From: Pleurocapsa sp. CCALA 161
GTDB taxonomy: Bacteria > Cyanobacteriota > Cyanobacteriia > Cyanobacteriales > Xenococcaceae
DNA: 48,108 nt
Direction of reading: 5' to 3'
NCBI RefSeq assembly: GCF_003003995.1
Contig: NZ_PVWF01000032.1
Location: 1-48,108, forward strand
The translations under genes and the position numbers were made by a program. Numbering within the stretch: the stretch's first letter is position 1; the number at the start of each line of letters is the position of its first letter. Shown here piece by piece: positions 1 through 48,108 of the stretch. A model generated the notes under the pieces. The model made no database searches. It was given only the letters and a program-made list of their open reading frames with translations, and was not told the origin of the DNA.

Positions 1-68
1 ACGCAGTTTGTTTATTGGTCGGGCATTCATCCCACAACTTTAGAAGATGGGGAATTCTGCCCGACATT
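1..68 (-). mobile_element. Left end of an IS200/IS605-family (tnpB-type) element, cut by the window edge
   Basis: Read on the minus strand, this stretch matches the left end of the complete tnpB element at 42.4 kb: both share a GTGRGATGAAT block followed a few bases later by CCAATAAACAAA and then GCGT. An imperfect hairpin is formed by GTCGGGCA (18-25) and TGCCCGAC (58-65), with an inner CCCCA/TGTGGG pairing, as expected for the subterminal hairpins of this transposon family. The element body, presumably with a minus-strand tnpB, lies left of the window. Its insertion truncates mazF. The exact boundary, near 68-72, is inferred from where mazF similarity stops. Confidence 0.6.
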
Positions 69-137
69 TTAGTTAAAATCTAACCAAACTATATCTCCAC
101 GGTGGGGTATATATTCTGCACTACCAAATTTCTTCAC
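69..137 (-). pseudogene. mazF: mazF toxin, 5' fragment truncated by an IS insertion
   Basis: A GTG at 135-137, inside the end of mazE, opens a frame of 22 codons that ends at TAA (69-71). It reads ...AEYIPHRGDIVWLDFN, the standard N-terminus of MazF/PemK endoribonucleases, which normally continues with a PQxGHEQ-like stretch for about 110 residues. Here the match stops after DFN and the next bases belong to the IS left end. The 17-bp overlap with mazE fits the translational coupling usual in mazEF operons. Only the first beta strand of the toxin fold remains, so no active RNase can be made from this fragment. The rest of the gene, if it survives beyond the element, is outside the window. Confidence 0.7.
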
Positions 138-357
138 CCTCTACCTTGCCCCAATCGTATTCACCACTAAAATCTTCGCTGTTTGCTCCTGCTAGCAATT
201 CTGCGAGAGTGTATTTTAGTTTTTTAGGAGTAATGACTAGATTATTTTCCGTCACTTTAATCGAAACAGTCATTCCTTCTTTCAAGTTTATTTGATCGCT
301 TAAATTTTTGGGAATGCGGATTGCCAGACTATTTCCCCACTTGGCAACTGTTGACAT
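121..357 (-). CDS. mazE: MazE-family antitoxin (AbrB/SpoVT fold), orphaned
   Basis: The 78-residue protein begins with the swapped-hairpin DNA-binding domain of MazE antitoxins (STVAKWGNSLAIRIPK, then EGMTVSI at about 28-34) and ends with an acidic tail (SEDFSGEYDWGKVEGEEIW) of the kind that occupies the toxin's active site. In the family it represses its own operon and neutralises MazF, an mRNA-cleaving toxin. The partner directly downstream is broken by an insertion (69-137), so this is an antitoxin without its cognate toxin. It could still repress its promoter or cross-protect against another MazF. The ATG at 355-357 is the natural start. Confidence 0.85.
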   Translation of the reverse strand: MSTVAKWGNSLAIRIPKNLSDQINLKEGMTVSIKVTENNLVITPKKLKYTLAELLAGANSEDFSGEYDWGKVEGEEIW

Positions 358-418
358 CTTTGTTTTTCACTAAAATAAGTATCTACATTGTAGATTTTTT
401 TGCTCAATATGGCAAAAA

Positions 419-516
419 GCCCTAAAGGACGACGCGTAGCTAGTCCTAAAGGATAAGCTTCGTGACCAGAGGGAATCCTTTAGGGCAAATGCTTTAGCAT
501 AAGCTTCGCAAATGGT
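419..516. repeat. Palindromic intergenic repeat with CCTAAAGGA and GCTTCG units
   Basis: GCCCTAAAGGA (419-429) is the exact inverse of TCCTTTAGGGC (476-486). Between and after them lie further short units: a second CCTAAAGGATAAGCTTCG and a later CATAAGCTTCGCAAATGG. The AAGCTTATCCTTTAGGA motif recurs inside the MITE near 18.6 kb, so this is a dispersed, REP-like cyanobacterial repeat. It fills the space between mazE and the protease gene and codes for nothing I can see. Confidence 0.6.
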
Positions 517-536
517 ATAAACAATCGCTTTTGGCT

Positions 537-1367
537 CTACTGAATTTTCCAGCCTAATCTGGTGGGTTGCTGATAAATTTGCTTCAGAGTATTAATATCT
601 CGCTCAGAAATGGCTGGGGGATTGCTTACTTGGGAAAAATATAGAGCATCTTCTGCTTCTGGGCTATGTCCCCAGATTCCCAGCGCATGACCTAATTCGT
701 GACGGATGGTAGCCAACAAAGATACTCCCGTAAAATCTGGACTTACCTGCATCGTCATGCGCATAGCGATCGCCACAGGATCTGCTGTTAAATAGAATTT
801 ATAGTTAGTTTGAGCGGCAATTGCTCTGGGAATGTCATATTTTTTAGTATCAGGATTTAACTTGATTGCTCTTTGGGGTTGCGATCGCAAGATCAATATA
901 TCTGCTTGCTCTCTTTGTGCTACTTCCTGTAAAGGTAAATAAACGTTCCATTCGGCGATCGCTTTTCTGGCTGTCTCTGTCCATTGCTGAAAACGCTGAT
1001 TGGCTGCGGTATTTTCTGGCGTTACCGAGTCTACATATACCTTTAGCGGAAATTGCGACCAGACTAGATATCCTAAAGGTGTAGATTTAATCTGCTTAAA
1101 GTAATCTCCCTGGTTGTTTGTTTCCCAAGTAGCTAGAGACTGGGGTAAAGCGTGAACTTTTGCTGGAGGTAAGTTAGAAGTATCCTGTGGTTGTGAATAT
1201 ACAGCCTGATGAGAAATTACGAGAATTAAGCAAATGGCGATCGCTGTAATTATCTTCCCTTCTATTTGAGATCGCCAAATTGTCCCAGATTTAGCCAAAT
1301 TTCTGATCGGGGCAAAAAGCCGTTTGCCCCGACAATAATTAAATACCCAATCTTTGATAAATTTCAT
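537..1367 (-). CDS. Matrixin-like zinc metalloprotease (M10A type), membrane-anchored or secreted
   Basis: The 276-residue protein has a metzincin zinc site HELGHALGIWGH (residues 223-234), i.e. HExxHxxGxxH with three His ligands and the general-base Glu224. A hydrophobic segment at about 39-56 preceded by a basic stretch is a signal anchor or a signal peptide with a long leader. The region after the zinc site reads SPEAEDALYFS; the Met-turn methionine usual in metzincins is absent, a variation to note. The start ATG at 1365-1367 lies inside purB (28-bp same-strand overlap), so the two may be co-transcribed. No Shine-Dalgarno is evident. Substrate unknown. Confidence 0.8.
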   Translation of the reverse strand: MKFIKDWVFNYCRGKRLFAPIRNLAKSGTIWRSQIEGKIITAIAICLILVISHQAVYSQPQDTSNLPPAKVHALPQSLATWETNNQGDYFKQIKSTPLGYLVWSQFPLKVYVDSVTPENTAANQRFQQWTETARKAIAEWNVYLPLQEVAQREQADILILRSQPQRAIKLNPDTKKYDIPRAIAAQTNYKFYLTADPVAIAMRMTMQVSPDFTGVSLLATIRHELGHALGIWGHSPEAEDALYFSQVSNPPAISERDINTLKQIYQQPTRLGWKIQ

Positions 1368-2634
1368 CTAAGTTTTTCAGATGATGATTGGGATCGAAGC
1401 AAGCATCAATTTCCTCGCTAGATAAAGTCTCAGTCACAATTTCGTCTTGAGAAATTAATTTGCGGAAGTCGCCATCGCTTTTATTCCAGGCTTCATGAGC
1501 GCATCCTTGGACTACTCGGTAAGCTTCTTCACGATTCATGCCTTTTTCGACCAAAGTAAGCATAACTCGCTGACTAAAGATCACTCCACCATAGACATTC
1601 ATATTACGCTGCATGTTTTCAGGATATACCAGCAGGTTTTTCACCAAGCCAGTAATCTCTTTAAGCATAAAGTGAGTCAGAATGCAGCTATCGGGCAAAA
1701 TCACCCGTTCGACGGAACTATGAGAAATATCTCGTTCATGCCAGAGAGCAACGTTTTCTAAGGCAGCTACGGCATTTCCCCGCACAATCCGCGCCATTCC
1801 CGTCAATCTTTCCGAACGAATAGGATTCCGCTTGTGAGGCATGGCTGATGAGCCTTTTTGATTTTTAGAAAAGAATTCTTCTACTTCTAGAACATCTGTA
1901 CGCTGAAGATTACGGATCTCCACGGCAAAACGTTCGATCGAGGCGGTAAGTAGAGCTAGTTGCTGGACATAATCAGCATGGCGATCGCGAGAAATAACTT
2001 GAGTAGAGGCGCAATCTGGTTCTAAACCTAGTTTTTGGCAGGCGATCGCTTCAATCTGCGGATCTACGTTGGCATAAGTCCCCACCGCACCTGAAATTTT
2101 ACCTACGGCAATCTCTTTCTGTAATCGTACCAAGCGATCGCGATTACGCAATACTTCTGCTAACCAACCAGCCAGCTTAAAGCCAAAGGTAATTGGTTCG
2201 GCATGAATACCGTGCGATCGACCAACCATTACGGTATAGCGATGCTGTTGTGCCTGATAACGAATTGCCTGAATTAATTCTTCGAGACGCTCTAAAATGA
2301 GATTAAGACTAACTACCATCTGTAGCGCTAACCCTGTATCTAAAACATCTGAGCTAGTCAAGCCTAAATGAATATATCTTCCTGCATCACCAACATATTC
2401 ATTGACGTTGGTTAAAAAGGCAATCACATCATGACGCACTTCAGCTTCAATTTCTAAGACCCTTTGAGGGTCGAAATTAGCTTTCGCTTTGATCTCATCA
2501 ACAGCTTCTTGAGGAGTGTAACCAAGTTCTGCTTGTGCTTCGCAAACTGCTATTTCTACCTGTAGCCAGGTTTTGAGTTTATAGTCATCAGTCCAAATTT
2601 CGCCCATTTCGGGCAGTGTATAGCGTTCAATCAC
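1339..2634 (-). CDS. purB: Adenylosuccinate lyase
   Basis: PurB catalyses two fumarate-releasing steps: SAICAR to AICAR in purine synthesis and adenylosuccinate to AMP. The sequence shows the fumarase/aspartase superfamily signature SSAMPHKRNP in its flexible active-site loop, the TSSDVLDTGLA segment and GRSHGIHAEP with the catalytic His. The frame is open up to a TTG at 2655, but the GTG at 2632-2634 gives an N-terminus beginning (M)IERYTLPEMGEIW and 431 residues, the usual length for cyanobacterial PurB, so I chose it. A downstream protease gene overlaps its 3' end. A housekeeping gene with nothing missing. Confidence 0.95.
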   Translation of the reverse strand: MIERYTLPEMGEIWTDDYKLKTWLQVEIAVCEAQAELGYTPQEAVDEIKAKANFDPQRVLEIEAEVRHDVIAFLTNVNEYVGDAGRYIHLGLTSSDVLDTGLALQMVVSLNLILERLEELIQAIRYQAQQHRYTVMVGRSHGIHAEPITFGFKLAGWLAEVLRNRDRLVRLQKEIAVGKISGAVGTYANVDPQIEAIACQKLGLEPDCASTQVISRDRHADYVQQLALLTASIERFAVEIRNLQRTDVLEVEEFFSKNQKGSSAMPHKRNPIRSERLTGMARIVRGNAVAALENVALWHERDISHSSVERVILPDSCILTHFMLKEITGLVKNLLVYPENMQRNMNVYGGVIFSQRVMLTLVEKGMNREEAYRVVQGCAHEAWNKSDGDFRKLISQDEIVTETLSSEEIDACFDPNHHLKNLDEIYQRLGI

Positions 2635-2704
2635 AGTCTGTTTAGCAGAATACAACTGTCAATTGTACAACTATGTCTGTCCATCTAAACTAATCTATTT
2701 CTGA

Positions 2705-2777
2705 AGCTGGCAACAAGACTCGAACTTGCGACCGGCTGATTACAAATCAGCTGCTCTACCAACTGAGCTACGCCAGC
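2705..2777 (-). tRNA. tRNA-Thr (anticodon UGU)
   Basis: A full cloverleaf can be drawn on the minus strand. The acceptor stem GCTGGCG pairs with TGCCAGC (one G-U pair), the D-arm contains TAGCTCAGTTGGTAGAGC, the anticodon stem-loop is GCTGA-TTTGTAA-TCAGC with anticodon TGT, and the T-arm contains GTTCGAGTC. No CCA is encoded, as is usual in cyanobacteria. Confidence 0.95.
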
Positions 2778-2854
2778 ACTAGAAATATATAATAGCAGAC
2801 TATTTAACTAACTGGGTTTTTTTTTACTTTATACACCTAATGAAACTTAAAACT

Positions 2855-3502
2855 CTATACCATACTGCTTTCAATCGACCACCGTGCCAATTCAGTACGG
2901 TTGTTCAAACTAGTTTTATTAAGCATGTTAGAAACATGGCTTTCAATGGTGCGCTGACTAACGCTCAATTGATGAGCAATCTCACGATTTGCCATACCTT
3001 TGGCTACTAATTGAACCACTTTGGTTTCGGTGGGGGTTAGTTCAACATTGTGGGGAACGACAATAGTTGGTGCGCCATCAAGACCTTTAGGACGACCATG
3101 TTCCCAGCGTTTTATTTGCTTGAGGGAAGACTCGACCTGTGCAACTAATTCTTCAGGTTCAAAAGGTTTAGACATATACACATCAGCACCTTCATTCAGA
3201 CCTTTAACTCGATCTTGAGTTTGTCCTTTAGCAGAGAGAAATAATACAGGAATGCGATTTGTTACAGGCTCTTGGCGAATGTGCTTGACTAAAGTGTATC
3301 CGTCCATTTCTGGCATCATGACATCGCAAATAATCATATCTGGAATTAGATTGTCCAGAATTTCTAAAGCTTCTCGACCGTTCTCCGCGGTATCGACGTT
3401 ATAGCCTCTAAATTCAAGATAGTCTTTTACGAGTAAAATTAAGTTAGGATCGTCGTCAATGAGCAGCAGTTTTTTATTGTCTTTTAGAGAGTTATCTTTC
3501 AT
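2855..3502 (-). CDS. NarL/LuxR-family response regulator, Rre1/Ycf29-like
   Basis: The 215-residue protein has a receiver domain (about 10-130) with the acidic triad DDD at 16-18, phospho-acceptor Asp60 in IICDVMMPEMDG, Ser90 and Lys112, followed by a LuxR-type helix-turn-helix (about 153-215: LTPTETKVVQLVAKGMANRE). The opening KLLLIDDDPNLILLVKDYLE resembles the conserved cyanobacterial and plastid regulator Rre1/Ycf29, which works with histidine kinases in salt, heat and redox stress responses; that assignment comes from family knowledge. No kinase gene is adjacent. It is a single-gene unit downstream of a non-coding stretch and upstream of tRNA-Thr. Confidence 0.85.
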   Translation of the reverse strand: MKDNSLKDNKKLLLIDDDPNLILLVKDYLEFRGYNVDTAENGREALEILDNLIPDMIICDVMMPEMDGYTLVKHIRQEPVTNRIPVLFLSAKGQTQDRVKGLNEGADVYMSKPFEPEELVAQVESSLKQIKRWEHGRPKGLDGAPTIVVPHNVELTPTETKVVQLVAKGMANREIAHQLSVSQRTIESHVSNMLNKTSLNNRTELARWSIESSMV

Positions 3503-3825
3503 AGGTGTTAATGCTTAGTTTCTTGCTTAGATCTGGTTGTTTTCCGCACTAATGGCGCATAACTACTTATATTTAAGTCTGGAAATAATCGCCGAGTGAA
3601 TAAACTTAAGAATATGTTAATTACAGCAAAAATCAGCCAAAGCTGATGAGTTGAGTTTACGGTGAAATTACACAACACCCAATTTAACCTTAATTTTAGT
3701 TTTCGACACCCTTTTGATAGTCAATAGGTTGGTAACGTTTAAAACTGATATTTTAAATTTAATCTATAAATTTACTTTAGTTCTAAATTAATCAATTAAT
3801 CGTAATTACTTTATTTTTCATCAGC
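3503..3825. other. Intergenic region between divergent genes
   Basis: This 323-bp AT-rich gap separates the start of the Rre1-like regulator (leftward) from the start of the nitroreductase (rightward), so it must hold both promoters. I see no long ORF, RNA gene or clear inverted repeat. Confidence 0.6.
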
Positions 3826-4410
3826 ATGGTTATTTTCAAGGAACAATTCAATACACTGATTAAATCGCGCCGTTCTACTAAGCCTAGACTATTCAATGGT
3901 CAGAAAATAGCTGATGAGATTATTTGGCAGATCTTAGAAAATGCTAATTGGGCTCCTAACCATGGTTTGACTCAGCCTTGGAGATATAAAGTCTTTGCTG
4001 ATTCGGGGTTGACTAAATTAGCAGAGTTTCAAGCAAATTTATATCAAAAAATCACTGCGCCAGAAAAGTTTAAGCCAGAAAAATACACCAGAATGAAAAA
4101 TAATATTCTTCAGTCTTCTCATGTGATTGTTATCTGCATGGAACGGCAAAAATCAGAGAAAATTCCTGAGATAGAAGAAATAGAAGCTGTAGCATGTAGC
4201 GTGCAGAATATGGCATTAACCGCAGCAGCTTACGAAATTTGTAGTTTTTGGGGTTCTGGTGGGGTAACCTATACGCCTGAACTAAAAGAATTTTTGCAAC
4301 TGGGAGAAAAAGACCGCTGCTTGGGGTATTTATATTTAGGTTATAGCGATAGTCCAACTACGACCAGTCGTCGTCATTCAATCAAAGAAAATACAGTTTG
4401 GATCACCTAG
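3826..4410 (+). CDS. Nitroreductase-family FMN oxidoreductase (YdjA-like)
   Basis: The 194-residue, single-domain protein carries the family's N-terminal flavin-binding motif SRRSTKPR (about 14-21), then NANWAPNHGLTQPWRYKV (about 44-61), the conserved Trp/Pro block of NfsA/NfrA-type enzymes, and a C-terminal SFWGSGG...LGYLYLGYSD segment that closes the FMN site. Such enzymes use NAD(P)H to reduce nitro- or quinone-type substrates; the physiological substrate cannot be told from sequence. Length matches the short YdjA subgroup. It stands alone and is convergent with ligA. Confidence 0.85.
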   Translation: MVIFKEQFNTLIKSRRSTKPRLFNGQKIADEIIWQILENANWAPNHGLTQPWRYKVFADSGLTKLAEFQANLYQKITAPEKFKPEKYTRMKNNILQSSHVIVICMERQKSEKIPEIEEIEAVACSVQNMALTAAAYEICSFWGSGGVTYTPELKEFLQLGEKDRCLGYLYLGYSDSPTTTSRRHSIKENTVWIT

Positions 4411-4558
4411 TAGACGAGGGCGTGAATAAAGTAACCATCGAATAATCTGTAAAAGCTGATCAATCAATACTTATTATTTATTATTTACGCGCAGTGGTAC
4501 TAGTGCGTTCCATATCAATCAACAGTTTTGTCTTCTTCTCTGAGTAGCAATTCAGAAT

Positions 4559-6643
<2,085 letters not shown>

Positions 6644-6783
6644 TTAAACGGCTAACATATATCAAATTCGCCAATTATCTAACATTTAAATTTTATTTAA
6701 ATTTTCTCTTCAATCACTTCACTAAATAAGTTAACTAATCATCAGTTTTGGGCAAACTAGACTTAAGATTTGCCTAATTAAAC

Positions 6784-7770
6784 ATGATTGAAGAACAGAT
6801 TATAACTGCGATCGCTAATGCCTGTGAAGATGACACCTTGCGCTTCCAAATAATTATCGAAGATGAAATATTACATGTTTATATTAATCGACCAACTCAG
6901 GCAGAACTTGACTATCAAAACCTCAAGTCGAAAATATATAGGGTCATCACTAAAACATTCCCTTTAGAATTTTTAGAAATTTGGCTTTATTGTCGAGTTT
7001 TGGGTGAAATAGAAGCAGACTGGCAAGCAGTCTTAGAAATCGAAATCAACTTAGATTCTGCTCAAATGTCGACCATGATGCAGGCAATTAATGGTGCAGT
7101 GGAAGCCACTCATTCGATTGTAGACAAAATAGCGCAACAACTAGAAAATCCCGAATCTTTTGCTACTGATCCGCTGTGGGATTTTGAAGAATTACCGACG
7201 ACGGCAAGTGACAACAATTCTGAGTATGACCTAGAGTTATTAAAATCAATCGATCATGTTGCCTTGCAGTTAGATCTCAATAAATACTGTTTTATTACCA
7301 ATGAACGGCTATTATACGCAGTACTTAATGCTCCTCCAGAAAATATCGCTCGACTGGTGGACACCTTTGATCGTTTTCCCCAGTCAATCAGGCGATCGCA
7401 ATTGCCAGTTTTAGAAATTCATTTTAACCAGTTAATCAACCCTGATTTAAATAGTTTAGAGCCTGAAACGCAATTATGGTGGACAGAAATTCTAGCGTTA
7501 GACACTGATCGACATCGTCAGTTGGCAATTTGGTTGAGTCGTTACTGTATACATCCCGAACAAACTATTTCCACAATCTCAAAAGTGCTTATGCCTCAAC
7601 TTGAAACAAAACAAAAACGACTCTGGCAAACAAGTAACTCAATTAAACATAATTTATCTCAGCAAATTTCCGCGCAAAATCAAAATAGTTCTGAAGCTGA
7701 AGCTGGATTATTTTCGAGTTGGATGATGTTACTGGGCAAGCTATGGCAAAAAGTTAGACCAACTAAGTAA
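6784..7770 (+). CDS. Conserved hypothetical protein, function unknown
   Basis: I do not recognise a characterised family. The 328-residue product is soluble-looking, with no signal peptide or membrane segment. The first 150 residues are rich in short alternating strands and helices (EEQIITAIANACEDDTL at the start), with acidic runs near 150-165. The second half contains an aromatic-rich helical region (TQLWWTEILALDTDRHRQ at about 236-253). It has its own upstream AT-rich gap and is followed by the GTAGTRG repeat tract. Codon usage and in-frame HIP1 sites resemble those of its neighbours, so it is a real gene. Confidence 0.75.
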   Translation: MIEEQIITAIANACEDDTLRFQIIIEDEILHVYINRPTQAELDYQNLKSKIYRVITKTFPLEFLEIWLYCRVLGEIEADWQAVLEIEINLDSAQMSTMMQAINGAVEATHSIVDKIAQQLENPESFATDPLWDFEELPTTASDNNSEYDLELLKSIDHVALQLDLNKYCFITNERLLYAVLNAPPENIARLVDTFDRFPQSIRRSQLPVLEIHFNQLINPDLNSLEPETQLWWTEILALDTDRHRQLAIWLSRYCIHPEQTISTISKVLMPQLETKQKRLWQTSNSIKHNLSQQISAQNQNSSEAEAGLFSSWMMLLGKLWQKVRPTK

Positions 7771-7809
7771 CTAATGTTACGCACTAATTAATCTATCTAT
7801 GAAGCATAG

Positions 7810-7907
7810 GTAGTGGGTAGTGGGTAGTAGGTAGTGGGTAGTAGGTAGTGGGTAGTAGGTAGTGGGTAGTGGGTAGTGGGTAGTAGGTAGTAGGTAGTGG
7901 GTAGTGG
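7810..7907. repeat. Heptanucleotide tandem repeat (STRR type), 14 units of GTAGTRG
   Basis: Fourteen uninterrupted 7-bp units lie head to tail, either GTAGTGG or GTAGTAG, ending in a degenerate GTAATAA. Such short tandemly repeated repetitive sequences are typical of cyanobacterial intergenic DNA. The tract lies between the unknown gene and the 3' end of znuA. A short related fragment (ctactacctac) occurs near 24990. Confidence 0.95.
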
Positions 7908-8033
7908 GTAATAACTTATCTGTTATCTGTCTGGATCGTTTATGTGCAATCGATTTTCGTCTTAAATTGCGTAAGATCAGTAAGTAACTAACTAAATTAA
8001 TAACGTAGTCTATGCAACCAAAAACGGCTGTAA

Positions 8034-9035
8034 TTAGCGATAATCTGGGCTAAAAGGTTGGCACTTGCCACCCAAACCATTAGCGATCGCACAGGTATTA
8101 TGGGACATCATCTCAAAGTAATTTTTTGCTTCTCCTAATCCATCAGCATAGATTTTTTCGGTCGATAGTTTGACATCAGCAGCACGAGCTACATTTTGAA
8201 TTACGCGATCGCTGGCGGTGGCTTCAGCAAAAATGGTGGGGATTCCTGTTTTTTTGATTTCTGCTGAGAGTTTACGTACCTGAGAGGCAGTAGGGGAGGA
8301 TTTGTCACTAAGACCCTGGAGAGTTTGATAGTCTTTAAGATAATATGCTTTAACATAATAGTTCAAAGAGTCATGGGTGGTTACTAAAACTTTTTGTTGT
8401 TCGGGAATTGTGGCAATTCGATCTTTGATCCAAGCATCTAGCTGCCAAAGTTGTTCGGTTAGATTCTTGCTGTTGACTAAGTATTGGTCTGCTGCGGAAG
8501 GATTAGCTTGTAAAAATATTGCTTGAATTAGCTCGACCATCTTGACGGTATTTGCGACATTGTGCCAGACATGAGGATCTGGTTCTAATTCATTGCTGGC
8601 AGCGGATTCTGCTGCTGGTTTCTCTGCTGATTCATCGTGGTGATCTTCTGCAACCATCATCGGCTTGGTAACAGCCTGCTCATATAAAGCAATTTTAGGA
8701 GTTTTTGTAGCTGATAATAATTTAGTTACCTGGGGTTCTAATTCATACCCACCATAGAAAATTAACTGAGCTTCTTCGATCGCTTTGCTGTCTGAAGGAG
8801 TGGGGTTGTAACTGTGGGGATCTTGATTAGCATCGATCAGGCAAGTTAAATCAATCGTGTCTTGAGCAACGGTTTTAACTAAATCGCAGATCACATTATG
8901 AGAAGCAACTACTTTCGGCTTAGACTCTGCCTGAGCAAGATTACTTTTGGTTTTAAAATTACTGGCGACCGCGCTGGTGGCAATACCGATAATTACTAAA
9001 CCCAGTATGTATTTAACCTGAATATTTTTAAACAT
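8034..9035 (-). CDS. znuA: Zinc ABC transporter substrate-binding protein ZnuA
   Basis: A 333-residue cluster A-I solute-binding protein for the periplasm; an N-terminal hydrophobic segment (about 8-25) is the export signal. Expected metal ligands are visible: His74 (DPHSYNPTP), His155 (DPHVWHN), His221 (VTTHDSLNYY) and Glu271/Asp276 (FAEATASD). A third His, rather than the Glu of manganese-binding MntC/PsaA, favours zinc. A short charged loop with HH sits at 131-140, shorter than the His-rich loop of many ZnuA proteins. Cys315 and Cys325 may form a disulfide. It is divergent from znuC-znuB with a Zur-box-like site between them. Confidence 0.88.
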   Translation of the reverse strand: MFKNIQVKYILGLVIIGIATSAVASNFKTKSNLAQAESKPKVVASHNVICDLVKTVAQDTIDLTCLIDANQDPHSYNPTPSDSKAIEEAQLIFYGGYELEPQVTKLLSATKTPKIALYEQAVTKPMMVAEDHHDESAEKPAAESAASNELEPDPHVWHNVANTVKMVELIQAIFLQANPSAADQYLVNSKNLTEQLWQLDAWIKDRIATIPEQQKVLVTTHDSLNYYVKAYYLKDYQTLQGLSDKSSPTASQVRKLSAEIKKTGIPTIFAEATASDRVIQNVARAADVKLSTEKIYADGLGEAKNYFEMMSHNTCAIANGLGGKCQPFSPDYR

Positions 9036-9052
9036 AACACCACTAATAAATC

Positions 9053-9069
9053 AGAATGATAATGATTCT
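9053..9069. promoter_or_regulatory. Zur-box-like palindrome in the znuA/znuC intergenic region
   Basis: AGAATGATAATGATTCT is a near-perfect 17-bp palindrome with a TGATAAT core like the cyanobacterial Zur consensus TGATAATNATTATCA. It lies 18 bp upstream of the znuA start and 46 bp upstream of znuC, so one site could control both directions. A second partial match, GTTATCATTTTTATTG, lies at 9096-9111, next to the znuC start. Zur itself is not encoded in the window. Confidence 0.6.
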
Positions 9070-9115
9070 AATTAGTTTAAGGTACAATGAGATCCGTTAT
9101 CATTTTTATTGAGTA

Positions 9116-9835
9116 ATGCTGGAAGTTTGTAACCTGAGCGTCAACTACCGCCATACTATAGCTGTCGAAAACGTATCTTTTGTTCTACAACCAGGACAGG
9201 TAACGGGATTATTCGGCTCAAACGGCGCTGGTAAAAGTACTATCGTCAAGGCTATTTTAGGCTTAATTCCCTATTCAGGTGGAGTAGCGCAATGGATTGG
9301 CAAACCAGTCACGAAACAGCTAAACAAAGTTGCTTATGTACCACAGCGATCGCAAATTGATTGGGATTATCCTGTCACGGTAGAAAGAGCGGTGATGATG
9401 GGACGGGTGGCTACTACAGGCTGGTTTCGCAACCATAGTCGGAAATCAAAGCGATTAGTTCGCAACGCCTTGGAAAGAGTCGGGATGTGGCAATATCGTC
9501 AGCGCCAAATCCGAGAATTATCTGGAGGACAACAGCAGCGCGTATTTCTAGCTAGAGCGATCGCTCAAGAAGCCGATTTACTTTTGTTTGATGAACCATT
9601 TAACAATGTAGATCAGCAGACGGAAACAATTATTTTTGATATTTTTGCCGAATTAAAAGCTCAACAGAAGACTTTACTGGTAATTAGTCACGATTTGAGT
9701 GAAACATTAAATAATTACGATCAGTTACTATTAATTAACAAACGCTTAATTGCCTCAGGGACAAAAGAAGAAGTTTTAACTAACGAAAATATCAACCAAG
9801 CTTATCAGTATTTTATTGAAAAAGCTGTTAGCTAA
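9116..9835 (+). CDS. znuC: Zinc ABC transporter ATP-binding protein
   Basis: A 239-residue ABC ATPase: Walker A GSNGAGKST (about 34-42), Q-loop in YVPQRSQIDWDYPVTV, signature LSGGQQQR, Walker B ADLLLFDEP and the switch His in VISHDLS. The IDWDYPVTV stretch after the Q-loop is typical of the Mn/Zn (ZnuC/MntA) subfamily. It energises uptake together with the permease encoded downstream and the binding protein encoded divergently. The upstream intergenic region holds the Zur-like site. Confidence 0.9.
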   Translation: MLEVCNLSVNYRHTIAVENVSFVLQPGQVTGLFGSNGAGKSTIVKAILGLIPYSGGVAQWIGKPVTKQLNKVAYVPQRSQIDWDYPVTVERAVMMGRVATTGWFRNHSRKSKRLVRNALERVGMWQYRQRQIRELSGGQQQRVFLARAIAQEADLLLFDEPFNNVDQQTETIIFDIFAELKAQQKTLLVISHDLSETLNNYDQLLLINKRLIASGTKEEVLTNENINQAYQYFIEKAVS

Positions 9836-10115
9836 GTGCCTAAACAAAATTAATTACACATTATTATTCACCTTTTCCCTTTACCCAGTTTCAACTAGGA
9901 ACTTAATTTTGAACGACTACTTATTAGCTTTTAGCTGCTAAAGTTTACTCAAATAAAAGTCTAGAGCGCTAATATAGCCGTACAAAGTTAAATTAGGACA
10001 TGTTAAAGTTATTTGCTCGTAAGTAACGAGTTTTCAGAAATGTTCTAACGTTTGCAATGCTATAGCTACGGCGAAGCAGTATTATTCAACTAAGAACTAT
10101 GAATCATCCTATTTA

Positions 10116-10994
10116 ATGCTGACTTGGTTAATTGAACCATTAGAATTTGAGTTTATGCGCCAGGCGATCGCCATTGGCTTGTCTTTAGGCATCCTGGGTG
10201 CGGTGGTAGGTAGCTATCTAATTTTGCAACAGATGGGGATGATGAGTGAGGTAATTGCTCATGCAGTTTTACCTGGTATTTCCATCGCTTTTTTCTTAGA
10301 AATAAACATTGCCCTGGGAGCATTTATTGCTGGGGTGTTAAGTGCTTTAGTCGTTATGGGGATTCAGAAGCGATCTCGAATTAAAGTTGATGCAGCGATG
10401 GCCTTAACCCTCTCCAGTTTTTTAGCTATGGGAGTAATTTTAATTACTACCCTTAAAACCGATCAAATAAATTTAAACGATATTCTTTTTGGTGACATTT
10501 TAGGGGTAACTATTGGGGATGTTTGGCGCACTGTGATTATCACCATAATCATCTTAGTCTTAACCAAGCTGTTTTATAAAGAACTAGAATTTTATACCTT
10601 CGATCCTCTAGGTGCAAAAGCCTGTGGTCTACCAGTTAATTTGCTCCACTTCGGTCTAATTTGCGCCATCACTTTAACCATTGTCGCCAGTATGCAGACT
10701 GTGGGGGTGTTGCTAGTAATGTCTTTGTTGGTAGGTCCCGCGATCACTGCCTATCTGTTAGTTAAAGAACTATTTCAAATGATGTTTTTTGGCTCAATTA
10801 TTGGCATGATTTCCACTGTCGCTGGAATGTATAGTAGTTATTACTTTGATTTGCCTTCTGGTGCAGCGATCGTCATGGTCATCTTTGTTTTTTTCTTGCT
10901 AGCATTGCTTTTTAGTCCGAGTCAGGGACTTGTAACCGAACCCGAATTTAAAAGCAAAATTTTTAATTATCTAAATCGATTGATAGGTAAATAA
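10116..10994 (+). CDS. znuB: Zinc ABC transporter permease
   Basis: A 292-residue ABC-3 family integral membrane protein with about eight or nine hydrophobic segments and family motifs GAVVGSYLILQQMGMMSE (about 29-46) and ISHAVLPG-like IAHAVLPGIS. It forms the membrane channel of the ZnuABC system. The 280-bp gap after znuC is unusual, since these genes often overlap or nearly touch; the gap has no ORF or clear repeat, so transcription may continue through it or znuB may have its own promoter. Confidence 0.9.
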   Translation: MLTWLIEPLEFEFMRQAIAIGLSLGILGAVVGSYLILQQMGMMSEVIAHAVLPGISIAFFLEINIALGAFIAGVLSALVVMGIQKRSRIKVDAAMALTLSSFLAMGVILITTLKTDQINLNDILFGDILGVTIGDVWRTVIITIIILVLTKLFYKELEFYTFDPLGAKACGLPVNLLHFGLICAITLTIVASMQTVGVLLVMSLLVGPAITAYLLVKELFQMMFFGSIIGMISTVAGMYSSYYFDLPSGAAIVMVIFVFFLLALLFSPSQGLVTEPEFKSKIFNYLNRLIGK

Positions 10995-11154
10995 ATTTTC
11001 TAATAACAAAGCGCAATGTCTGTTTGAGATTGCTGATCGCAAATTTTTCATCTGTCAACGATCGCGATCGCACTTATTCTGGGTACTCTAGGTGAGACTT
11101 AAGGCGAGGTCTTTTGTGCCTCGATTGACACCTATTTGTAAGTGCTAGCTTTAG

Positions 11155-12777
11155 ATGAAACTTTTATTATTAAAAATTCTATTACAGCGTCGTGCCAGGG
11201 ATGAAGGATTTACCTTGCCGATGGTAATTGCGATCGGGTTAGTGATGATTCTTTTGGGTACGATAAATATTGTTAAATCTAGCGAAGAAAATATAACTGC
11301 CATATCTCAAAATAGTTCTGCCGATGCTATGGCTGTTGCTGAGGTTGGGATTATTAAATATCGAGAGTTATTAAATCAAAATCGAATATTAACTGTTTAT
11401 AACGAAGATCAATGGACTAGCACTAACGTCGCAGGGCAGACTTGCGCTAACATGGCAACTGCACCCACAGGTTGGACAGGTACAGCTACTCTAGCAAACG
11501 ATACTGCTGCTACTGCTACTGATACTGCTACTACCGATAATGATAATTGGTGGGAAATCAACGAAGATTTTAATGGTGATGGTGATACGACAGATGATGG
11601 CGAATTTGTTGGTGAATATCGACTAGTAAGCTATGAGTATGATATTGATGGGCTTACGGGTACGGCTGATAGCACAGCCGATAACAACGATTTTGACCTT
11701 TTTAGCGATGCCGACAAAGATGATGACCCAGGAACACTTGCTTCTGGTGTTACTGTAAATAGTATCACTGATGAAAATGATACAGATGATGATGGACAAA
11801 GTGATGCTGTTGGAATTCTAACTGTTCAGGGAAGAAGTCCTGATGGTGGAATAGCGCAAATAGAAACAAAAATTCCCTTACGTATTAATGACTTAGAAAA
11901 TTTTGCTCCCGTATTGTGGGTAGAAAGTGGTGCAATCGCAACTCCAGGAACTTTAAATATCCCTAATGCTGATGACAATATTGTTTTGAAAAGCTCTGGT
12001 ACTGGATGTTCCACACCTGCGGCTATAGCTGGAAATACTAATGTCATCAGCGATCCTCGTAATTTACCCGCCATTATTTCATTACCTACTGATTCCACTA
12101 AAAAAAATAGTATTGGTACTATAGACACCACAAGCTCAAAAATAACTTTACCTACACCTTCTGTTACTCCAGATAACAAAAATGATCAGGGTCGATTTTT
12201 GTATGAAGTTTCAACTATAAACGTAGCAACTAACAATCTAGAAACAGACGGGATTGCCAAGGTTACTTTATATGCCACAGGTAATATCAATATTACTGGT
12301 GCGTCTGGAACTACCATAACTATAGGAAATAGTAACGCAGCGAATCCTAATACCAAAGCTGCTTGTGTAGATCCTGCTAGCACTGCTACTCCTCCTGCTC
12401 TTCTTAGTTTTGCCAACTTTAATTGTGCTAATACCATTAGTACTAGCGTCTCATCTCAAAATTTAGAAATTTACGGTTCTAGTACTACTACTCAAATCGA
12501 TATCAACACTAACGGTGGAACTGTAAATATAGAAAGCTTTATTCATGCTCCTGATGCAACTTTAAATATAAGTGGAGGTGGCACAGTAAATATCAATGGT
12601 GCAGTGTGGGTAAATAGTTTTAATAATACTAGTACAACCGTCAATGTCAGAAGTGATAAAACAGACACCACAACTGCTGCTGAGGCTTCTTATAAATTTT
12701 ATACAACTAGCGCAACTATGACACCTAGACCTTTAACCAGCACCCCAACCGATTGGGTAAGAGAGGAGGTGCAATAA
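11155..12777 (+). CDS. PilX/GspK-like minor pilin with an Asp-rich insert
   Basis: The 540-residue protein starts with a prepilin leader cut after DEG, giving FTLPMVIAIGLVMILLGT. The mature position 5, usually Glu, is Met, as in GspK-type tip subunits. After the pilin helix come an Asp-rich region (about 127-150 and 168-218: NEDFNGDGDTTDDG, DADKDDDPG, DENDTDDDG) and a long Thr/Ser/Asn-rich beta domain (about 250-510) with NIS/NIN repeats suggesting a beta-helix. It leads a cluster of pseudopilins. It may be an adhesive or polymer-handling tip protein, in the manner of the Hps (hormogonium polysaccharide) pseudopilins; that role is inferred. Confidence 0.7.
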   Translation: MKLLLLKILLQRRARDEGFTLPMVIAIGLVMILLGTINIVKSSEENITAISQNSSADAMAVAEVGIIKYRELLNQNRILTVYNEDQWTSTNVAGQTCANMATAPTGWTGTATLANDTAATATDTATTDNDNWWEINEDFNGDGDTTDDGEFVGEYRLVSYEYDIDGLTGTADSTADNNDFDLFSDADKDDDPGTLASGVTVNSITDENDTDDDGQSDAVGILTVQGRSPDGGIAQIETKIPLRINDLENFAPVLWVESGAIATPGTLNIPNADDNIVLKSSGTGCSTPAAIAGNTNVISDPRNLPAIISLPTDSTKKNSIGTIDTTSSKITLPTPSVTPDNKNDQGRFLYEVSTINVATNNLETDGIAKVTLYATGNINITGASGTTITIGNSNAANPNTKAACVDPASTATPPALLSFANFNCANTISTSVSSQNLEIYGSSTTTQIDINTNGGTVNIESFIHAPDATLNISGGGTVNINGAVWVNSFNNTSTTVNVRSDKTDTTTAAEASYKFYTTSATMTPRPLTSTPTDWVREEVQ

Positions 12778-12781
12778 GCTA

Positions 12782-13366
12782 ATGCCAAAATTATTGATAT
12801 TTAAACACAGAAAATCTTTAAATCAAGGTTTTACTACTCTAGAAATTTTAGTTTCTATTATTATTGCTCTAGCTTTTGTCAGTGTCGCTATGCAGTCTTT
12901 TGTATATGCAATGGCTCTAAAGGTTCAAGCACAAGAAAAACAAAGAGCTAATCAACTAATTCAAGAAGATTTGGAAAAGGTAACAACTTTGGGAAGTAAC
13001 ATTATTCAAGACCATGATGATAAATGTAATCCCATTGCAACAGCAGCAGCAGGAAGTACTCCAGCAAAGACTGCTTATCAAAATGGCTATGCTTACCAAT
13101 TATGGGAAGCTATTGATAAGAAACCACAACCCACCGCTCATCTGTTAAAAACTACTGATGGAACTGAATCAGGCAAAAAAATTGGTTCAATTCGCAAACA
13201 AATTAATGATTCAACAGATCCTAGTCCACCAGAGGATGCTCCATATCGAACATTAAAAATTAGTTTTCAAGTAAGGGAGTTAAATAGTTCCGATTTACCA
13301 ACTGGTGATGTTATTGCAGAACGTTATGTGGAGGTAATACCCGATGTTGCTTTACAATGTCCGTAG
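12782..13366 (+). CDS. PilV/HpsB-like type IV pseudopilin
   Basis: The 194-residue protein has a prepilin signal cut before FTTLEILVSIIIALAFVSVA, with the family Glu at mature position 5 and a hydrophobic helix. The following NQLIQEDLEKV coiled region is typical of PilV/GspI minor pilins. A short soluble domain follows. It begins 5 bp after the previous gene and overlaps the next by 23 bp, so the three are an operon. Leader peptidase (PilD) and the pilus motor must be encoded elsewhere. Confidence 0.75.
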   Translation: MPKLLIFKHRKSLNQGFTTLEILVSIIIALAFVSVAMQSFVYAMALKVQAQEKQRANQLIQEDLEKVTTLGSNIIQDHDDKCNPIATAAAGSTPAKTAYQNGYAYQLWEAIDKKPQPTAHLLKTTDGTESGKKIGSIRKQINDSTDPSPPEDAPYRTLKISFQVRELNSSDLPTGDVIAERYVEVIPDVALQCP

Positions 13367-13892
13367 AAAAGTTAATCAGGGTTTTACTCTTATTGAGATG
13401 ATGGTCGTAGTGATTATTATTGGCGTAATTGCCAGTATTGCTGTTCCCAATTTTCTTGGTTTGCTTAATCAAAGTCGTGTCAAAGACGGTTTAGCACAGG
13501 TTGAAGGTGCAATCAAAGAAGCGCAAAGACAAGCTATACGCCGAGGAAAAACTTGCAAAATTAAATTTGTGACTGAGACTATAGATGGCAAATCGCGAGA
13601 AACGATTAATGTGGTTGAAAGTACAGATACAGGAGAAACTGTAGCTGCTGGTTTTTATAATGGCTGTTTATTGGAAAGGAGAATATTACCAGTAGGTGTA
13701 TCTTTAGACCTAGGTGGTATTGAAAAAATAACTTTTACTGTTAAGGGAAATACTGACAGCGATAGCGACGGAATAATTAGAGTATCTCACCCCCAGACTA
13801 CTACAGTCAAATGTTTGCAAATAGCAGGATTGTTGGGAAATATTTTAACTGGCGACTATGACAGTGGAACTACTAGCTGCAAAGTTAGTTAA
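13344..13892 (+). CDS. GspH/FimT-family pseudopilin (first copy)
   Basis: The 182-residue protein carries the class III prepilin signal G/FTLIEMMVVVIIIGVIASIA and then the FimT/GspH domain: QSRVKDGLAQVEGAIKEAQR, RGKTCKI and a C-terminal pair of cysteines in KCLQIA...CKVS. FimT-type minor pilins prime pilus assembly and in some bacteria bind DNA. It overlaps the preceding pilin gene by 23 bp. The next gene is a paralogue, so this was a tandem duplication. Confidence 0.8.
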   Translation: MLLYNVRRKVNQGFTLIEMMVVVIIIGVIASIAVPNFLGLLNQSRVKDGLAQVEGAIKEAQRQAIRRGKTCKIKFVTETIDGKSRETINVVESTDTGETVAAGFYNGCLLERRILPVGVSLDLGGIEKITFTVKGNTDSDSDGIIRVSHPQTTTVKCLQIAGLLGNILTGDYDSGTTSCKVS

Positions 13893-13925
13893 TCAATAAT
13901 GCTATTAATTAATTAGTTATTACTG

Positions 13926-14432
13926 ATGAAGAATAACATTAACCGAAAGAGCGATCGCGGTTATACTTTAACAGAAATGATGGTCACTCTAATTATTATT
14001 GGGGTGATTGCTGCGATCGCACTTCCTGCTTTTACAGGCTTACTTAGTCGCTATCGATTAGAGGGAGCATTGCAACAGTTATTAGGCGCAATCAACGAAA
14101 CCCAAAGACTAGCTATGGTTCGGGGTAAGTCTTGTAGAATTAATGTCAATCCCAGCACTAATAAGATTACTGCTAACACAGCAGGATGTTTATTAAGCGA
14201 TCGCAGTCTTAACAGCGAAATAAAAATCCGCAGCAACTTTCCAGGCACGACAAATATTACTTTTTCCTATAAAGGCAGCACCACTAGAATGGGTACTATT
14301 GTTCTGTCTTCAGATCATACTGATTCGCAAAAATGCTTTGTGATTGCCTTGGGTACTGGAATCAAAAGAGTTGGTGATTACAACGGCAGTAAAACTGGTT
14401 CAGTTTCCTACACCAACTGTAAAACTCAATAA
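13926..14432 (+). CDS. GspH/FimT-family pseudopilin (second copy)
   Basis: A 168-residue paralogue of the preceding gene: prepilin signal G/YTLTEMMVTLIIIGVIAAIA, then a matching FimT domain (RYRLEGALQQLLGAINETQR, MVRGKSCRI, CFVIALGTG...YTNCKTQ). The 33-bp gap to its neighbour and shared cysteine spacing support duplication. It is the last rightward pilin gene before the toxin-antitoxin island. The terminal fifth member of the set lies beyond the island in the opposite direction. Confidence 0.8.
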   Translation: MKNNINRKSDRGYTLTEMMVTLIIIGVIAAIALPAFTGLLSRYRLEGALQQLLGAINETQRLAMVRGKSCRINVNPSTNKITANTAGCLLSDRSLNSEIKIRSNFPGTTNITFSYKGSTTRMGTIVLSSDHTDSQKCFVIALGTGIKRVGDYNGSKTGSVSYTNCKTQ

Positions 14433-14519
14433 ATAGCTGAAAATGTATTAAATTTTTTCCTTCTAAGTTGATCGCTATTGATTGTGTTAGATTGGACTTG
14501 TACAACTTTATGTCAGGAT

Positions 14520-14849
14520 ATGATTCCTACAACCAATTCCATCGCCTATACTAATGCCAGAAATGGATTAGCATCTTTACTGGATCGAGTTAGTAAGAAT
14601 TCAGAAATTGTAATTATCAATCGCCGAAATAAGCCAGATGTGGCATTGATTAGCAAAGAAGAGTTAGATAGTTTATTGGAAACTGTTTATCTATTGCGTT
14701 CTCCGAAGAATGCCAAAGAGCTATTTAAAGCCATAGACGAATCCAAACAAATGGATGATGCCGTAATTGAGCCTCAATCTGTAAAAGACTTGTGTGATGA
14801 TTTGAACATTGTCAGGGACAAGACACCTAAACTTAGTTTAGATACGTAA
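14520..14849 (+). CDS. yefM: YefM/Phd-family antitoxin
   Basis: A 109-residue protein whose N-terminus (SIAYTNARNGLASLLDRV, then IINRRNKPDVALISKEELDSL) is the Phd/YefM DNA-binding fold, with a disordered acidic C-terminus for toxin capture. I chose the ATG at 14520, preceded by an AGGA box six bases upstream, over an upstream in-frame alternative at 14478 that would add 14 non-conserved residues. It ends one base before yoeB, giving a classical antitoxin-first module that represses its own promoter. Confidence 0.85.
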   Translation: MIPTTNSIAYTNARNGLASLLDRVSKNSEIVIINRRNKPDVALISKEELDSLLETVYLLRSPKNAKELFKAIDESKQMDDAVIEPQSVKDLCDDLNIVRDKTPKLSLDT

Positions 14850-14850
14850 G

Positions 14851-15129
14851 ATGTCCGCTGAAATTAAAGTTTGGAGTCCTATTTTCACCTCCACTTTTCG
14901 AGAACATCTGCTTTGGTGGGCTAAGAGAGATCCAGCTAAAATCTACAAAATCTTAGATTTGGTAGAGGTAGTTTGTGACCAACCATTTAGAGGAATTGGC
15001 AAGCCAGAGCCTCTCAAATATATCGATTCCAATATTTGGTCGCGACGCATTAACTTAGAACATCGACTAGTCTATCGCATTAAAGATAACCGTATTTACT
15101 TTTTACAATGTCGTTACCATTATGATTAG
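14851..15129 (+). CDS. yoeB: YoeB/Txe-family toxin, ribosome-dependent mRNA endonuclease
   Basis: The 92-residue product matches the YoeB fold end to end: KVWSPIFTSTFREHLLWW, DPFRGIGKPEPLKY-like DQPFRGIGKPEPLKY (about 43-57), WSRRINLEHRLVYRI and the catalytic C-terminus LQCRYHYD with the conserved His and Tyr. Family members bind the 30S A site and cut mRNA. No truncation or frameshift is seen, so the module appears functional. It directly follows yefM. Confidence 0.9.
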   Translation: MSAEIKVWSPIFTSTFREHLLWWAKRDPAKIYKILDLVEVVCDQPFRGIGKPEPLKYIDSNIWSRRINLEHRLVYRIKDNRIYFLQCRYHYD

Positions 15130-15231
15130 GTTGTTTTCTGAGTTTCTTTAAATCCTTCAAGAAAAGTTGGCGATCTTCAACCTTCAAGAATGATCTTCAA
15201 TTCGCAAATCTTCCTTACAGCATTAGAATGA

Positions 15232-15282
15232 ACTTGGATACAACCTGAAGCAAGGGAAGTAGAAATAGTTGATTATCATTAA
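15232..15282 (+). pseudogene. higB: HigB toxin, 3' remnant
   Basis: The frame reads TWIQPEAREVEIVDYH and stops at TAA (15280-15282). EVEIVDYH is the characteristic C-terminus of HigB/RelE-like toxins that precede HigA, and it ends 11 bp before the higA start. Going upstream the frame hits TGA at 15229-15231, and only scattered similarity (AGDR- and QYRI-like pieces) can be imagined in 15150-15230. There is no room for the usual 92 codons between yoeB and here, so the toxin was lost by deletion and mutation. Confidence 0.6.
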
Positions 15283-15292
15283 AAATCAGTTT

Positions 15293-15598
15293 ATGAAAAT
15301 ACCCAAATATAGACCGCCAACTCATCCAGGAGAAATGTTGCTTAAAGAGTTTCTAGAACCAATGCAAATTACTCAGCAAGCACTAGCTCAAGCAATTGGA
15401 GTACCCTATCAACGAGTAAATGAATTGGTGAACCAAAAAAGAGGCGTTACTCCCTCCACTGCCTTACGACTATCTAAATTCTTTGGTAACAGTCCTGATT
15501 TTTGGCTGAATTTGCAAAATGCTTGGGAAATCTATCATACTCAAGCAGCAGAAGCAGAGCAACTGGAAAAAATACTATTGTTCACCTTCCCCGACTAA
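15293..15598 (+). CDS. higA: HigA-family antitoxin (XRE helix-turn-helix)
   Basis: The 101-residue protein has the signature RPPTHPGEMLLKEFLEPM, a HTH_3/XRE domain (TQQALAQAIGVPYQRVNELV at about 26-45) and the family block LRLSKFFGNSPDFWLNLQNA. HigA antitoxins repress the higBA operon and bind the HigB toxin. Start at ATG 15293 rather than the upstream in-frame 15269, because the homologous proteins begin just before RPPTHPGE. The cognate toxin is a remnant, so it is now an orphan. Its stop overlaps that of hicB (convergent, 4 bp). Confidence 0.88.
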   Translation: MKIPKYRPPTHPGEMLLKEFLEPMQITQQALAQAIGVPYQRVNELVNQKRGVTPSTALRLSKFFGNSPDFWLNLQNAWEIYHTQAAEAEQLEKILLFTFPD

Positions 15599-15918
15599 TA
15601 ATCCACAGCTTCTGCCAAGACATCATCCATCCAAGAATTGATACTTTTGTTAGCTTTTTTAGCTGCTAAATAAATCTGGCGATGACGTTCGGTTGTTGTT
15701 CTAAATGGTAATTTACCAGAAAAAGGTTTGTCTGGTTCTTCTCCTAATTCAGTACACCATTCTAAATAGTCATCTATCGAGTTATGAAATTCCTGTTCTA
15801 ACTCTTCAACAGTACTACCTTTAAAGGTAATTACGTCTTTGATATCTAATACCTTTCCGAATAAGATTCCTGCTGTTTCGTCTATTTCAATTTGGGCTGT
15901 GTATGCTTTATACTTCAT
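15595..15918 (-). CDS. hicB: HicB-family antitoxin
   Basis: The 107-residue protein has the partial RNase H-like HicB fold (YTAQIEIDETAGILFGKVLD, TFKGSTVEELEQEFHNSIDDYLEWC) followed by a ribbon-helix-helix DNA-binding tail (ANKSINSWMDDVLAEAV). It neutralises HicA and represses the operon. It lies 14 bp downstream of hicA in the toxin-first order usual for HicAB. Its 3' end overlaps that of higA by 4 bp, so the modules were pressed together end to end. Confidence 0.88.
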   Translation of the reverse strand: MKYKAYTAQIEIDETAGILFGKVLDIKDVITFKGSTVEELEQEFHNSIDDYLEWCTELGEEPDKPFSGKLPFRTTTERHRQIYLAAKKANKSINSWMDDVLAEAVDY

Positions 15919-15932
15919 AGCTAATATTTAAA

Positions 15933-16196
15933 TTAATAATCTTCTGGTTTTATATCAGCATTTACTAGAAATTCTTGGACAGCTTTGACTGCACCTTTAT
16001 CTGTCTCTTTTTCTGGATGAGGCTCATGAAACACGGCTTTAACCCCATTTAGAGACACCCTAACTCTCGAACCTCTACCTTGCGAAACTTCAGCACCCAA
16101 AGCTTTAAAGAGATTTTCGATGCTAGTCCATTTAATATCAGAACGGACAGGTGAACTAAACACCGCTTTTAAAGTTTGACGCTGCTTTTTATTCAT
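15933..16196 (-). CDS. hicA: HicA-family toxin, mRNA interferase
   Basis: The 87-residue double-stranded-RNA-binding-fold protein contains the HicA-like pieces IENLFKALGAEVSQGRGSRV, VKAVFHEPHPEKETDKGAV and VQEFLVNADI. The longer type with FHEPHPEKETDKGAVK is common in plasmid and cyanobacterial HicA. The residue usually described as catalytic His is represented by His57/His60 in FHEPHP; I cannot assign it with certainty. It is transcribed leftward from a region holding a large inverted repeat (16251-16291) that may be its operator. Confidence 0.85.
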   Translation of the reverse strand: MNKKQRQTLKAVFSSPVRSDIKWTSIENLFKALGAEVSQGRGSRVRVSLNGVKAVFHEPHPEKETDKGAVKAVQEFLVNADIKPEDY

Positions 16197-16250
16197 ACAA
16201 CGTTTTTTTAGATTGATTCACGTGTAATCATTTTTTGACTAGATATTATT

Positions 16251-16291
16251 CGTACATTAATGATATCATTTTTTGATATCATTAATGTACG
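16251..16291. repeat. Perfect 18-bp inverted repeat upstream of hicA
   Basis: CGTACATTAATGATATCA (16251-16268) and its exact reverse complement (16274-16291) are separated by five T residues. The hairpin is AT-rich with few G-C pairs. It lies 55 bp upstream of the hicA start and abuts the higA tail fragment. It could be the operator bound by HicB, a processed hairpin, or the end of a small mobile element; only its presence is certain. Confidence 0.9.
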
Positions 16292-16339
16292 ACAGAAGCT
16301 GAACAACTCGAAAAAATCAAACCTTGGGTAATCGGTTGA
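16292..16339 (+). pseudogene. Tail of a second higA-type antitoxin gene
   Basis: Fifteen codons read TEAEQLEKIKPWVIG and end at TGA. This matches the C-terminal tail of HigA antitoxins, and the intact higA in this window ends in the similar AEAEQLEKI. It begins directly where the inverted repeat 16251-16291 ends, so the upstream part was lost or displaced there. It shows that another HigBA module once stood here. Confidence 0.6.
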
Positions 16340-16342
16340 AAA

Positions 16343-16382
16343 TTAATCGTAGGGGCGAACGGCCGTTCGCCCCTACGATTAA
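16343..16382. repeat. 40-bp perfect palindrome of a dispersed GTAGGGGCGAAC type
   Basis: The sequence TTAATCGTAGGGGCGAAC followed by GG and CC is exactly self-complementary over 40 bases, with GGCC at its centre. Such palindromes with a GGGGCGAAC core are dispersed in many cyanobacterial genomes. It could form a cruciform or an RNA hairpin. It falls between the second higA tail and the inverted pilin gene and is not a terminator in any obvious way (no T-tract). Confidence 0.9.
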
Positions 16383-16469
16383 TCTGCGGTGAAAACAGTT
16401 TAATTTGACCTTAAAAACGTAATCAACAATAATTATTGATATCCTGTACCTGTATTATTTGTATTTGTG

Positions 16470-18236
16470 CTAGCTACAACCACTGTCGCTAAAACAAGTA
16501 GGTTTGAATTTCTTTTCAAATACACCTGATGTAACGATAAAAATATTGTCCTGTAAATCAAATCCAGGTTTCTCAGTATTATCATGATCACCAATTTCAA
16601 ACCCAATAATCCGTTGATCTTTTCCTAAAACTTTGATTACTTTTCCTGTTGGCAAATTGATTCTGGATGCCAATTGTTCAGCAGTTGGAATGATGAACTC
16701 TGTATCGCTATCATTCAGAATTGCTGTTGTATACTCTTGTGTTGGATCTTTGAGAATTGCCAAGCCTTTATCGTATAAAAACTTACCTAAAGATGGTTGA
16801 TCTCCTGTATTAAATTCACCGTTACCATTGGCATCGTAACCACCATAGCGTGGAATTTCATAACCTTTTTTGAAAAATTGCACAGCCTCATCTGAATCGC
16901 CTTTGACTAGCGAGTTATTTTCTTGAAGTGAGCTACAACTACTTCCAGCAACATCAGGATCCGGCTCACAGTCGCCATTAAAGGTTTTAGGCTTACCAAA
17001 ATCTATTATATGCTCTACTGGAGCTGAGCTACTATTGCAGTCTGCTGCGCCGTTTATAGGAGTAGAGGTAATTCTTAGAGGTTGAGTAGAATCTATTTCG
17101 ATCGGCTGGGGTTGTTTATTATTATCTCGAGTCTGAATCCAGGTTGTCTTATCATTGGGATCAATGGAATTACTAAAGTCAGTTTGCATATCCCAAGGTG
17201 TACCAGATTTACAGTTGTACTCACCTCCTAAGCCTTCAATACTCCAAGAATAAGATGTTAATTCTTCAGAATTATTTTCAGGAGCAATTCTAGCTCTAGC
17301 TACTGTTTGGGTATCTGCGGAATAACTGCTTGTTCCTGAGACTGTTATCGTTTCGCCAGTGAAGAAAAGCTGTGCTGTAATTGATTTACCATCTGAATCT
17401 GCATTATCTTCAAAGTTTGTTACTCCATCTTCATTCATATCTAAATCTTTACTATCTGTAGTACCGTCGCCATTAACATCCGCTGACGCAGTATCTGCTG
17501 TTTCTTTTATCCCATCTCCATCAACATCTGTGGCTACTGCAAGTACAAAACCATCATTATTACTATCTGCATTTTCACTAATATCATCTCCATCGTCATC
17601 AACCACGCAAGCAAAAAAACCTTGATAGGTGCTATCTATAATACCGTCACCATCACAATCTAAATCTTGATCGGTATCATCAATATTGTCAATTAAGGCT
17701 TCTTTAGTCCAACCGAAAGGATTATTAACCCGCCCTGCTTTAGTTGGATCTGTTACATAACTTCCATTTGCTGTTAATTCGGGTCCCCAACGATAAATTA
17801 CTAAAGGTCCTTTCCAAGGAGAACCTGTTGCTGGTGGCGCCACAAAATAGATAACTCTTTGAGATACTCCAGGTATTTGTAATGCTAAGCTTACTGTGCC
17901 TCCAGTCGGAAGCACAAAATCTGGTGCTACTTCTTCGTTAATAAGTGTAGTTAAAGTATCGTTAGTAGTGTCCAAATAACTAGAAGACATGTCAACTTCA
18001 ATTGCTTGAGCGCGTCTTAATTCATCAGAGATAAAATCTAAAGCCCGTCCTGTTTCGTTGCGTGCTGTTGTTTTAGATCCTTCACTTTGACTAGTTCCTA
18101 ATACCTGCATCAAACCAAAACCCAATGCACCAATGACAAAAATACTCATCACCAAACCAACTAGTAGTTCGGTTAAAGTAAAACCAGAATTAGATTGGCT
18201 TTTTTTTAAAAGTTTGTAAAACTCTTTGTTTTTCAT
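16470..18236 (-). CDS. PilW/HpsC-like pseudopilin with calcium-loop-like Asp repeats
   Basis: A 588-residue protein, far larger than ordinary PilW. The leader ends SNSG before FTLTELLVGLVMSIFVIGA, with the pilin helix next and then RNETGRALDFISDELRRAQAI, the PilW/HpsC signature. At about 188-283 lie repeated acidic loops (DQDLDCDGDGIID, DDDGDD, DSNNDG, DVDGDGIKETAD, DVNGDG, DMNEDG), close to thrombospondin-type-3/EF-hand calcium loops. Eight or so cysteines occur in the C-terminal half. I start at ATG 18236; the open frame reaches a TTG at 18293, which would give an oddly long leader. It faces the other four pilin genes across a toxin-antitoxin island. Confidence 0.72.
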   Translation of the reverse strand: MKNKEFYKLLKKSQSNSGFTLTELLVGLVMSIFVIGALGFGLMQVLGTSQSEGSKTTARNETGRALDFISDELRRAQAIEVDMSSSYLDTTNDTLTTLINEEVAPDFVLPTGGTVSLALQIPGVSQRVIYFVAPPATGSPWKGPLVIYRWGPELTANGSYVTDPTKAGRVNNPFGWTKEALIDNIDDTDQDLDCDGDGIIDSTYQGFFACVVDDDGDDISENADSNNDGFVLAVATDVDGDGIKETADTASADVNGDGTTDSKDLDMNEDGVTNFEDNADSDGKSITAQLFFTGETITVSGTSSYSADTQTVARARIAPENNSEELTSYSWSIEGLGGEYNCKSGTPWDMQTDFSNSIDPNDKTTWIQTRDNNKQPQPIEIDSTQPLRITSTPINGAADCNSSSAPVEHIIDFGKPKTFNGDCEPDPDVAGSSCSSLQENNSLVKGDSDEAVQFFKKGYEIPRYGGYDANGNGEFNTGDQPSLGKFLYDKGLAILKDPTQEYTTAILNDSDTEFIIPTAEQLASRINLPTGKVIKVLGKDQRIIGFEIGDHDNTEKPGFDLQDNIFIVTSGVFEKKFKPTCFSDSGCS

Positions 18237-18293
18237 ATTAAGGACAGTTTTATTAGCTATAAAATTAAAAATACTTTTTTGGTATTCAGGCAA

Positions 18294-18797
18294 TATTTAT
18301 AGGCAAAATAACCAGAGGTTGAATATTGCTTATAGCTGTTGCCATTTATACAATTACTGTCCCAATATAGTTGGCGTAATCAAGCTGTGTAAATTGGTGA
18401 GGACACTGATTTTCAGGTAAAGCTAGGATAAATCTTAGATAAATTACTTTAAAATTCGTTTGAGAAGTCAGATTTATTAGATTTATTAGATCGTATTGCT
18501 ACGGTTTCATTACCGATAAAACAGATTTAATCGGTCTGCTTTGTCTACCCTGTCGTGAATCAATACCTCTGGTTTAGACTTTGTTAGGCGTTGCTGAATC
18601 GAGGTATACCATTGCGAAGCTTATCCTTTAGGACAAGGGTAAAATGTGATTTTTTGAATTTATTATATTGTATTGAATCAAAAAGCTAAGAGCTAATAGC
18701 TATAACAGTATTATTTTGTACGTCATACTTTCAATCAGCAACGCCCTTTGTTATTAATTGGATAACCGAACCCAGTTCACGAATTGAGTCACAGAAT
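18294..18797. other. Intergenic region holding a MITE
   Basis: This gap of about 500 bp has no convincing gene. The first 290 bp are AT-rich spacer with a weak ACCGAT/ATCGGT inverted pair at 18512-18535 and a short ATTTATTAG duplication near 18475-18490. The rest is taken up by the MITE annotated at 18587-18745. Confidence 0.6.
18587..18745. mobile_element. Miniature inverted-repeat element (MITE), 159 bp, with 8-bp target duplication
   Basis: The ends are inverted copies: GGCGTTGCTGAATCGAGGTA on the left and the complement of TACTTTCAATCAGCAACGCC on the right (first 11 bases identical, 18 of 24 overall). The 8-bp direct repeat CTTTGTTA flanks it exactly at 18579-18586 and 18746-18753, the mark of transposition. 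It has no ORF, so a full-length transposon elsewhere must have moved it. The interior contains the AAGCTTATCCTTTAGGA repeat also seen near 430-460. Confidence 0.85.
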
Positions 18798-20636
18798 CTA
18801 GGCAAATTTTCCAGTTGGAATAGAATCAATTAACTTGCGGGTATAGGCTGTTTTGGGGTTGCGGTATATTTGCTCTGATGTGCCTATTTCGGCAATTTTT
18901 CCCTGATTCATGACAATAATGCGATCGCTCATGAATTTAACGACGCTGAGATCGTGGGAGATAAAGATATAGGTTAATCCCATCTCTGCCTGGAGCTTTT
19001 TGAGCAGGTTTAATACCTGTGCTTGTACCGAGACATCCAGGGCGGAAACGGACTCATCGCAGATAATAAACTGGGGTTCTAAGGCTAAAGCCCTAGCAAT
19101 ACATACCCGTTGTCTTTGTCCTCCTGACAACTCGTGGGGATAGCGGTTTCGCAGATCAAGATTTAAACCCACCCGTTCTAAAAGTTCTGATACCTTTTTA
19201 TGGCGATCGCCTTTTATTTTATGAACTACTAAGGGTTCGGCGATCGCTTTGCCAATATTAATGCGAGGATTAAGAGAATTATAGGGGTTTTGAAAGATAA
19301 TTTGCATTTGTCGACGCAGCGATCGCAATTTTTGGCTTCTCAGGGCTAAGTTGGTAATATTATCGCCCTGGAATACTACATCTCCTTCCAGCGGTTGAAT
19401 CAGGCGCAAGAGAGTTCTGGCTAAAGTAGATTTCCCGCACCCCGACTCACCGACTAAGCCTAAAGTCTCCCCAGGATAGACTTCAAAGGAGACGTTGTTT
19501 ACCGCCATCAGATATTTTTTAGTTTTGCCAAACATACCCTTGGTTGGAAAGCCTACCCGTAGCTGCTTAACAGACATTAAGGATTCTTGCTGCAAAAGCT
19601 GTTTTAATCTCGCCTGTTGTTCAGCTTCGGTAACAACCTTTGGTTGATGATTAATATCGGTTTGTTTTTCTGTAATTTGAATCTTTCCTGCTGGGGTAGT
19701 CGTTACGTCCATAAAATCAACTACCGTAGGTAGAATCTGCAATTGATAGTCTAAACGAGGGCGACAGGCTAATAATCCTTTTGTATAAGGATGTTGAGCA
19801 TGGCTAAAGACAGACTCGATTTTTCCCGCTTCTACTACCTTTCCTTGATACATTACCACCACTGAATCAACTAGTTCAGCAATTACTCCCAAGTCGTGAG
19901 TAATAAAAATCAATGCCATATCTCTTTCGTCACAGAGATGGCGCAGCAGATCTAAAATAGTCGCCTGCACTGTTACATCTAAGGCAGTTGTGGGTTCATC
20001 AGCAATTAAAACACTAGGATTACAAGAGATTGCCATGGCAATGGTGACTCGCTGTAGTTGTCCCCCAGATAGTTCATGAGGATAGCGCTTGAGGATCGAC
20101 TGCTTCTGCTGATTAATATAGCTAAATACTTCTTTGTCGCTATAGCTAGGATGCTCTTGCAGACATTGCTGTTGTAACGCCTCGTCACTGGGTAAAAGTT
20201 GAACTTCTTGTAACAGGGCGATCGCTTTTCTTCTAGCATCCCCAGCCGATACCTTTTGATGTAATAAAATCGCTTCGGTGATTTGAAATCCAATATCATA
20301 AACAGGATTTAACGCACTCATGGGTTCTTGAAAAATCATCGCAATTTCTCCCCCACGATAGCTTCTGCGTTCAGCTTCATTTACCTGTAATAAATCTACT
20401 GGCGATCTAGTTTCAGGAGTAAACCAAATCTCTCCTTGGGTAATCCGCCCTGGAGTGGGGACTAAACCCATAATTGCTAAAGATGTTACCGATTTACCCG
20501 AACCCGACTCCCCGACAATACCCAGCTTTTCTCCTTTCCTTAACTGAAAATTTAGTTCCTCAACCGCCACTACAGGTTTAGTTTGAGTGATAAATTGGAC
20601 TTGCAGATGGCGAACATCAAGAACAGGTTCAGACAT
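18798..20636 (-). CDS. Dipeptide/oligopeptide ABC transporter, two fused ATP-binding domains (GsiA-like)
   Basis: Two complete ABC cassettes in one 612-residue chain: the first (about 1-270) with Walker A GESGSGKS at 42-49 and LSGGQLQR, the second (about 350-610) with GESGCGKS near 395 and LSGGQRQR, each with Walker B and switch His (FITHDLG and FISHDLS). This DppD-DppF/GsiA arrangement powers import of peptides, glutathione or nickel-like substrates. No permease or binding protein is adjacent, so the transporter is assembled from distant genes. Substrate not assignable. Confidence 0.92.
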   Translation of the reverse strand: MSEPVLDVRHLQVQFITQTKPVVAVEELNFQLRKGEKLGIVGESGSGKSVTSLAIMGLVPTPGRITQGEIWFTPETRSPVDLLQVNEAERRSYRGGEIAMIFQEPMSALNPVYDIGFQITEAILLHQKVSAGDARRKAIALLQEVQLLPSDEALQQQCLQEHPSYSDKEVFSYINQQKQSILKRYPHELSGGQLQRVTIAMAISCNPSVLIADEPTTALDVTVQATILDLLRHLCDERDMALIFITHDLGVIAELVDSVVVMYQGKVVEAGKIESVFSHAQHPYTKGLLACRPRLDYQLQILPTVVDFMDVTTTPAGKIQITEKQTDINHQPKVVTEAEQQARLKQLLQQESLMSVKQLRVGFPTKGMFGKTKKYLMAVNNVSFEVYPGETLGLVGESGCGKSTLARTLLRLIQPLEGDVVFQGDNITNLALRSQKLRSLRRQMQIIFQNPYNSLNPRINIGKAIAEPLVVHKIKGDRHKKVSELLERVGLNLDLRNRYPHELSGGQRQRVCIARALALEPQFIICDESVSALDVSVQAQVLNLLKKLQAEMGLTYIFISHDLSVVKFMSDRIIVMNQGKIAEIGTSEQIYRNPKTAYTRKLIDSIPTGKFA

Positions 20637-20728
20637 ATTTCAACTTCAGTCAAAGGTTAACAGAATTTTAACCGATAGATTAATAAATTCCATCTTGTTT
20701 AGTAAGTGAATCGAGACAATTAAAAAAC

Positions 20729-20935
20729 ATGAAATATATTGTATGTAAAAATGTAATTGAGCAAAAAGGTTTAGCCAAAACTCATTATCTTAATGAAAAT
20801 GCTCAAAGAATTAATAAGTTTCTCGGAGATATTGTCTATAGGCAAAAAGATTTAAAACATTTTCAATTCACTACTAGCTACTTTTCCAACGTTCTAAGGG
20901 AATACAGTCAATATCTAAAGTATCTAAAGCTCTAG
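20729..20935 (+). pseudogene. Truncated cupin-protein remnant
   Basis: The first 36 residues (MKYIVCKNVIEQKGLAKTHY, then LNENAQRINKFLGDIV) resemble the N-terminus of a family of small cupin proteins that normally run to about 160 residues with a metal-binding barrel. After DIV the similarity ends and the frame runs on for about 30 residues with no cupin motifs, ending inside the 3' end of ubiX. It is best read as a 5' fragment of a decayed gene. If it is expressed at all, the product is unlikely to fold as a cupin. Confidence 0.42.
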
Positions 20936-21482
20936 CCACCACAAAATCAACCAGATCTTCAATGGTTTTGGGGTGATGATACCAGGCGGGAATTGCTGGC
21001 ACAATTTTTACTCCAGCTTCAGCAAGAGTAGTTAAGTTGCGCAGATGAATTAAACTAAAGGGCGTTTCTCTAGGAACAACTACTAAAGGTTTTCCTTCCT
21101 TAATCTGCACGTCTGCTGCTCTTTCTAAAAGATCTGAGCTTAAACCTGCTGCTATTTTGCCGACAGTACTCATGCTACAGGGAATAATTACCATGCCCAA
21201 AGTGCGGAAAGAACCACTGGCAATGTTATCTCCCGCATCACCCCAGCGATGACAGTTTAAGATTCCACTTGTCTTAACTCCAGCCTTGTCTCGCCAAAAA
21301 AGTTCTTGTTGATCGGGTTCTGCTGGCATCCGAATGTTTTCTTCTGCTTGCCAAACCATGTAGGTAGCGCGAGAAGCCACTAGTTCAATCGTATAATCAG
21401 CAGCTAATAGGTATTTTAGAGCATGTACAGCATAGATTAGCCCTGAAGCACCGCTAACGCCAATAATTAAGGGTTTGGTCAT
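20874..21482 (-). CDS. ubiX: Flavin prenyltransferase UbiX
   Basis: The 202-residue flavoprotein makes prenylated FMN, the cofactor of UbiD-type decarboxylases used in quinone synthesis. Motifs visible: IIGVSGASGLIYAVHALKYL at the N-terminus (flavin site), SGSFRTLGMVIIPCSMSTVG and the C-terminal PRETPFSLIHLRNLTTLAEAGVKIVP block. Length and order match the family. No ubiD gene is adjacent. Its 3' end overlaps a small remnant ORF on the other strand. Confidence 0.93.
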   Translation of the reverse strand: MTKPLIIGVSGASGLIYAVHALKYLLAADYTIELVASRATYMVWQAEENIRMPAEPDQQELFWRDKAGVKTSGILNCHRWGDAGDNIASGSFRTLGMVIIPCSMSTVGKIAAGLSSDLLERAADVQIKEGKPLVVVPRETPFSLIHLRNLTTLAEAGVKIVPAIPAWYHHPKTIEDLVDFVVARALDTLDIDCIPLERWKSS

Positions 21483-21515
21483 GTAATATTGATAGTAATT
21501 AAATTAGTAAATTAG

Positions 21516-22265
21516 TCAAATTAGTCCTTCAAATTCAAGTTCTTCGATCATCTGTAAACCACGAGGATCGCCGACTTTGAGGATAGCACTTCTAGCATCA
21601 TCTTTAACACCATAATCATCATCTTCTACTAAAGATTCAATTAAAGCATCGATCGCCGTAGCGTAAACAACGTTGGAAGGTAGTTCACGACACAATTGCC
21701 CAATTGCCCAAGCACAGTTACTGCGTACCGCTGCAATAGAATCTCTTCTTAACCCCTGAATTAGAGGCGGAATAGCAGCAATGATATCTTCATAGTTGGC
21801 TGGAGCAATTTGGGCTAAACCACTAGCTGCCCATAGTCTGACGGCGGAAATATCGGTCTTAAGAGCATGAAGTAAGGGCTGAAGAGCGCGTCGATCTTTA
21901 CTGTTACCCAATGCCCAAACTATTCCCTTGCGGACATAGCCATTAAAGTCTGTCTCTAGTAATTCAATTAAAGGTTCAACAGCAGTAGCATCTGGATTGC
22001 GTCCTAAAGCATAGGCAGTGCTGACTCTAATTAAAGGACAGATATCCTTGAGTAGTTCAATTAAAATTGGAATGGAACGGCGATCTTCTAGCTCACAAAA
22101 TGCTCTTGCTGCTAGCATCCGATCTGAAGCGACAGCAGATTCTAACAACTTTAACATTCGCTCTGGATCTGGAGGTGGAATGTCGCCTACAGAGCTGGCT
22201 GAATCGATATTATCTAGAGGACTATTTAGTTCAGCTTCAATAAAACTTAGTTCATCATTTTTCAT
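21516..22265 (-). CDS. HEAT-repeat (PBS-lyase-like) protein
   Basis: About five HEAT/PBS-lyase repeats fill residues 35-245: RMLAARAFCELEDRRSIPIL, STAYALGRNPDATAVEPLIE, KGIVWALGNSKDRRALQPLL, WAASGLAQIAP, SNCAWAIGQL, DDARSAILKVGDPRG. Cyanobacterial proteins of this kind include CpcE/F-type bilin lyases and NblB-like factors, but others are general scaffolds, so no substrate is claimed. The start is either ATG 22265 or a GTG two codons earlier (22271); I take the ATG. It stands 33 bp from ubiX on the same strand. Confidence 0.75.
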   Translation of the reverse strand: MKNDELSFIEAELNSPLDNIDSASSVGDIPPPDPERMLKLLESAVASDRMLAARAFCELEDRRSIPILIELLKDICPLIRVSTAYALGRNPDATAVEPLIELLETDFNGYVRKGIVWALGNSKDRRALQPLLHALKTDISAVRLWAASGLAQIAPANYEDIIAAIPPLIQGLRRDSIAAVRSNCAWAIGQLCRELPSNVVYATAIDALIESLVEDDDYGVKDDARSAILKVGDPRGLQMIEELEFEGLI

Positions 22266-22391
22266 TATCACCCAAGGTCGCTCTATTATTATCCAACTGT
22301 TAGCAAGCTGTTAAAGTGTTTTATTTTACGTCTTTTTATCTTTACATCATACTATCTTGATTAGAGAAGTAATCGATGCAATTCAAAGATT

Positions 22392-23279
22392 ATGTCATTC
22401 GCTAAACCCATAACAGTCAATCCGTTTGAGCAAGGGGCAATGTCGCAGATTCTGTCTGATGCTCCTGTATTATCTAGCTATGAAGCAGGTTGGCATGGTA
22501 TTCATCTAGCTCATTATCATCAGTTATCTGGAGAAATCCCCGAACATTATATTTCACAGCACATCATTAGTATGTCAGCTAAAAATCCAGAAGTATTGGA
22601 AGTGATTTCGGATGGAAAAAGTTGGATGACTTCATCACAAGTAAAAGATAATATGATTCAACTTTACCCTGCCGATCGCTCTTATCAAGTAAGCTGGAAG
22701 GGAGAATCTGAGTTTATCCATTGTTATATAGCTCCTCAAGCCCTTGCTCAAATTGCCTATGAATCCGTCAATCTAGATCGTTTGGAACTCATGGTGCATT
22801 TCATGAAACCCGATCCTTTAATTTGTCAGATTATATTGGCATTAAAAACGGAATTGGAGACTAACCCTTCCAACAGTCGTTTCTATGCAGCCAAACTTAG
22901 AGAGTTTAATCCACCTGACATTCATATTTATGAAGTAGTTATTTCTGAGTCAAAAGCAGGAACGCCAAAGATCAAACAAGGACAATACATTACTCATTTT
23001 GCCGAATTTCGGCTGCCTGCTGAGAATCAACCGCGCATGATTGAACTAGCGAAAGAGAACGTAGTTAAAGCAATGGAGTTACCAGGATTAATTTCTGCTA
23101 ATTTTCATCGTAGTCTCGATGGCACTCGGGTAATCAATTACGGACAATGGCTTGATCGAGAAAGTATTGAAAACCTGAAAAAACAACCAGGATTTGGCGG
23201 AAAATCTGAATATTGGGAAGGTGTTGCCGAAAATGAACATCATCTTTATGAAGTTGTTCTAACCATACCTAGTGATTAG
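22392..23279 (+). CDS. Chimeric protein: AraC-type sensor domain fused to an ABM (monooxygenase-like) domain
   Basis: Residues 1 to about 168 look like the N-terminal sensor of cyanobacterial AraC regulators (GWHGIHLAHYHQLSGEIPEH, then IHCYIAPQALAQIA and NPSNSRFYAAKL), the part that precedes the helix-turn-helix. Instead of that DNA-binding domain, the protein continues from about residue 172 with a dimeric alpha-beta barrel (DIHIYEVVISESKAGTPKIK, then NVVKAMELPGLISANFHRSL and VINYGQWLDRESIENL) of the ABM family. The join at about 22895-22917 is in frame, so 295 residues are made without a stop. It looks like a deletion that merged two neighbouring genes. Its function, if any, is unknown. Confidence 0.7.
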   Translation: MSFAKPITVNPFEQGAMSQILSDAPVLSSYEAGWHGIHLAHYHQLSGEIPEHYISQHIISMSAKNPEVLEVISDGKSWMTSSQVKDNMIQLYPADRSYQVSWKGESEFIHCYIAPQALAQIAYESVNLDRLELMVHFMKPDPLICQIILALKTELETNPSNSRFYAAKLREFNPPDIHIYEVVISESKAGTPKIKQGQYITHFAEFRLPAENQPRMIELAKENVVKAMELPGLISANFHRSLDGTRVINYGQWLDRESIENLKKQPGFGGKSEYWEGVAENEHHLYEVVLTIPSD

Positions 23280-23358
23280 AAATTATACGACAACTTTTTA
23301 AATTCAGGAACATTGTCTTTAACTAACACATTCACTTAATTAAAATAGGAGATTTAAC

Positions 23359-23595
23359 ATGGCTGCAAAACCCGTAGTTCTTTTAGCTGGTATTACTGGC
23401 ATGATGGGCGATAAATTGGAAAGCTGGATCGAGCAAAAGAAACAGACAGCTTCATCTCCTAATGAGTATCTGCCTCAGCAATATGTTTATACAATGGTTT
23501 CTGGCAAAGGCAAATTCGATAATATCCAAAATTCTCGTTATTCTCAAATTCAACCGCTAACAGTAAAGCAGTATTTAGAAACCGCCCATCTTTGA
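23359..23595 (+). pseudogene. NmrA-family NAD(P)-binding protein with its central region deleted
   Basis: The 78-residue frame begins AAKPVVLLAGITGMMGDKL, the Rossmann glycine-motif N-terminus of NmrA-like reductases, but jumps at about residue 20 to WIEQKKQTASSPNEYLPQQY and KGKFDNIQNSRYSQIQPL, which belong to the C-terminal end of that family (about 300 residues normally). About 200 residues are missing, in frame. A good AGGAG box precedes the ATG. With no complete coenzyme site the product should be inactive. It lies between the AraC-ABM chimera and an intact MFS gene. Confidence 0.65.
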
Positions 23596-23644
23596 CAGAG
23601 CGATCGTATTCTTGATGATACAGGCAACTTCTTAAGCATAATCA

Positions 23645-24835
23645 ATGAGCCTAACTAATTCCAATTCTTTACCACTCAAGGCAACTTTATTACTAACTAG
23701 TACTTTAACAGTAATGTCGGGAGCAACAATTGCCCCTTCACTACCCGCGATGCAAGAGTATTTTGCTGATGTATCCAATTCCGCGCTGTTAGTTCGTTTG
23801 GTATTGACTATCCCCGCGTTATTTATCGCTATTGGCGGAATGTTTGCCGGTCAACTGGTAGATCGTCTTGGTCGCAAACCTTTATTAATTGGTTCGGCTT
23901 TACTTTATGGTATCGCTGGTAGTTCTGGTTTTATCTTGAACTCTTTGGGTGCAATTTTGGTTGGTCGTGCTTTATTAGGACTATCGGTAGCGGGAATTAT
24001 GACTGGGGTAACCACTTTAATTGCTGATTATTATACAGGTCAAACGCGGGCTAACTTTATGGGTTTGCAGGCAGCATTTATGGGTTTGGGAGGAGTAGTA
24101 TTTCTTTCAGTCGGCGGCTTGATTGCCGATCTTAACTGGCGCTTCCCTTTTCTAATTTACCTTTCAGCTTGGGCTATTTTAATCGCGATCGCTGTAACTA
24201 TTTACGAACCTGAGCGTAAGATACTCAACCAAACATCTTCTTCTGCAAACCAGCCGAGTATGCCCATCGGCGTACTAGCCATGATTTATGGTGTTGCTTG
24301 GTTCTATATGGTGGTGTTTTATTTAATTCCCGTACAACTACCGTTTTATCTCCAGAATCTTAGTAATGCTTCTGCTTCTGCTTCGGGGTTGGCAATTGCC
24401 GCCTCAACTTTAGCCAGTGCGATCGCATCGTTGCGTTATGGATTTGTTAAAAGGCGTTTGGGTTTTATCAGTATTATAGTCCTTGCTTTTGGTGTAGCAG
24501 CAGTGGGGTATTTAATTATTGGTATAGCTGGTAGTTACAACATGGTTTTAATCGGTTTAATCATTGCTGGTTTAGGTTTTGGCTTATTAATGCCTAATCT
24601 TAATGTTTGGCTGTCGAGCATCATTCCCGATGTTTTACGTGGTCGAGCTTTGGGTGGTTTAACCACCTTCTTTTTCTTGGGTCAGTTTTTATCTCCGCTA
24701 GTTTCTCAACCCATTACTAATGGAATTGGTTTGGCTAACACCTACAGCTTTACAGGAGTTTGTTTACTGGTAGTGGCGATCGCCTTTTTAGCTTTGAGAA
24801 AACAAATTAACTCATTTTGTCAAAACTGTTATTAG
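23645..24835 (+). CDS. MFS transporter, drug:H+ antiporter type
   Basis: A 396-residue, 12-segment major facilitator. The first helix is followed by a loop motif GQLVDRLGRKPLLIGSALLY (about 72-91), the DHA1-type motif A, and TM4-5 hold GLSVAGIMTGVTTLIADYYT and GLQAAFMGLGGVVFLSVGG, like multidrug exporters. Substrate unknown. It follows the decayed AraC/NmrA pair, a common grouping in detoxification loci, so it was probably part of that cluster and is the only intact member. Confidence 0.85.
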   Translation: MSLTNSNSLPLKATLLLTSTLTVMSGATIAPSLPAMQEYFADVSNSALLVRLVLTIPALFIAIGGMFAGQLVDRLGRKPLLIGSALLYGIAGSSGFILNSLGAILVGRALLGLSVAGIMTGVTTLIADYYTGQTRANFMGLQAAFMGLGGVVFLSVGGLIADLNWRFPFLIYLSAWAILIAIAVTIYEPERKILNQTSSSANQPSMPIGVLAMIYGVAWFYMVVFYLIPVQLPFYLQNLSNASASASGLAIAASTLASAIASLRYGFVKRRLGFISIIVLAFGVAAVGYLIIGIAGSYNMVLIGLIIAGLGFGLLMPNLNVWLSSIIPDVLRGRALGGLTTFFFLGQFLSPLVSQPITNGIGLANTYSFTGVCLLVVAIAFLALRKQINSFCQNCY

Positions 24836-25053
24836 AGCGACTAATCCTGATATTAAAGATAATGACTTTAGTAACCCGAATATTAGACCACCAATTATAC
24901 CAATAGGGTCTATTTCTAGAAAATTATGCTTTTATATTCTATTTGCTAAACAAGTATAGTAAATAAGTACTAAAGTTAGGATATTTACTACCTACTACCT
25001 ACGAACAGATCTTGTAAGTTGGATAGAGGAACGAAACCCAACAACTCAAATGT

Positions 25054-25656
25054 TTACCAAATTTCCGCCAAATCTAAGTTAAATCCAGGCAGAATATCGC
25101 TGCAATCAACCGTCATAGGCGATTCTAACACTTCTACCTCTTGCCCTAAGCGATAAATTCCAACCTGTTGATCTTGAGGATTAATTAGCAACCCTAATTT
25201 CACGCCTAGACCTTGATATTCGAACATCTTAGTCTTGAGGATATTTAATCGATCAGTAGCAGAACGAAGTTCAATGACAAAATCAGGCACGACTGGAATG
25301 AAGCCTGTGATATCTACTCCCTCTAATCGCGACTTTTCAATCCAAGACACATCGGGAGACATTTTGCCACCACCAATGGCGATAAAGTCATAGCCAGTTG
25401 AAGACTCAAAAGCTTGTCCTAATTTTGTGTGTTTACTCCAACCACCAACTTGAATAGTTAAGTCAATATTTTTCTTGCCACTTTCACCGCCTGTTGGAGG
25501 CATAACAATCAATTTTTGGTCTTTGGTTAATTCAAGTCTTAAATCAGGATTGTCAATACACAGAGAATCGAATTCTTCAGGGGTGACGTGGAGAGTGGTA
25601 TTGCTAACATTGAGCAGTAATGGTTGAGTATTGTTAATATGAGTAGCAATGGTCAT
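25054..25656 (-). CDS. Uma2-family endonuclease-like protein (DUF820)
   Basis: The 200-residue protein has the restriction-endonuclease-like fold of DUF820/Uma2 proteins, which are highly amplified in cyanobacteria. Visible parts: VTPEEFDSLCIDNPDLRLEL, then PPTGGESGKKNIDLTIQVG, SPDVSWIEKSRLEG and the active-site core VPDFVIELRSATDRLNILK (Asp, Glu-x-Lys-like arrangement replaced by ELRS), then YQGLGVKLGLLINPQDQQVG. Its function is not established in the family. It stands alone in an intergenic region. Confidence 0.88.
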   Translation of the reverse strand: MTIATHINNTQPLLLNVSNTTLHVTPEEFDSLCIDNPDLRLELTKDQKLIVMPPTGGESGKKNIDLTIQVGGWSKHTKLGQAFESSTGYDFIAIGGGKMSPDVSWIEKSRLEGVDITGFIPVVPDFVIELRSATDRLNILKTKMFEYQGLGVKLGLLINPQDQQVGIYRLGQEVEVLESPMTVDCSDILPGFNLDLAEIW

Positions 25657-25894
25657 CTTAAAACCTCTAAACCATTGTATTAATTGGATTTATGACTTTT
25701 TAAGTATATCAAATAATTTATTCAAATTACTCTATATAGCGATCGCTTGATCTATGACACCAATACAGTATTTTTTACTATTGCCTTAAGAATAGAGTGA
25801 ATTGGTGACTTTACTAGATAGGGTAGTATTAAAGCGTAATTGAACAATATTGCCTAAAATATATAGGGAACAAACCCTGTTAACTACAAACCTA

Positions 25895-26698
25895 ATGACC
25901 ACTGCTCAAGATACTTTGTGGGAAAAATTCATCCAGCCCATATTTGGTTTTTTAATCGATCGCGAGGCACTCAAAGAACTCTCTGACAGTATTGATTGGG
26001 CGAAAGCTGGCGATCGCCTCAAAGATCCAGAGTTGGTATATCCTGAATATTATACTTCTCAGAATTTTCATGGTATCACTGGGGGTTATCTGACTTCGGG
26101 TGCAGCAGTAACCTACGATCCTGTGACTAAACATGCCCTCCCGCCTAATGAAACTTGGAATCGCGAAGCAGTAATTAAAGCTGTTATAGGAAGTCCCCGT
26201 AGAATTCTCGATCTGGGTTGCGGTACTGGTTCAACAACAATTATGCTTAAGCAGGCTTTTCCCACTGCTGAAGTTGTGGGGTTAGATTTATCCCCTCAGA
26301 TGCTAACCATGTCTGAATACAAAGCACAGCAGGCACAGTTAGACATTAACTGGATTCATGGGTTGGCAGAAGCAACTAAGTTTGCTGATGCTGAGTTCGA
26401 TGTTGTGACTGCTTCGTTATTGTTTCATGAAATGCCTACTTCTATTGCCCAACAGGTGCTACAAGAAGCTTATCGTCTGCTCAAGCCAGAAGGACAGATC
26501 GTTATTTTGGATGGTCATCAGAAAACCCTACGGAACACTACTTGGCTGTCTGATATATTTGACGAGCCTTATCTCAAAGAATATGCAGCAGGTAGTACTG
26601 ATGCCTGGATGGGTAAGGCTGGTTTTAATCAGGTACTAACCGAAGATGTTTGGTGGACAAATCAGCTAACTATAGGAGTAAAATCGAGCAGTAAGTAG
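25895..26698 (+). CDS. Class I SAM-dependent methyltransferase
   Basis: The 267-residue protein has the methyltransferase motif I ILDLGCGTGSTTIM (preceded by SPRR), motif II-like EVVGLDLSPQML, and post-motif FDVVTASLLFHEMP and AYRLLKPEGQIVILDG. The N-terminal 110 residues precede the fold and may bind the acceptor. I start at ATG 25895 (the frame opens at a TTG, 25850) because homologous proteins begin with short polar N-termini of this kind. Substrate unknown. It is 24 bp upstream of the HAD protein, in the same direction. Confidence 0.85.
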   Translation: MTTAQDTLWEKFIQPIFGFLIDREALKELSDSIDWAKAGDRLKDPELVYPEYYTSQNFHGITGGYLTSGAAVTYDPVTKHALPPNETWNREAVIKAVIGSPRRILDLGCGTGSTTIMLKQAFPTAEVVGLDLSPQMLTMSEYKAQQAQLDINWIHGLAEATKFADAEFDVVTASLLFHEMPTSIAQQVLQEAYRLLKPEGQIVILDGHQKTLRNTTWLSDIFDEPYLKEYAAGSTDAWMGKAGFNQVLTEDVWWTNQLTIGVKSSSK

Positions 26699-26722
26699 TA
26701 ATTAATACCTAATGTTTAATTT

Positions 26723-27406
26723 ATGAGTCTTAAAGCAGTTTTTCTAGAGTTTAGTGGTGTAATTATTGATGATGAAGCGATCAATCAAGAATTAATTGCA
26801 GAAATCCTTCTCAGTGAAAACTTGCGGGCTGATGATGATGAATATACTCAATATTGTCGTGGTAAAAGCGATCGCGCCTGCTTAAAAGATATTTTAGCTA
26901 ATCGGGGTCGTATTTTAGCTGATGAATATCTTGACAAGCTGCTGAAAATTAAAGCCCAAGGTTATCGTCAGAAAATCGATCAATTGTCAGAAATAGCCTT
27001 ACCAGCAAATTTAACCCCGTTTCTTACTCAGTTAAAACAGGAAAACATAGCTGTTGGTTTAGTAACAGGTGCAGCTTGTTCAGAAGTAGAATATGTGTTG
27101 GCAAAAGTCGAACTCGCTTCGTACTTTGATTTAATTGTAGCTGGTGACGATTTAAAATTGAGCAAACCAGAACCAGAACCTTATTTATTGGCAGTCTCCA
27201 AGCTCAACTTGAATCCGCAAGAATGTTTGGCAATTGAAAACAATCCGATTGGCATCACTTCAGCCAAGCGGGCAAAGATCCAAGTAGTGGGCATCTCTAA
27301 TCTTTATCCTCTCCATATGTTACAGCGTCAAGCAAACTGGACTGTTGATGATTTTCTAGAAATTGAACTTGATCGCGTAGATGGCGTCTTATCTCGGATT
27401 AATTAA
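26723..27406 (+). CDS. HAD-superfamily protein with substituted catalytic aspartates
   Basis: The 227-residue protein has the beta-phosphoglucomutase-like HAD arrangement with cap domain: motif II near VGLVTGAA (Thr), motif III KLSKPEP (Lys) and motif IV LAIENNPIGI. However motif I, normally DxDG(V/T), reads FLEFSGVI: the nucleophilic Asp is Glu and the general acid Asp is Ser. The frame there is unambiguous. The protein may therefore bind a phosphate ligand without hydrolysing it. A DFNGVI variant is common in cyanobacterial relatives; this goes one step further. It is convergent with the ATP-grasp ligase gene 26 bp away. Confidence 0.75.
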   Translation: MSLKAVFLEFSGVIIDDEAINQELIAEILLSENLRADDDEYTQYCRGKSDRACLKDILANRGRILADEYLDKLLKIKAQGYRQKIDQLSEIALPANLTPFLTQLKQENIAVGLVTGAACSEVEYVLAKVELASYFDLIVAGDDLKLSKPEPEPYLLAVSKLNLNPQECLAIENNPIGITSAKRAKIQVVGISNLYPLHMLQRQANWTVDDFLEIELDRVDGVLSRIN

Positions 27407-27431
27407 CTGAATAGTTGATAGCTTCGCTCAT

Positions 27432-29051
27432 TTACTGGTTACTGCTCCAGTTAATCGGCAGGGAGAGAGGATTTTCTTGAGCATCATCAGTAGCAGAAGC
27501 TGCTGTGGCTTGGTCTAATACTGCCTCAACGCGATCGTAAATCTCTTGAGCCTCTTCTAGAGAATTGCCAATACTCGTTAAACCCAGCTTGCCAAATTCT
27601 GATAATGCACCCATCAGATGAAATACCGTCCCTGTTTGACTGCTGCTATCAAAATGTAGTCTTTCTTGAGCAATAATATCCATGAGATCGTTTGGTAATA
27701 AACCTTGATACTGTGCTTTATGCAAATTATCGGTGGCAATATAGTGTTTTTCTTGATTTTGTTGGCTTAAGAAGTTGCCTGTGTCGTAATCAAATCTGCC
27801 GTTAGTCAGTAATCTTAAGGTCATAAAGGGATGGGTTGTGCCACCCTTGCGGAGATTAATTTCGATCGCTTGAAGATCCCATTGTTTGGTCTTTGTATCC
27901 TGCACGGCAATAAAATCTACTCCGTAACGTTCGATCGTTCCTTTGGCAGCTAAAACTTCACCAACTTTTAAACCCAACTCTTGTAATTTATGTCGATAGT
28001 CGACATCCGCAGGAAAATAACAGCCTTCGTATACCTGTCCATCTACACCCCCCAAAATCTGATCGTGAGTCGAGATAATTTCCACTTCCCCCGATGGTCG
28101 AATGTAGCCCTGTACGCTAGGCGATCGCTTAATTTCCCCTTCGACAAAAGCCTCCACAATTGCTCCTAATTTAGGAATACGTGCCGAAAAAGTCGACCAG
28201 GTTTCTTCTCCCGCTTGAAAGCTCATATTTTCTAGCTGTTTACTTAGAGCTATTTTAGTTTGAGCTTCATCTTTTTGACCAGGAGCATATGCTTGAATTG
28301 GTCTTAAATCTAGCAAAGCATTTCCTTCTCCCGAAAAGCCTTCGTTGAGCTTTACTACCACCCGTTGTAAGTTCGGCTGTCTTTGCCAGAGTTGCCATAA
28401 ATCTTGGATTAAATCTGGGACGTTTTTCACGGTGTAGCTGCCGTCAGGATGAGCAATTCCCGCCTCGGCAAAAATACGACGGCTACCGCTTTTAGAACCC
28501 CACTTGAGTACTTCAGGAGATGCTGCCAATAGGGGAATACCCAGCTTTAAAGATAGCTGCTGCTCAAGCTCGGTAGAGTTGTAACAAACCATATAAGACT
28601 TATGAGGACGCAGCGCACGACGAATCTTTGCCACCAATCGGGGGCGGTCTAAAATCTTTTGGCTTAAGGGTTTGAGAGAGCCATCATAGGTGCTAATTAA
28701 TAATAGGCGATCGCGCGCATGAGAAAAAGGAATTCCTGGCAGGAGTTGCAGGTAGTAATCAATGACAATGGGACACAGAGGTAACGCGGTCAGATAAATT
28801 ACCCTAGTCAAAGGATTACGCAGACGAATCAAAGAAAATAATAGTCTTTCTTCATAATGCAAAAACCCTGGCACTTTACTTCCCACCTGCTGATCGACGC
28901 TAAAGGAAGGAATCACTAAAATATCATAGTCATCCTGATCGAAAATATCGACACTCTGCCACAGTTGACCTTCTTCAAAAGATCTCGTCCATTCTCGAAG
29001 CTGATTTTGTAGCTGTCGGAAACGCTTTGCTGCTGAATGACTATCTTCCAT
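27432..29051 (-). CDS. ATP-grasp carboxylate-amine ligase, PGM1-related
   Basis: A 539-residue protein of the cyanobacterial family related to the pheganomycin peptide ligase PGM1. The N-terminal region (about 1-180) contains DDYDILVIPSFSVDQQVG and a helical segment; the ATP-grasp core follows, with RVVVKLNEGFSGEGNALL (Gly-rich ATP loop), EVEIISTHDQILGG and the metal-binding AIEINLRKGGTTHPFMTLR. It should join an amino group to a carboxylate at the expense of ATP. The substrate is unknown; neighbours are a divergent GT4 glycosyltransferase and a methyltransferase/HAD pair. Confidence 0.8.
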   Translation of the reverse strand: MEDSHSAAKRFRQLQNQLREWTRSFEEGQLWQSVDIFDQDDYDILVIPSFSVDQQVGSKVPGFLHYEERLLFSLIRLRNPLTRVIYLTALPLCPIVIDYYLQLLPGIPFSHARDRLLLISTYDGSLKPLSQKILDRPRLVAKIRRALRPHKSYMVCYNSTELEQQLSLKLGIPLLAASPEVLKWGSKSGSRRIFAEAGIAHPDGSYTVKNVPDLIQDLWQLWQRQPNLQRVVVKLNEGFSGEGNALLDLRPIQAYAPGQKDEAQTKIALSKQLENMSFQAGEETWSTFSARIPKLGAIVEAFVEGEIKRSPSVQGYIRPSGEVEIISTHDQILGGVDGQVYEGCYFPADVDYRHKLQELGLKVGEVLAAKGTIERYGVDFIAVQDTKTKQWDLQAIEINLRKGGTTHPFMTLRLLTNGRFDYDTGNFLSQQNQEKHYIATDNLHKAQYQGLLPNDLMDIIAQERLHFDSSSQTGTVFHLMGALSEFGKLGLTSIGNSLEEAQEIYDRVEAVLDQATAASATDDAQENPLSLPINWSSNQ

Positions 29052-29187
29052 AACCTAGAATGACTATACTTGTCGGGCAAACTCCAAGAGTTATAGTATA
29101 CTTGCTGCGAATATCAATATTTCATCTGTCTCAAGAATTAATAAAAGTACTCCTGTTGTTGATTTTTCTTTTTCCCCTTCTTTTCCT

Positions 29188-30324
29188 ATGCCTAAACTTT
29201 TGGTTGTTACCACCGTCCCTATTACAATTCGCAGTTTCCTGCTTCCTTTGATCCAACATTTTCGCAGTTTAGGTTGGCAGGTAGACGCTATGGCGCAGGG
29301 TATTTCAGCCAATCGAGATTGTGTAGAAACATGCGATCGCATTTATGATATTCAATGGTCACGTAACGTTTTCGATCCAAGAAATTTATGGTCTGGAGTC
29401 TCGCGAGTCAAGCAAGTAGTAGCACAAGAAGATTATGATCTGGTTCATGTTCATACTCCTATTGCTGCCTTTGTTACTCGGTATGCCTTAAAGAATAACC
29501 AAAAAATCAAGGTTATTTATACCGCTCATGGTTTTCACTTTTATCATGGTGGGAATATAGTTAAAAACGCTATTTTTTTAAGTTTAGAAAAGCTGGCGGG
29601 GGCGTGGACTGATTATTTAATTACCATTAACCAAGAAGATGAAGCTGCTGCCAAAAAGTATAATTTTCTACCAGCCAACAGAATTTACTATACTCCTGGC
29701 ATTGGCGTAGATATTAACTACTATGCTTCTAGCAAGGTTGAGCCTGTAAATCTAGCACAGGTTCGTCAGCAGTTAAATTTAACCGACTCAGATACTCTAT
29801 TACTATGCATTGCTGAATTTACACCCCGTAAAAGACATCAAGACTTGCTCAATGCTTTAGCAAAAGTGGCTAATCCTCAAGTTCATTTAGCTTTAGCAGG
29901 AGAAGGTAGCGTTAAGCCCAAAATGGCAGAATTAGCCAAACAATTAGGAATAGTCAATCAAGTACACTTTTTAGGTTATCGTGACGACATCCCCACCTTA
30001 ATTCAAGCTGCTAATGCTGTCTTACTAGTTTCTCAACAGGAAGGCTTACCCCGTAGCATTATGGAAGCTATGTGTTTAAATACCCCTGTAATTGGCTCAA
30101 ACATTCGCGGTACTCAAGATTTATTAGAAAACGGCTGTGGTTTATTAGTCGATCTAGGAGATACTGATGCCCTCGCACAAGCAATGTCCAAAGTAATTGA
30201 AGATCCTGACAGCTTGGCAGTAATGGCACAAAAAGCTCAGACAAAAATAACCAACTACGATTTGAGTAGAATTATTCAACAATACGCTGATATCTATCAA
30301 TTAGCCTTGAGCGATGATAGTTAA
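29188..30324 (+). CDS. Glycosyltransferase family 4 (EpsD-like)
   Basis: The 378-residue GT-B enzyme has an N-terminal domain with DLVHVHTPIAAFVTRYA and the acceptor-side TAHGFHFYHGG, and a C-terminal UDP-sugar-binding domain with FTPRKRHQDLLNAL, LAGEGSVKPKM, LGYRDDIPTLIQAAN and the EX7E motif EGLPRSIMEAM. It transfers a sugar in polysaccharide or lipid-linked glycan synthesis. It is divergent from the PGM1-type ligase; the two share a short 136-bp intergenic region. Confidence 0.88.
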   Translation: MPKLLVVTTVPITIRSFLLPLIQHFRSLGWQVDAMAQGISANRDCVETCDRIYDIQWSRNVFDPRNLWSGVSRVKQVVAQEDYDLVHVHTPIAAFVTRYALKNNQKIKVIYTAHGFHFYHGGNIVKNAIFLSLEKLAGAWTDYLITINQEDEAAAKKYNFLPANRIYYTPGIGVDINYYASSKVEPVNLAQVRQQLNLTDSDTLLLCIAEFTPRKRHQDLLNALAKVANPQVHLALAGEGSVKPKMAELAKQLGIVNQVHFLGYRDDIPTLIQAANAVLLVSQQEGLPRSIMEAMCLNTPVIGSNIRGTQDLLENGCGLLVDLGDTDALAQAMSKVIEDPDSLAVMAQKAQTKITNYDLSRIIQQYADIYQLALSDDS

Positions 30325-30370
30325 TACCAAAACTGCCTAAATGTCCTTCGTTCAGGTTAAACACATCAAC

Positions 30371-31705
30371 CTAAACAGAAATTTTAACAGACTTTAATTT
30401 GTTAAAAACAAACTTGAATCTGTTTTTAACAGATTTGCCCAGGTCATTTAATTTTAGTTTAGACCAAATAGCACGTTGTCTTAGTAAACATATCAATATG
30501 CCTACTGCGATGACGCTGAAGGCTCGCAAGTAATCAACTGCTTCCACCTGTGCATCTGGCATTAAATAGTGTGGACCAACTAGAACCGTATGTACTACTG
30601 CGAAAATCATGGAAGGCAAACTTAATAAGTGAATCTGACGCCAAGCTTTGCCTAATTGACGCTGCATAAATTGAAAGCTAGTTGCTGCCGCAGGAATCAT
30701 AATACTCAAAGAGATGATGCCTGACCACATTCCCCACTTATTTTGAGTAGACATTAAGGAAATTGTTGCCCAATTTCCTTCCAAAAAATTTTCTGTGGCA
30801 TAGATTACATGAGCTAGCGCAGCGGCAAAAGCAATTACCCCAACACCTCGACGATATTTTAAAGGAATATCCCACCAAACTTTAATCGGACGAGCCATTA
30901 AAGCAAGCATGAGCAAGAACAATCCTATATGTCCTAGATCATGTCCTGCGCCCTCGATACGGGATAACACAAGTATTCCCGATACGACTAGCGCCCAATC
31001 TGCATAGGGCAACAATGGTTTTTCTGGTTTGGGTTTTTTGGCTTTTTTGGCAGTAGCCTTAGTGGCTGAAAGTTTGGCTTTAACTACTGGAGAGTCTGTG
31101 GGAGATACTTTTTGGGGCGCTAAATTGATCTCCTTTTCCTTATGGTTAGCATTTACGTTGAAGTCTGAAACTGCAATTTTGGCGAGACTATCCATCAGTT
31201 CGGCGGCAAAGTGATAAGAACCACTATGAACAGAGCGAATTGCCAAAGCCAATTCGCTCATAACCATGTTTTTCAAGACGTAGCCATTCGCTCCAGCAGT
31301 TATTATTTCTGACACAACCGAATCGTTAGAATCTTTATTAAATGCGCTTAAAATGAGAATTTTGACATCGGGGTTTTGTTTGGTAATTCTTTTGGTAGCC
31401 TCAATACCACCCATAACAGGCATCACTAAGTCTAAAACCACTACATCAGGCTTAATTTTGCTTACCTGCTCAACTGCATCTTTTCCATTCAGCGCATATC
31501 CAACTATCTCAATATCTTGATTGTCAGCAAATATCGCTTGTAATCCTTCACAAACCAGCTTGAGATCATCAACAATCAATACACGAATTTTGGGCTTGTA
31601 AAAATTTTGGTTGACATTTCCTGTAGTACTAAGAAGAGAAGAATCTTGAGAAGATGGTTTAGCGACAACAAATTGTCTACTTTCCATCACATCATTAGTA
31701 GTCAT
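30371..31705 (-). CDS. Fusion of a response-regulator receiver domain with a ferric-reductase-like transmembrane domain
   Basis: A 444-residue, single ORF. Residues 40-170 are a NarL-type receiver: Asp46/47 (VLIVDDLKL), phospho-acceptor Asp92 (VVVLDLVMPVMGG), Ser120 (ILSAF) and Lys145 (VLKNMV) are all present. The LuxR HTH that normally follows is absent. A Lys/Ala/Pro-rich linker (about 205-232) leads to five or six transmembrane helices (about 235-410) similar to the MsrQ/YedZ/ferric-reductase haem domain, with His299, His359 and His372 as candidate haem ligands and RRGVGVIAFAAALAHVIYA and WRQIHLLSLPSMIFAVVHT as the conserved blocks. No stop or frameshift lies at the join. Function is unknown. 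Confidence 0.8.
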   Translation of the reverse strand: MTTNDVMESRQFVVAKPSSQDSSLLSTTGNVNQNFYKPKIRVLIVDDLKLVCEGLQAIFADNQDIEIVGYALNGKDAVEQVSKIKPDVVVLDLVMPVMGGIEATKRITKQNPDVKILILSAFNKDSNDSVVSEIITAGANGYVLKNMVMSELALAIRSVHSGSYHFAAELMDSLAKIAVSDFNVNANHKEKEINLAPQKVSPTDSPVVKAKLSATKATAKKAKKPKPEKPLLPYADWALVVSGILVLSRIEGAGHDLGHIGLFLLMLALMARPIKVWWDIPLKYRRGVGVIAFAAALAHVIYATENFLEGNWATISLMSTQNKWGMWSGIISLSIMIPAAATSFQFMQRQLGKAWRQIHLLSLPSMIFAVVHTVLVGPHYLMPDAQVEAVDYLRAFSVIAVGILICLLRQRAIWSKLKLNDLGKSVKNRFKFVFNKLKSVKISV

Positions 31706-31844
31706 ACTTGATAAATATCAATTATTGTGTTTTCAGAGAAGCTTTCCTCAAAATACCAGAAAGGAGTTATTTTCTCAAATAAGAACATAAATACTGAAAT
31801 AACAGCGAAATTTTATTAAACCAATCAATATCGGCGATTTGCTG

Positions 31845-32825
31845 CTATTTGCTTTGAAATATGTTTTGAACCATTGCCCGAGGTATGTTTGCTGCTGCAC
31901 GATCTAATTCTGCTATTTCTCCCGCATCCAATAGCCAGTCTTGGGCGGCAATATTTTCCTGTGCCTGTTTGATATTTTTTGCTCCAGGAATCGGCATTGC
32001 ACCTTTAGCAATACACCAATTAATTGCTACTTGCGCCATGGTTTTATGACGGGATTGCGCGATCGCCTCTAGACAATCTAACAGTGGTTTAGCTTCGGGA
32101 ACTAATCTTCTGAAAAGTATTCCTCGTAACCCTTTGGGATAGGTACTCGGGTCATTATATTTGCCCGTGAGGATGCCCAAGCACAGGGGACTATAGGCAA
32201 TAAGTTTAATCCCCAATTCATCGCAGGTATCTTTAAGGCCTAATTCAGTTATGGGATAGGTGGATAATAAAGAATACTGCACCTGCAAAGTGGCAATGGG
32301 TATATTGCGATCGCTAAATTTTTGCTGAACTTGTCTTAATCTCTTTGTTCCATAGTTAGATAGTCCCACCCCCTTAATTACCCCCCGTTCATATAAATCG
32401 GCTAAACCATCCAAAAGCTGCCATTCTTGCCAGGGAAAGTAATTAGCCGTTGACCAGTGCAGCTGGGCCAAATCTACCCTCCCCATGCGCTCTATTGAGG
32501 CAATTCCTGCCTTGACCATTGATTTTGCAGTTAATCGCCAGGGATAAGCAGCCAGTTTAGTTGCCAAGCAGATCCGCTCTTTATTTACCCCCTGATATTC
32601 CCGCTCAAATTTTCCTAGTAGCTTTTCACTTTGACCATTGAGTTTACCTGTACCGTAAGAGTCCCCAGTATCAAACAAAGTTACACCGTTGCTAACGCAC
32701 AGATTGAATACTGCTTGTAATTGAGGATCCATACTTTGGTCATAACCCCACAGTAAACGATTTCCCCATGCCCAAGTTCCGCAGCCCATCTGGGGCAGAA
32801 TCAGTTCTTTAGTACTTGACATCAT
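31845..32825 (-). CDS. Aldo/keto reductase
   Basis: The 326-residue AKR shows the catalytic tetrad in order: Asp and Tyr in FDTGDSYGTG, Lys in LATKLAAYP and His in AQLHWSTA, with the (beta/alpha)8 barrel and NADPH-site end IPGAKNIKQAQENIAA. It reduces carbonyls with NADPH; substrate not assigned. MM at the start leaves two ATGs; either fits. It stands alone, upstream of a HerA-like gene in the opposite direction. Confidence 0.92.
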   Translation of the reverse strand: MMSSTKELILPQMGCGTWAWGNRLLWGYDQSMDPQLQAVFNLCVSNGVTLFDTGDSYGTGKLNGQSEKLLGKFEREYQGVNKERICLATKLAAYPWRLTAKSMVKAGIASIERMGRVDLAQLHWSTANYFPWQEWQLLDGLADLYERGVIKGVGLSNYGTKRLRQVQQKFSDRNIPIATLQVQYSLLSTYPITELGLKDTCDELGIKLIAYSPLCLGILTGKYNDPSTYPKGLRGILFRRLVPEAKPLLDCLEAIAQSRHKTMAQVAINWCIAKGAMPIPGAKNIKQAQENIAAQDWLLDAGEIAELDRAAANIPRAMVQNIFQSK

Positions 32826-32971
32826 AACTTCTTATTTTAATTTGATAGGATATTAAAAACTAAATCGGCTAGAATTAGCGGAATAAGCGTCTCTTTAGCA
32901 GAAAAATCCTGCATATTAGCAAAAATATATTCGGCTTTGCATCTTCATTAACATCTGATAACTAACAAAAC

Positions 32972-34696
32972 ATGAACTCGCAACTCCCTTTAGGTTCAGT
33001 CATTCAAGGTTCTTTAACCAAAGGTTTAGAAGTAAGATTACACCCAGATGTATCGGTGGAAGATATGCGTGTCGGTAAATTTTTAGTGGTGCAGGGAACT
33101 AGATCTCGTTTCTTTTGCTTACTTACTGATGTTTCTCTTGGCTGTTCCAGCGATCGCATTATTGCTAATCCTCCTCCTATTGACGATACTTTTTTACGAG
33201 ATGTTTTAGCAGGAAGTGGTACTTACGGTACAGTCGCGCTGTCTCCGATGTTGATGTTTACTCCCACGGCAACCCAGAGCGATTTTTCTACCCTGCCCAT
33301 AGATCCCGATCTAGATCTTAATACTAGTTTGGGTTCAATGCAGCCCAACTCCAGCGCCGACATGGAATTGCTACCCGTGAAAACAATTCCCGCTCATTTT
33401 AGTCAAGTTTATGAAGCAAGCGAACATGACTTTCGTAGCGTCTTTGGTTGGGAAGACGATCCATTTCGGCGTAATTTTTCTGTTGGTCAACCTTTGGATA
33501 TGGAAGTGCCAGTCTGTATTGATCTAGATCGCTTTGTGGAAAGGAGTAACGGCATTTTTGGGAAGTCTGGTACAGGTAAATCATTTCTCACTCGTTTATT
33601 ATTATCAGGGGTAATTCGCAAAGAAGCAGCAGTCAATCTAATGTTTGATATGCATTCGGAGTATGGTTGGGAAGCCATGAAAGAAGGTAAGCAGGTAAGT
33701 ACTGTTAAAGGTTTGCGTCAGCTTTTCCCAGGTAAAGTAATGATGTATACCCTCGATCCTGAATCTACGAAACGTCGAGGTGTTAGGGATGCTCAGGAGC
33801 TTTATTTGAGCTACGATCAGATTGAGATTGAAGATTTAAAATTAGTTGCTTCAGAGTTAGGCTTATCGGAAGCGGCAATGGACAACGCCAATATTCTCTA
33901 TAACGAGTATGGTAAATCTTGGATTGTGCGTTTGCTCAACATGACTAACGAAGACATCAAAATGTTCTGCGAAGCAAAACAAGGACACCAGGGGTCAATT
34001 TCATCCTTGCAGCGCAAATTAATGCGCTTTGATACCCTTAAATATATTCGCTCAACTTGTCCCCACAACTACATCGATCAGCTAATTCAAGATTTGGCTG
34101 CGGGAAAAAACGTAATTATCGAATTTGGTTCTCAGTCCAATATGCTGTCTTATATGTTGGCGACTAATATGATTACTCGCCGTATTCATGCCAGCTATGT
34201 CAAGAAAGCCGATCACTTTCTGCAAACCAAAAACCCCCTAGACAAACCTCGTCAGCTTGTGATCACTATTGAAGAAGCCCACCGTTTCCTCGATTCTGGC
34301 GTCGTTCATCAAACTATCTTTGGCACGATCGCGCGGGAAATGCGCAAATATTTTGTTACCCTGCTAGTAGTGGATCAGCGCCCTTCAGGAATTGATAACG
34401 AGGTTATGTCCCAGATCGGAACTCGTGTCACCTGCTTGCTTAACGATGAAAAAGACATTGAGGCAATTTTTACTGGAGTGTCTGGAGGAGCAAATTTAAA
34501 ATCTGTCTTAGCCAAGCTTGATTCTAAACAACAGGCTTTAATTTTAGGTCATGCTGTACCGATGCCCGTAGTTGTCCGTACTCGACCCTATGATGCCCAA
34601 TTCTATCGCGAAATTGGCTGTACTGATTGGGAAGAAATGCCCAATGAAGAAGTGTATGCAGCTGCAAAAGTCGCCAAAGCAGATTTAGGATTTTAA
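32972..34696 (+). CDS. HerA/DUF87-type hexameric ATPase
   Basis: A 574-residue FtsK/HerA superfamily ATPase. The N-terminus (about 1-130) looks like the HAS barrel. The P-loop GKSGTGKS is at 197-204, Walker B in LVITIEEAHRFLD (about 428-440), followed by VVDQRPSGIDNEVMSQIGTR, the arginine-finger region. Members move DNA in end processing (with NurA) or sort other DNA; in cyanobacteria this single-gene form is conserved without a linked nuclease. No NurA, SIR2 or nuclease gene is adjacent, so there is no sign of a defence pairing here. Confidence 0.85.
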   Translation: MNSQLPLGSVIQGSLTKGLEVRLHPDVSVEDMRVGKFLVVQGTRSRFFCLLTDVSLGCSSDRIIANPPPIDDTFLRDVLAGSGTYGTVALSPMLMFTPTATQSDFSTLPIDPDLDLNTSLGSMQPNSSADMELLPVKTIPAHFSQVYEASEHDFRSVFGWEDDPFRRNFSVGQPLDMEVPVCIDLDRFVERSNGIFGKSGTGKSFLTRLLLSGVIRKEAAVNLMFDMHSEYGWEAMKEGKQVSTVKGLRQLFPGKVMMYTLDPESTKRRGVRDAQELYLSYDQIEIEDLKLVASELGLSEAAMDNANILYNEYGKSWIVRLLNMTNEDIKMFCEAKQGHQGSISSLQRKLMRFDTLKYIRSTCPHNYIDQLIQDLAAGKNVIIEFGSQSNMLSYMLATNMITRRIHASYVKKADHFLQTKNPLDKPRQLVITIEEAHRFLDSGVVHQTIFGTIAREMRKYFVTLLVVDQRPSGIDNEVMSQIGTRVTCLLNDEKDIEAIFTGVSGGANLKSVLAKLDSKQQALILGHAVPMPVVVRTRPYDAQFYREIGCTDWEEMPNEEVYAAAKVAKADLGF

Positions 34697-34701
34697 CTAA
34701 A

Positions 34702-34726
34702 ACAACCCTGTCAAAGACAGGGTTGT
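34702..34726. terminator. Hairpin after the HerA-like gene
   Basis: ACAACCCTGTC (34702-34712) pairs perfectly with GACAGGGTTGT (34716-34726) around a 3-base loop, 11 bp of stem, six bases past the stop codon. There is no T-tract on the plus strand, so it is a likely, not certain, factor-independent terminator or RNA stabiliser. Confidence 0.7.
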
Positions 34727-34780
34727 AAATAAATTACTGACAAGAGAATTAGAAATGAAAGTCAGAGATCGCAGATAAAA

Positions 34781-34990
34781 TTACACAATACCAAGCCAAT
34801 GGAAGAAGCCTTGACCAGTGGTTAGTTCTACTACCATTGCGCCTAAAAAGCCAATCATTGCTAATCTGCCATTCCAAATTTCTGCACTGGGATTAGAGCC
34901 GAACTGAAACTTAGTCGCAAACTCGCCATATTTACGTTCGGACTGAGCGCCATAATGTACGTCTGGTGTTTTGTTTTCCATATTTGCCAT
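34781..34990 (-). CDS. High-light-inducible (Hli/Scp) single-helix chlorophyll-binding protein
   Basis: The 69-residue protein has one transmembrane helix with the chlorophyll-binding motif AEIWNGRLAMIGFLGAMVVE (about 34-53): Glu, Asn and Arg of the ExxNxRxAM type. Hli proteins protect photosystem assembly by dissipating energy. Start at ATG 34990, with AAGGAA about nine bases upstream; an in-frame longer start (35035) would add an unusual N-terminus. The plant light-harvesting ancestry of this family makes it a solid marker of a cyanobacterial host. Confidence 0.92.
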   Translation of the reverse strand: MANMENKTPDVHYGAQSERKYGEFATKFQFGSNPSAEIWNGRLAMIGFLGAMVVELTTGQGFFHWLGIV

Positions 34991-35323
34991 GATTGATAAT
35001 TCCTTGAATTGTGAATAAATATTAACTACTTTCAAGATAGAAAATATATTTCTTAATGTTATCTATCTTTAGATGTATTTAGAAATAGATTTAAGTTATT
35101 TCGATATTTTTTTGATCGATCAGCATTGATATTTTGATTTGCTATAAATGATACAAAAAAAGTATTTTAATGTATCGCAACATACTAAAAGCTGATGCAG
35201 TTTAGGGGAATAGGCTAAAAAAGTATTACAAAATACTTTTTGCTCTAAATTTAAATATTGAATAAAAAATATATTTCTCTATACGAAGAAATCAAACATT
35301 ACCTTTGCCAAGCGGATTTAGGA
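34991..35323. other. AT-rich intergenic region with one hairpin
   Basis: This 333-bp stretch separates the Hli gene from the CHASE2 gene, both leftward. It must contain the Hli promoter. The only structure I see is the hairpin annotated at 35218-35241. No ORF or RNA gene is evident. Confidence 0.55.
35218..35241 (-). terminator. A/T hairpin downstream of the CHASE2-GGDEF-EAL gene
   Basis: AAAAAGTATT (35218-35227) is the reverse complement of AATACTTTTT (35232-35241) around ACAA. On the minus strand it ends in TTTTT, suitable for a terminator about 80 bp past the stop of the leftward gene. The stem is weak (two G-C pairs in ten). Confidence 0.45.
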
Positions 35324-37864
35324 TCAGTAATCAGTTTTCCATATTTTATTCTGCTCAAGTAATTGCGTTGCATCCTGTTGAGATAATGGTTTGGCAAAAT
35401 AATACCCTTGTCCATATTCACAATTAAAGCGATGTAGAATATCTTGTTCGGCTCTAGTTTCGATGCCTTCAGCAATCACGTCCATACCCAATTTATGAGC
35501 CAAAATGACGATGGTGCTGACAATATCTTGATTCTTGATTCCCTGATTCATATTACAGACAAAAGAGCGATCCACTTTCAAAGTATCAAGAGGAAAAAGA
35601 TGAAGATAACTAAAGCAAGAATAGCCTGTGCCAAAATCGTCCATGCTAATTTTGATGTCTAGTTTTTTCAACTCGCGCAGTAGGTCAATCGTATTTTCCA
35701 CATCATCCATCACCATACTCTCAGTAATTTCTAGCTTAAGATTTCCCCCCGCTAATCCTGTGGTAATTAATGTTTCTTGCACTTGTGCAATTAAATTAGC
35801 TTGAGCAAACTGTCTACTAGAAAGATTAACGCTGATCACCACCGATTCTGCATAAGGAAACTGTTTGCGCCATTGCTGCATTTGATCGCAGGCGGTAGTC
35901 AAAATCCACTCTCCCATTGGCACAATCAAACCTGTTTCTTCGGCAACGGGAATGAATTCTCCAGGAGAAACAAAGCCACGAGTCGGCGACTGCCAGCGTA
36001 CTAAAGCTTCGAAACCTTTAATAATGCCTGTTTTCAAACAAATTATCGGCTGGTAATAGAGTTCAAACTCTTGATTGCCGATCGCTTGGTTTAAATCAGC
36101 TTCCAGTTCAAGTCGCTTGAGAGCCTGTTCGTGCATGTTAGTGGTAAAAATTTCATGTCGTCTTTTACCCGCTACTTTTGCCTGATACATAGCCGCGTGG
36201 GAAGCTTGTAATAACTCCTCTGGCTGAAAGTTTTCTCCTTGGCGATTAAAGGCTAAACCAATGCTGGCAGAAGTAAAGATTTCTTGTTCCTTCAGTTGAT
36301 AAGGTGAAGCGATCGCGCGATCTAACTTATTGGCAATTTCGATCGCTTCGGCGGTGTATTCATCAGTTTTAATGGCGATCGCAAATTCATCTGCACCAAC
36401 TCTTGCCAAAATTGTCTGAGAATTTAAATTTTCTTGCAGCCTTTGGGCTGTTTCAATTAAGATGCGATCACCTGCTTGATATCCCAAACCGTCATTGATT
36501 AACTTAAAACGATTTAAGTCCAGGCATAAAATACCAATAAAACCTGGAGACTTGTCTTTTTGTTGAAGTTTTTTGAGTTGTTTGGCGAATAAACTCCGAT
36601 TCGGCAATCCTGTCAGGGAATCGTAGAAAAGATTATAAAGTGCTTTATAACCCAAAACACTGGCAATAGTTACGGTTAAACTAATTGCTGCTGGCATCAA
36701 GGGAATCCAGCCAGCAAAAGTAAAGATAACAAAACAAACAGTTATTAAGCTGCCAACACCAACTATACCCCCGACAACAATCGCTACTGGGTGTTTCAAT
36801 TTCCAGGCGATCGCTACGGCTACTAACGACCAACCCCACACCCAAAGTCCTTCACACCATTCTGACCAAAACCAAAACAAGGGAGCATTATCCAAAACTA
36901 TGTTTAAAATTTGGCTAGTCATTTGAGCTTGGGCTACCACTCCTGGCATTAAGCTATCGGAACCTTGGTTATAAGGTGTGGATAAAATATCTTTGACACT
37001 GATGGAGGTAGCACCAATTAAAACGATCTTGTCTTTGATTAGACTAGGGGCAACTTTTCCTGCTAAAACTTCGGTTAAAGTAACCCGTTGAGCAATATTA
37101 GGAGATTGGTAATCAATGAGAATTTGTTGACCTGCGGTTTCAGAAGGTTCAAGCTGATACCCGCCTGAATTGGCTTTTAAATCGGGAAATTTTGCCTCAC
37201 CAATCTGAAGAAAATCATCACCAACCTGCAACTTAAGCTGACGCTCCTCTAAATATTTAAGGCTTAAGCGCAGTGGAAAAGAATACATTTCTTGGATTGG
37301 TGCTGAACCAAACTGAACATACATTAAGTTACGACGTAAAACATCATCTCCTATATCAGCCACAAGATCGTTAAAACCGATTTGATCTGGCTTTACTCCA
37401 GGGGGTGCTGAAACACCATTTTCTCCATTACCAATCAATTGAATTACAACTACATTATCTTTTTGTAATTCCTGTCTGAGAGCATCTGTACCAGGAGGAT
37501 ATGCTACTTCGCGATACAGATCAAATCCAATTACTTTGGGGTGATTTTGCTGTAATTTTCGCAATAATTGAGCAATTAACTCGTCTTTAAGGGGATAACT
37601 GCCGTGTTTTTCGATATCTTTATCCGTAATTTCTACTAGCAATAGTCGAGGATCGGTTTGATTTTCGTTGTGCAGATTAATCATCCAATCATAGGCTAAT
37701 AATTCTAAAGCCTGTAATGCACCTAAACGTCGCACTCCCATTACTGCAACTGCAATCAAAATAGTTAACAGGAGTAGAGAAAATTTATAGGTATTAAGCC
37801 AATTATTGGCTTGAATTTTAATCAAGCATTTATTTTTGAGACTATTAAATCTAAATTTCATCAA
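35324..37864 (-). CDS. CHASE2 sensor-GGDEF-EAL cyclic-di-GMP signalling protein
   Basis: Domains in order in 846 residues: N-terminal membrane anchor (about 28-45), an extracytoplasmic CHASE2 sensor (about 50-340), three membrane helices (about 345-410), GGDEF domain (about 415-575, LTGLPNRSLF) and EAL domain (about 595-840, with GFEALVRW and DDFGTGYSCFSYL). The active-site GGDEF motif is degenerate: GADEF. The EAL motif is intact, so the protein is more likely a phosphodiesterase, possibly allosterically governed by GTP bound in the degenerate GGDEF. It is divergent from a DUF928 gene; the same pairing recurs in cyanobacteria. Confidence 0.9.
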   Translation of the reverse strand: MMKFRFNSLKNKCLIKIQANNWLNTYKFSLLLLTILIAVAVMGVRRLGALQALELLAYDWMINLHNENQTDPRLLLVEITDKDIEKHGSYPLKDELIAQLLRKLQQNHPKVIGFDLYREVAYPPGTDALRQELQKDNVVVIQLIGNGENGVSAPPGVKPDQIGFNDLVADIGDDVLRRNLMYVQFGSAPIQEMYSFPLRLSLKYLEERQLKLQVGDDFLQIGEAKFPDLKANSGGYQLEPSETAGQQILIDYQSPNIAQRVTLTEVLAGKVAPSLIKDKIVLIGATSISVKDILSTPYNQGSDSLMPGVVAQAQMTSQILNIVLDNAPLFWFWSEWCEGLWVWGWSLVAVAIAWKLKHPVAIVVGGIVGVGSLITVCFVIFTFAGWIPLMPAAISLTVTIASVLGYKALYNLFYDSLTGLPNRSLFAKQLKKLQQKDKSPGFIGILCLDLNRFKLINDGLGYQAGDRILIETAQRLQENLNSQTILARVGADEFAIAIKTDEYTAEAIEIANKLDRAIASPYQLKEQEIFTSASIGLAFNRQGENFQPEELLQASHAAMYQAKVAGKRRHEIFTTNMHEQALKRLELEADLNQAIGNQEFELYYQPIICLKTGIIKGFEALVRWQSPTRGFVSPGEFIPVAEETGLIVPMGEWILTTACDQMQQWRKQFPYAESVVISVNLSSRQFAQANLIAQVQETLITTGLAGGNLKLEITESMVMDDVENTIDLLRELKKLDIKISMDDFGTGYSCFSYLHLFPLDTLKVDRSFVCNMNQGIKNQDIVSTIVILAHKLGMDVIAEGIETRAEQDILHRFNCEYGQGYYFAKPLSQQDATQLLEQNKIWKTDY

Positions 37865-38104
37865 AACACTTTAAGTTTAAATAAATATTTTTATTACGTA
37901 TTTTTACTTATAAAAATTCTGGTTAATTTAATAACCTAAGTAAAAATGTTTAGAATCTATCATTAGTCAAAGCAAATCAATAACAAGTATAAATGAGTTT
38001 TATCTAGATGGCGCTTTAGATTGAGCATGGTTAAAATAATAGACACAAATAATGATAATTAACTTGTTAATAAATAGATAAGATTAAGGCTAAACATTAA
38101 ATAT

Positions 38105-38869
38105 ATGTCTAATAAATTGTTTTCATTTTTAAGCTTAACTCTCATTGCAAACCTAATCTATTTAGGATTAACTAACCCTGCTACGGCAAAACCAAAATCA
38201 GCAGAATCAGCAGAAACTAGAGCTTCAGATTTTGGCTTGCCAACTCATCGCCGAGATGGGGGTAGTAGATCCAGTCGAGATAGTTGCGTTGCCAATACTG
38301 AAAACCCTAACTTAATGGCGTTAATTCCACAAAAGACTGTGGGAATGAATGCTGCTGCTTCGCCTCAGCTATTTTTCTACGTTCCAGAGCTTAAAAATTC
38401 CAGCACCCTAGAGTTTGTTTTACGCAATGAACAAGATCAACTAATGTACGAAACTTTTCTCTCTACTAAGGGCAACGGCATTATTAGCATCAAAGTTCCT
38501 GCTGAAGTTAAGTCCAATCTGCTCCAACCAAATCAAAACTACCGTTGGTACTTATCGATGATTTGCAATCATCAAGAGCGTTCTCGTGACATTGTAGTTG
38601 AAGGCTGGATGCGTCAAGGAAGACTTAACCTAGCTACTCAACAGCAGTTAAATGAAGCAAGTTCGCTTGAAAAAGCAGAAGTTTATCGTCAACAAGGTTT
38701 TTGGTTCGACGCTTTATCGGCGTTGACTGAAGATCCAACTTCTATGACAGAGAAAACTATGATTCGTCAAAAATGGTCGGAAATGTTAGTTTCTGTTGGC
38801 TTAGAAAACCTGGCATCTGAACCTTTTATCGACGCAAAATTAGTGGAAAATCCAGCTAATTTACGCTAA
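38105..38869 (+). CDS. DUF928 secreted protein
   Basis: The 254-residue protein has an N-terminal signal peptide ending near ATAKPKS (about 28) followed by the DUF928 domain (about 55-245), with TVGMNAAASPQLFFYVPELK, EFVLRNEQDQLMYETFL and YRWYLSMICNHQERSRDIVV. The mature domain is expected in the periplasm. DUF928 has no known function but often adjoins CHASE2 proteins, as here (240 bp, divergent), suggesting a shared sensory role; this is context inference. Confidence 0.85.
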   Translation: MSNKLFSFLSLTLIANLIYLGLTNPATAKPKSAESAETRASDFGLPTHRRDGGSRSSRDSCVANTENPNLMALIPQKTVGMNAAASPQLFFYVPELKNSSTLEFVLRNEQDQLMYETFLSTKGNGIISIKVPAEVKSNLLQPNQNYRWYLSMICNHQERSRDIVVEGWMRQGRLNLATQQQLNEASSLEKAEVYRQQGFWFDALSALTEDPTSMTEKTMIRQKWSEMLVSVGLENLASEPFIDAKLVENPANLR

Positions 38870-39127
38870 ATAAAGTAAAAATTAAGCAACATTAAGACTC
38901 TTAGCGACAGATTACTCAAAAAATACCACTTCACATCAGCTTCACATAAGCTGGCGCGTCCTTTCTTCTCTTGGCGCTCTAAGCGATCGCTCCCAAATAG
39001 ATGTATCCTACGGATCGCCAGCGAACAAATTGACAAAATTGCTCGATCATGAATACTCTTTGAGTGGAAGACATTCCAGAGTCATTTTCCATTTAACGAA
39101 TTTATTCGAGGTTTTTTATCTCAATCA

Positions 39128-40369
39128 ATGAAAACAACTAAGTCTCTGTTACAAGTTTTTCAAAGCCGTAAAATGATAGCTTTGCTGTTGTTGGGTTTTT
39201 CTTCAGGAATGCCTTTATTTTTAACTAGCAGAACTCTACAAGCCTGGATGACAGTAGAGAAAGTCGATTTAGCTTCCATTGGCTTACTCAGTTTAGTTTC
39301 ACTACCTTATTCGATTAAATTTCTCTGGGCTCCATTTTTAGATCGCTATGTTCCACCGTTTTTAGGTCGTCGTCGCGGGTGGTTAGTTGTCACGCAAATT
39401 GGTCTAACGATTGCGATCGCCATTATGTCTTTACAACAACCTAAGCAAGCTCTACAGCTTTTTGCGATTAATGCAGTGATCATTGCTTTTTTAAGTGCCA
39501 GTCAAGATATTGCTTTTGATGCCTATCGTACCGATATTCTCACGGAATGGGAAACAGGAGCAGGAGCAGCAATCGGCGTTTTAGGATATCGTATTGCTTT
39601 GCTCGTTACAGGTTCATTAGCGCTGATTTTAGCCGATCGCATTTCTTGGCAGGGAGTTTATTTATTCTTGGCGGGGTTGATGGCAATAAATATCATCTTT
39701 TCTATTTGGTCGCCAGAACCAATTTTACCAGAGCAACCCCCCACCAATCTCGCACAAGCTATTACCCTCCCGTTTCAAGAGTTCTTTCAAAGATTGGGAA
39801 TAACCAAAGGTTTTTTGGTTTTAGTTTTTATCGTGCTTTACAGACTAGGAGATTCGTTAGTAAATAACATGGTGACTCCTTTTTTGCTTCAGATTGGGTT
39901 TACGCAAACTGATATTGGTGCAATTCAAGGAGGGATGGGCTTAATTGCCACTCTTGTTGGTGCTTTACTTGGGGGAGTAGTTCTGAGTCGCTTGGGAATT
40001 AATCGTTCTCTGTGGATCTTTGGTATTTTGCAAGCATTCAGTAATTTAGTTTACTTTTTGCTAGCACAGCTAGGGCAAAATTATCAGTTTATGGTTTTGG
40101 CAATCAATATCGAAAATTTATGTTCTGGATTGGCAACATCTGCTTTCGTCGCCTTTTTGATGAGTTTATGCAATCAACGCTTTTCTGCTACACAATTTGC
40201 TCTTTTGTCGAGTTTAATGGCTTTTAGCCGTGATATTTTGGTTGCTCCAGCCGGCATATTTGCCAAGGAGATCGGCTGGACAGGTTTTTTCTTATTTACT
40301 TTGTTAGCAGCCGTACCTGGGCTAATATTACTACCTTGGTTTGCCCCCTGGAAGCCCGAAGAAGCTTAA
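39128..40369 (+). CDS. AmpG-like permease (MFS, PAT family)
   Basis: The 413-residue protein has 12 predicted membrane helices and PAT/AmpG signatures: GFSSGMPLFLTSRTLQAWM (about 24-42), SLPYSIKFLWAPFLDRY (about 59-75), GRRRGWLV and SQDIAFDAYRTD (about 124-135). In bacteria AmpG imports muropeptides for peptidoglycan recycling; that activity is probable but unproven here. No amidase or ampD gene is near. It converges on lpdA across a shared terminator-like hairpin. Confidence 0.85.
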   Translation: MKTTKSLLQVFQSRKMIALLLLGFSSGMPLFLTSRTLQAWMTVEKVDLASIGLLSLVSLPYSIKFLWAPFLDRYVPPFLGRRRGWLVVTQIGLTIAIAIMSLQQPKQALQLFAINAVIIAFLSASQDIAFDAYRTDILTEWETGAGAAIGVLGYRIALLVTGSLALILADRISWQGVYLFLAGLMAINIIFSIWSPEPILPEQPPTNLAQAITLPFQEFFQRLGITKGFLVLVFIVLYRLGDSLVNNMVTPFLLQIGFTQTDIGAIQGGMGLIATLVGALLGGVVLSRLGINRSLWIFGILQAFSNLVYFLLAQLGQNYQFMVLAINIENLCSGLATSAFVAFLMSLCNQRFSATQFALLSSLMAFSRDILVAPAGIFAKEIGWTGFFLFTLLAAVPGLILLPWFAPWKPEEA

Positions 40370-40387
40370 ATGCTTGTTATAAAAACA

Positions 40388-40415
40388 ACCCTCTAAATCA
40401 TATTTGGCTTAGAGG
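40388..40415. terminator. Bidirectional hairpin between convergent genes
   Basis: CCCTCTAA (40388-40395) pairs with TTAGAGGG (40408-40415) around a 12-base loop. It sits between the stop of the AmpG-like gene (40369) and the stop of lpdA (40429), so it can end transcription from either side. Confidence 0.65.
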
Positions 40416-40428
40416 GCAACTAATTAAC

Positions 40429-41862
40429 TTATACCGCAACTACTTGAGCGCGTTTATAGGCTTCATCTAACACTTCAGACAGGGTAGGATGAGTATGGAT
40501 ATTAAAAGAGAGATTTTGCACAGATTCTCGCTTGGCGATCGCATTGGCTGCTTCTTGAATTAAGTCGGAAGCGTGAATACCGATGATGTGTACTCCCAAT
40601 AATTCTCCTGTATCCTGACGATAGATAATTTTAGCGACACCTTCGGTTTCTCCTTCGGCTAAGGCTTTGGAGTTCCCTTTATAAAAAGATTTTACTGTAG
40701 CTACTTGCCAGCCTTCGGTTTGTCCTAATTCTTTTGCTTGGGCTTCGGTTAAGCCGACATAGCTAATTTCAGGATGGGTAAAGGCAGCAGCGGGAATACA
40801 ACGGTAATCTATTTCCTTGTCTGTGCCACAAATATTTTCGATCGCAATTACTCCTTGTCCTGAAGCAGCATGGGCTAACATCATTTTACCTGTCGCATCT
40901 CCTACCGCCCAAAGGTGAGGTACGGGTTTGCCATCTCGTAATACCTGCATTTTATCGTTGACGGGAATGAAGCCACGTTGATCAATTTCAACAGCTAAAG
41001 TTTCTAGACCGAGTTTTTTAGTGGCGGGAATACGTCCAGTCGCGACTAAACAAGCATCCACCTCTAAGACTTCTACTACCTCTTTGGTTTTGGCATCAGT
41101 TAATTCAATTTGGACGGGTGTACCAGGAGTAATCTTAGTGGCAAAGACACCCTTGTAGGTTTCAATATCTCGCTGATCGAGAAGAACTTTTTTGGCTATC
41201 TTGGCAATATCAGGATCGAAACCAGGCATTAAAGTATCTAAAGCTTCAATCATGGTTACTTCACAACCCAAAGCCGTATATACATCAGAAAATTCCAACC
41301 CAATATAGCCACTACCAATAATGGCAATCCAGTCAGGAAGAGACTCTAACTTAACTGCCTGATCGCTTGTAAAGACAGTTTTACCATCAGTTTCAATCCC
41401 TCTAGGGACAAAAGGCACAGATCCAGGGCAAAGCATAATTTCTTTAGCTGTATAGATTTTATCCCCATCATCACCTGATACTTTAACCTTTTGTGTTCCT
41501 GCCAGCTCTCCCCAGCCACGAATGATATCCACCTTGAGACGTTTGAGACTATTAGTTAAATCTCCTTGAATTTTATTGACCAAATTGGTAGCATGGTCAG
41601 CGATCGCCTGACGCTCAAACTGCACCTCCCCTAGTTGAATGCCCATGTCTTGAAGATGATGGCGATCGCCAAATTCTCTAACTCTACCAGAGGCTGCTAG
41701 TAGGGCTTTGGAAGGAATACAGCCACGGTTAACACAAGTTCCCCCCATGTCCCCCGCTTCAATAATTGCCGTTTTTAAACCGCTTTTAACTGCGTGTAAT
41801 GCTGCACCATGACCCCCAACCCCTGCCCCAATAATAATTAAATCGTAATCAAACTCACTCAT
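40429..41862 (-). CDS. lpdA: Dihydrolipoyl dehydrogenase (E3)
   Basis: The flavoprotein re-oxidises dihydrolipoyl groups of the pyruvate dehydrogenase and glycine cleavage systems. It has the FAD motif [16 protein letters not shown], redox-active disulfide [16 protein letters not shown]+ motif [14 protein letters not shown] and the C-terminal catalytic HTHPTLSE. I start at ATG 41860-41862 giving [14 protein letters not shown] and 477 residues; an upstream in-frame start adds nine non-conserved residues. Intact housekeeping gene. Confidence 0.96.
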
Positions 41863-41957
41863 TGCTATTTCTTCATATAATTGCTGCAATCTCTTATTGT
41901 AAAGTTTATCTGCGATTAAATAGAGGATAGAATCAACACCTAGAAAAACAAAAGTCT

Positions 41958-42362
41958 ATGACAGAAACATACTTTTTAGGCGGTTATTATCTGGTTGAGA
42001 GTTCACCCTGCAGTCTCAGTACTTGTATTTGTTCTCACCATCCCGATTTAGCTATTTTGACCTGGGTCAATGATAGTGAAGATAGGGAGCAATACAGGAG
42101 AAAATTAAAACTGACTATTGAAGAATTTAAGTTGCTGCAAGGTCAAGCAGATAAATGGTTTGAGCAAAATAGATATGGTTGGGGTGGAGTTTTTGTCGAT
42201 CTAAATCTGGCAAGAGAGTTTGCTACTGATTATTTAAGCAATATCCACAATATTAAGCTAATAGCGATCGCCACAACTGCTAAATATCGCGATCTTTATT
42301 TGCAGGAGGAATTATCCTCTAATAACTTTCAGGAAGGAGTTTATCTCTATGCAAAAAGAAGA
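41958..42362 (+). pseudogene. Interrupted unknown gene, 5' part
   Basis: The first 135 codons run MTETYFLGGYYLVESSP and on to VYLYAKRR at 42362. The frame then enters the left end of a tnpB element (CTCTCGCTAAAAACGAGG) and stops at 42395. I find no known domain; a CSLSTCICS cluster of three cysteines lies near the start and DWFE-like acidic helices later. The 3' part is found beyond the element (43800-44084); joining the two gives 229 codons in frame. Confidence 0.75.
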
Positions 42363-42497
42363 CTCTCGCTAAAAACGAGGGCGATTCAAGTCTAACATAG
42401 TTAGACGCGCCCAATGTTTTAGCGGTGAGATGAATTTTTGCCAATAAACAAAACCGCGTTAGCGACAATATTGTGCTAATTGGGATAGCATAAATAC

Positions 42498-43787
42498 ATG
42501 ATTGTAATAGAGTATAAAATCAAAGCAAAACAACATCAATATCTGGCAATTGACGAGGCTATCCTCACAGGTCAGTTTGTCAGAAACAAAGCTTTGCGCT
42601 ATTGGCTAGACAACAAAGAGGTCAATAAATACGACCTTAATAAGTATTGTCGTGTCATAGCTAAAAAGTATGGTTTTGCAAATGAATTAAACTCAACTGC
42701 TAGACAATCATCAGCCGAACGAGCTTGGAGTGCTATTAGTCGTTTCTTTGATAACTGCAAAAAGCAAATCAAAGGAAAAAAAGGATTTCCAAAGTTTAAA
42801 AAACATTCTCGTTCAGTTGAGTATAAACAATCTGGCTGGAAGCTAGATGAAACTACTAAAAAACATATTACTTTTACCGATAAAAAAGGTATAAGTAGGT
42901 TGAAACTCGTAGGTTCAAGGGATATTTACTTTTATCAACCTGAAGAAATAAAACGGGTTAGATTGATCCGTAGAGCAGACGGTTACTACTGTCAATTCTG
43001 CATTTCAATCGAAGTAAAAGAAAATGTTGAACCCACTGGAAAAGCAATTGGTTTAGACGTTGGTTTGAAATATTTCTATGCTGATAGTACAGGTCACACT
43101 GAGGCTAACCCCAGATTCTATAGACAAGGTGAAAAACGATTAAATAAGCTTAATCGTCGCAAGTCAAGGAAGTTCAGGAAGGGACAAAAGCAATCTAAAA
43201 ACTATCACAAAGCTAGAAATCGTTACGCTAGATTACACCTGAGAATAAGTAGAAAGCGGGAAGAACACGCTAAGAGACTAGCGCGTACCGTATGTACTTC
43301 TAACGATTGTATTGTCTATGAAGACTTACAGGTCAAGAATCTAGTCCGTAATAGCAGATTGTCTAAATCCATATCGGATGCTGGCTGGACGCAATTCCGC
43401 AGATGGGTAGAATACTTTGGATGGAAAATGGGGAAAATAACCATTGCTGTTCCACCACAGTACACATCTCAGGATTGCCCAGCTTGCGGTAAACGAGTCA
43501 AAAAATCTCTCTCTACTCGTACTCATGTTTGCAGTTGCGGATATACGGAAGATCGAGACGTTGCAGCTAGCCTCAATATCCTGAAAAAAGGACTATGTAC
43601 CGTGGGTCACACGGGAATTTACGGCAGTCCTGCGGACGGGTTTCCCTCCGCAGGGAACTGTCGGTACGCTACAGGAGATTTGCCCTCTTGGTCAGTTGGT
43701 GTAAACCTATTGGCTAATGGCGAGTCGGTGAATGTAGAATCCCCCACTAAAATGAAAGACGAAACGATAGTGGAGTCAATCATTTAG
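42498..43787 (+). CDS. tnpB: TnpB RNA-guided nuclease (OrfB) of an IS605-type element
   Basis: The 429-residue protein has the RuvC-like triad: Asp187 (IGLDVGLKYF), Glu275 (IVYEDLQ) and Asp354 (DRDVAASLNI), with a CPAC...CSCG zinc finger between the last two. An N-terminal HTH-like basic part carries KKGFPKFKKHSR. TnpB uses a transposon-encoded guide RNA to cut the donor or empty site. The C-terminal tail (about 365-429) is not nuclease fold; it is translated from what should be the guide-RNA region. All three catalytic residues are present, so it may be active. Confidence 0.93.
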   Translation: MIVIEYKIKAKQHQYLAIDEAILTGQFVRNKALRYWLDNKEVNKYDLNKYCRVIAKKYGFANELNSTARQSSAERAWSAISRFFDNCKKQIKGKKGFPKFKKHSRSVEYKQSGWKLDETTKKHITFTDKKGISRLKLVGSRDIYFYQPEEIKRVRLIRRADGYYCQFCISIEVKENVEPTGKAIGLDVGLKYFYADSTGHTEANPRFYRQGEKRLNKLNRRKSRKFRKGQKQSKNYHKARNRYARLHLRISRKREEHAKRLARTVCTSNDCIVYEDLQVKNLVRNSRLSKSISDAGWTQFRRWVEYFGWKMGKITIAVPPQYTSQDCPACGKRVKKSLSTRTHVCSCGYTEDRDVAASLNILKKGLCTVGHTGIYGSPADGFPSAGNCRYATGDLPSWSVGVNLLANGESVNVESPTKMKDETIVESII

Positions 43788-43799
43788 TGGTGGGAGTGT
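43600..43799 (+). ncRNA. Putative omegaRNA/reRNA scaffold at the 3' end of tnpB
   Basis: The 3' end of tnpB and the right end are rich in G/C stems such as GACGGGTTTCCCTCCGC and CAGGGAAC, plus the terminal stem of the right end. In this superfamily the guide RNA overlaps the tnpB 3' end, stops at the right end and uses the flank as guide; here the guide would be the host sequence from 43800. Bounds are approximate and inferred by analogy. Confidence 0.45.
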
Positions 43800-44084
43800 C
43801 AACAAACCCTACAGTCAAATCAAACTATCAACATCAATCATGACTTTCTTGGTTATGAAGTTCTTGGCAACGATTGTGGAGGATTTCATTCATTTGTTTG
43901 TAATAGTTTAGAAACTGATTTTGCACATAAGCTAAATATCAAGTTGAATCAACATGGATTAATTGACCAATACGACCAAGCAATTCAAGGAAGTGATTAT
44001 GCTAATCGACCAGATCTAGGTACAGAGCCAGTTTTATGGATACCTTGGGCAATTATAGAATTGGCGATCTCAAAACAGAGTTAA
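43800..44084 (+). pseudogene. Interrupted unknown gene, 3' part
   Basis: The continuation of the gene split at 42362: 94 codons (QQTLQSNQTININHDFLGYE onwards) to the TAA at 44082-44084, with a short Trp/Pro block LWIPWAIIELAI near the end. The pieces keep the same frame, and there is no other stop, so the insertion is recent. I do not recognise the domain. A stand-alone start inside this part is not apparent. Confidence 0.75.
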
Positions 44085-44182
44085 GATTTTGCTGCTTCAA
44101 ATATGAAAATTTCTTAGTTTATCGAATATGTAACGTATTGCACGATAGCCTAGTAAATTAAAACATTTTTATATATTTACTG

Positions 44183-46120
44183 ATGTATTTAAACTTCAAC
44201 TTGAGCAAAAACCCCAAATTAAAGCAAATATTAGCGGGGCTGATGGCGTTTGTCTTGGTTGCTTTGACCTCCTCACCAAGCTTCAGCTTAGAGAGCATAA
44301 ACTATGGCGAAGCACTACAAAAATCGATTTTATTTTATGAAGCACAACAGACGGGCAAACTACCAGAGTGGAATCGTTTTCCCTGGCGGGGAGATTCTAC
44401 CCCCAAAGATGGGGCAGATGTCGGGTTAGATCTGACTGGCGGTTGGGTTGATGCTGGAGATAACGTCAAGTTTAATTTTCCTTTGGCGTTTTCGGTAGTT
44501 AATTTAGCTTGGGGCGGGATTGAATATTATGATGCTTATCAAGCAGCAGGTCAGTTAGAACATTTAACGCAAAATATTAAATGGGCTACTGATTATTTAC
44601 TCAGTTCTTTTGCTAATGATAATCCTGGAGAATATGTTCTCTATGGACAGGTGGGCAACGGTGAGCTAGACCATAATTGGTGGGGCCCCTTGGAGGTGGT
44701 GCATTACGAAATGGAGCGCCCAGCCTACAAAATTGATACGACTTGTCCTGGAACGGATTTAGCAGCGGAGACTGCTGCTGCTTTGGCTTCTAGTTCAATT
44801 CTGTTTCGTAATCAGGGTGAGACGGAATATGCCAATCTACTAGTGCAAAAAGCTGAACGGCTATTTGATTTTGCTGACACCTATCGGGGTAAATATTCCG
44901 ACTGTCTCCAAGCTGCAAATCCTTTTTATACCTCCAATAATGGTTATCAAGATGAGTTGGTTTGGGGTGCAATTTGGTTATATAAGGCGAAACAAGCTCA
45001 AGGTAGTGATTCAGAATATTTAGCTAAGGCAGAGTCTGAGTATGCCCAAATGAGCAAACCCTATAACTATACTTACCAGTTTGATGATAAATCTTATGGT
45101 ACTTATGTCTTGCTCGCTCAATTAACAGGGAAGGAAGAATATCAGCAACGAACTGAAGCTTGGTTGGATTTTTGGACGATAGGCTATCAGGGAGAAAAAA
45201 TCACTTATACTCCTGGTGGTTTAGCTTTTTTAGTTAAATGGGCTTCTCTGGCTTTAAGCGCTAATACTAGTTTTGTCGGTTTTATTTACAGCGATTGGCT
45301 AAAATCTCAAGGTCAAATAGATAAAGCGCAGCGTTATTTGAATTTTGGCGTGAGCCAAATTGACTATATCCTAGGGAAAAATCCTGCTCAACGCAGTTAT
45401 CAAATTGGCTATGGTGAAAACTCGCCCCAAAACCCCCATCACCGCACTGCTCATGGTAGTTGGTTGAATAGTATGTCCGACCCAGTAGAAACCCGTAACC
45501 TTTTGATGGGGGCGTTAGTAGGGGGGCCAGATGAACAGGATAACTGGGAGGACGATCGCACTGATTGGATTAGAAATGAAGTAGGCGTTGGCTACAATGC
45601 AGCCTTTACGGGGGCTTTGGCGAAGATGTATGCCGAATTTGGTGGAGAGCCTCTAGCAGAAATAACTTTTCCCTCGGTAAATCAGCCACAGCTTTATGTT
45701 GAATCTCAAATCAAGGAAATTCAAGCAGCCACAGAGTTAACTCTTTCTATCTTCAATCAATCTCATGCTCCTGCTAAAGGTATTGAGAATCCTGTCTTAC
45801 GGATAACTTACCAAGGCAAATTCGAACCAGAAAATATGTCCATATCGGCGGTATCTCCAAACTGCCCTATTAATTCCATAGCCCAACCAGTCAAGTTAGG
45901 CAATGGCACTTTTTCTACTCAGGTAAGCTGTGAAGGAACGGTGATTTATCCAGGAGGTGAAGAAGATTACAAAAAACAAATCGTTGTCAAACTCGCTAAT
46001 GAATCGGACAGTAATGGGGGGTGGTTTGGTAGCTTGGGCAATATATTTAGCAAACCAATGCGAATTATCAAGATTAGTCTGCTTGATCGCGACGAACTGC
46101 TGTGGGAATCAAAACTGTAA
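44183..46120 (+). CDS. Glycoside hydrolase family 9 endoglucanase (cellulase), secreted
   Basis: The 645-residue enzyme has a signal peptide (about 12-35, ending FSLES) and a GH9 (alpha/alpha)6 catalytic domain (about 38-485): NYGEALQKSILFYEAQQTGK, GGWVDAGDNVKFNFP with catalytic Asp90 and Asp93, the active-site His block NPHHRTAHGSW (about 417) and the acid Glu466 in RNEVGVGYNAAFTGAL. A C-terminal beta-rich region (about 500-645) may be a CBM3c- or Ig-like module, not identified with confidence. It should cut beta-1,4-glucan outside the cytoplasm. GH9 enzymes are unusual in cyanobacteria. Confidence 0.92.
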   Translation: MYLNFNLSKNPKLKQILAGLMAFVLVALTSSPSFSLESINYGEALQKSILFYEAQQTGKLPEWNRFPWRGDSTPKDGADVGLDLTGGWVDAGDNVKFNFPLAFSVVNLAWGGIEYYDAYQAAGQLEHLTQNIKWATDYLLSSFANDNPGEYVLYGQVGNGELDHNWWGPLEVVHYEMERPAYKIDTTCPGTDLAAETAAALASSSILFRNQGETEYANLLVQKAERLFDFADTYRGKYSDCLQAANPFYTSNNGYQDELVWGAIWLYKAKQAQGSDSEYLAKAESEYAQMSKPYNYTYQFDDKSYGTYVLLAQLTGKEEYQQRTEAWLDFWTIGYQGEKITYTPGGLAFLVKWASLALSANTSFVGFIYSDWLKSQGQIDKAQRYLNFGVSQIDYILGKNPAQRSYQIGYGENSPQNPHHRTAHGSWLNSMSDPVETRNLLMGALVGGPDEQDNWEDDRTDWIRNEVGVGYNAAFTGALAKMYAEFGGEPLAEITFPSVNQPQLYVESQIKEIQAATELTLSIFNQSHAPAKGIENPVLRITYQGKFEPENMSISAVSPNCPINSIAQPVKLGNGTFSTQVSCEGTVIYPGGEEDYKKQIVVKLANESDSNGGWFGSLGNIFSKPMRIIKISLLDRDELLWESKL

Positions 46121-46182
46121 ATTACAATATTCTCTATAATTAGATTCAAAGTCACCTTAATATTCAATTTTGCTCGATCAAT

Positions 46183-46998
46183 ATGTCTTCTACTGCTTTA
46201 ATCACTGGTGCATCTCAAGGAATTGGTAAAGCTACTGCTTTGTTGTTTGCCAAAAATGGCTACGATCTAATTATTACCGCCCGAACTAAGGATCAATTAG
46301 ATTCTACTGCTGAACAAATAAAAAGTTATGGCAGACAAGTATTAGCCATCCCAACAGATGTCAGCGATCGCGTGGCTGTAGAAGAATTAGTCAAGTTGGG
46401 TATTGAACAATTTTCGGCGATTGATGTCTTGGTTAACAATGCAGGAATATGTATGAGTGCGCCCATGGCTGAAACTAGTATTGACGATTGGGAGACAATT
46501 ATTAACGTCAATCTTTGGGGATATATCTACACCATTAAAGCATTGTTACCCCATTTGATCGCTAGAAAACAAGGTAATATAATTAACGTCGGCTCTTTTG
46601 GGGGCAAAGTTCCCTTACCCAAAATGACGGCATACTGTACCAGCAAATTCGCTATTACGGGTTTAACCGAAACTCTACGTTTAGAATTAGAACCACAAGG
46701 TATCCATGTTTCGGGGATACATCCTAGTGTTACTAAAAGCGATTTTTTAAAACGGGCAATCTTTAAAGATCGCGATTCTCAAGCAGAACAAAACCGCCGT
46801 CAAGCAATGGAAAAAATGCTCACTAGTCCCCTGGCTAGCAAATCTGAAGATGTCGCTCAAGCTATCTGGGATGCAGTTAAACATCCTCAAGCGGAGGTCA
46901 TAGTCGGTTCGGCAAAAGTCCCTTCTTTCTTACATCGATTATTTCCTGGTATTACTCAAGGAATGTTGCAGCTAACTACAAAATCCGAGGCAATTTAA
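46183..46998 (+). CDS. Short-chain dehydrogenase/reductase (SDR)
   Basis: The 271-residue protein has the classical SDR motifs: TGASQGIG (about 7-14), NNAG (about 86-89), the Ser-Tyr-Lys triad in VGSFGGKVPLPKMTAYCTSK with Tyr and Lys of YxxxK, and a post-catalytic GIHPSVTKS. It oxidises or reduces an alcohol/carbonyl with NAD(P)H. Substrate unknown. It lies 62 bp after the cellulase in the same direction, so co-transcription is possible. Confidence 0.93.
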   Translation: MSSTALITGASQGIGKATALLFAKNGYDLIITARTKDQLDSTAEQIKSYGRQVLAIPTDVSDRVAVEELVKLGIEQFSAIDVLVNNAGICMSAPMAETSIDDWETIINVNLWGYIYTIKALLPHLIARKQGNIINVGSFGGKVPLPKMTAYCTSKFAITGLTETLRLELEPQGIHVSGIHPSVTKSDFLKRAIFKDRDSQAEQNRRQAMEKMLTSPLASKSEDVAQAIWDAVKHPQAEVIVGSAKVPSFLHRLFPGITQGMLQLTTKSEAI

Positions 46999-47014
46999 AT
47001 GATGCGATCGACGA

Positions 47015-47290
47015 TTACAAATCGGCGAGATACTCAGCCCTTTTGGTAGGTGTTCCAGCCTGGAATATCTTGTTTAAACTTAGCAGGAAATGTATATTGA
47101 TAGCAAATTTATTCCCGATATAATAGTTGTCGTGGCAAAGCTGATAGCATTCACAAGCAGCGTCTTCCCAATTCTGCCGATCTAAAATTGCAATTTTGCC
47201 ACATTGATAATGAATCAATCCTGACTGATGTAAAAAATCTGCTGCCAAGGTTACGCCCGATCCCCAAACTCCCCGCACATTAGCCATCAA
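47015..47290 (-). pseudogene. Crp/Fnr-family regulator remnant (C-terminal end)
   Basis: The 91-residue frame matches only the end of Crp-family regulators: GVTLAADFLHQSGLIHYQCG, KIAILDRQNWEDAACECYQL, which belongs to the winged-helix wing and C-terminus. Homologues have an additional 170 residues (cNMP-like sensor and HTH) before this; upstream sequence to 47529 does not supply them in frame. After CECYQL, non-homologous residues follow to a stop at 47015. It is a decayed gene with no function inferred. Confidence 0.55.
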
Positions 47291-47595
47291 GCGTTGTTTA
47301 TACTCTCGATAGATATTTCGTTATCCTTCAGTGCAGACTATTAACTTATCTATTGCTAATAGTAGAGATAAATAATTTTGAAATTAACAAGAATATATTC
47401 AAGACCTAGTTGGAAATTTTTTTGTAGTTTAAAGAATTTTAAATCATGAGACGTTTTAAATATATTGCTTTAGTCAGACAAGTATTTATATAATTTGTTG
47501 TTTTTCTGTCTTTCAGTAGAAGCAAAAGTTTGGGCTACGGCACTAAAGTAAAACAAGTTACGCGTGTAGCAATTAAACCTCTTGAAAAAACTCTT

Positions 47596-47937
47596 ATGAG
47601 CGATACTACTGTTAAAAAAGTTAGTTCTACTAATTCGCCAACGGGCGAAATGGGTCAAAAGTATTTAGTGGCGGGAAAAAGCATATCCATGCGTCTTTGG
47701 GATAGCGAGCAGCCAGAAGACTTAAAACCCGAAGAAACTCGCGAATATGAAACCATAGGTTATGTAATCAAAGGAAAAGCCGAACTACATCTAGAGGGTC
47801 AAGTAGTTAAATTAGAAGCTGGAGATTCTTGGTTAGTACCAAAAGGTGCGTCTCATACTTACAAAATTATCGAATCTTTTACAGCAATTGAAGCTACCAG
47901 TCCTCCCGCTAGAATTCACGAAAGAGACGAGCCATAA
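47596..47937 (+). CDS. Small cupin-domain protein
   Basis: The 113-residue single-domain cupin has the motif-1 stretch YETIGYVIKGKAELHLEGQV and motif-2 GDSWLVPKGASHTYKI. Only one or two of the usual His metal ligands are clear (His in GASHTYK), so metal binding is uncertain. Start at ATG 47596; an in-frame GTG/TTG start at 47530 would add a basic, unconserved extension. It follows the Crp remnant on the other strand and ends over the 3' end of a small leftward ORF. Function unknown. Confidence 0.75.
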   Translation: MSDTTVKKVSSTNSPTGEMGQKYLVAGKSISMRLWDSEQPEDLKPEETREYETIGYVIKGKAELHLEGQVVKLEAGDSWLVPKGASHTYKIIESFTAIEATSPPARIHERDEP

Positions 47938-48035
47938 ATACTGTTGCATCTTTGAATCCAGCTTTTTTGAGCATCTTTCAATTCATCATTAGTTAAGCCC
48001 AGTTGTTGAGAATCTTCCTGAGTCAATCGAATCAT
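47916..48035 (-). CDS. Small ORF, 39 residues, with strong Shine-Dalgarno
   Basis: On the minus strand ATG at 48033-48035 is preceded by GGGAGGAGTCAG (GGAGG six bases upstream) and reads MIRLTQEDSQQLGLTNDELK onwards for 39 codons to a TGA at 47916-47918, running 22 bp into the cupin gene's 3' end. The amphipathic Glu/Gln/Lys-rich product has no recognised domain. The ideal ribosome binding site is the main support; short length and lack of homology knowledge keep this tentative. Confidence 0.35.
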   Translation of the reverse strand: MIRLTQEDSQQLGLTNDELKDAQKSWIQRCNSIYGSSLS

Positions 48036-48051
48036 CTGACTCCTCCCGTGG

Positions 48052-48108
48052 AGACCCCCGCTAAAACCGAGGCGGGTGTATTGAGCGCAGCGAATACCGC
48101 CTCGGTTT
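48052..48108. mobile_element. Probable left end of another tnpB-type element, cut by the window
   Basis: GGAGACCCCCGCTAAAACCGAGG resembles the left end at 42363 (GAAGACTCTCGCTAAAAACGAGG). A perfect 12-bp inverted repeat follows: AAACCGAGGCGG (48064-48075) and CCGCCTCGGTTT (48097-48108), the right arm at the window edge. The shared C-x-CGCTAAAA-CGAGG core supports an IS200/IS605 relation, but the element's coding part is outside the window. Confidence 0.5.

Follow-up and report, generated by a model that had tools for sequence, protein, structure and literature searches.

A NarL-type receiver domain fused to a ferric-reductase-like membrane haem domain in one cyanobacterial genus

Introduction

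The best-known outputs of response regulators are directed at DNA, at second messengers, or at other soluble proteins. In NarL/FixJ regulators such as LiaR, VraR, and DesR, the receiver is followed by a linker and a helix-turn-helix (HTH) domain, and phosphorylated receivers of this type pair. An output domain anchored in the membrane has been described for the archaeal MetOD3 response regulators, where it is uncharacterised and the passage concerned makes no mention of haem (PMC5847659).

Among membrane haem proteins, one of the closest described counterparts of the protein reported here is YedZ (MsrQ), the haem subunit of MsrPQ, which belongs to the short forms of PF01794 with six helices and neither a flavin nor an NAD(P)H domain. 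According to a review, the YedZ/STEAP1 group is marked by an Arg at the first position of TM3 and by His at positions 115, 209, and 222 in NOX2 numbering (PMC3591440). To judge by the title of a 2004 paper cited in that review, YedZ-type domains are known to occur fused to transporters and electron carriers, and the review links the six bacterial extensions that it lists (section 12) to electron transport or exchange. It makes no mention of receivers or response regulators. Our literature searches, mostly outside subscription journals, found no report of a receiver-ferric reductase fusion.

Here we describe such a fusion in Pleurocapsa sp. CCALA 161, encoded in a 48,108-nucleotide stretch of contig NZ_PVWF01000032.1, positions 1 to 48,108 (the window). 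Like MetOD3, it is a response regulator with a membrane-anchored output domain, differing in being cyanobacterial and in carrying a domain of haem type.

Domain architecture

The fusion gene runs from 31705 to 30371 on the minus strand, with an ATG start and 444 codons uninterrupted by a stop. Its features, all on the minus strand, are as follows.

30371..31705, minus strand: receiver-ferric reductase domain fusion gene, 444 aa (ORF, Pfam, relatives)
31238..31582, minus strand: receiver domain, aa 42-156 (PF00072; residues invariant in eight fusions; model like the LiaR, VraR, and DesR receivers)
31565-31570, 31430-31432, 31346-31348, and 31271-31273, minus strand: receiver residues D46/D47, D92, S120, and K145, respectively
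31019..31174, minus strand: Lys/Pro linker, aa 178-229 (mostly low model confidence; fast-evolving)
30479..31018, minus strand: six-helix ferric-reductase-like haem domain, aa 230-409 (PF01794; AlphaFold2 model; STEAP, cytochrome b561, and NOX matches)
30788..30853, minus strand: TM3, aa 285-306, with R285 (30851-30853) and H299 (30809-30811), both in 69 of 69 rows
30566..30622, minus strand: TM5, aa 362-380, with H372 (30590-30592) and, just N-terminal to the helix, H359 (30629-30631), both in 69 of 69 rows

In Pfam, Response_reg (PF00072) matches aa 42-156 (E 2.8e-23, 82.6 bits against a cut-off of 30.2) and Ferric_reduct (PF01794) matches aa 262-369 (E 4.8e-10, 40 bits against a cut-off of 28), and both exceed their curated cut-offs in each of the eight fusion copies that we found. 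Between them lies a NarL-type linker followed by the Lys/Pro stretch. Pfam matches no HTH family in the protein, including the C-terminal LuxR-type HTH by which NarL/FixJ regulators are recognised; as the sequence-only reading had it, the HTH is replaced, in the same frame and after a Lys/Pro linker, by the membrane domain. The NCBIfam matches listed (25 of 99) cover only receiver and linker, ending at or before aa 207, and are headed by MctR and UvrY, both under their cut-offs.

The receiver has the acidic pair (D46 and D47), the phospho-Asp (D92), the Ser/Thr (S120), and the Lys (K145) of a response regulator at the positions given in that reading, and all five residues are invariant in 8/8 copies, making up a complete phosphorylation site. 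It is of NarL type, in that the structure list obtained with the predicted model is led by LiaR, VraR, and DesR; receiver sequence, predicted fold, and the start of the linker are as in these regulators, which carry an HTH where the fusion has its membrane haem domain. Candidate internal starts near the junction are ATG 171, TTG 231, and TTG 232, making separate translation of the membrane part unlikely.

The same reading had expected five or six membrane helices with several His that could bind haem. Six are predicted (aa 234-247, 253-270, 285-306, 320-341, 362-380, and 389-409), and five His are invariant among the eight copies. Arg285, His299, His359, and His372 match the haem signature of YedZ (MsrQ) and STEAP1, with Arg replacing the first TM3 His and His at the three further positions as in YedZ; none of the four varies in any of the 69 domain rows, all eight fusions included. 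The spacing is that of NOX2, R285 and H299 being 14 residues apart (101-115) and H359 and H372 13 (209-222). Modelled alone with AlphaFold2, the membrane part reaches a pLDDT of 87 and a pTM of 0.79, and a structure search with the haem-domain model returned STEAP, cytochrome b561, and NOX proteins as top matches. In Foldseek, no PDB match of the haem domain reached E <= 0.001 (best 2.2e-3), and by sequence, no solved relative appeared at E up to 10. The fold and haem positions are shared with STEAP1-4 and NOX, of which STEAP2-4 carry an NADPH-binding domain and some NOX EF-hands, where the fusion carries a receiver; Pfam finds neither a flavin nor an NAD(P)H domain in it. Unlike YedZ/MsrQ, the protein has a receiver attached, falls far under the curated MsrQ cut-off (NF003831; 38 of 130 bits), and has no MsrP among its six annotated window neighbours by Pfam.

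The full-length AlphaFold2 model, built from an 83-row alignment (pLDDT 79, pTM 0.53), is confident for the receiver and the six membrane helices and of low confidence for the linker, with aa 168-215, in the Lys/Pro-rich region, below a pLDDT of 50; at this whole-model pTM, the arrangement of the domains is not confidently predicted. In all eight copies Lys/Arg residues lie on the linker, the TM2-TM3 loop, the TM4-TM5 loop, and the C-terminus, with 0-1 on each other loop, a distribution that by the positive-inside rule places the receiver on the cytoplasmic side.

Against the copies of genomes G003 (94% identical) and G002 (66%), dN/dS (NG86) is 0.27 and 0.32 for the whole gene; by segment, it is 0.12 and 0.14 in the receiver, 0.36 and 0.29 in the haem domain, and 0.49 and 0.88 in the linker, which therefore evolves almost freely, a behaviour that fits tethering as well as signalling. 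These values, together with the passing of both cut-offs in all eight copies, indicate that the fusion is not a product of chance.

Distribution and origin

The proposal to seek the domain pair in other genomes was borne out within the host's genus. A fusion-profile search of 291 genomes of the order found eight fusions in seven of them, the host genome included, all within this genus (7 of its 13 genomes, with two copies in G008), and none in the other 278 genomes of the order; a ninth profile row comes from G007 and is a haem domain standing alone. In a phylum sample of 386 genomes, two had a match: one is the window, and the other, in G011, covers the haem domain alone. The order and phylum searches were run at thresholds of 1e-70 and 1e-60, with few candidates scored in each genome, such that diverged fusions could escape them. 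Beyond the cyanobacteria, a plasmid collection queried with the haem part yielded one record, the already-known Chondrocystis plasmid. Within the cyanobacteria searched, the fusion is found in one genus only.

Named carriers are Hyellaceae cyanobacterium CSU_1_1, Pleurocapsa sp. MO_192.B19, and Waterburya agarophytonicola KI4 (L066, L068, and L069). A further one is Chondrocystis sp. NIES-4102, whose deposited record AP018283.1 is the plasmid in G008; this plasmid2 copy (NIES4102_41980) is annotated merely as a ferric reductase domain-containing protein, and another copy lies on the 4.5-Mb contig G008:C1. Among the best 80 of 105 named loci, three hold the fusion, one a stand-alone haem domain (L067), and 75 a haem domain in an ORF of 390-455 aa that has no receiver match of its own; at L070 the ORF scan gave no ORF of this kind. 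The one protein of the 390-455 aa type examined by Pfam, L002 of the host genome, carries DsbD_2.

L002 and the fusion are the only two PF01794 proteins found in the host genome, and the haem domain of L002, 46% identical, is the nearest there to that of the fusion, with an N-terminal DsbD_2 in place of the receiver. We considered descent from such a DsbD_2-bearing paralogue of the same genus and found it unsupported, as the haem domains of the eight fusions, together with two stand-alone ones, form a clade of their own (100/100) apart from 92 other rows in a midpoint-rooted tree. The fusion receivers likewise form a clade with 100/100 support (one copy entered twice). A single haem-domain clade and a single receiver clade fit one origin, and the fusion was probably made once in the host's genus, where a NarL-type regulator would have contributed its receiver and linker and the haem domain would be of the sort that follows DsbD_2 in other proteins.

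The two stand-alone haem domains of this clade are L056:8012-8656 (G007), which keeps a fusion-like Lys-rich start, and L057:7998-8489 (G002); nested among the fusions on weak inner forks, they may have lost the receiver. In a two-protein tree (HerA and aldo/keto reductase), the carriers fall in two groups plus G007, a scatter that requires losses or transfers, plain vertical descent being insufficient. No match was found in 6/13 genomes of the genus, from which we conclude that the fusion is dispensable; one genome without a match, G009, is the sister of G007, but its assembly consists of 940 contigs.

Gene neighbourhood

The fusion gene is flanked in the window by the following genes.

31845..32825, minus strand: aldo/keto reductase, upstream of the fusion
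29188..30324, plus strand: glycosyltransferase, convergent with the fusion

Both adjoin the fusion in G000, G003, and G002 only, and the aldo/keto reductase is not a conserved partner; paired with HerA, it occurs without the fusion alongside in eight other genomes, G004 being readable for about 0.6 kb on that side. A second site is common to G010, G005, and G007, where the fusion follows two genes that we take to be DUF3038 and DUF4335. The copies of G008 lie elsewhere, at a chromosomal and a plasmid site, and G007 and G008 share one downstream gene. With the fusion gene at several different sites, the idea that its neighbours name its partner was rejected, and the absence of a conserved neighbour means that context points to neither the kinase nor the redox partner; by Pfam, no histidine kinase is among the six annotated window neighbours.

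A link to an NMT1-like binding protein was likewise weakened by its presence in 13/13 genomes, at 25 listed places; in only 2 of the 15 loci inspected is a haem domain near (the plasmid copy and the G002 stand-alone). The NMT1-like genes near haem-domain genes are L055:9469-10518, which overlaps the plasmid fusion copy, and L057:6151-7233. The HerA-like ATPase of the window (32972-34696) occurs in 13/13 genomes of the genus, with 91-99% identity in the other 12, and is in pieces in the draft genome G003 (G003:C11:47747-49454, L049), perhaps owing to draft quality.

Possible function

Our results lead us to propose that the protein acts as a response regulator with a b-type haem protein of the membrane for its output, with a phospho-switch controlling transmembrane electron transfer, a proposal built on sequence and predicted models for which we see evenly balanced chances. 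A histidine kinase encoded elsewhere would phosphorylate D92 in the cytoplasm, and one haem would be held between His299 of TM3 and His372 of TM5. As the fusion is without a flavin or NAD(P)H domain, we propose an external donor: a quinone or a cytosolic flavin reductase would supply the electrons, which would cross the membrane towards its periplasmic or lumenal side. NarL-type dimerisation of the phosphorylated receivers might then unite haem domains or open access for the donor, turning electron transfer on or off. If this is so, a kinase could set electron flow through a cyanobacterial membrane by way of such a switch, and new transcription would not be needed.

The flow of information could also run the other way, with the haem domain sensing the redox state of the membrane and tuning the gain or loss of phosphate by the receiver, in which case the protein would serve a shared kinase as a phosphate sink or adaptor gated by redox state. 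Cyanobacterial membranes do carry redox signals, and a fully conserved receiver site without fixed neighbours would suit such a role, but the haem domain belongs to an electron-transfer type, in the paralogue it is joined to the transporter-like DsbD_2 rather than to a signal domain, and the receiver is N-terminal, as in ordinary regulators; we regard this as unlikely. We would likewise give only a minor chance to the possibility that the receiver is a docking module, constitutive or controlled by phosphorylation, that keeps the protein near kinases or receiver-bearing membrane proteins and leaves electron transfer unaltered. The fast-evolving linker is compatible with it, as is the occurrence of the same receiver type on membrane parts as dissimilar as HlyD, BON, tail anchors, and the haem domain, and docking would extend to the whole set of receiver-membrane fusions described below, but on its own it leaves the conservation of the catalytic residues and the low dN/dS of the receiver unexplained, unless docking needs phosphate.

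Six helices alone would suffice to anchor a receiver, and tail-anchored receivers exist in the same genome, so the membrane domain might have lost its haem and serve as a mere anchor; the invariance of the four signature residues in all eight fusions and throughout the 69 domain rows makes this very improbable. An assembly error, which the sequence-only reading had named, together with absence from relatives, among the outcomes that would speak against it, is ruled out, and nothing was found in favour of either a chimera or a chance ORF; their probability is negligible, given eight copies in seven genomes that include the 4.5-Mb contig G008:C1 and the plasmid record AP018283.1. Among these possibilities, the phospho-switched membrane haem protein is the one that we favour.

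A wider set of receiver-membrane fusions

Similar receivers occur on other membrane proteins of the host's family. The host genome gave 72 matches. In the 19 best receiver rows among them (E up to 1e-14; the haem-only L002 excluded), the receiver is followed by hydrophobic segments in 13, one of these being the fusion, and by an HTH in four; one row is truncated by a contig end and one is bare. With the receiver alone as query and E up to 1e-14, G013, of another genus of the family, gave 13 rows (nine with hydrophobic segments, three with HTH, one with neither), and G008 gave 12 (nine hydrophobic, two of them the haem fusions, two with HTH, and one with neither). In seven control genomes from five other families, hydrophobic segments follow the receiver in 0/19 rows and an HTH was found in 15/19, 16 of the 19 rows coming from one count and three from another. 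The membrane test behind these numbers is a crude one (Kyte-Doolittle hydropathy over 19 residues, mean 1.6 or 1.5 depending on the count), which gave two probably false segments on the CheB-like L214 (E 2.1e-14, uncounted) and only one late segment on L011, and the HTH test is a short motif pattern of our own making. L009, counted as membrane type, is an intact 247-aa receiver protein with a C-terminal hydrophobic segment and stops preceding the receiver.

Of the ten receiver proteins of the host genome examined by Pfam, three have HlyD families and one has BON above cut-off. The receiver-HlyD form occurs in five of 100 sampled genomes of the order, which are all five of the host's family in the sample; in a further 15 the match was confined to the HlyD part. 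These proteins share with the haem fusion an N-terminal NarL-type receiver on a membrane protein and end in an adaptor, BON protein, or tail anchor, where the fusion ends in a haem domain. Since such fusions are common in the three family genomes counted, the haem domain belongs to a broader group of outputs, and the earlier suggestion of a new output mode has to be qualified accordingly.

We tentatively suggest, while leaning somewhat against it, that the host's family has made the NarL receiver a general phospho-handle on membrane proteins, among them secretion adaptors, envelope proteins, and a haem protein for electron transfer, with the haem fusion as the redox branch. If this were true, two-component signals would act directly on membrane machines without transcription. 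The wider set, to us the most interesting aspect of this work, offers many natural tests of direct receiver control over membrane proteins.

The receiver-HlyD adaptors identified by Pfam are L004, L014, and L019 of the host genome, and L193, L196, and L202 of G013 and L225 and L236 of G008 are receiver-HlyD-like by length, membrane segment, and likeness. Seven further host proteins with a receiver (L006, L007, L008, L009, L012, L017, and L018) lack an HTH and carry a hydrophobic segment at the C-terminal end; in some of them the middle resembles a coiled coil. L010 is a receiver-membrane-BON protein by Pfam, and L011 carries its receiver on a polysaccharide co-polymerase-like protein, with GNVR under cut-off.
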